The notes below the pieces were generated by a model, which searched no databases, was not told where the DNA came from, and was given only the letters and a program-made list of their open reading frames with translations. A stretch of DNA of 64,000 bases from Styela clava. Its lineage: Eukaryota > Chordata > Ascidiacea > Stolidobranchia > Styelidae. Made by a program: the position numbers and the translations under genes. The first letter of the stretch is position 1, and each line of letters begins with the position of its first letter. The stretch spans positions 29,751,395-29,815,394 of the forward strand of contig NC_135250.1 of assembly GCF_964204865.1 (NCBI RefSeq), in the 5' to 3' direction. Positions 1-64,000 of the stretch are shown piece after piece.

Positions 1-459
1 CTAGCGGATCCGGGGTTGGTTTTCAAGAGTTTTGAGTGTCCAAATAGCGTTTCAAGCAACGAAAAATTGTTATGTATGATACGGAAGATTGCTTTCTCTT
101 TTGTAAATTTTAAAAGAGGGCGTTTCAATCCTCCCCCTTCCATTGGCTACGCCCATGCGTCATATTCAATGCTTCACAACTTTTATTACTTATCACATTG
201 TGCCGATCATATTTTTGAACACGAAGTGAACCTATGGATCGTTTTGTTCTTCTTCTTCTTCGTCTTGTTATCTTATAAAATCGCTATAAGACGCAGCTGT
301 TTTTAAGGAGTAACAGGCTATCGTACAAAGCTCCAAAACAGCATAAAGCGCAACTGGACCCATACATTATGCGCACCTTCTTATAAGGCGCATGATCAAT
401 TTTTTGAGCAAAAAACGTACTCAAAGTGCACCTTATGGTACGTTAAATACGATACTTAC

Positions 460-1707
460 CACACTATCAGCCCACGACCCTCCGCATGGCCCTCCATTCT
501 TGACAGGAGTCACAAGTCCTTTAGTTCGCCAGTCGACAGAATCGTCTTCTAGTTGGTCAATTATTTCGTTTGTGATGTTTACGATTTTGCACACTTCGCC
601 CTGATTGGTTGAATAAGTCACGTGGCCAGAAATAAAACTTCGTTGTTCATCTTGGTCCTAAAGTTTGATTAACACCGATTAACTAATTTACAGGGTGGTC
701 GATAGAAAAACAGAAAAGTTGTCAAACAGCTATTTAGTGGTGTTTGAAATTTTAGGGGGTGTGGATGTATGCACCCCTATAGGAGGGATGTAGGGAAATC
801 ACCTAATGGGCGCGGGGTCCCAGTGTTTGAAAAGTTTGACTTGGCTTTGTTGGCATCAAAGGGTAAAAATCTCGAACCAGAGAGATAATAGCTCCTTACA
901 TATCGTTAAATATCAGTAATTGCTTGTACAGGGACTTATTCGGAGCGGGAGACGTAAATAGCGTCGTATATAATATATGAGCGAACTAATATATATTCTA
1001 TATTCTATTTTGTTCGATAATTAGAACCGAATTCGAACTCACCATATCAGCGAACTGATTCATTCCAAGTCTGAAGGTATGGATTCCATTATCTGCTTCC
1101 ATGTTATGATCAACAACCTTCTTCAAATTCTTTTCCCAGATATATTGCCTTTTGTTTACTTCTTCGTACGAGTACGATTTCCCTGTAACGAAAATATTGA
1201 TGACGTCATATAAAAATTGTTGATGACGTCAGTAGTCTATTAATTCTTGTAATACTTTGATTCTCACGTGGGCTACAGAGTACGATTTTCCTGTAGAAAA
1301 AATATTGATGACGTCATAGAAAAATGTCATGTCGTCAGTATTCATATGACGTCATTATTTTAATGCTTTTGCAGAATTTTTATTCCTAATTGAACTTTAA
1401 AATACAATTTCTCTGTAGCCAAAGTTATGATGACGCCATACCGAAAATTGTTGATGACGTCATACCAAATATTTCGATGATGACGTAAAAGACGATTTCA
1501 TTTACTCAAGGTCGGATGGCGTCATTATCGTATTAATTTTGCATTCAATTTTTTGACTTTTACAAAATAATCCCATGCAAAAATATTCAGTGTTCACTTA
1601 CCATGTTCTGTCTTCCACGCTTCCCACTCCGACTGGAAAAGTCTATTTGCAGAGACCGACAGACAGCAGACAGCAAAATATACAGCAACAACAACAAGGA
1701 TTCTCAT
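460..1707 (-). CDS. Locus A: cathepsin L-like protease paralogue, 5' exons only, catalytic Cys replaced by Ser (partial or pseudogene)
   Basis: Three exons are visible on the minus strand: 1707-1602, 1182-1043 and 657-460. All have AG/GT borders and stay in one frame (148 codons). Exon 1 encodes a hydrophobic signal peptide (MRILVVVAVYFAV...) and the propeptide start RLFQSEWEAWK. Exon 2 is the I29 core with YIWEKNLKKVVDHN and GMNQFADM, nearly identical to locus B. Exon 3 reaches the start of the mature enzyme, VDWRTKGLVTPVK. Where active paralogues read Q..CGSCWAFS, this one reads GGPCGGSWADS. The catalytic Cys (residue about 143) is Ser (codon TCG), the oxyanion-hole Gln is Gly and the following Phe is Asp. 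Exons 4-7 are not found between 1 and 459 and would lie off the left edge or be lost. Cysteine-protease activity is unlikely. It could be a pseudoprotease, a decaying copy or, less likely, a serine-type relative as in silicateins. Frame and splice sites are intact so far. Confidence 0.75.
1195..1530. repeat. CRE-like TGACGTCA-rich segment in locus A intron 1
   Basis: Intron 1 of locus A holds several exact TGACGTCA octamers plus near matches (TGACGCCA, GATGACGTAA), often preceded by TTGA or GTTGA. TGACGTCA is the ATF/CREB consensus. The same octamer recurs upstream of locus E and at 35.6-37.8 kb, so it may be a repeat component rather than a selected enhancer. Confidence 0.45.
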
Positions 1708-1721
1708 ATCTAATCAATTGG

Positions 1722-1729
1722 TATTTATA
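1722..1729 (-). promoter_or_regulatory. TATA-like box upstream of locus A
   Basis: TATAAATA on the minus strand lies about 15-22 bp before the ATG of locus A. Loci B, E and F have similar boxes 30-70 bp before their ATG. The short spacing would give a very short 5' UTR, so the role is inferred from position only. Confidence 0.3.
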
Positions 1730-1987
1730 AAGATCTATCGTTCAATATTCTGTCAGAAATTACGAAAGAGTTTGATAAAAGAATTATAAAATAATGCAAT
1801 GTCCCAAAATGAATTTTTCCACTTCGTCATTTATCTTACGGACTCATTGATCTACTAAATTAAAGTATTATCAGGCTTTTAACCCTCGCCTCTTTTTAGA
1901 ATTCGTTAAGTCTTACGATCCACCCCAAAAATAACTACAACAACAAGCGTTCTCCATTGTTTGAGAACCGCTGTACTAAATTAAAGG

Positions 1988-2222
1988 GGGGCTCCCGAAG
2001 TATGCGAACCAAGATGGCAGACATCGGAATGTAATATGTGTACTAGGTTAGGGTTAGGCCATAATTTTAGGTATAAATACTACGGGAGGCTCTTGGCTAG
2101 TCTTCGAACTGATAATAGGACTATAATAAGGAAAATTGGAAAAAATTATCGCCTAATCCTAGCCTGTTACCCATGTTACGTTCCGATGTCCGCCATCTTG
2201 GTTCGCATACTTTGGGAGCACC
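1988..2222. mobile_element. MITE, long type (235 bp), perfect 8-bp target duplication
   Basis: The termini are inverted: GGGGCTCCCGAAGTATGCGA at the left and its near complement ending GGGAGCACC at the right. The element is flanked by ATTAAAGG on both sides (1980-1987 and 2223-2230). Inside is the GGTTAGGGTTAGGCCATAAT motif shared by the family. No coding capacity. Confidence 0.9.
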
Positions 2223-5200
2223 ATTAAAGGATTATCGTGCCCGCTTCACGAATACGCCACAGACAATATAGGTGGACTATACATTTATTCTGCCATAATA
2301 AAAATCCAACAACACTGTATTTTTTCTAGTTTATTAGATAGACAATTTTCCGATGGCACTTTTGTTAATTTTACTCTATAAAATTTATCAAATTCTATAA
2401 TCATGAACCTAATTAGTAAATTACACTGAAATCTGCTCAGTATTTGTAGACGCAATTGTAACACAGTCGACGCGATGTTGTTTACATACTGTTAATAATA
2501 GAGCTTGCTTACATAAATTTGTACGTAACTTTCACAATGCACATCGTATTTCAAGTATAAATCTCATTCCACACATAGCAGCTAGTGCTCCACTGCTCAA
2601 CAAAAGGACCCCAGACCAGTTAGGGGGAGGCCACCACGCCGGGCGCAAAGATGATTGATTTTAATTTTACTTTTCCTAAAAAATTGCCCATTGTTCCAAG
2701 TTATATTGCTTGATAAAGTTATTTTACAGGGTGTTTTCACTTTGTTGAGCATGAATTGTTTGAACTTAACGGACTTTGAAATCTGCTAATCAAAATAACA
2801 CTATAAATACAACTGAAATGACTTTAAATTATGTCAAGACGTCCATGCTAATATCACATGAATTTTTGTAAAATTTACTGTCGTTTTTTCGTAGTAAATT
2901 GCAGGACGTATTGTGATTTGATGTGAGCAAATTGCAAACAGCTTATCGATAAGAGCGAGTCATATGATGATGGTGTCAAAGGTTATTTGTTACGCATGAT
3001 TGGACTACATTTTATCAGTATAGGCACAATCCACTAGTAGGCGCAGTTTACATTTTACAAATGCAATGAAAAAAACTGGCAATTCACTTAAATAAATAAT
3101 AAATATATTATGTTTTATTATTTCTTTTATAATCTGCCCGTGGCCGACCAAGGAGGCCCCTAGTGCAGTTGGAGGTGGGCCACCATGCCAGACGCAAAAC
3201 TGATTTTACTTTAACAAGAAAACCTTCCGTTCTTCCTAGTTTCATGGACCTTTCCCCGACCTTTGACCTTTATTGTTTTGATTTTGGTGGCTCAGACAAA
3301 CATTGCAAATATTCAGGCTTGTGTAGGGCGATAGAGTGGTACGTTGCTCGTTTTATAGGCCTTCGAATGGCATTTCACTGGTGATGGCGGTATTTTCGTG
3401 CTTCTAACGTTACAACATATTGTCAAGTGATCTATTATTAACGTTATTCCGTCTTCACATTGCCGTTAACGTACTTAACTTAGTTGATAGTTAACTTAGT
3501 TACCTGGTGGCAATCATGCACTATTCAGTACCTAACTTAGTTCTAAAAGCTTATTTACCATACAAAAATGAAGTTACTCAGAGATGACTTTTCTATGACT
3601 TGGTTCTCCAAGAACTTTTCTTTCGCCCAGCAGGAGAAGGATACAATACTTTTCATTGAAAGGTAATATTTAAACTTACCGTTATCATATCCTATAGTTC
3701 ATAGACTGATAGATAGCGTCCAAGTTAGGGCTGAATTGGTGGGTTTAGTATAGAAACAAATGAAATGCAGGGGATTGAGGGGAAGTTTAAAGTCTTTTAA
3801 ATACATTCTTGGAAACATTGCACAAACTACAGAAATCTGTATTTTGAACAGGTGAATATTTTTTTCAGATACATTCATGATGGTTCAGTCGTCAATTTCA
3901 AAGCCAAGTGCTACAGATAAGTTCAGGAGTCACTGCCAGTCTGCCACCACATCATCTTCAAATAGGGGTGTCGCCGAATAGTCACCAAGTCTCTGATGCA
4001 ATTTGTACATGCTAGGCACGGTGAGGCCACTTAAGTTTATGTCGTATCATAGAAACACAGATTTATTAGCTCAGTAAGATGGGTGCAAATATACTATTGA
4101 AAGATTAGATTCAACAGGTTTATTGAAGTATTATGATCGATTACATACCACATAAAATTACAAGACCAATAATGTTATAGTGAATAACATAGTTTAAATG
4201 AACTAACCAAGACTATCCAACATATTAAATTAAGGGGAATAAAAGATTTTCCGCTGAGCCAAGCATGTACAAGCCTTCCCCAGCATTGGTAACAACCTAT
4301 ATGGAGGGAACAAAATAGATCCAACAGTTTTGTCGTCTGTAGTTGGTGCTAATCCCACGAAGTTAGATCGAGCCAGAGTTCCAATCATGCCGGTTAAACC
4401 AAAAACAGTCGGGTATCTGATAGGTTTTACAATATAGTTTATTCATTCAGTGTAGAAATAGAATATAACAGATTATAAAAAATATATGATGAAGGAACAA
4501 GCAAGTAAATCCAAGAAAATTACTACAAAAAATTATACAGTTTTGCAGATATTGTGCCGTATAGGATAAAAATACACACCAGATATATGCTTTTGGGCAT
4601 AACAAACAAAAACCACGAAAGCAATGGAGCGTCTGAGTTATTTTATTAAAGCTGCCTGGTTTCATCTCCTGATAATATGGAAGAATTGCTCTCACTGGGC
4701 ACTACCTCATTGTTATATAGTCAGATGGGCAAACACCCACCACTTGGTTCGGTTCTAAAATTATCAGGTGATTATGAACAATTTGTGATTTATATGACAG
4801 TAATAAATGCAAAACAACCTAACAAAATAAGGATATTCATCACACACCACAGTTACTACCAAGTGCAGGGCCAACTTCTGGTATCTGGAGCAGCTTGGTG
4901 TGGCTTTGCAGTTGCAGTTTAGATTCTGAATCTTGTTAATTCTTTCGTGACCTTTTATTATTATTATTTCTTTTTCTGGTAGGTAGTCGCGTACTTTTTG
5001 AAATCTATTTTAAGTTATGCTCGACTTCCACTTTTCTCTGCATTTTGTTTGTATGTTGACTTTTTGTGTTGTTTTATGCCAGAGAACCAAAATAAAATGA
5101 TGATGATGCTTGCTTACATTTTTCTGCTGTCTGACAAAGCGCTGTCTTTTTCATCAGCGGCACTTGAGGTAGTTTCAAGTAAAGTCTGGGGGCAGATCTG

Positions 5201-6662
5201 GTTGGATCCCTGACAATCCTTTCTCACTCTCGTCAGATTTGCATGTCTTTGTATCAAATGAAGTATCTGGTGACAGATCCTGTTAAATTATGATCCAAAG
5301 TTAAATTATGGTATAAGTAATCATTACCTTACAATTTGATGATGCTTCTCTGTTGGGCGACAAGAATTCTGATATAGGGTCAGGGTATTCATCAGTTGGT
5401 CCATCGCCTCCATGAAAATGCATGATGGAACGCATTGCTTGTATGAAAATTTATTTCATATAAGAATTAACATATTGAATATATCATAGGTATCGAAAAC
5501 AATATTTATGTTGGCCTACCTTGGTATACACGAAGGTATTTCTGGTGATTTTTCCTAGATTGAATATACTGTGAGGCCTGTTGCATTCCTTTATCCATCT
5601 CATTGCTTTTTGGCAGTCAATATGTGGCTTTGGGAAAGGCACAAATCTTACCGTACCGGTACTTCATTTGAAGGGCAGTGGTACCGTACAGGTTTTCAGA
5701 CCGGCAAATACCATATGCGCAGCGTTTACACATCGCTAGTCTACCAAAATAATTCACTAATAGATTCTGTTTAATAAAAATGCAACATCGTATCAAAGAC
5801 AAATTCTCCCGTACTGACATACGGTAGGCTACCGATACCCTTGATTGCATAAGCATGACTGTCTTCTGTCTACTATTTTTTGGTTCGAAATAGCAGTTGC
5901 GACCTGTACAGTACCGTACCTGTAAGGTGCCTGCAACGGGTACAGCCTTTTAGTATAGATATATAAATTTCGTGAACGTGATTTGCAACAAGTAACATAC
6001 AGTATTACCGCTTTCTAATTCTCGCAGCCTTGTGAAGAAAACAAAAAGCGAAAGAAAGCACAAAGATCTGCCTAAACCGCCAGCAACCTGTGCGGAACGC
6101 GTCCAAAGTTGTCTGAGCGACTTTTCAGCGGGGAATGTTTGTTTACATCTGCTCGCTTGTAATTGGTTGAAAATACGGATGTTTTGATGTCGGGGAAAGG
6201 TCCATTGCATGATAATGTTATTGGACACGTTTAGTGGACATAACGATCGTTTCAATAATATGTTGTTATTGTTATTTGTCTCCATCATTTTTAAAAAATC
6301 GCTTTTCTCTTCGAATACTGGACCAATTGCTTTGAAATTTTCAGTGGTTAAAGATAAAATTTTTCTCCAGAAGGCAATTACTTTTTTTTCGCTATGACGT
6401 CATCAAAATTATTGCCATTGGGTGGCGCTACGTGTCCATATATTTGAGCATAGCTCTCTTGTTTCATAGTGTGTTTCAGTTTGTTGAGCATGAATTGTTT
6501 GAACATGATGGGATGTGGAATCAGTGCTAAAAGCCTCTGCGAGGTTGGGAACCACTGCTCAGATTTTAGATGAACATCCACTAGAGGGACTCACACTCTA
6601 CAAAAACGCAGCGTTGGACTTGTTCTGACTTCTGGATACTAAAGCCCACGACTGCAAATTGC

Positions 6663-6872
6663 GGCGCTCCAGTAGTGTGTGTACCTATATGGGGGTAATT
6701 AATTTTGTTCGCCTATTCTACATCAAGTTGTGTAAAGGATCTGAAACTTATGGGCAGGGGGTATATTCACTTGGCTAACACAAACAGTCCCCGAACTGGT
6801 AATAGAACTAAAATAAGAAAAATCGGAACAAAATTGTGACCTTACCTGGTACAAATACTAAGAGGAAGGCAG
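6663..6872. mobile_element. MITE, related third type (about 210 bp)
   Basis: It begins GCGCTCCAGTAGTGTGTGTACC and contains ATCAAGTTGTGTAAAGG, GGGCAGGGGGTATATTCACT and AACAGTCCCCGAACT, shared with copies at 11.4, 18.3, 24.5, 50.0, 61.5 and 63.5 kb. The right end is degraded, so the target duplication is unreadable. Confidence 0.7.
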
Positions 6873-8891
6873 AAAGGTAACTTGCGCTCCCATTACCTGA
6901 AATCGGCTGGAATATTTCCTACCTGATCTATAAGTATTTTATATCAATATCATCAGGCGGATTTTATTAATTTCATTCAGGATGTCTGACAATCAGTTTG
7001 CTCGTTTTGCGTCCCCTCTTTACCCCGAACTGCCCTTCTTGATTTTATTTTCACATTTTGCATGTATTTATTTTTATCATGGAAAAAATACGACTTTACT
7101 AACAGCGAAAAATGCAATGCATTATACAGCACGACCTTAGTTTCGTCATAAATGATTAACTTGATTTTATTAAAACCGCTTAAGGCACATCATGTGATTT
7201 AAAAAATAACAAGCCATTTAATATTATCTTCTGTTTAGTATGGCGTCACAATGTGCAATGAGTAAACAAACAACCTTGCATTATTTTGTCACAAGACTAA
7301 TTCATGTGATTCTTCGACCTCCGATGAAACGCACGCTGAGGCCGTTGACCTGTCCATGTACAACAAAGAAAGGTTACAAATTTTCAACATTTTAAAATCG
7401 CAAATACCGCGTGAACGACGCGCTATAGAGCCGTAGCGCGAACTGACTTCGACCTTTGACCTTCCAGGTGGGCGAAATTTTATTTTCTGATTACTATTCT
7501 TGATTCAGTGTTACGTTTTTATAAAGAATTAGATCAGAGCAAGTTATGCCGCACTCACTTAGAAGTGAAGATGGCTCTTCTTCAAGCAAAGTTACGAGCA
7601 ACACGGTAAATCCAAGAGATATGTGCACTATCTCAGAAATAAAGAATGCTAGCTCATCTCTGAGATAAGTTATGGGTGACCACAGTATAGAATTACCGTG
7701 CATTATACGTCAACAAATACCGACTGAAGCAATTCGCGCGAACACGACTGCGGCACTCGACACCTGAGTATCAAAATTTGGCGGTGTCGGTGACTGGTAC
7801 ATTGACCTCTCATATAACTGTTTCACGATATTCATAAAGTGATCATGGATTCTCAATAAAGCATGAATGGCGACCGTGAACGAATACCATTTATACACGC
7901 TACATACACTTGGGGCGCACCAGTGAGTAGCTTGGCCAAATCACAGCGCTTGCTTGCAAAGTCATGCATGCATCACGTGATCAGGGTTTGAAAATCAAAT
8001 ATTGCTGGCTCCGCAATAATTAACGTTTGAGCTTGAAATAGTTTTGATCCCGAAGTGACAATGCAGTGCAAAAAAATGGGTTCCAAAACTTTTTGCTCGT
8101 GTGGCGCCAAATTATCAAGTGGAATAAAATTAACTTTTTTTTTCACATTTTTTTTGAGTCTTCCTGAAATTTGGTTGTTCAAATCTTAATTAAAAAGCAA
8201 AACTGTTTCATTCCGTCACAATATCAATCAACTTTTCAAAAAACTCCGTACTCAGTTGGGGCATTTCAGTACCGGTACCGATGCGGGATCCCAAACCGCG
8301 GTACGCGGGCTATTTACGGCCCTCGTAATGATTTAATATAGCCCGGTATCGGCCCCTGACGGGCGTTCCACTCTACAGGCCCGCAAATATCATTCCGCTA
8401 CTAATTTTGGCCCGCAGTCAATCAACTTCGGGAACTACTGTTATAGACCATATATTTGAGCAATGCTTCCTTGTTCCGGGGTCATATAAGGGTCATGTAT
8501 ACGCCCCTTACAATCACGGGACTCAATTAAAATGTCATCAATGCATTGGGTAAACACAACGAGTCAACCTTTGTTCGACACGATATTTGTTCCCAAATAA
8601 GGTATTTTGTCGAGTCAGTTAAATAAAGAAAACAGGTCGAGGGATGACTGTTAAGAAATATGTAGTGTTAACTATGATTTTGTAGGCTTAATGTGCAATG
8701 AAAATTGATTTGAGCAGTATACTCGAGTTCTGAGCGTTTTTTTCGTTATTTCGCGTTTTTTGCTCCTTCACTATATGCAATTCAGTGGCCACTTGCTTTT
8801 CGCACGTTAATTCTATTCGATTTTTTTGCACTCTTGTGTAGAGTCCCTGCCAAATAAACACCCCCGCCCTCCGCTCAAAATAGAAAAATTA

Positions 8892-8990
8892 GGGACCTCC
8901 TGAAGTATGCGCACCAAGATGGTGCACAACCTGAACTCAGGCTGTGTACCAGGTTAGGGTTCAGGTTGTGCGACATCTTGGTGCGCATAG
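8892..8990. mobile_element. MITE, short palindromic type, 3' end truncated
   Basis: Two complementary arms (GCGCACCAAGATG..CACAACCTGAA and its complement) surround TGTACCAGGTTAGGG. The final GGAGCGCC is absent, as in the sister copy at 40958-41055. The RNA could fold into a hairpin. Confidence 0.75.
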
Positions 8991-9438
8991 TAATTATCCC
9001 GTTAGAGATAGTGTGCCTAGGAATGCAGATTGCACTGAAAATTCGAATTTGCAAATCATTTCTAAACCCGACCCGAACCCGAACTGGAAAATTAGTAATT
9101 TTAGCATTAGTTGCGAGGACTTTGTACAAAAAATTCACTCATTTTAATAAAATAAAGATTTTCCACCAATTTAAACTCTTTGGCGTGACGTTCTGTCGAA
9201 GTATTTCTCGAAAATTTAAAACGACCGCAAAAAATATACGTTCCAGTTGTTGAACGTGAATTGCTCAGAGATGAATCTCCTTAACTCTTGAGTGAGTGTA
9301 CATTTCTCTTGGCATTTCAGTGTTCGCCCGACAATTTTCTCAGACCTCAGGTAAGAGTCTGTTCTTTTTATTCTGAGCGAGTGCGCGTGATCTTGCATTT
9401 ACCAAATACTCAAAAATATATTCTCATTGGGTTAAAAA

Positions 9439-9633
9439 TGTCGCGCCAGAAGTATGTGCACAATGGCGGACACAGGAACGTCGTACGTGTACCAGGTTAG
9501 GGTTAGGCCATAATTTTATTTCAATTTTCCTTATTTTAGTTCTATTACGAGTTCGGTGACTATTCAAGTGACTCCCGTAGTATTTGTACGACGTTCTGGT
9601 GTCCGCCATCTTAGTGCACATACTTCTGGAGTA
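9439..9633. mobile_element. MITE, long type (195 bp), perfect 8-bp target duplication
   Basis: Flanked by GTTAAAAA at 9431-9438 and 9634-9641. The inverted ends carry the CAGAAGTATGTGCAC and GTGCACATACTTCTG motifs. The internal family motif GGTTAGGGTTAGGCCATAAT is present. Confidence 0.88.
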
Positions 9634-11425
9634 GTTAAAAAATAATCTTAAGGGTTTCTTACAAATTTGATGTGGAAACCCTTGCATTATACACTTATGG
9701 ATACACTACAATAAAGGGATAGAAAAAAGAATAGGAAGTTAGAACGGCGCAACCCGGCATATTTAATTTAGTGAATACAGCTTTTTTAAGACTTTTAACA
9801 TTCGCCTTTTTGTCTTGCAAGAATTTACAATCCAATATATAGATTTTTGCACTCATAATGACTAAGCGATATCGGCTTACCACCGGTTATGTAGTCATAG
9901 ACGATTTTACAACGTTTGCAAAAGGCATTTAAATGGATTGCATAAAACAGACCCGGCCAGATATAAAACACAGATAAATGTAAAAATGGATTATAATAAA
10001 AATATAAGATTCTCTGGAAAATTACTTTTATCGTGTGCTTGGCGTAAGGATACCTTTACAATAAGCATGTCTTTGCATTTTTTGCATGAATTCAAATAAC
10101 GAAATGAGTTTGCGCTTTTTCGTTTTCACGTGATTTATATGACACAGTAATCACACAAAGATTGAATTACGTAAAAATTTGGCATAATTTTACGCTGTTT
10201 TCAAAAGTGTATATTAATTATATCACATGATTTGGAGCAAAATCAGTATGAATCCATCAGCGCGAAAATTCCCTAAAAATAATAAATGTATGAACAGGAT
10301 TTGTGATAAAATTCGCGCAAATAGTATTTCTCGCAATGGCACAAACCGGATCAAGTACTCATGTGAATCCTATCCGTTTGCGCTCAGAAGAATGCTGTTC
10401 AGAAAAAATATTTGACGGTATTTTCTTGCCGCGTTAACACTATATATACTGTGATAAGATACCTCTATAACAGAGGCGGGAAAGGTTTTGGACTAAAGGA
10501 CAAATATTTTGCTTACCTAGACTGGCGGCCCATGTGAACATAAAGTTTTGTTAACGTCTCCAGAACATGAAAGTCTGTGGCAACGTCAATTTCCCATAAT
10601 GATTCAAATTAGATCAGGCATTACTTTTGCACCAAATGACGTTAAAATCATAAATTCTCCGGCCTAGTAGGCAGGTCTGTTGTCTTGAACCGACGCAGAC
10701 CCACCCTTTGACGTATAGGGAGCGAGATAAACCCTAAGGTTTCGCGCAAATGACTCAAACTATTTCATACAGTTCTCTCGTTCCAAATGACGTTAAAATT
10801 CGACTCAAAATTTTGTTATTTTCTTGCAGCATACATAAATCCCGTCACATGATAGTGTTTGTTCCAACATCGCACAAATAGTTTACCTAATGCGATAAAA
10901 CGGCATTAAACCGATCCGCGACTTGCACCGGTAATAAAACAAAGCGACTCTCTTATCAAACTGCATATGATACGGGATGGCACGACGCGACACCGAGTTT
11001 TTAAAGAGACAGCATCAACTCTTTGTCTAAGAGGTCGTTAGTTATAGTTTAGAGTTTTAATTATGTGCGGTGCTTTTGTGTTGGGTATTGAATGCAGGTT
11101 TTAAGGGTTTACTAGTTTTTCGAATAATGTAGTCACGTATTTTTACGATTTTGCCGCTTTGCGCTGAAAAATTGTCACATGGTTGTTTTTACTAAGTAAC
11201 GAATATGGTAAATTTTGAAATAATCCCGCTTATTAAAAATTTTTTTTTTTTTTTCAAATTTTAGTGGGGTTACACACGACGAAGTAGAAATATAGTTTTA
11301 ACATTTCCTAATAGTATAGATTTAAACATGTATTCTCAAGTCATTTTGAGGTTATTGGTATTTCCTTTCTGAAAAAAGCTTTAGCACAGTATTCACTGAG
11401 CCTTATGACTAGAGGCCCCATATTG

Positions 11426-11639
11426 AGGGCTCCCGTAGAATGTGCACCAGGTTAGGGTTAGCCATAGTTTTATTCCAATTTTTTTTTCTTTTGGTTCTAT
11501 TACAAGTTCGGGGATTGTCTGTGTTAGACAAGTGAATATACCACCTGCCCATGAGTTTCAGTCCGTTCATACAACTTGATGTAAAGTAGGCGAACAAAAT
11601 TAGTTACCTCCATATTGGTACACTGGTATCGGGAACGCC
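11426..11639. mobile_element. MITE, third type (214 bp), 7/8 target duplication
   Basis: Flanks are CCATATTG (11418-11425) and ACATATTG (11640-11647). It carries CACCAGGTTAGGGTTAG near the left end and ACCTCCATATTGGTACAC near the right end, ending GGGAACGCC. Confidence 0.8.
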
Positions 11640-11951
11640 ACATATTGTATCTATAGCAATAAAACACTGATAAATATTTTTAAATTTTATCGTATTTTGA
11701 AGTAAATGTAATTTGTTATTTTATGTAAGCAAAATTGAGGTCTTTCTATGCCTGGAATAAAGATAAAGTGGACTCGGATTTTTTTTGTGTTCCATAAAAC
11801 CTCAAAATTTATTTTCTATAAAATGCGATAAAATTGAATCGTTTTTTAAAAGTGTAAATAAACGCCGCGTACGAAAAAAGAGAAATTAACATTTCACATT
11901 TCAGTTTACTTTGTAAGCCATTCATTTTAATTTTTCATTGCATCAGCAGTT

Positions 11952-11958
11952 TATAAAT
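11952..11958 (+). promoter_or_regulatory. TATA-like box of locus B
   Basis: TATAAAT lies about 40 bp before the ATG at 11994. The spacing matches the boxes before loci E and F and allows a very short leader. Inferred from position. Confidence 0.4.
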
Positions 11959-11993
11959 TACTAAATACTTTTTGTCGATAAATCAAAAAAAAA

Positions 11994-18965
<6,972 letters not shown>

Positions 18966-19234
18966 AATGGACAAAAGATGGCGACGGGTTGACTCAAATT
19001 GGACATTTAAGGGCTTTTCTTAATTCTTCACGAAACTGGTTGAAAATTTTTATCTATTCCCCATGGATGGGCCGTAGAAATATCAATTATTTATTTGCGG
19101 TTTATCCTTGGCTGTTTTTAAATTTTTTACTAGCTAAATTTGCTGCTCATATTTTGATAATTATAATTGTTTTGAATTTTTTTTTGAAATTTTTGATGGC
19201 ATTCCTACCTATTACAGTGTTACTGAAATGATTT

Positions 19235-19240
19235 AATAAA
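19235..19240 (+). terminator. Poly(A) signal of locus B
   Basis: AATAAA, 270 bases after the locus B stop codon and the first canonical signal in the 3' flank. Inferred from motif and position. Confidence 0.55.
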
Positions 19241-20607
19241 TATATTCATTTTCCGAGAAATTATATTTTCAAGATTATTTTGTGCTTACCGAAAAACAGA
19301 AAAGGTAGAATTTTATTATTTTTATGAAAAAATAGAAGTAATATAAAATAATCTTACATTCAATACTATACGGTTAAATATCAGATTATTTTACGCTTTT
19401 TTCAAAAGTTTGTAATCTATTTTTTCATTAATAAAGCTGAATCTTGCCTAGACACTGCTGGAAATACGAAATTTTTACATCATTCTTGTGTTGTTCTTTT
19501 ATTATTTAGCTTCAGTTGATAAATTGAATAACATGAAAATGTTAGTAAAAAACGCGTTTTTATGTAGTGTACTACTAACCTAAAGATGGGAATTACTGTA
19601 AAATGTAGAATGTATATTAGCGCGAAAAATCGCGGAAATGTACTTTCTCGGAAATGGTCCAATAACTCAATATTTCGTCTCCTATGTGATTATTTTGCTG
19701 TTTAGTAAAATTGATGTTTTATGCTTGTAAATATTTAATGAAAATCGAAGATACGATCGTTTTATTATATTTCTTTTCGTTTTATTATATATTTTGAGTC
19801 GAAAAATTATCTGTCCGAACTTTGGGATCTATTTTATCAATCTGTCCTCGAAACGGGCGATAATATTTGATATATCTAAAAAGTTTGAGGTTTTATTATA
19901 TATTGTCTCCCGATCGGGTCTAAGTTTTTGAAATTTCCTCCAAACGGGCGATAATTTTTTGGCTTTATTCCATTCTAGCTTCCAAATATATTCACTTACA
20001 CTATGCATGTTAAAACGGTGCTGTTCCTATAAAACTAGTCATTGGAGGCATGGCCAAAGATGTTTCTTGCCCAATAGGCGCTTTACAACAGCGGGCCATG
20101 TATGTTCTGACTGATAATGACCAGTGAAAGCATCAAACATATGATTATAAAATGATTTTTATGCTAATTTTTCTGTATTGACTTCAATTTATAGATAATT
20201 TTACGATTTTTCTAATTACTTGGTCGTATAGACATAAATGAAAAGTATTGCTATTTGTGACTCTTAACCCCATAGTGGCAATACATTGCGGAGAAATTCA
20301 ATTTTCATACAATTCATGAATTACATAACTCCCTTATGCTTTTATTCCAATACATTTTTGTCATATTCATTCAAATTGGTTCAATAAAAACCTTGAAACT
20401 TTTGTGACCATAAATCCTCAAAACGACAGTACCTAGATGTTTTACATTAATAATATAACTTTAATCAAAGAATTGAATATGAATAAAATTGCATAATTTA
20501 TGAAAAATCATAACCCATAAATGTCATTCTTTTGTCAATTTTTTAGTTTTACGTTTCAAACTTATACAAGCTTTTCAATACTATGGAAAAATTCAGAAAA
20601 TTTACAG

Positions 20608-20777
20608 CATAGTAACACATGCACAGCATTGCTTTACAGTTGTGCATGTCTTACTATGCATTTTGGATGGCATTAAATTTAATGTTTTTTTCAATAGTTT
20701 TTCGGTATTTTCGGGCGAATGCATAGTAAGACATGTACAGCATTACTTTACAGTTGTGCATGTCTTACTATGCATTT
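20608..20777. repeat. Two tandem hairpins, period about 113 bp
   Basis: Copy 1 is at about 20608-20664 and copy 2 at about 20721-20777. Each has TGCATAGTAAGACATG (one mismatch in copy 1) and its complement CATGTCTTACTATGCA separated by about 24 bases (..ACAGCATTACTTTACAGTTG..). The stem is 16 bp, perfect in copy 2. It could be a folded RNA or an inverted repeat element. I cannot show transcription. Confidence 0.7.
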
Positions 20778-20940
20778 TGGATGGAATTAAATTTTGTGAA
20801 CTTTTTTAATAGTATCAAAATGCTTGTCAAAAAAATTTCTTTTTTTATTTTATTTTTATTTTAAGCAAGTCAAGCGGTCAACAAGTGCAATATTCAATGC
20901 TTCTACAATTGAGTGAGTTAACCTGTGATTATGCTCGTTT

Positions 20941-21356
20941 AAGCTTGGGCCACAGATAATAGGTACTTAGAGTGGTGCTGTTAAAAATGTGTAAATTTGA
21001 CTTGTTTTTGACTTGCTTGAGTGTGATTTATTTGAGTTTCGAATATTCGACAATTCTAACTTTTTGACCATTTGAATTCGGTTCTTCCATAACCCTCAGT
21101 TCGAATTTCTGAATATTCGTTAACTATAACTTTTCGAATATTCGAGTATTTTACAGTTCGGTTATTGCATATTCGGCAGTTCGAATTTCCGAATATTTGG
21201 ACAACTGTTCGAATATTCGAATATTTTTTTTAGTTCGGTTATGACATATTCGACAACTCGAGTATATATCTCTGCCTGACACAAAAAACAAGTCAAATTT
21301 CCTAAATTTTCAACAGCATCACTTTTAGGCTCTAATCATCTGTTTTTTCCAAGCTT
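20941..21356. mobile_element. Foldback element with long imperfect inverted arms
   Basis: The left arm starts AAGCTTGGGCCACAGATAAT; the right arm, read in reverse complement, starts AAGCTTGGAAAAAACAGAT. Both arms continue through GTG(G/A)TGCTGTT(A/G)AAAAT to AATTTGACTTGTTTTT, giving arms of about 70 bp. The centre is rich in ATTCGAATATTCG. Family unknown. Confidence 0.7.
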
Positions 21357-21365
21357 CAAGCGACA

Positions 21366-21602
21366 AAATCACTCGACAAATTTCAACTTCATGTAGAACT
21401 TGAACGTTAAATTTATTCTTGATTTAAGGAGACGTTGTATATCATTTACCAATGTTACTTTCATTATGTGTGTGTGAGCCGAAAAATAGATACCATTTTT
21501 TGCCTTCTTGTAATTTTCATTAAAACCAATCGTTTTTATCTTCAAATAAAATCTTCAATGCATTCAAATGACATCATTTACGGTATTATTACGTCACTTT
21601 GG
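21366..21602 (+). repeat. Second copy of the locus C 3' flank, lying upstream of C
   Basis: Matches 24190-24427 through landmarks such as AAGGAGACGTTG(T/A)ATATCAT, TGTTACTTTCATT(A/T)TGTGT and ATTACGTCACTTTG. It reads in the same direction as the copy after locus C, about 2.83 kb away. Confidence 0.8.
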
Positions 21603-22210
21603 ATAGAAGGTTAGTTGGGCAGCCAGAGTCGCGAGTCAAGTTGGTTAATCCGACCAGGGGTGTAACCGGGAAATTTCACATGGGGGGGTTGAAATTTTTA
21701 ATTGCCAAGTTAGATCACAACAGCTTACGGGTCCGTTGAAACTATCGAATACAGTAACTTAAAGCATATTTAACTGATTCATATTAAAACAGTATTTTAT
21801 AGCGTGTTCCACAAAAAAACAAAACCCTCAATTTCTCGTTTACTTCAACGAAAATGGAGTGAATTATTTTGTCTGCACTCGAAATGAACTTATGTTTGTA
21901 CCCAAAAGTGTCGGAAAATCTAGGACGTTTTGCACAAAAATTATGTTGTTCCCAGAATACCGTATGTTCCAAGTGCTCTCCTCGATATTGAAGGAAAAAT
22001 TGTCAAATGTCAATCACTCTTCTATTTGGGTATTTCTCTGTTTTATTTCTGCAATTGCAACTCGCAGTAAACATTTCTTGGTACAGCTGTCTGGCATTAG
22101 AATTGTTTACCAGCGCGGAAATTTCTAATATAATAGCTAATAAGCTTGAAAACATGTTGTGATGATCAATATTCCGCCTTTATTGCGTTATTTAAGCGGC
22201 GAACTTAGGC

Positions 22211-22217
22211 TATAAAT
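22211..22217 (+). promoter_or_regulatory. TATA box of locus C
   Basis: TATAAAT in GGCTATAAATAATGGGGCTT, 137 bases before the ATG. It sits inside a block (about 22063-22260) shared with the region upstream of locus D, where the corresponding box is TATAAATA at 26737. Conservation in both copies supports a promoter. Confidence 0.55.
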
Positions 22218-22347
22218 AATGGGGCTTTTAATATGCGGGCATCACTTTGCGTTGACGCTATTGACTTATAGCATCGTGTTATTCGGTACCTGAAAGTATT
22301 ATTTACCTTTGGTTTGTGTGCTTTTGTAGCAGATACCAAAATTAACT

Positions 22348-23892
22348 ATGTCCGTGTATTGTTACACTATATTGATACTTTGCTGCATCGGAGCCGTTAA
22401 TAGCCGTCCGACTAATACCAAGCCTAAAGTAGAGAGATGGGAAAAGAATTGGGATGCATGGAAAGAACAATTTGGTGAGATTTATTGATTTTTTGCCGAA
22501 CTCGAATCTGAATCGAATAACTGGTTAACTCTGACATGGGCTAACTACCGCCCACGGGCCAAATCCGGCCCGTTTGGTAATTCAATCTGGCACGCCTGAT
22601 GCTGCCACAACCAAATTAAACCCAAATTTTGATATTTTAGCAAAAAAAATAGCTCAAGGAATTAGTCGAGATTGCGATTAAATTTAGTTTTGGCACGAGG
22701 CCTATTGTTTTCCACTTTTGCTTTTGTAACACTGTAAATATTGTTCATAAAATGTAACGTTTTACGTCACGCATGGCCCTCCAGTCTAGGTGGGCAAAAT
22801 TTTTGGCGCCTGGTTCAAAAACCTAATAAAAAAGTTTTAATTCTTTGTTACGTCACAGGAAGGAATTATGAAACCGCTGAAGAAGAGGAGAGGCGGCACA
22901 ACATTTGGTTGCAGAATAAGGCGCAGATTGAACAACACAACAGGGAAGCAGATGCCGGGAAACATACATATTATCAGGGAATTAACCAATTTGCTGACAA
23001 GGTAAGCGTGACCAATCAGAATCCTGCACGACCAAAAATCACTGATGCGTAACTGGCCAAAATATTAATAAAAAAAGGTTTATGGTGAGGCACTGTTTTT
23101 GTTTGTACGTGTTTTTCCTTTTCGCTCTAACAGCTCCGCGTGAGCAGTTATTGTTAAGTACAGAGCGACTATAATTTAAAACAATGATTCCCAAATTGAT
23201 TGACCTTGGGCCAAAATTAGAAGCGGGGGGATTACGGCCCTCGTCACGATATGGCCCGTCAAAGTTGAGTGAAATTGTTTAACACTTCATTTCACACATT
23301 CATTTTTCTTTTGCGTTCTAGGCAGACCAAGACCATTTGTTTATTCATTATAACAGCTTCACTAGTCACCGCAAATTATTGGCGGTGCGCAATATCATCC
23401 GTAAAATACAGTAACTTAAAAATACAGGTACTCCCGTAGTATTCCAACAAGATGGCGGACACCGGAACGTAGTATGTGTACCAGGTTAGGGTTAGGCCAT
23501 AATTTCATTAGAAATACTACGGGAGTCACTTGGCTAGTCCCCGAACTCGTAATAGAACTAAAATAAGGAAATTGGAATAAAATTATGATCTAACACCAAC
23601 CTGGTACATATACTATGACAGGTGTCCGCCATCTTGTTGCACATACTACGGGAGCGACAAGATACACCACCTTGAAATGAACAGCAATTGATTTATGCGC
23701 TCCGTGGTATTCGTACTAAGATGACGCACAACCTGAACAATCCTGACGTGGTACACATACTATGTTCAGGTTGTGCGCCATCTTGGTACGAACACTTCAC
23801 CAAGGACGATTATTTTTATTATATACGATATATTTATATTTTAGGCTGAAGGTGAATCAATATATGGCTGTTTGGTTGGTGGACACGAATAA
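22348..23892 (+). CDS. Locus C: stand-alone I29 cathepsin-propeptide inhibitor-type protein, 105 aa
   Basis: Exons are 22348-22474, 22859-23001 and 23845-23892 (318 bases with TAA). Exon 1 encodes a signal peptide (MSVYCYTILILCCIGAVNS) and WEKNWDAWKEQF. Exon 2 holds the whole I29 helix pattern, E-x3-R-x3-W-x2-N-x3-I-x3-N (ERRHNIWLQNKAQIEQHN), plus GINQFADK. Exon 3 adds AEGESIYGCLVGGHE and a stop. No protease domain exists between here and locus D. Exon lengths and phases (phase 1 after exon 1, 143-base exon 2) match loci E and F, so it derives from a protease gene. By family analogy with crammer, BCPI and CTLA-2 it should bind and inhibit cathepsin L-like enzymes, here in the secretory route. 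Exon 3 has the same length in locus D, so the stop looks conserved. Introns carry a hAT-like fragment and two MITEs. Confidence 0.82.
22525..22850. mobile_element. hAT-like fragment in locus C intron 1
   Basis: It contains GCCCACGGGCCAAATCCGGC, ATGCTGCCACAACCAAATTAAA and CACTGTAAATATTGTTCATA. Reversed relative to 17416-17710. It ends just before the exon 2 acceptor. Confidence 0.6.
23427..23658. mobile_element. MITE, long type (232 bp), 7/8 target duplication, locus C intron 2
   Basis: Flanks are AAAATACA (23419-23426) and AAGATACA (23659-23666). Ends are GGTACTCCCGTAGTATT and ACTACGGGAGCGAC. Internal GGTTAGGGTTAGGCCATAAT. Confidence 0.85.
23696..23810. mobile_element. MITE, short palindromic type, degraded ends, locus C intron 2
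   Basis: The arms CAAGATGGCGCACAACCTGAA (complement at right) and TTCGTACTAAGATGACGCAC (left) can pair. It lies 37 bp after the long MITE at 23427-23658. Target duplication not clear. Confidence 0.7.
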
Positions 23893-23913
23893 TCTCAAAT
23901 CCTATACTCTATT

Positions 23914-24165
23914 CAGGGGCGTAGCAAGAGGGTGTTTTTATTTTTGGGGTCGGACCCCCCCCCCCCCCCTTTGAAATGTAGAAAAAATAAAATCATCTTT
24001 CTGTATCATACATCTTGAAACGCTTTTAAGACACTCAAGACTCATGAAAACACAAGTTTTCCGGCGTTCGTCCGGACCCGCTAACTGTTTCGATCCGACT
24101 TGGCAAATAGAAGTTTTAGAACCCCCCCCTCCCCCCTTTTGTGAAAATTTCTGGCTACGTCCCTG
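23914..24165. mobile_element. hAT-like element with poly-C tract, inserted 21 bp after the locus C stop
   Basis: The ends are CAGGGGCGTAGCAAG and CTGGCTACGTCCCTG. Inside are poly-C, AAAATAAAATCATCTTTCTG and CCGGACCCGCTA. It supplies an AATAAA near 23983 that could serve locus C. Related copies are at 28634, 29677, 30191 and 38959. Confidence 0.75.
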
Positions 24166-24189
24166 ATTCCAATCCCCAAAATCACGTGA

Positions 24190-24427
24190 CAAATATCATC
24201 CCAGAAGCTTGAACGTCAGATTTATTTTTGATTCAAGGAGACGTTGAATATCATTTAACTATGTTACTTTCATTTTGTGTGTGTGTGCAAAATGAGAAAT
24301 AAAATCTTTGTCATTCTAGAATAAATTGTATTATTGTAATTTTCATTCACACCAATCGTTTCGCTCGTCAAATAAATTCTTCATTGCATTGATATGACGT
24401 CATTTGCGGTATTACCACGTCACTTTG
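24190..24427 (+). repeat. 3' flank of locus C (copy 2 of a direct repeat)
   Basis: Shares sequence with 21366-21602, in the same direction. AATAAA-type signals occur near 24300 and 24317. If the hAT-like insertion is skipped, this was the original 3' flank of locus C. Confidence 0.75.
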
Positions 24428-24541
24428 AGTTAAGAAATGATAAATAAGTGATTGAAACTCCACAGAGGTTTTGCAGAGTCAGGGGGGGGGGGTTGTCCCC
24501 TAATCAAGGGTGTGTCCCCTCGAATCTCGAATACTCAAAAG

Positions 24542-24769
24542 GGCGTGCCAGCAGTATGTGCACCAATATGGAGATAACTAATTTTGTTCGCCTACTTTAC
24601 ATCAAGTTGCGAAAGGGACTGAAACATATGGGCAGAGGGTATATTCACTTGGCTATCACATACAGTCCCCAAACTCGTAATAGGACTAAAATATTCCAAG
24701 TTCAACTGGAAACCTTAAAGAAAACCGGAATAAAATTATAATCCGTATTTGCCTTGGTACATGGGTACT
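24542..24769. mobile_element. MITE, third type (228 bp), 7/8 target duplication
   Basis: Flanks are CTCAAAAG (24534-24541) and CTCAAGAG (24770-24777). It holds the ATCAAGTTGCGAAAGGGACTG and TATTCACTTGGCTATCACAT motifs. Confidence 0.78.
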
Positions 24770-25069
24770 CTCAAGAGATATTCAATTGCATGTTTTTTTT
24801 TTATTGTAATGAGTCCACCAGATCAGATAAATTACTGAAAACATGGAATCCAATACTCAAACAGTTAGCTGAGTGTTCGCACACAATAAGAAAGTTATTC
24901 CATCAATAACTAACTAGAATTGAAAGTACCACATGTCAAATGGCAGTGCAAAAATGTAGCTTCACTACAAAAATTGAGGAATTTAACCTCAACCTTTAAA
25001 GGCAAAATAAAAAACAAGATGGCGGCGATTCAAAATTTTAATTTGAGTTAATCACTGAGTTACGTCTTA

Positions 25070-25240
25070 CTGGTGGTTGGTTGGTGGGTTGACGGCTTAA
25101 TCCTTTGACGAACAACCGCCTCTCGTCCTGTTATCAGTCCATGGCGGGTATGGGATGATTTAGCCAGTTATTTGTTTTCAGAGACATGGAATCAGAGGTG
25201 GGTGGCGAGCGTATTCCTACGTATTAGCACGATCTATCCA
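25070..25240 (-). mobile_element. tRNA-derived SINE fragment
   Basis: On the minus strand it shares GTGCTAAT..GTAGGAATACGCTCGCC and the CATACCCGCCATGGACTG segment with the fuller copy at 50893-51215. Truncated. Confidence 0.6.
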
Positions 25241-25667
25241 GATGAATATGAGTCACATGACACCCCAGCATTTAAAAAAAATGTAATTTGCGTCATTTAC
25301 GACATATTCATATGCCTTTTCCAACACCATTTTGCTCTATTCTTGAACGATTTACTTATAGTCGGACGTTTCCTGGCCATTAATAACCAATTTTGTTTAC
25401 TAAATGAACCAAACGAAATAAAAGAAAATGTGCGTTCATGTGCCTTGGATAACTTCGACAGCGAAGTACGTGTGTGGAGCAAGAACCTACGTACATTTGA
25501 ACCCATGTGTATATCCGCGGGTTCAATCTATATGCCGGTGCTAAAATCCATGGGTCAGGGTTAGTATGGGTTCAAATATCCGTGAAACCAAAAAAATTTC
25601 TATGGGTGCAATAGTATTCAGGTGCAATTGTCGTGGGTTCAAATGTACGGGAACCGTTTATTACTTA

Positions 25668-25915
25668 TCGATTTTAATCGGTAAGTATGTTGATAGGTAT
25701 TTGTCTGTTAGATGCACGCGATATCTCACGAAAGCGAGATTGAGCATTCATCATATGTCGGACCAGAAGCCTATTGATTTTGGATGAATTATGTCGTATA
25801 ATTAGCGAGGTATTAATTAATTAGTGATGGACAGTATGAAGGTGTCACTATGGAGTGAGAGCGCTGTTTTGGGGATCTCCTAACTTTCGATCGATAAGTC
25901 TTCGGTCTCTGACCG
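25668..25915 (+). repeat. Dispersed repeat, copy 2
   Basis: Same sequence as 16743-17050, with an internal deletion that removes the TGTCTG microsatellite and part of the following segment. Confidence 0.7.
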
Positions 25916-25932
25916 CGTTAGGATATTGTTAG

Positions 25933-26340
25933 ATATCAGTTAGCTACTGTTATCCGGCTTGTTCTGAGCAAAAGGCACGAGTAAGCGTCGTATTACGTCA
26001 TTATACAACATACAAAAACATATTGAGCTTTTTCATCACCATTGTTGTCAGTCTGCGATTTCGGATTAAATTCCATGGAATTCAGAATGCGAAACTCTGG
26101 TGAAAACATTCTATTCTCCGACATCACGACATCATGTTATATATCAGTGATTACTGTTATCTGGCTTTGTTCGGAGCAAAAGGAACGAGCGTCGTATTAC
26201 TTCGTTATACAACAAAAAAACATTTTGAGCTTTTTCATCACCATTGTTGTCAGTCTGCGATTTCGGAATAAATTCCATGGAATTCAGAATGCGAAACTCC
26301 GATGAAAACATTCTATTCTCCGACATCACAACTATGGTTT
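25933..26340 (+). repeat. Tandem duplication of about 205 bp
   Basis: ATATCAG..ACTGTTATC(C/T)GGCTT starts both units (25933 and 26141), and both contain TTGTCAGTCTGCGATTTCGG and ATTCCATGGAATTCAGAATG. Small substitutions and short indels separate them. Open frames here are by-products. Confidence 0.85.
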
Positions 26341-26574
26341 CGCATCATTTCGTTCATGCTGCCAAAAACATGTTTTCGTATTCGCTTACACCCTTATTTC
26401 CCCCTATATTACGATCAAACTGCCTGGTAGTTTCGAAACATAAAACTCTTAACGTCAGAAACAGATTGTGTGTTTCAATTCCTTTACGATTATGAAATCA
26501 CAACCACGTTTAAGCGTCACAAATGTTTATTGCACGGTTGACTGTTCTCTCGAATTCTCTCTCAATTTACCGGT

Positions 26575-26790
26575 CACAGTAAACATTACTCGATACAGTA
26601 CAGCTGTTTGTTTTAATAATTGTTTACCAGCACGATATTGTGTAATATATTAGCTAGTGAGCTTAAAACAAGTTGAAGTGACACAAATTCGTCTTCTTAG
26701 AGATATTGTGTTATTTAGTTAATTTACTATGTAGGGTATAAATATGGAGCTTCCAATATGCAAAGATTACTTTTCGGTGGTGCCTCTGAG
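26575..26790 (+). promoter_or_regulatory. Upstream block of locus D with TATA box (TATAAATA at 26737)
   Basis: Shared with 22063-22260 upstream of locus C, including CAGTAAACATT, ATTGTTTACCAGC and GG(C/G)TATAAATA followed by ATGGGGCTT or ATGGAGCTT. In D the block is 1.6 kb from the ATG because transposons lie between. A 5' intron may bridge the gap; I cannot show it. Confidence 0.5.
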
Positions 26791-27604
26791 ACTTTTTGTA
26801 TCGTACCGGAACATTTTGTACCAATCGGTCTTTATTAAAGCGTAGTACTTCGCTAAAATTATCTATAGTGTCGGAAGCTTTAGGCCAAGTCAGTGGTATT
26901 CCGTATCTTTGTTAAGAAATCAGTCTAATTTATTTTTGGTTTATTGCGCGTAAGCTTGTTTTGCAAATTTTTTTTATAAAATAACTTGAAAACCTCTGGA
27001 TTATATTTTTAAAAGTGCGGCGAGTATGCATTGCTTGGTCTTCGTGGGCCCCTTGGCGTTAAATTAATGAGCTACCAGTAAACAGGAGTAAAACATGACA
27101 CTGATACCGGGAGAGGGGTGGTAGATCTTTTGTACTAAGCCACGCCGAAAAAACACCCTGTAAACGCTAAAAATTGGTAATTATCCAGTTAGGGTTACAA
27201 AATGCCGATTGCACCGGAAATTCAAATTTTTCAACCATTCCTAACCCCAATTAGATAATTACTAATTTGTTATTTAAAAACGAATACGTCAACGCCCAAA
27301 ATAATTATTTATCCAGTTAGGGTTAAAAATGCCGATTGCACCGGAAATTCAAATTTTTCAATCATTCCTACCTAAACCCAACTAAATAATTACTAATTTG
27401 TTATTCAAAACGTGGGTGTTTTTCTGGAATATCACATCTTGAAATGTGAGTTTGAAAAGATCCAAGGATGGTAGCTCACTCTTAACTGGGCCCAATCTCC
27501 TCTAATTCGTGGCTTTGCAGGCCAATACCCGCTAAAAATAGTCAGCTACTTATGAAAGTATTATCATGTTATTTTCCCGGGGCTCCAAGTTTCGGCACAT
27601 ACCG

Positions 27605-27953
27605 TGTTTCCCGGAAAACAAGACCTACCCTGAAAATGAGACTTAACCTGAATTTTAAAAATGATTTTAATATACGCCCTCTCTTCAAAATAAGACCTAG
27701 TCAATAACGCGAAATTTTGTTTTTGACCTAGCCGATAGCAAGAAATCTCTCCTACACGTTTTGATGATTGATAATTAATCTATGTTTTGCAGTTATTTCG
27801 AATAAAAACGTGCTGATTGAACGTAAATGTATGTCGGTTTTAATATTTTGCATATTTGGAAATCTCGTTATTCTCTCCTTTGTAATTTTGTTTTTGATAA
27901 ATGAAAATATAAGACATCCCCCGAAAATAAGTCCTAGTGTTATTTTTCGGGAG
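27605..27953. mobile_element. MITE with CCGTGTTTCCCGGAAAA end, right end cut by another MITE
   Basis: The left end is ACCGTGTTTCCCGGAAAACA; the right part has CCCCGAAAATAAGTCCTAGT and stops at 27948 where the short MITE begins. A related fragment, CTCGAAAAATAAGTTCCGAC, is at 29065-29085. Confidence 0.65.
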
Positions 27954-28059
27954 CTTCAGAAGTATGTGTACCAAGATGGCGCACAATCTGAACATAGTAT
28001 TTGTACCAGATTACAGTTCAGGTTGTGCGCCATCTTGCCACACATACTTCGGGAGCGCC
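27949..28059. mobile_element. MITE, short palindromic type (111 bp)
   Basis: Arms ACCAAGATGGCGCACAATCT and complement; right end ACTTCGGGAGCGCC. It seems to have landed in, or replaced, the end of the neighbouring element; no target duplication is readable. Confidence 0.78.
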
Positions 28060-28193
28060 ATGACCTCAGTTAGCAATAATATTCACAAACAGTGTTTGGA
28101 CACCTATTCACGGGCGCATAAGAAAAGGGATTCTCACGAATCCCCCGAATCTCACATTTAGATTTATCCGATTCCCAAGTATTTTCCAAATAT

Positions 28194-28306
28194 GTGGGCT
28201 CCCGAAGGATGTGCACCAAGATGACGCACAACCTGAACATAGTATGTGTACCAGGTTAGGGTTATCAGGTTGTGCGCCATCTTGGTGCACATACCTCCGG
28301 AGCGCC
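28194..28306. mobile_element. MITE, short palindromic type (113 bp), 7/8 target duplication
   Basis: Flanks are CCAAATAT (28186-28193) and CCAAATTT (28307-28314). The right boundary is 45 bp before the ancestral start codon of locus D. Confidence 0.82.
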
Positions 28307-28409
28307 CCAAATTTGTGTGTTTTTCGGAAATATTGAAATAAACTATTTCTATGTCTGGTTACACTATATTGATAATTTTCTGAGTCTTAGAAGTCGTTCC
28401 GTTGATATC

Positions 28410-30044
28410 ATGTCAAACAAGCCTAACGTGGAGGAATGGGAAAAAAACTGGGAAGCATGGAAAGTGAAGTTTGGTGAGATTTTTTGAAGGTTTTCCTGAC
28501 CGCATTGACTTGACCTGCTTCAACTTTTTAGTCCACCATGAATCTATAGTTTGAGTAGCACTTGGTAGTTCAGTGGTGCCTGTTATTTCGCTTACTTTTT
28601 CCACATTTAGTGGTGGTTGTAACTGTTCTATTCAGGGGGGTGGTTTTGGGGGTCGAAACCCCCCCCCCCTTTTGAAATGTAAAAAAAATAAAAGCATATA
28701 AATTTCAGCCCCTCCCTCTCCCTTTGTAAATTTCTGGCTACGCACCTGGTTCTATTGTAAACTTGTAGCCTACCTTTTCAATCAGTACGCTTCTCACTTT
28801 TAGCTGAGCGCTATAGGTTTCTTGCTTTGAGAAAACTTGCAACTATCAGTACACCCAACCGACAACATTTCTATAAGTACTATTTTTACATTAATTAAGT
28901 TACCGGTACCTTACTCAGACTACATTTGCAAATCTTTTTTCACTGCTCTTTCTACTTTTAGTTAAGAATTCGAGACTTTGCTATGACCAATACTGACATA
29001 AAAATGTACCCGTTTCCGTACTGAACGCATCGTATGTGTCAAAAACGTAAAATATAATAAAAAAAAACACACCCTCGAAAAATAAGTTCCGACACGGTAT
29101 CACATTCGAATTACCAGAAACCCCCGATTACTTAACCTTTGTGAACATGAATAAAACTTTCAACTCTTTGTTACGTCACAGACAAAAAGTATGATAGCGC
29201 CGAAGAAGAGGAGAGACGGCATAACATTTGGTTGCAGAACAAGGCGAAGATTGAAGAACATAACAAATTAGCAGATGCCGGAGAATCTACATATTATCAG
29301 GGTGTTAACCAATTTGCTGACAGGGTAAGCGTAACCAGTCAGAATCATTTACACACCGAAAATCAGTGATGCGTCACTGGCCAGAATAGTGAGGAGAAAG
29401 GGTTTTATCGATTATACGCGTTTTTTATACGCTTCTCGCTCCGAACAAGATACTCTATAAATAGCCATCGCGGGCCAAGGAGCTACTATAGCAGTGGTTC
29501 CCTGTCGGGGCCCGTGGCCCACTAAGGGGGCCACAAAGCAGTAATGCCGTGATTCGCCATATGATTAAAATGTCTCATAGGCTCGTCCCCGGGATAAATA
29601 TGTATGTTCTAATCATAATGGCAATAAATCGAAAAAGTCCACATTTAGAAAAAAGTAAAAACGCTACTTTTGACCAGGGGGGTGTTCTTGGAGGTCAAAC
29701 TCCCCCTCCCCCCTTTTAAAATGTGAAAAAAATTAAAGCATCTTTCTGCATCATACATAACAACTTTTCATAGCTTGACACGTTTTTTAGACACTCAAGA
29801 TTCATGAAAACACACATTTTCCGGCGTTCGGCCGGACCCGCTATCTGTCTCGATCTAAATCGGCAAATATAAATTTCTGACTCCTTCTCCCCTTTGAAAA
29901 TTTCTGGCTACTTCCCTGGAATTTACTGCGCCAATATGATAATTACACTTGTTTCATTTTCTAGAAATTTCATTTGATTCTGTATTCATATTTTAGGCCG
30001 AAGATGAACCTGTATGCGGCTGTCAGCATGGGGGACTTAAATAA
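28410..30044 (+). CDS. Locus D: stand-alone I29 cathepsin-propeptide inhibitor-type protein, leaderless or decaying, 84 aa
   Basis: Exons are 28410-28473, 29182-29324 and 29997-30044 (255 bases with TAA). Exon 2 has the I29 helix (RRHNIWLQNKAKIEEHN) and GVNQFADR; exon 3 gives AEDEPVCGCQHGGLK and a stop at the same position as in locus C. The ancestral ATG at 28351, aligned with C's start, is followed by SGYTILIIF and a TGA, so the signal peptide is broken. The next in-frame ATG (28410) would give MSNKPNVEEWEKNWEAWK with no signal peptide, the layout of Drosophila crammer. The product would then be cytosolic. Alternatively this is an early pseudogene. Exons 2 and 3 remain open with intact splice sites and mostly conservative replacements. 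AATAAA is at 30072. The promoter block lies 1.6 kb away. Confidence 0.65.
28634..28748. mobile_element. Short hAT-like poly-C element in locus D intron 1
   Basis: GGGGGTCGAAACCCCCCCCC then AATTTCTGGCTACGCACCTG. An internally deleted relative of 38959-39215. Confidence 0.6.
29677..29921. mobile_element. hAT-like poly-C element in locus D intron 2
   Basis: CCAGGGGGGTGTTCTTGGAG at the left and AATTTCTGGCTACTTCCCTG at the right. The body has CCGGCGTTCGGCCGGACCCG as in 23914-24165. Confidence 0.65.
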
Positions 30045-30071
30045 CCGTGAACGACGATCCAGGTCAACTCA

Positions 30072-30077
30072 AATAAA
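30072..30077 (+). terminator. Candidate poly(A) signal of locus D
   Basis: AATAAA 28 bases after the locus D stop codon. Motif and position only. Confidence 0.4.
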
Positions 30078-30190
30078 TTTCTAATCGACAGTCTTCCTAT
30101 TTTTTTTTAACGCTACGAATATAATCGCCCTACTACAAAAAAAGTTTCATACAACCAGGCCCGTTAAATAGAAAACTGACTTTTTTATGA

Positions 30191-30374
30191 GTGAATTGGA
30201 GTTCGGACCCCCCCCCCCCCCCCTTCGAAATGCTAAAAAAGCATTTTTAGCAAATTTTCGTTGCTTGAAACGCTTTTTAAACCCTCAAGACTCTTGAAAA
30301 CACACAATTTGAATTTCCGGACCCGCTGAATTTTATACCCCCATCCCCCTTTGAAAATTACTCGCTACGCCCCT
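30191..30374. mobile_element. hAT-like poly-C element, internally deleted, after locus D
   Basis: TTCGGACCCCC tract, CTCAAGACTCTTGAAAACAC, then AAAATTACTCGCTACGCCCC. Same family as 38959-39215. Confidence 0.55.
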
Positions 30375-31432
30375 ATCTGGCAATCAGATCGTCGCCCGGT
30401 CTATCATTGGTGGGGCAATAACAGAATACGTATCTAGACATTTTACTATGTTAAAGTTTTGTGATGACTTGAACTCTGCCTAAAGCCGAAAAAGTATCAA
30501 TTTTATGTGGGTATAATTTTATGTTGACTACGAACTTCTTTTGTGTTATGAATATATATGTCAACAATCACGTAGTATTGCTTGAAATGTATCAATAAAT
30601 CTTTATTACAGCCGGTATTGCGTAATTTCCGGTATGTCTCGGTACTGCACGAACTATGTCAGTAACTTTGTAGTCATTCGATAACGATGTAAAGCAGTCA
30701 GTGCTTTAGTTGTGAATGTACTATTGTGAGATAGAACAGTAGGGAGGGTACATTGCGTTAATAGCCAGCTGATGAACCACTGAAAACTGGACGACGAAAA
30801 GTATCTATGCATGTAAGGGGAGAAGAGAAGTGTCAAAATAGCCAAGGAAAACAATGTATCATAAAAAGGTCGGGGAATACTGGCATAAAGGAGGAATATG
30901 CACAAGGTCATTAGAGTCCATAAGCACTTAAGATTTTGGTGCCCTATTTATGGGCAGTTATAATAATGAAACTGGCATTCTATATTATCTGAAAGTAGTT
31001 TTCAATAAATTTATCACTGACTGAAGGGAAGATACGATTAATTTGCAACAGTTCTCATGTCACAAACATTGGTGGAGAGGTTTAAGATGATAGGCTACTA
31101 CTTGACCTACCTACTACCGTACACGTAGGCTACACGTAAGCATCGTTTTTCTAAATTTTCGTTCCTGTTATTAGTTGTGGAATATTATACAACTAATGGG
31201 AAGATGGAAATTTTCACCACCTCAAAACTATTGCATTGAGCCTTTTCTAAATCCTAGGAGCCTCGATATTTCACCCATTTTTCTAAATTTTTGTTCCAGT
31301 TGTTGGTTGTCGATATTTGTTCGCAATTAATGCACTTAAAAATGAAAGTAGACGTAACTATTGTAGTTTTTAACCTTTTTCTGACTCTTATGGGCTCAAC
31401 ATTTCAACAATTTTTTATGTTTCATTCTAATT

Positions 31433-31722
31433 CAGTGGTTCTCAACCTTTTTTCGTTCGTGGCCCATTTTTGTTGCACAAAAGTTCTTGTGGCCCATTAA
31501 CTTCTTATTGCAAGGGGAAAACTAAAAAAAAACAAGATCTTTCTGTGAAAATGGACACTTAGACGTTCATAAATAGAATGGGAATTACCTCTCAGTAGCA
31601 GACAACATCATCGTCATTGATTTCTATTGTGACTTAAATAAAACTGGCATAGTTCTGTGGCCCGCCTCAAAATATTACTGTGACCCAACAGGGGGCCATG
31701 GCCCACTGGTGGAGAACCAGTG
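31433..31722. mobile_element. hAT-like non-autonomous element (290 bp), perfect 8-bp target duplication
   Basis: Ends CAGTGGTTCTCAACC and GGTGGAGAACCAGTG. Flanked by TTCTAATT at 31425-31432 and 31723-31730. GTGGCCCA motifs near both ends. Confidence 0.9.
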
Positions 31723-32576
31723 TTCTAATTCATGGAAACATTTTTATATGACAAATGCGAACATTTTGGCAGAATCACAATCATTTTGGCACCGAAATAC
31801 GAATTGAAAAAACTGAATTTTTTTAATTATACGTGTCTCAATTATATTAATAATTTTCCCATCCTCCTCAAAACATTGTCGACATTTAGTTAACCTAAGA
31901 TTAATGACTAAGCAGGAAGCTCTTCCGTGTGGAATTATCGCTTAGTCATGCATACGTGGGAGTAAACCAATTCTTGAGATGTCACGACTTGCAATTCATT
32001 TTCTTTTTTAAATGATTCCAGAGCGTTCTAAAGCATGTTTGTTGTGATTGGTTAATGACATAAAGTAGGTGTGGCCAGTGCAGGCTTGTTCTGAATGGAG
32101 CACAGATCGTGTTATGACTGTCGCCATATTTTTCATAATCAAATAGTAGAGTAAACGCAGACCAGATCGTTAGATACAAGGAAGTGCTGCTGTATATAGA
32201 TTAGACCAGCGTTTATCAAATCATGTTCCGCGAGCTTCTTCGATGTGTTACGCGGGACCGGAATCGAAGTTACGACCGAATTGGCCGCCATGGCAATCTC
32301 GATCGTACTCCACCGCTTCTGTGTTTGAGATTTGTTTCCCAAATGACGACAAACAAGCGGACAGGCCTCGCGGACTGAGCGTCGGTATCTCGGGCCAAAA
32401 AAAATTGAGAAACATTGAAGTGAAGTTGCCTGCTTACCACTTGCAAGAATAATGACGCTTTTTCGAAAATGCCACAGAAAGCCTATCTGTGACTCGGATT
32501 TCTTTTTCCCGATATAAAGATGAATGTACTGATAGTACAATCCGATCTAAAATGGCTTCGGATAAGCTGTCAATTT

Positions 32577-32612
32577 GGCGCTCCTGAAGTATGTGTACCA
32601 ATATGGAGGTAA
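32577..32612 (+). mobile_element. MITE end fragment
   Basis: GGCGCTCCTGAAGTATGTGT then ACCAATATGGAGGTAA, the left end of the third MITE type, joined to a SINE-like fragment (CCGACCAGCGGTTACGTGAA) at about 32625-32645. Confidence 0.6.
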
Positions 32613-33192
32613 ATAAGCCTTAACCGACCAGCGGTTACGTGAATTAATTCTGTAGGTGAGTCTAATTCACTTTTTATTGAGTGCAAGTGACCTAGCTTTG
32701 AGCAAGTCGCATTGTTTTGAACAAATATCCTATTTATGGTGATGTAACGTTACAAAAGAAACTAAAATTTATTTACGATTTTGCCGTTGTATGACGCGTC
32801 CGTAACATCGCCTGAGGTTCAAACTTTCTTAGCTAAGCTGTTATAAACTGTAACATGTCACTACTATTAAACTGCACGCATATCTTTCCTATAATTAACC
32901 TGGTTAATGTTGCTGTAACATTACATCAGACTTGCCGAATGAAATTGTTTTCGAAATTATAAACGATTATGACGTAACAGAACTTGTAAACAACAAGCAG
33001 ACGACAATAATATTATTCAATATTGTATTTGAGCGGCGATGCGATGGTAGATAGTAGCGTAACAAAAATTTTATTCAGTGACACAATATTTTAATTAATT
33101 CGTACAGTTTCATAAAAAGAAAATTTGAGAATTAGAAAGAGATATCTCAAAATTCACCAATTTGGGGCAATTTGGATGTACGATTTTAATAT

Positions 33193-33632
33193 ACCGTATT
33201 TGCTCGTTTTGTAGCCCGGGCCCATATTTTTTTACCTAAACTCACCAACCGGGCCCTTATTCAAACCGGCCCTTATTCAAGCACGGGCGCTTGATATTTT
33301 TAAAGTAAAATTGCGACGCCCTATCAATATTGAAACGACGCACTTGGGCGTCGCGACCCCCAGTTTGAGAACCCCGGTGTTACGTATTCAATGCCATCTG
33401 TCATGTAATTGGACGCCTAAGGTGTGAATGTTATCTATCGGCGCTTAAAATTTAACAGCGTTGTGACAAAAGCGCTTCTTATTTTCTATTGTTCTCTACC
33501 ACTGAAAAATCAGCTTTTACATCGGGCGGGTATTCAAGCACCGGCCCTTATTTATTTTTATGTTTTGTTCACATCGGCGGCTATTCAAACGGTCCCTTAA
33601 TCAAGATCGGGCGTTAAAACGAGCATATACGG
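33193..33632. mobile_element. MITE with CCGTATTTGCTCG termini (about 440 bp)
   Basis: The left end is TACCGTATTTGCTCGTTTTG; the right end is AAAACGAGCATATACGGTA. Subterminal CGGGCCCTTATTCAA and GGCCCTTATTTATT repeats. A TA may be the target duplication, which would suit Tc1/mariner-like elements. Confidence 0.65.
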
Positions 33633-35639
33633 TATACAAAGATATCATACAATTGCAGTTCCCCAGATTTTAATTTCAGGGGGGGGGGGGAGTGTTTCCA
33701 AATTTAGGAATTTCAAAATACTCAAATAGAATTTTATTTACGTTACGAATTGAAGTATGGTGTCGCACCTGAAAATTATAGGGGAGGGGGTTTGGTAATC
33801 ACTGGTCCGAAGCCTTGTTTAGTTTTAAAGTGTGCGTCAGATGCCAGGTCACAATTGTGTATAAAATAATATTTCTGTCAGTCAAAAGGAAATTTAAAAT
33901 ATAACATTTTGGAGGTTTTTTTTTGCTATGACAACTAGGAATTTCTTTCTAAATAAAAAAAAAAACATTGAAATTGAATCAAATTTTTTAAATTTATCTT
34001 TTCAAAATGAAAATAAGTCAGGCATTATATTTTTAAAATTAAAGAATTAAATTCTAAATTTTCGTTAAAATGTATGTATGTTTTTTTTGCCTCAAAAACG
34101 TAACAGTATCTGCATAATAATTAAACAGTATAACAGAGACGGGATACATGTTCAAGACCTTACCGGTAAAAATTTGTGATCAATAACGTTATGTGGTGGT
34201 CCATTACCAAGTATAAGATCTGTTTGTATTTTAAGAAACTCATGACAATTTTGAACAGAACTTGAAACGGAATCTTGCATAGACACGCCATTACGTATTT
34301 AAAAAATCAAAAATTGCGTCAAATTCCAAGCCAAAATTCTTGATCAATAGCTTTATTTGCTTGTCACGAGAAAATATGATTAAGTCATTTTGATCGGAAA
34401 TGACTTTTCCGAACTGTTTGTCACGATGGCACATAGCGGCCCGATACCAAGTGCGGAAAAGGGACTTTGACTTATTTGGGGAGTACCAGTAATAGGTGCC
34501 AATGATTGTTTTATTGCTTCAATGTTTTTCAACTTTTTTTCTTAATTTTGATAAGGCTGTCACTCACCATTTCAATTTTCTTCTTCGTAGAAAATTGATG
34601 AGCTTGAATATAGACAGCGGGTTTCGAATATGGATGAATTTATGGTGTCGATCAATAATTAAAGTGCTTTCTACGTGGAAGTCTTTTGGGTTTCCATGTG
34701 TAGACAGTAAGTTAGAAATAGTAATGATTATATATAGTCCAATTCGACATACGAATAGTTTTTCCAATAGATAGATATTGGGTTATCTCATAGGCAGCAA
34801 GTAAGGAATTGGGATGGATATTTAGATCAAATCGCTAATTGAATGTGTAGATAGTCTGCAATATTCTATAACATAGTATGATCATACAAGTAATCGCTTG
34901 TTTAAAGCCTTATTCGTAGAGAAGGCAAGAATATCTTGTGGAGTGTTGTATAATATACAACCGATGCTCGCCTATAATTTATTTTTAATTTTGTGCGACA
35001 AACCGATAATTTCAGTTCAATTCAGACAAAAGTTGTTTGTTATTAATTTTCAACTCAAGACATTTTTGCGACCTTTTCCAATCAATTCGAATTCCCATGA
35101 CTTGGCGGAATTTCAAGACGTCTCACATGACTTCAATCACGTGGTTATGAATCATCACATGACTTTCGGTGCAAACGCACTCAAGCATGACGCGCAGGCA
35201 ATAAAAGGTAACCTGAGGGCACGTTTCTGGTCTCGTCATGTGATTCGACTTTCATTTTTGATCTTTCCATAACAGGAGTGGTTTTAAGAGAATTAAAGTT
35301 GATTTAAGTATTTAGTATTTATTCGGTATGGGAACATATGGCTGTGTTTACATTCCGCGCGCTCAATTAATTTTACTTTTATATTTTAGGGGTATTATCT
35401 TTGATCGCTTCATCACAAATTTTTTAATTTGACTGTTTATCTTTGGTTAGGATAGGTTATTGCGCTACCACAAAATATCTAATGTGTTTTCTTTGATTCT
35501 TTTTATATTTTGTTCATCATTAACTATGGTCGTAGCCAGATATTTTGAAAGGGGAGGATTGTACTTTCCTGCCAAGTTAGGCCATATCAGCTAGCCCGTC
35601 CGGAAAACACGGGTTCTCAAGAGTCTTGAGGCCTATTGT

Positions 35640-35815
35640 CTTGGAATTAAGCATGGAGACAAATGGCGTCATCAGTTATGACGTCATCATATTTAGGTAT
35701 AATAAAAGCAACTTTGAAGTCTGATCAAGCATATTGTCTCAGACTTGAGATTCTTTTAGTAATGTGACGCAGCATGACGTCATTAGATTTGTGCAAGATC
35801 TGATAACCCAACATT
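35640..35815 (+). repeat. CRE-bearing dispersed repeat, copy 1
   Basis: About 175 bp shared with 37318-37490: TATTGTCTTGGAATT, ATGACGTCATCA, TCTCAGACTTGAGATTCTTT, GTGACGCAGCATGACGTCATT and GTGCAAGATCTGA. Confidence 0.8.
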
Positions 35816-37317
35816 GACTAGCCTAATCGGAATTAAAACATAGTCAAGGGAAAAAATTAGTGGTGGGCAAATAACATGAGTTCATTGCTTGAAGAATAGA
35901 AACAAAATTTCGTTCCGCTATTAAACAAATATCGAAAGTAATACTTAGTCACCTAAAATAAATCGCCGAATTTAATATATTACTCATCGGTTGTCGTTAG
36001 GCATTGATGTTTGCTAAAGTCGAATATAGGTAAAGCGATTGGACCACAAATTGTGAATTTAATTCAAGTTGTATGTCGGTCAGGGTTGTTAAGTTCCCTA
36101 AGCGTTTCTAACAGTCTATTAGCGAAGTTTTCAAAATTTGAATTTCTTGAAGTTGAAAGCTACAGTCGGAGTCAAAATTGCTTACCCCTATGATAGAGAT
36201 AGATATCGGTTGAGACAGGATTTCACAATTCAAGTCACACTGCCAGGGAGAAGCTAGATGAATTGAATTTCACAAAGTGAAGATATAACCTACGGTTGTA
36301 TTTTTGCGGCGTTTCACTCCGTCACTATGAACATGGCTTCAAACAACCTTACGTAGATTGATATACATTGAAATATCTGTAACACACGAGTGAATTTAAA
36401 TTTGCCTTGCTGAGTGTCGGACATAGATTTTTGTTAGTGCTTGCCATATGATTTGAATAAAGAAATGCCCAGTTATTGTAAAAGTAAATGAATTCCGAAA
36501 AGCTTAGGTTCTTACAAGAAAATTTAGCATTGGAACTATGTAGGACAAGCAAGCTCTGAGCGATATTGTTTTACATCTGAGTTAATTTTCGTGACTTTGC
36601 CTAGAGCAAATACAAAGATAAAATACATCAAAAACTGAACCACATGAACCGTGAATTTAAATTTTCCTTGCTCATTATTGGGATTTTTATTAAAGCTGGC
36701 CATGTGATTTTGATAAAATTTTTGGAGAGACATTAGAAATGAGTTCCGTTGAGCTGTATTCCTTTGTGAAAGAAAAACTCCCCAAAAAAATAGGTTTGTC
36801 AATTGGACGTTGAGTAAGATTCTATCACTTTTGAGTGCTTGTGGCTTTGCCTGGAGCGAATACAAGATAAAATATATTAGAGTTGAACTCGGAATAACAT
36901 TAACATTAATCGGAGAGATCTGTAACCTGACTATATACCCTACAGGCATTTTGCAATATGTCGTGTGTTGTCTACTAGAATGTATTTACCAATAAGCGGC
37001 TAAATGTACTTTAATTTCAGTGTTATTGTTCAACGTAGCTTACGTAAATAATGCCCAACTGTAGATCAAGGATGATACACGCTTATGCTTCGTAGAATCG
37101 TTACTTCTTAACATTCTTACAAACGAAAACTCACGACAACATTACACCAAAAACAAGTTAACATTGCAATTTTTTTAAATCAAGAAATGCTTATCTGAAT
37201 ACTCGTTGTTATTTTACTAACGGCGATCGTTGAGTTGATATATAGTTGTTTTTCCACGGTGATTCGTGAACGTGGATTCCCAGCGTAAAAAAAGCAAATT
37301 TGATAGTCAGATCAGGA

Positions 37318-37790
37318 CTATTGTCTTGGAATTCAGCATGGAAACAAATGACGTCATCAGTTATGGCGTCATCATTTTTAGGTCTGATAGAAGCAAGTTT
37401 GAAGTCTGATCGAGCCTATTGTCTCAGACTTGAGATTCTTTTGGTAATGTGACGCAGCATGACGTCATTAGAATTGTGCAAGATCTGAAAAGTGATTTAT
37501 GAGCATGAAAGAAGCAAATCAAGAAGTCAGGTCAGGTCTATTGTTCCCGGCGTGAGTTCCTCTGAGACAGTTGACGTCATCAGTCATGACGTCTTCGAAT
37601 TTGCAATACCCCCAAAAAATTCAGTATTAATTTTGTATGAATATACCCGTTTTGAGCAAGGGCTAATCGCGAAATGAAGTCGATTTATCGTTCATTTTTT
37701 TAACGTTCTGTTTTAGGGCTTGAGTCCCTTTGAGACAAATGACGTCACCAGTCATGACGTCACCAAATTTGCATATCCGAAATTAAAAAT
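37318..37790 (+). repeat. CRE-bearing dispersed repeat, copy 2 plus two shorter relatives
   Basis: A full unit at 37318-37490 is followed by shorter ones near 37527-37608 and 37716-37778, each with paired sites such as TTGACGTCATCAGTCATGAC. There are at least six TGACGTCA or TGACGTCT/ACC cores in under 500 bp. Confidence 0.7.
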
Positions 37791-38958
37791 GCGAAATATT
37801 AGTTAACTTCAACTCATTCTTATGTACATAAGTCTACTTGCGGCTTCTTTCGATGCTGGGTTTATTTACCGAGGAAGGTAAATGAAATATTAAAACGTTT
37901 ACGATTTTATAGTTGTACAAGTATAGACGGGGCTTATTCAGTATTTATTTTAAAAACAATATGCCCGTTTTAAGCAAGGGCAGATATTGAAACGAGTTCT
38001 ATTTATCGTTCATTTTTTAACGTATGGTACAATACATTGTAAGACATTTAAATCGTCTTCGGCGAGTCACGGATGGCTGAATTTTAATAATGTCCGCGTT
38101 GCTGACGAATCGCTAAAGTAAGAATATGCTGGCATCAGCTGTAAGCGTCAGTATTGCTATGGACTTTGTTTTAAGTTGAGTCCGTTGCTTACAAGGGATG
38201 TCTTGTATGTATAGGGTCATTTTGGATTTGCCAGTTCAAGAAAACGGACCTTGAAACACCTTGTAGGGCTGGGTATTTAGGCGATTTAGTATATGATTAT
38301 GGTATGATCATTCGATTTGCCAGTTCAAGGAATATGACCTAGGCTTCGTTGTACAGGGTAGTAACTACAAAAACAGAAAATTTAAAAGTCAGATGAGATC
38401 ATGAATAAAATGCGTATAGGTATAGTTTGAGTTTAAACGATATCTCACAAGTTAACCTTCAAAACGTCACACGAGCTTGGACTTCTATGTAAGGACACTG
38501 CCCTGAAGTGCACGGGCGACATTTTGAGCATCTATGAATGTAATATAACATATCCCTTTGAAAAACTTTGTAAAAGGTATTTGACAAATAGAACCTTGGC
38601 TTTGTTATAATTGTTTTGGGTAGATAGTTTTAAGTTGTACGCATTGATTATGGGCGATTCAGTAGATGGTTGTGACTTTTAATGATTTCGTATATATTTT
38701 TTATATTTGAATGGCATTCAGTAATATTTAGATGAGTTTTGAACAGCAATTTGGGAGTATACGCCGAATTCTCTTTGGTTCATTGAGCAGGTTGTATGAC
38801 GAGGTGTGCGTGACAATTGGTATTACTCGATAGTGACCAAGGTTTTCCGGCCTCCGATCGAACGACCAGTTGCTGTTAGAGTCTAACGTTACAATTAGAA
38901 TTTTCAAAACCCCACCTTTGAAAAATCCTGGGTAGGCCCATGCCTGTTTGCTTAGAGA

Positions 38959-39215
38959 CAGTGGCGTAGCCAGGGGGTGGTTTTGGGGGCCGACCCCCCC
39001 CCCCCCCCCCATTTTGAAGTGTAAATAAAATAAAATCATTTTTCTATATCATAGATAGCCATTTTCCGTAGCTTAAAATAAAGTCCCACAAGACTAATAA
39101 AAAACACGCGTATTCCAGCGTTCGATCGGACCCGCTAGCTGTTTCGATCTAACTTGGTAAATGGAAAATTTCAGACCCCCTCCCCCCCATTTGAAAATTT
39201 CTGGGTACGCCCCTG
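38959..39215. mobile_element. hAT-like poly-C element (257 bp), perfect 8-bp target duplication
   Basis: Ends CAGTGGCGTAGCCAGGG and CTGGGTACGCCCCTG, flanked by CTTAGAGA at 38951-38958 and 39216-39223. Best-preserved copy of the poly-C family. Confidence 0.9.
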
Positions 39216-40957
39216 CTTAGAGATAAAGAAAAGCAGTTGCATGCATATTCAAACAATCGGTGTGAAACTATAGGAGTTACGCATGTTGGAAAATAATAAA
39301 AACGACGAATTCTTGATTAAATGGCTTTTTTGTCATTTTTGTAAACCGCTTGTCGAAAGAAGTCTGACATCGGCCAGGCGAAACGATACAGAAATAATAA
39401 TATATTATGAAAAATAACTGCATTTGTGTTTGTGTACAACAAAACTCTTGAATTGCATATCATAAATTATTGTAAAACTTTTTCATTCGTATCGCCGCTT
39501 GATAATCAGTGCAGGTTATTCGCGTTTCCCATCACCATGAAATGCAAATTTTTTCTTCATACTGTATGTACAATGTGTATTTCCAGTACGGTGAAAATAA
39601 AAAAATTGCTGACTGCCGTTTTCGCCTTTATATAATCTGACCTATATCCATCCCATCGAACGTATTATAAACATACATTGTTGTATTATAATACAAAACA
39701 ATTGACCTACTTATGACATCATAAACATAAGGAAAGAGATTTTGTCTGCGTAAAATGGATCGGAATTAACAGCGATTAACAATAATTCTATGAAGATTAA
39801 ATTGTATTTCTCGTTCGCCCTAGTTTTAGAATGTATTGCATTAGTAATAGCCGACTTTGATTAGTTTTAACAGCTGTCTAGGAAAGTTATGCCAGATTAA
39901 CTACCTACATTTCCGCAGACTATATTTTTCGCTGGGTCCATATGCTGTAGCAAGAATAAAGATGACTGTTCTGGGCTGCACATTTCACATTAGTTATCAT
40001 TTGTACTGAAGATTGAAAAACGTTTCTTATGAATGAGATCTTTGTGTTGTAAGTTATTTGTGAGTGAAAGAGCACTTGGCTAACAAGCGAATATTGCGAG
40101 TTCAAGGTATTGTTGTATTCCTTATCTTAACAAGCAGAGTTCCCATAAAATAATACTAAGTTGCGATTACTTTTTCGGTCATTGCATATTTATAAACTGC
40201 GAGCGTCCAAGATAGGATAGTGTTTATTGCAAGCGAAAGCCGACAAATCGATCTTTGACTCGATCTTTTTCATAGTTTCTTCGGCTTGTGAGTTGTACTA
40301 TATATCAGTCTTTTTGAAGCGGATATACATAAAAATAGATACGTTAGGAGTAAAAACAAAGGGACTATATGGGATCTATAGCGCTTCCTTGAAAAGACAG
40401 AATTATCGCGAAACTGGTTTTACTCATGGATTGTACCTAACCGAAATAAATATTGAAAACTCGTTGAAGATCACCAAACTCATCTACTCTATTAAATTAA
40501 GAACAACATGTACGGATTAGTATATCTAAATAATCTGTATTGACTCTATTTGTAACTTTACGTTTTTGTGTATTGCGAGGGGCGATAATTAGGTATAAAG
40601 TGCTGTAAACGGACACATAAAGTTTGAGAACCGCTGATTCACATAACTTAAAAATGAACTTGGCGAACTTGACCAGATGGTACCCATGTGCCGTTTATTT
40701 CATACAGAACATGTCGTGTTCATCAAGGCGGGGAAACCGATACCTTGGTATCGCCTCAGGGCTCGAGCGAAAATGGGAACTTTGGAAACCACCGCGTGGG
40801 CGACCGTAAAGCTGTCGTAGGTCAATATTTAGTTCCTTCGGGAACAAAATACCAACAATCTGTTATAAACCTCATTATGTCGAGAACTGTAATAAGATAG
40901 CAGTAAATATAATAATATTTCATAGTCACGAATATCGCTTTTCTGTAGAGAAAATTT

Positions 40958-41055
40958 GGACCTCCTGAAGTATGCGCACCAAGATGACGCACAACCTGAA
41001 CTCAGGTTGTGTACCAGGTTAGACTTCAGGTTGTGCGACATCTTGGTGCGCATAC
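40958..41055. mobile_element. MITE, short palindromic type, 3' end truncated
   Basis: GGACCTCCTGAAGTATGCGC start and CGACATCTTGGTGCGCATAC end, like 8892-8990. The two copies share the missing terminus and so form a sub-branch. Confidence 0.75.
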
Positions 41056-41682
41056 GTCACGACTGTCCATTCATTAATTATATCGCTTAATAGAAATACT
41101 TGATAGGTAAATAAATTTTATGCCGTTAACGTAAATGATAACTATGATAAAAGCAATTATAATCACTACCTATTACATTACCGCGAAATTCTCTTATCTT
41201 TACTGTATTTTTGAGCAGTACGGCTAACTGCATTAACTTAATATCTATGATAAGAGCAATTATAATCACTACCTATCACATTACCGCGAAATTCTCTTGT
41301 TTTTACTGTCTTTTTGAGCACTTAACCCATTACCGCGAAATTCTATTGTATTTACTTTCTTTTTGAGCAGTACGGCTAAAAGCAGAAGACGGAAAATGAT
41401 TGTGGCTTTGGAAAGTACCAACGCGTTGGCGGAACAAAAAACACTTCAAATTCTGGTTGATTGGGCTCGTTTGGCAGATTTTATAGCTTCCCTAAAAATC
41501 AAATATTGTCGGTAATTGCAGACCAAAAGCTCTCAACAGAGGAGGCCATTGTAACGGCGATTGTCAGAGGCTTGACGAGGAATTTTTAAAAGGATCTGAA
41601 ATTTCTAAGTGCCAAGTTAGTCCGTTTCAGATGGCGGGAAACGTGGAGTTTAAAAAGTCTTGACGGTCTAAGTCAGGGTGGT

Positions 41683-42137
41683 CCAAGGTTGTCGGCTCCG
41701 CGGGCTACAAAATTATTTTTGCATAGTTCGCGGGCCACAATAGTGCCAAGAATATAGGTAAACAGTGCAATACAAAACAAACACTTTTATTGTGCAAACA
41801 CATAGGCATCAGGCATAGTCATTCTAGACAAATAGAATCCGCATTCACTTTTTAGTTTTCTCTGATTACTAAATTGTTAGCATATTATATAGCATATTAA
41901 GTTAGATAGCCAGATAACAATTCAGACTGCCAAGCACATCATTCAAATTTCAATTTCGCCAGTTGCTTCAGCTAGCCATAACACTGGTTAATTCAGTGAC
42001 ATTAGTGATGACAAAATGTCAAAAAAATTTTCTGATTAATTTTATGACGAACAACACGAAATGCGATTTTTTGATTACTCTCCGAATGTGACGCGGGCCA
42101 CAGATAATGAAGCGGCGGGCCACGTGTGACGCCCCTG
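41683..42137. mobile_element. hAT-like non-autonomous element
   Basis: CAGGGTGGTCCAAGGTTGTC at the left, TGTGACGCCCCTG at the right, with GCGGGCCACAATAG and GGCGGGCCACGTG near the ends. Target duplication not readable. Confidence 0.65.
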
Positions 42138-42605
42138 GTAATTGCACTCTAGTTGTCCTCTAACGAAGAGGCTATTCAAATGGCGATCTGGACGATATCT
42201 ATACCATTCGTATTCTGTCCAATATATCGATATGGAGGAGGCAATTCGAATGGCGATTGCGACTATATAGTAGTATAAAGGCCTAAGACTTGATGATGGC
42301 TAATGATTTATGTGAAGGAAAAACATTGAAACAAAGTGACTGAGATGCAAAGTAATGGTAGGCAAGGCCGGATGTAATTAGTAATAGACCATGAAAGTGA
42401 ATTGTAATGCAGAGTGCATCGGTAGAGAAAAATTTTAGAGATATCAACGTAGTTAGAGAAATATTTATTTAGACATTTCCAGCATTTTTGTCGATATTCG
42501 AAATAGCCTTTTTACATAATTGAACCGCATATATGTCCAACTGGATTTGCAACCAACGAAAAAGGATCTTTTATTCTGGATGAAAGTTTGATACTATTTT
42601 TTATT

Positions 42606-42925
42606 CACGCCATGTATTATGACAGCATTATAGAAATTCTAACGTTTTCCCGCCATAAATTAAATTTTATCACCTGAATATCTAGATTCAGATTTTTGAT
42701 TGGTTTTTGCTGCATATTATGACGTCATTACAGGAATAGCAACTTTTTCCCGCCATAATTCAAATATCTTTATATAGATTATTAATTTTCATTGTTCTCT
42801 TTCACACATTATGACGTCATCAAATGAAAAAAACTTTTCCCGTCATGAATCAAATTGGAATATACATAACATAGCTGAATTTTATAATTTTGATTGATCT
42901 CTGGTGCATATTATGACGTCATCAT
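42606..42925 (+). promoter_or_regulatory. Tandem array with CRE sites just upstream of locus E
   Basis: Four units of roughly 92-102 bp, each with a GCATATTATGACGTCAT-like segment followed by (A/T)ACTTTTTCCCGCCAT. TGACGTCA is exact at 42720-42727, 42812-42819 and 42914-42921 and degenerate in the first unit. The last site is 122 bp from the ATG of locus E. This would suit ATF/CREB-type control, but that is inference. Confidence 0.6.
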
Positions 42926-42970
42926 AAGATTAACAACTTTTTACCGCCATAAATTAAATTCGAATATACA

Positions 42971-42988
42971 TATAAAGTATTATATAAC
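42971..42988 (+). promoter_or_regulatory. TATA-like boxes of locus E
   Basis: TATAAAG (42971) and TATATAA (42981), 55-72 bp before the ATG, immediately after the CRE array. Role inferred from position. Confidence 0.45.
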
Positions 42989-43042
42989 CTATTTACAGCC
43001 AATAGTAGATATAATTAGTCGAAAGAGCGTAATAACTAGCTT

Positions 43043-46990
<3,948 letters not shown>

Positions 46991-47117
46991 GGAGTCCCTG
47001 GAGGTAAGATTATACGAAATGAGTCAGATATGTTTTACTTGGGAGTCGTTCAAGAATTATAATTTTCAATGGCCAGCTGAAATTCGCGGTAGCGCTATAT
47101 TTCTGCATTTATTTTAT

Positions 47118-47212
47118 AAGGAATCAGTGTGACATCGCTACTTATTCTAGCCATCCATTGGTGTAAAGAGTCCATTGGTGTGGAATTATACAAAATAAGT
47201 CAAATATGTTGG
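47118..47212 (+). pseudogene. Relic of locus E exon 7 and 3' flank
   Basis: It reads NQCDIATYSSHPLV and a stop, against [15 protein letters not shown] and stop in locus E. It is followed by AAGAGTCCATTGGTG and GAATTATACAAAATAAGTCA, parallel to the true 3' flank (GGAGTCCCTGGAGG, GATTATACGAAATGAGTCAG). A 130-bp displaced duplicate of the gene end. Confidence 0.85.
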
Positions 47213-47225
47213 TTATCTAATATTT

Positions 47226-47765
47226 AACTAAAGGGCGGCGGTGAGGATTGCAGCAATCATCTCGCACATATTTATCTCCCACAGGATTAGATTGTGTGAT
47301 CCCATGAGAATAAGTAAGGAGTGCGATGGCGAGCGTATTTCTAACGCGCCAACCGCCGAGACCACACTCCGAATGGGGGTGGTCAATTGTTCCCCCGTCC
47401 CCAAATAAGTCACCACATTATGATAATACATCACGAAATTCTCATTTTTATTTCGGGAGAGAGGAAAGCCGACAGGACGGCTCAATCATAGCATGAGCCA
47501 CGCCCTCTTGCCCGTCCATATCCGGTATGGTATCAGTTAGCCAGTTATTTGTTTCAAATGCATAGACCTAATGGTGGATGAAGCCTCAACCGACCAGCGG
47601 TTAGTTAGATGAACCAACTTACGGCGGTGAGGAAGCCAGCAATCCACTCGCATATAATTATTTCCCATGGGATCGAACCTGCGAGCTCTCCCATAATAAT
47701 CAGGGGACAATGATGCAGCGTATTCCTTGATCTTAGCTCAATGCGCCAACTTCGAACCCGGAATT
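47226..47765 (-). mobile_element. tRNA-derived SINE pair, minus strand
   Basis: Read on the minus strand, GTTGGCGCATTGAGCTAAGA resembles a Pol III A box and CAGGTTCGATCCCATGGG a B box (around 47665-47685). TGCGAGTGGATTGCTGGCT and CTAACCGCTGGTCGGTTGAG follow as the SINE body. A second, more degraded copy is at about 47226-47390. Confidence 0.65.
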
Positions 47766-47972
47766 AAAATTACAATTTTTATTTACACTATATGTAATAA
47801 TCTGACTTATATTCTGTTATTTTAGGTTTCTGGATGAGAGAGGACTCGCTTAAATGAATTTATCATGACGTAACAATAATGTTTTAATGACCAATAATTT
47901 TGCTGTATTTTCGCCTGTTTTTATTATTTTTCTTTTAGTGTCTGAAGCAGGGATGTCCTTCGACTAGGTTTT

Positions 47973-47978
47973 AATAAA
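47973..47978 (+). terminator. Candidate poly(A) signal of locus E
   Basis: AATAAA 983 bases after the stop. If the putative 3' UTR intron (donor 47005, acceptor near 47826) is spliced, it lies about 150 bases into the last exon. Confidence 0.35.
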
Positions 47979-50028
47979 TTGGAACAAATTAAAAACGCCA
48001 AACACTGTTTTATTGGTAACATTGTTGAATTAATGATTTTTGAATTACAATTTTAGATGATTAATTAAATAATCGATAATTTTTTGTTCTAGAAAATGCT
48101 GACTCAAAATATCAAAATTCGACGAGTCATCCTTTGTAAAGTGATAAGTCCTTATTATTTTCGCTGATTAATGAAACTTTTCTGATTCGAATTGTTTACC
48201 ATAATTTTTAAAATTAGTTTTATTTGGGTAAATGATTGTAATAACCTATTAAATTTGCTTCGGTTTCGTTTTTTTTGAGCCAATTTTAATATAAAAAAAA
48301 AAATTAAATCGAATTAGTTCCAAAATTTTTTGAATTTGGACATCCTTGTTCTTTTACGCTTTCACATTGTCACATGTCTGATAAATAGCAATACTGCCTA
48401 ATTAGAACCTAAATTTTAATTTTTTTACTCCGCACCCTTTAGACACGTGCACACGCGCTTTGCAAAATAGTCAAGTGAGTTAAGTTTTATCTTTCCTAAT
48501 GATTTAAAATAAATTTGTTGGAGTGGATAGGGGGGCACTTTCTGCGTGAATACCTGATTGAAAAATGAACTTTGAGATGAATATAAGATTAATTGATAAC
48601 TAATGATGTGCTGCTTCCCCCATGAACGAAGTCCGCGCATCTGGGGCGATTAGTCATTTGTATTCCCATAATCTAACTGAACTGGTAACCGGTTCAAAAA
48701 CCGTGTTACGTTATATGCTAAAGTTGTCGGTTTTCTTCTTCTGAGAGGCCCGCAATCACTTTATTTAAAGTTTAATGTTCGCGCAAATGTGTCTTTCCCT
48801 GTTCCCAAGAGCCTTGACCGTTATTTCGTAAAAGGCGTTTTTAATTGTACTACAAATGCAACTTTCTGTCTTTTCAGTTTCATCGAAATATAAGTATAAT
48901 GAAAAATGGATTGTGTTTTATTGTTGGTAGTTTAGCGAGATTGATTTTAAATTTGCGCTTTGTGCAGAGTTGGAAGGCTGGAGTATTTTAACTCGAACTC
49001 GTCATCGAAGAGATTGTTAGGTCTTGAAACCTTTCTATTTTACTATTTGGGCCTCACTAGAAAAACTTTGCCGATCTCTGGTTTAGCAAAACCCTTCAGA
49101 CCGTTTTCTAGATATTTAGAAATTTATAATATTACTGTTAGACGAAAATAAAAAGGATCGATAATTTGCGAGGCACTATACCCGCGAGGCAGGCAGTTGA
49201 GGAAAATTTACAATCGACTCCGGGCCGGCAATAGAGAATAATCAAATTTTAAAAACCAAAACCCCCTGTGAAAATTATTGGCTACGCCCTCTGCTATCTC
49301 CGGCTCCGGGGAATTTGAACTTTTGTCTCCGACACCGAGTAATTTGTAAATTTCGGTGAAAGCGTGCCAAACTCCTACTACACAGCCTCATGCTTCTAGA
49401 CAAACGACAGCTTCGGCAGTCTTCTTTTTTAAATTATCATAAAATAGAACAATATTGCAATAAATAATCAAAAACAATATATCAATAACAATGTAACCCC
49501 TGATATACATAAAAAACAACACTTATCAGTTTATAAATATAACATCATTGTGATCGTTATCGTTAAACTAATTCTATTTTTTTTCCACTCATGTGGAGTT
49601 GCCATTTTTTATTGCTGCATATTCTTCATTATCATGAATATCACATAAAACTTGAAAAAAAAGCACACATCAAAAATCGGTTTGCGTTTCTGTATTCGGC
49701 ATTTGTATATGAAGACTTTCTTTTGCTGACGATAAATAATGAATCGATTACGCCACCTTGTGGTAGTTATCTCGAGCGAGTGAATTGATTCATATGAAAA
49801 CCAGCGGTCTGGATCGAAGTATATATCGAGTTTATATAACTTGTTAAATTAAGGAAAATATATGATCCCAATTTCCATTTGAATGGTTTCTTCTATAGAG
49901 AACTATCGGCTTAGTATCATAGTCTAATCCACCTTGTGCGAGATGGAAATCTCACAGAAAAAAAAAAATGACGCCATAATGCTTCAGATTTGAATTCCCC
50001 CCATTTAAGTTACCAATAGTAGCGCTCA

Positions 50029-50230
50029 AGAAGTATGTGTACCAATATGAAGTTAACTAATTTTGTTCGACTACTTTACATCAAGTTGTGTAAAGGGACT
50101 GAAACCTATAGGCAGGGGGTATATTCACTTGGCTAACACAGACAGTCCCCGAACTCGTAATAGAACTAAAATAAGCAAAACCGGAATAGAATTATGGCCT
50201 AATCTGAATCTGGTACATTTACTATGGAAG
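50029..50230. mobile_element. MITE, third type (202 bp), 6/8 target duplication
   Basis: Flanks are TACCAATA (50021-50028) and TACCAACC (50231-50238). It contains ATCAAGTTGTGTAAAGGGAC and ACAGTCCCCGAACTCGTAAT. Confidence 0.75.
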
Positions 50231-50892
50231 TACCAACCTGTCGGCTTAGCATCCCATTCTCGCAAAAAATGTCGTCATCATGGTTCAGATTTGAATTCCA
50301 CCCTTAAGTTATAAAGAGTGATGCCAAATTTACTCACTTTAGATAAATCAAAAAATCTTGTTTCTCCCCACTACCGGCTTAAACTTATGACCTCTGTGTC
50401 GTACTAGTCCGGAGCCTTGTTTTAAGTCAACACACTATAAAATCCAGTCACATGCGATATTTATTATTCTGCAATAACAGCGTTGTTATTTGTATCGTAC
50501 CGGAGTAACAATACACCGATTTCAATCGTAAAATGTTTATTGCATGTAACGCATTTTTGCGATAAAAGTTTTTATAGTTTTTAAGAGAGCACATGATGCA
50601 ATTGTGTATGTAAAAAGCAGGCATAAATTTCAAAAGCTCTTTTTGTAAATATAAAATTAAAAAAATGGGATCGCTGGTGTGACTTGCAATTTTTTTTATT
50701 ACATGTTAAAGTTAGTATAATTGATGGACCAAATTTGATTACGTGTGATTTACTGAAACTTTTTTACATTCTGAAAAAGAAGGTAAGGATGTTTAATTGA
50801 CTGTTGTGGAATAAAAAGAGATGATTGTGACTAACAGTCTCACAATTGACTGTGTGGAATAGAGTGTACGGCTTAGGATAAGATTTACATAT

Positions 50893-51215
50893 TTATCCTG
50901 GGGTGGAAGAAATCCGATAAGACGGCTTAATCATATGGCGAACCGCGGCCTCTCGTCCGCTCACCAGTCCATGTCGGGTATGGAATTAGGGGGTCAGTTA
51001 GCAAGATATTTGTTTTCAGATGCAAGGACTTGGTGGTTGAGGAAGCAGTAACCGACCAGCGATTACGTGAAACACCCTACAGCGACGAGGAGTCCAGCAA
51101 TCCTCTCGCACATAATCATTCTTCACGGGATTCGAATTTTTTTTCGAACACATGAAGAGTAATCAAAGGTGCGGGGGCGAGCGTATTCCTAACGCTTAGC
51201 ACGATGAGCCAAATC
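50893..51215 (-). mobile_element. tRNA-derived SINE, fullest copy
   Basis: On the minus strand the head is GGCTCATCGTGCTAAGCGTT then ATACGCTCGCC (A-box-like), with TTCGAATCCCGTG (B-box-like) near 51126. The body has GAGGATTGCTGGACTCCTCG, GTAATCGCTGGTCGGTTACT and CATACCCGACATGGACTG. Tail toward 50880 is AT-rich. Confidence 0.7.
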
Positions 51216-51359
51216 GCGTAGTTTACAAGGCTCCCGGGAGTTAAATATCTATCTGATGACAGTTTCAAAGCTCTGATAATAGGAGTAATACAGTTTTAAA
51301 GCGTTTAGCAACTCCACGTGTGGTTGATTGGCGCATATGGGGCAAATACGCAATTATAT

Positions 51360-51607
51360 TAGGGTCACCATATTTGAAAAAGCAAAATTCCGGACAGTTC
51401 ATGACTTTTTCATGACCTCGTAGTAAAAAATATGTGCACGGTACGAAATAACAATGTTCTTTATTAGCGGTGTGCACAGTACGATTACAGATGCAGTAAA
51501 ATTCCGGATTCCGAACATTTAAGCATTTTTTAAATTCTTCCCGGACGCAAAATTTAACCCTGAATTCCGGACATGTCCGGAATTTTCCGGACGGTATGGC
51601 AACCCTA
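51360..51607. mobile_element. hAT-like element with TAGGGTCACCATA ends (248 bp), perfect 8-bp target duplication
   Basis: Ends TAGGGTCACCATATTTG and CGGTATGGCAACCCTA; flanks AATTATAT at 51352-51359 and 51608-51615. TCCGGACATGTCCGGAA palindrome near the right end. Confidence 0.88.
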
Positions 51608-51679
51608 AATTATATACAAAACGCGAAGCGCATGGAATGTTTGACAAATCAGTGGACGACGACTACAATGCGTCTACAG

Positions 51680-51950
51680 CAGGGATGGGCAAGGCTTTTG
51701 GACCAGGGGACTGCCGTGTCATGTAAGTAAAAATGACGTAAAAATTACAGTTTTTGAACAATATTTACTGTGTTACGAAAGCAAAAGTGGAAAACTATAA
51801 GCCGAAACAAACTTTGACGCAATCCTAATAAATTCTTTGCGTTTTTGAACATTTAAGTTTGGTTTTAGTTTGATCGTGGCAACATCAGGCAGGCCGAATT
51901 GAGTTCCTCAACTGGTCGGATTATGCCCGCAGACCGTGGTTTGTCAATGT
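51680..51950. mobile_element. hAT-like fragment
   Basis: Begins near CAGGGATGGGCAAGGCTTTT and contains GTGGCAACATCAGGCAGGCC, matching the family of 17416-17710. Confidence 0.55.
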
Positions 51951-52489
51951 CAAGTCTATAGCCTTAATTAAACTTTAAGATTATTAACTTGACCAACGCG
52001 GTGTTGTAGGCTGCTGTAGTAATGCTATGGGGAGTTGGTCTCAGATTAATCACTAAGTCAAGTCTCAAAGCCTAACTGGTCCAGTTTCAAAGAACCCGAG
52101 TCACTTCGACTCTTCGATAAATTGCGATTTGAGTCCAACTCGAATTAAGACCTCGCGCCTCCGCAACAGGGGCGTGTCAAACTTTTCTGCTTCCCGGGGA
52201 GAGTTTCTGATAATGATGCCCCTCATACCTGACTTCAAAAATAATATGGGGGATAGGAAAATTATAGATGTTGTTGTACATGAGAATGAATAAATTGGAG
52301 GCCAATTAAAGCTAAAATGTTTTTAATATAATCATTCAAATCATCAAACTAACCCCTATAACGTGCTGCCCCTTTGGCCCTCTCTAGACACGTCACTGCT
52401 TCACAACACTGGGGTATACTCCTTTTCAACGCTAGCTATCAAATATACTTACACTGTTATGTATTGGAAACAAAATTTACTTTCTCCAG

Positions 52490-52498
52490 TATATAATA
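52490..52498 (+). promoter_or_regulatory. TATA-like box of locus F
   Basis: TATATAATA about 40-47 bp before the ATG at 52537, similar in spacing to locus B. Inferred from position. Confidence 0.4.
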
Positions 52499-52536
52499 CT
52501 AAATAATATATTTCTAAATAACATCAAAAACACAAC

Positions 52537-58786
<6,250 letters not shown>

Positions 58787-58849
58787 GGAGTCAACGGTGA
58801 GTTAACCAGGTTATTTGCTCAAAGTATTTAAATATTTCATTCGAATTTG

Positions 58850-59085
58850 GGTGCTCCCGAAGTATGCGAACCAAGATGGCGGACATCGGAACGTAACATG
58901 GGTAACAGATTAGGGTTAGGCGATAATTTTTTTCCAATTTTCCTTAGTTTAGTCCCATTATCAGTTCGAAGACTAGTCAAGAGCCTCCCGTAGTATTTAT
59001 ACCTAAAATTATGGCCTAACCCTAACCTAGTACACATATTACATTCCGATGTCCGCCATCTTGGTTCGCATACTTCGGGAGCCCC
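58850..59085. mobile_element. MITE, long type (236 bp), perfect 8-bp target duplication
   Basis: Flanks CGAATTTG at 58842-58849 and 59086-59093. Ends GGTGCTCCCGAAGTATGCGA and ACTTCGGGAGCCCC. Inner sequence reversed relative to the copy at 1988-2222. Confidence 0.93.
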
Positions 59086-59126
59086 CGAATTTGTTTGAAT
59101 GCCCAATAGTAATCAACATAGAACAT

Positions 59127-59237
59127 GGTGCTCGCGAAGTATGTGCACCAAGATGGCGCACAACCTGAACATAGTATGTGTACCAGGTTAGGTTATCAGG
59201 TTGTGCGCCATCTTTGTGCACATACTTCTGGAGCGCC
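59127..59237. mobile_element. MITE, short palindromic type (111 bp), 6/8 target duplication
   Basis: Flanks TAGAACAT and TAGAATAG. Arms CACCAAGATGGCGCACAACC and complement; right end CTTCTGGAGCGCC. Confidence 0.85.
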
Positions 59238-60598
59238 TAGAATAGAGCCAGTGGCAATTTCGTTTAGTTTTCAAAGCCAAAATAACTAGCAAAAACAGGT
59301 TGGTCGCTAGAATAACCGAACATGTGTCAAACAGCTATTTATATTTACAAAGAATAACTTTTACAAAGTTTTTCAAGGCGTATGTTATATTACATTCATA
59401 GATGCTCAAAATGTACTTCAGAGTGTTGTCCTAACCTGGAAGTGTAACCTATAACATCCTAGAACCTAAAAGAAATAAAAATGTATAGAAAAAGAAATCT
59501 GTAAGCACGCATTTTATTCGTGGTCTCACCTGATCTTCAAAAATTTTCTGTTTTTCTAGCGACCATTCTGTATATTGTGTCCCAAGAGTAAATTATGAAA
59601 GCCGCATATGAACAATAATTTCATAATTGCAAACCTACTATTATGGGCAGTAGTGGGATTCAGCCGGTTCGCACCGGTTCTATAGAACCGTCTCACAGGA
59701 TTTTATGAGAACAGCGAACCGGACAGCATTGCTGGTTACTGTCAATGATTTTTTGTGATAGAACCGGTTGAAAAATATGACTTTTGTGATGGAACCAGCT
59801 GACAAAAATTGAATTCCCCCACTGATTATAGGTTACCACGTAAATATAGTTAGTAAGCTAAAATTAGCAAAATTTTAGTGTTTTTTTTCCGTTACAAAGC
59901 TCCCCTCTTAAAATATTTCCGACTTCTTAATCAAAAAGTTCATCAAACGCGCAGTCATTTTGTTTATGTTTTATTGTCGTCCAGGTTCCAAAAATATTTA
60001 AGCGAAAACTAATTTTTTCAAATGGAACATACAATAAAATATATTCAAGGTCTCAGAAACAGAGCCCTGAAACGCCCTGCGAAAAACAGACTTGCTAAAA
60101 AACTACTGACAACGTTAAACTAATTTTATTTTTCAAATTTTTCAGGTCACAAAAAGATACAAGAACCCCTTCGATCACCGTAACGTTACTTTGATGTTTT
60201 TATCATTCTATTTTGAAACAATGTCTTTAATTGAAATTTTATTCATTTTTTTCAAATTTTCTCACTTAATTAAATTTGCTATACTTCTAATTACACTTCT
60301 TTACTGATATATGTAACAATACGTAATGATTTTATTTGTATTTTAAAAATCACAAGGCTGAACCGGGAAGGGAACCGGGAACAGTAACACTTCATATTAA
60401 AGGTCGAAGGTCATACTCAGAGTAAAGTATGAAAAACATCGAAAATAATATTCGCCCATTCAGAACGTTGTTAGATCTTTTGGGTTGCCTGCTGGCAATA
60501 ATCGTAAAAGATGTGCTGTGGATACCAAGTATCAATTTGTGTTGTCCTGTAGAAATTTCGACGGAATTAGAATTACATATATGTTTAATTCTTCATTG

Positions 60599-60604
60599 AA
60601 TAAA
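60599..60604 (+). terminator. Candidate distal poly(A) signal of locus F
   Basis: AATAAA 1.8 kb after the stop. It would serve only if a 3' UTR intron (donor after 58796, possible acceptor at 60143-60144) is used. Weak. Confidence 0.25.
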
Positions 60605-61513
60605 TACGTGTATTTCAATCTTGGTGTGATCATTGTGATATGACTTGTTTAATAGATTATCAGAATAAGGTTTTATTGCCGTTTCGAGGTAAAAAGCTTG
60701 TTAGGAATGCGACAGGACAATAAGCGTTTCCCGAGTAATGGAGGGCTACAGCAAAAAGCGCGATATATTTCATAAATTTGAAGGAGATTTGTTTTTCTTG
60801 ATTACTGGTTAAAATTTTGTCAAACGAGTGCTACACCAGGATTTATAGCAATATTTTAAACGAGTATTTTGGAGTATAGAAATAGACTAAAGCTATAGGT
60901 GGCGGTAGAGGTACACTAAAAATAACGAAATTCGGAGATAATAAGTCTAGGATTTCGAGTCGTGCCATACCTGACAGGATTGTACTCCTTGGACAAGACG
61001 AGTTGTCACCGAGTTCCCCAATTTTTTTACTACCACTCCGGAGAACAAACTTGAAAACTCTTAACTACGATTTTCTTTCCCCAACTTGAGTATAATATTG
61101 TCTTACTTTGTTAGTTTCAAGAAAAAAATTCGGTTACCGAATTTTAGAAGTCTAAATTTCAACTCGGAATCTCGTGGTTGAGAGGTTTCTACTTCGGCTC
61201 TGACATTCAGAGTTCTTCAGAATAGAAAAATAGTTGCTATTCGATTTCCTACTATGGCGTCTAGTCAGATTACCTGCACGAGTCGAAATAAAAAACGTTT
61301 GTATGTATGCACTTCAAAGGTGGAAGAAGACGTAACATATCAGCGCAAAATTTTACACTAGAATCCGAAAGAAATTGGAGTTCAAAGATGGTCATGAATT
61401 GGATATGAGAACAGCGAGACTAGGTAATTAATACGAGATTTTTGGATTTAAATGGTCACGAAAGCCCTAACCAATTACCGTGTCAACTTCCTCTTATTCG
61501 GAGGTGATTTTTC

Positions 61514-61726
61514 GACGCTCCAGAAGTGCGTGTACCAATATGAAGGTAACTAATTTTGTTTGCCTACTTTACATCAAGTTGTCTGAAGAGGCTGAAACCT
61601 ATGGGCAGGGGGTATATCAACTTGACTAACACAGACAGTCCCCAAACTCGTAATAGAACTAAAATGAGGAAAATCAGAATAAAATTATGGCCTAACCCTA
61701 ACCTGGTGCACACAATACGGGAGACC
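61514..61726. mobile_element. MITE, third type (213 bp), 6/8 target duplication
   Basis: Flanks GATTTTTC and GATTATTT. Contains AACCCTAACCTGGTGCACAC near the right end and ACATCAAGTTGTCTGAAGAG inside. Confidence 0.78.
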
Positions 61727-61849
61727 GATTATTTTCTCAGTGTTCAAACTCCATTACAAAACCCAATCACGACTTAGTCATATGAGGGAACCACAGACAT
61801 TGTTTTAGTCATCATTCGTGTGATGTTACAGCTGTATGCGCAATCCCCG

Positions 61850-61985
61850 GCACTCCCGTAGTGTGTGTACCAGGTTAGGCTTACGGCATAATTTTAGTCC
61901 GTTTTTCCTTATTTTAATTCTATTACGAGTTCGGGGACTGTTATGTTAGTTCTATTACGAGTTTGGGGACTCCATATTGGTACAT
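61850..61985. mobile_element. MITE, third type, internally rearranged
   Basis: GGCACTCCCGTAGTGTGTGT start and CCATATTGGTACAT end, with TTCTATTACGAGTT(C/T)GGGGAC twice inside. It is flanked by a longer direct repeat beginning ACAGCTGTATGCGCAATCCC at about 61828 and 61986. Confidence 0.7.
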
Positions 61986-62223
61986 ACAGCTGTATGCGCA
62001 ATCCCCATTGTACGAAAACCTGTCGGGAATTTTTGCTGAGAATTCAAAAGCATTTTTGGAGTCCTAATCATCAAACAGCATGTGTTGCGGAACACTATGT
62101 TAACTAGGAAACTTGTTCTATAATCGGTTTATCCATTCGTCATTACAGGTGAAATCATCGTTGCCTGTAGGTTTTCAACCGAGAGCGAGTTTTTCAGGAA
62201 AATTTGTTCTAAGTAGGAGATTG

Positions 62224-62458
62224 GGTACTTCTGAAGTATACGTACTAAGATGGTGGACACCGGAACGTAGTATGTGTACCAGGTTAGGGTTAGGCCATAA
62301 TTTCAGCTACTAATACTACAGGAGTCACTTTGCTAGTCCCCGAACTCGTAATTGAACTAAAATAAGGAAAATTACAATGAAATTATGGCCCAACCGTAAC
62401 CTGGTACACATATACGTTCCGGTGTCCGCCATCTTGGTTCGCATACTTCTGGAGCACC
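62224..62458. mobile_element. MITE, long type (235 bp), perfect 8-bp target duplication
   Basis: Flanks GGAGATTG at 62216-62223 and 62459-62466. Ends GGTACTTCTGAAGTATACGT and ACTTCTGGAGCACC. Confidence 0.93.
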
Positions 62459-63460
62459 GGAGATTGGTCTCTGAGCGAGGGCACCGGTGACCGCTATGCC
62501 TAGAGCTACTGAAACTATATGGGATTGTGGTGTGCAACGGGCGACCGCGGAGTTGCCAAGAGCAGTGACGTATCTGGGTGAAATTGCGCGCATAGCAAAG
62601 TTTTGAAATGAGCCCTCTCGCTCGTTGACTGACAATTTGTAACGACTATTGTTAAATTTAGATATTTGTAGATTATTATTTAAGTGAAAATACGAGTTTT
62701 AATTCTTTCCAATTTTAAATTATTTGCGCCCTCCATCCAAACAGCACCCAAAACCTGTCGGGAATTTTTGCTGAGAATTGAAAAGCATTTTTAGAATCTT
62801 AATCATCAAACAGCATGTGTACCGGAACACTAGACTTATTGAAAAATTTGTTTCTTTATCCGTTCATCCTTTCGTCATTGCGTATGAAATCATCATTATA
62901 CAACCGGGAGTGAGTTTTTAAATTACTTTTACCATATTCCACTGGTCTTTATAGACAGCTAAGCGAGAGTGGATTCTACCAAGCAGAAGTTTTCCGATAA
63001 AAAGCATTCAGCGTAGACCTTTAATTTACCAGCTTTCAGTTCCCTTGATATTGCGCTGGTCAGTTCATTCGCGTTCAATATAATAAGTTTGATAATATTG
63101 TCATATTCCTCAAATTACAGGGCCATATTAGTATTTTAAACATATATATGTTCATGTATTTGAGCATAGCTGTCTTGTTTTTGTATGTTGATATAAGCAA
63201 GGCCACCCTTGGCAGCCTAATATGGCCTCTATGGAGAATACCATCTAATATGCAATTAAAACCATATACCCACCAGACATATACTAGTTCGATGAGAGCT
63301 AAACATGGATCGAAACTATAACGAATGCCAGCAAATACCAGGTATTTGGAGATCTTCAAGTCAACATAACCATTGAAACAGTTAGGGAAAAGGAATTTCA
63401 CAAAGCAGAGTTTTTCTGAATAAAGTCTCTGTATGGAGATTCTTTTTACCAGCTTATATG

Positions 63461-63665
63461 ATACTCGCGTAGTATGTATTCCAGATTAGGGTTAAGCCAT
63501 GACTTTATTCTGATTTTCCATATTTTATTTCTATTAGGAACTGTTTGCGGTAGTCAAGTGAATGTACCCCCTGCTCATAGGATTCAGTCCTTTTACACAA
63601 CTTGATGTAAAATAGGCGAATAAAATTGGTTACCTCCATATTGGTACACACACTTCTGGAGCGCC
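63461..63665. mobile_element. MITE, third type (205 bp), with an empty-site paralogue nearby
   Basis: GATACTCGCGTAGTATGTAT start and CACACTTCTGGAGCGCC end. The duplicated block at 62981-63125 continues ACCAGCTTTCAGTTCC where this copy has ACCAGCTT, the element, then AGTTCC. Confidence 0.78.
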
Positions 63666-64000
63666 GCTCTTAGTTCCGCGATATGGCCGCTGGTCAGTTC
63701 ATTCGCGTCCATTATAATTCCTATAATAATATTGAAGTATTGCCAAATTATAGGGTTCAGCAAGCCAACTCCTGCATATCATTGGCCATAGATGTCACAA
63801 GGCTGTTATTTATGGTCCATGCTTGGCTGAGCATGACTAGAAGTTCATTTGAGTTCGTTCTACTTTTTTGTATTTATGAAATCCGTGGTATTATTAGGTC
63901 AATCCTATAATGCAAAGCAGGTTAAGACGTTATGAAAGTGGAGCTACTATAAGTATATGTGGATCAAGCTCAAACGTGGATAATATTTAAATATGGAGGA

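Follow-up and report, generated by a model that had tools for sequence, protein, structure and literature searches.

Protease-free I29 propeptide genes beside cathepsin L genes in Styela clava, candidate stand-alone inhibitors

In Styela clava, two loci that sit among cathepsin L-like genes code for an I29 propeptide domain but for no protease domain: C at 22348-23892 and D at 28410-30044. Together with a further pair on contig C6, G and H, they are probably stand-alone cathepsin L inhibitors of the CTLA-2/crammer type, and would descend from a cathepsin L gene that was truncated and then duplicated. This kind of family is already known; judged by their sequences, C, D, G and H are new members of the stand-alone I29 proteins. 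Their transcription, splicing, inhibitory activity, target and compartment are predictions from the DNA. Unless another contig is named, positions refer to the window, a stretch of 64,000 nucleotides, and all features described in it lie on the forward strand. Of two host markers looked for, COX1 gave no match, and a GH6 match points to a tunicate, GH6 in animals being characteristic of that group.

The span 22348-30044 runs from the start codon of C through the exon-3 stop of D. A Pfam scan with PF08246 (Inhibitor_I29; gathering cut-off 24.4 bits) gave 65.3 bits for C (E 6e-18) and 64.8 bits for D (E 9e-18), and no other Pfam family matched either locus at E 0.01. Both translations contain the complete E-x3-R-x3-W-x2-N-x3-I-x3-N pattern and N-Q-F-A-D, in agreement with the first-pass annotation, which had reported the full ERFNIN pattern and N-x-F-A-D. 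Exon 1 of C (22348-22474) encodes the first propeptide helix with NW-x2-WK, preceded by a signal peptide whose end was set by eye, MSVYCYTILILCCIGAVNS; the Pfam match starts at residue 35 and the donor is G/gtgaga, phase 1. The ERFNIN helix and N-Q-F-A-D follow in exon 2 (22859-23001; acceptor ag/GAA, donor AAG/gtaagc, phase 0). Exon 3 (23845-23892), an addition to the earlier two-exon description of both loci, supplies a 15-codon tail, AEGESIYGCLVGGHE, and a stop. Most of intron 1 is occupied by a genome-wide repeat (22532-22824), as it is in G and H; apart from C and these two, 40 further matches are listed (3843 first-look candidates, 40 scored), and 39 of them overlap this repeat. Repeats are abundant throughout the C/D region.

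D has a corresponding exon 2 (29182-29324; ERFNIN helix and N-Q-F-A-D, donor AGG/gtaagc) and exon 3 (29997-30044; 15-codon tail AEDEPVCGCQHGGLK, then stop), and an AATAAA or ATTAAA hexamer begins 28 bases past the exon-3 stop. At the position equivalent to the start of C, an ATG at 28351 opens a relic of the signal start, MSGYTILIIF followed by a stop (28351-28383), in a frame that differs from the rest of D; the continuation after the stop lies in another frame. The open frame holding the I29 part of exon 1 has its sole Met at 28410 (MSNKPNVEEW...), so that D as read lacks a usable signal peptide. The currently readable exon 1 (28410-28473; donor G/gtgaga) encodes MSNKPNVEEWEKNWEAWKVKF. The earlier statement that both loci keep the signal/I29 exons of the surrounding cathepsin L genes therefore stands for C and has to be given up for the signal region of D. 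All four genes, C, D, G and H, have GT and AG at their splice sites.

The neighbouring seven-exon cathepsin L-like genes are B (11994-18965), which has C25, E (43049-46990) and F (52537-58786). From the end of the last exon of B (18962) to the start of exon 3 of E (43940), the only protease-exon match by tblastn in the window covers 11 residues (42235-42267; E 0.53) and was taken as chance. None of the genome-wide PF00112 matches listed (57 matches from 60 candidates scored) falls between B and E. The lack of a protease domain in C and D, claimed before, is borne out by these searches and by the stop codons of the two genes.

Sorted by eye, four of the 17 I29 matches listed in the genome are protease-free (C, D and the pair G/H), 12 adjoin papain exons and one, on contig C4, is degenerate. 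No papain-family match is listed for contig C6, where G and H occupy 10320409-10325245, and no papain exon was found in the 40 kb around them by tblastn at E 0.05. Exon 2 of G and of H scores above the PF08246 cut-off, and the ERFNIN pattern and N-x-F-x-D can be read in both translations. By eye, signal peptides are present in C, G and H and absent in D. In G, codon 2 of exon 3 is a stop, so that the tail would be lost; in H the tail is devoid of Cys and the G-x-N-x-F-x-D motif lacks its Gly.

If C and D were alternative first exons of the downstream gene E, their product would be a protease; the donor phases of their exons do suit cathepsin exons. However, exons 1 and 2 of E are its own, C and D each have a terminal exon with a stop, and the contig that carries G and H is without a listed papain match. 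We rejected splicing into E on its own exon 1 and on the contig of G and H; the separate stops, this contig and the purifying selection between C and D described below make it highly improbable that C or D splices into a downstream protease. The same stops and selection, with the homologous copies on a second contig, support the initial view of C and D as stand-alone I29 genes resembling crammer and CTLA-2.

Since the stop follows 15 codons of exon 3, the C and D proteins end 16 residues beyond the D of N-x-F-A-D. Exon 3 of the protease-free genes begins like exon 3 of A, A2 and B and is homologous to the start of that protease exon, which in B begins at 14337 with DEDEW. Both strands of three stretches together hold 190 TTTTAG sites, of which four are followed by codons for [DEA][EQ][DEG]E, a pattern picked after these exons had been seen; they are exon 3 of B, A2, C and D. 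We gave up deriving the tail from exon 4, the later protease exon with C-x-GG, when exon 3 of B and A2 turned out to start alike after the same acceptor. Counted from the D of N-x-F-A-D, the tails of C and D have Glu at +5, Cys at +10 and Gly at +9, +13 and +14, with Leu (C) or Gln (D) at +11. The 15 tail codons and the same stop are kept in C, D and H.

Set against the propeptides of the cluster in a tree of 13 rows, C, D and H form one clade (support 97/92). G was omitted, being identical to C in these columns, as were the I29 matches C14:10552605, C19, C1:16232735 and C4, which are divergent or in which the first helix was not found; in the four outgroup rows the exons were joined by eye. 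As nearest relatives of the clade, neither A/A2/B nor E/F was preferred (p-AU 0.334 and 0.203), and its grouping with crammer was weak (52/75). C and D were grouped apart from H (90/81), in conflict with the intron sequence common to C, G and H; we attribute this grouping to fast change in H. A locally evolved enzyme-inhibitor system, as proposed in the first-pass annotation, gains partial support from the single clade and from the exon 3 start shared with A/A2/B. Against it stand the tree, which favours neither A/A2/B nor E/F, the position of two of the four copies outside the cluster, and the missing signal peptide of D as read. B, E or F are candidate targets.

Over 84 codons, C and D differ with dS 0.705, dN 0.196 and dN/dS 0.28 (bootstrap 0.13-0.53), which shows purifying selection between them. 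As the ratio averages both lineages, a recent loss of D stays compatible. Exon 2 is 82.5% identical, whereas the ends of intron 1 align at 44% and 49%. This pattern, the dN/dS ratio, the intact splice dinucleotides in all four genes and the stop common to C, D and H argue against C and D being truncated cathepsin L pseudogenes, left by unequal duplication and without a product. We consider pseudogenes unlikely but give them some weight, in view of the broken signal region of D, the stop in the tail of G, the wealth of repeats and the modest conservation of the third exon. Exon 3 is identical between C and D at 33 of 48 bases, compared with 47 of 78 in the bases preceding it and 66 of 89 just past exon 2, and is not clearly better conserved than its surroundings; taken alone it gives dN/dS 0.30 (P 0.09).

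Constraint between C and G is weak: exons 1 and 2 differ at one of 270 sites versus 28 of 1084 in the introns (P 0.012), with an alternative insertion placement at two of 270 (P 0.043), and with exon 3 included at three of 318 (P 0.054). Between C and H, exons 1 and 2 differ at 42 of 267 sites versus 28 of 377 in the whole of intron 1 (P 0.0007), and nonsynonymous sites at 43 of 201 versus the same intron (P 2e-6), so that amino-acid change in H exceeds what its intron 1 predicts. Gene conversion is possible in this intron comparison, because most of the intron is repeat; outside the repeat, nine of 89 sites differ. Tested against dS alone, a C-H dN/dS above 1 was not significant (Fisher P 0.126; bootstrap 0.90-4.83). 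Polarised by D, 50 of 83 amino-acid sites are unchanged, 15 changed on H, four on C, and 14 are unclear; D-H dN/dS is 0.67 (0.36-1.25).

As stand-alone inhibitors, the four genes would have come about as follows. An ancestral cathepsin L gene would have kept exons 1 and 2 plus an initial 15 codons of exon 3, where a gained stop would remove the whole enzyme and leave a free propeptide. By analogy with crammer and CTLA-2, the propeptide helices would dock on a cathepsin L-like enzyme as its own propeptide would, the ERFNIN Arg would pair with the tail Glu, and the exon-3 tail would lie across the active-site cleft, where the tail Cys of C and D could approach the catalytic Cys. Having a signal peptide, C would be expected to act along the secretory or the endolysosomal route. 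In its readable form, D may be cytosolic like crammer, or a recently damaged copy.

The proteins might instead serve as chaperones or stabilisers of cathepsin L, in folding or protection at neutral pH, or have a role independent of cathepsins. CTLA-2alpha stabilises cathepsin L at neutral pH (PMC4089206, discussion), and PMC5536293 describes an effect of CTLA-2 that does not depend on cathepsin L. On the other side, C and D keep Glu +5 and Cys +10, two residues tied to inhibition by crammer and CTLA-2alpha; this is not decisive, but we hold a non-inhibitory role to be improbable.

Inhibition remains our preferred reading, and the genes would then offer a case of how an enzyme gene may yield an inhibitor: a stop past the propeptide spares both the part that docks and the tail that crosses the cleft, and duplication follows. 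Candidate parent genes adjoin, and the four copies have fared differently: one is constrained, one has lost its tail, one its signal, and one changes fast. Should inhibition be shown, enzymes and inhibitors of a single cluster could be assayed directly against each other. A more far-reaching scenario is doubtful as a whole, though conceivable: an I29-only family arose independently within a cathepsin L cluster of an invertebrate, reached a second chromosome and divided between compartments, with D cytosolic, C secreted or endolysosomal, and H under diversifying selection, while the same cluster kept two catalytically altered Ser-25 cathepsins under constraint. Such selection would be expected under coevolution with changing target proteases. 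The titles and abstract openings of the papers listed in literature searches yielded no mention of protease-free I29 genes in tunicates, and I29, CTLA and crammer are all absent from the review PMC7863939. Three known systems can be set beside the four genes.

Drosophila crammer has no signal peptide, whereas C has one. This CTLA-2-like protein is, like C and D, I29 only, and ends 17 residues beyond the motif D, C and D 16 beyond. Among the 18 solved chains matched by C, crammer (PDB 2l95) was best (E 3.5e-10; next 2.2e-9). Its E67 and C72 are spaced like the Glu +5 and Cys +10 of C and D. According to PMC3551606, R28 and E67 form a salt bridge and E67A inhibits poorly; the Ser of chain 2l95 at the C72 position matches the C72S form described there. 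C72 occupies the place homologous to C75 of CTLA-2alpha, which is essential in that protein, but the crammer Cys is dispensable, C72A being fully inhibitory (PMC4089206). Essential in crammer is G73 (+11; PMC4089206), the Gly directly after the tail Cys, which is absent from C and D.

Bombyx BCPI is also I29 only and requires a short C-terminal stretch, L77-R80, for inhibition (PMC4089206). It has no Cys, like the tail of H and in contrast to the tails of C and D.

Mouse CTLA-2alpha/beta share with the Styela clava genes the I29-only structure and the arrangement as a gene pair; they carry a signal sequence, which by eye has a counterpart in C, G and H but not in D, and a Cys near the active-site cleft (PMC4089206). 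A CTLA-2alpha-type tail Cys at the active-site-facing position is found in C and D, is missing from H, and went with the tail in G. In the mouse, both genes belong to a chromosome 13 cluster of cathepsin genes, in agreement with the title of Deussing 2002, whereas two of the four Styela clava copies, G and H, lie outside theirs. In all likelihood, the CTLA-2alpha/beta lineage and the C/D family are independent of each other.

Two protease-free I29 propeptide genes, C and D, are located between the cathepsin L-like genes B and E in the window (C1:29751395–29815394; the whole genome has 376.6 Mb on 379 contigs). The first-pass annotation had described both as I29 domains lacking a protease, and this was borne out: both score above the Inhibitor_I29 cut-off and match zero other Pfam families. 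Among 18 solved chains matched by C, the best was crammer, the stand-alone I29 inhibitor of the fly. The exons of C (plus strand) are at 22348–22474, 22859–23001 and 23845–23892, with a predicted product of 105 residues. Those of D (plus strand) are at 28410–28473 (as readable), 29182–29324 and 29997–30044, with a predicted product, as readable, of 84 residues. The signal peptide claimed for D is not retained: translation from an ATG at 28351 would end after ten codons, the remainder of the gene lies in a different frame, and the sole Met of the open frame is at 28410.

The gene neighbours B, E and F (plus strand) are seven-exon cathepsin L-like genes flanking the C/D region, each matching Inhibitor_I29 and Peptidase_C1, and Peptidase_C1_2 weakly, in the Pfam scan. 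A stray, diverged partial copy of exon 4 lies between exons 4 and 5 of B (16104–16157, tblastn E 0.001). Two further seven-exon cathepsin L-like genes lie adjacent on the minus strand: A (1707–463, leaving the window and continuing to about C1:29748.1k) and A2 (about C1:29744301 to 29739.3k). In both, the catalytic Cys is replaced by Ser (CGGSWADS, CGASWANS) and the oxyanion Gln by Gly, while His and Asn are retained; silicateins have a comparable Cys-to-Ser change. As their dN/dS is 0.18 (208 codons, five exon segments; dS saturated in exon 4, exon 7 near 0.7), A and A2 look maintained on the whole.

Exon 3 encodes AEGESIYGCLVGGHE in C and AEDEPVCGCQHGGLK in D, each followed by a stop. These exons resemble the beginning of protease exon 3, and the intron before them matches its counterpart there in place and phase. 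The codon pattern [DEA][EQ][DEG]E follows TTTTAG at four of 190 sites (three stretches, both strands), in B, A2, C and D; it was picked after the exons were known, thus gauging rarity rather than serving as an independent test, and misses A and the related gene H, where the acceptors read differently. The tree places C, D and H in a single clade (97/92) and does not decide between A/A2/B and E/F as the nearer group (p-AU 0.334 and 0.203); the exon-3 start favours a putative A/B-like parent.

Genome searches gave at least 17 I29 matches (20 candidates scored) and at least 57 Peptidase_C1 matches (60 scored), both lists being lower bounds. Sorted by eye against the latter, 12 of the I29 matches listed adjoin papain exons, four do not (C, D and the pair G and H), and one, on contig C4, is degenerate with four stops. 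G (C6:10320409–10321849) and H (C6:10323942–10325245) have three exons as in C and D. None of the Peptidase_C1 matches listed is on contig C6, and tblastn found no protease exons in 40 kb of sequence around the pair. C is 93% identical to G (779 bases) and 87% to H (766 bases). The tail of H, AEGEEIHNGLDVGPE, ends at the same stop and has no Cys. In G, exon 3 has a stop at codon 2, and exon 1 (C6:10320409–10320565) carries a 30-base in-frame insertion in the signal-peptide region, a near repeat of adjoining sequence; C and H lack this insertion. A repeat at 22532–22824, with at least 39 further genome matches, occupies most of intron 1 in each of these three genes (C, G, H); by eye it is also similar to the E intron between exons 4 and 5. 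The genome also has a glycosyl hydrolase family 6 match (C9:16179895–16180164), a family that in an animal genome is a tunicate marker and here points to a probable tunicate host.

Between C and D, dS is 0.705 and dN 0.196, giving a dN/dS of 0.28 (bootstrap 0.13–0.53, 84 codons). Identity is 118/143 in exon 2, just 101/228 and 110/225 in the first and last 250 bases of intron 1, and 66/89 in the 90 bases 3' of exon 2; exon 3 (33/48) is little above the preceding bases (47/78). C and G differ at 1/270 positions in exons 1 and 2 versus 28/1084 in introns (P 0.012), at 2/270 under an alternative placement of the insertion (P 0.043) and at 3/318 with exon 3 included (P 0.054). The comparison of C with H runs in the opposite direction, with 42/267 differences in exons 1 and 2 versus 28/377 in intron 1 (P 0.0007). 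Past the signal peptide, the pair shows 43.3 nonsynonymous and 5.7 synonymous changes. The C–H dN/dS is 1.83 (bootstrap 0.90–4.83), so that the excess against dS alone is not significant. Of 19 amino-acid changes polarisable by D, 15 fall on H.

According to the sections of the published studies used here, mouse CTLA-2alpha depends on C75 and binds cathepsin L in a disulfide-bonded complex, inhibition by crammer requires G73 but not C72, and silkworm BCPI inhibition requires L77–R80 (PMC4089206); crammer also has an R28–E67 salt bridge, and its E67A mutant inhibits CTSB, the test enzyme, poorly (PMC3551606). Counted from the D of the N-x-F-A-D motif, residue +5 of crammer is Glu and its C72 position falls at +10. 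C and D resemble crammer in carrying Glu +5 and Cys +10, but differ in lacking Gly at +11. By analogy, with these two residues present and the Gly absent, the C and D proteins look able to dock on a cathepsin L-like enzyme and to lay the tail across its cleft, using a CTLA-2-like thiol in place of the crammer-like Gly.

Mouse Ctla2a/b are a precedent for an I29-only gene pair inside a cathepsin cluster, to which the title of Deussing 2002, a reference of PMC5536293, points. The portions of the literature drawn on here record stand-alone I29 inhibitors in mouse, fly, silkworm and salmon (PMC4089206) and I29 propeptide-like proteins in a plant (PMC6010012). Given these precedents, C and D belong to an already known kind. 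In the published work consulted here we have seen no description of the truncation of exon 3, of the pair G and H on a second contig, or of the constraint between C and D as against the fast-changing H.
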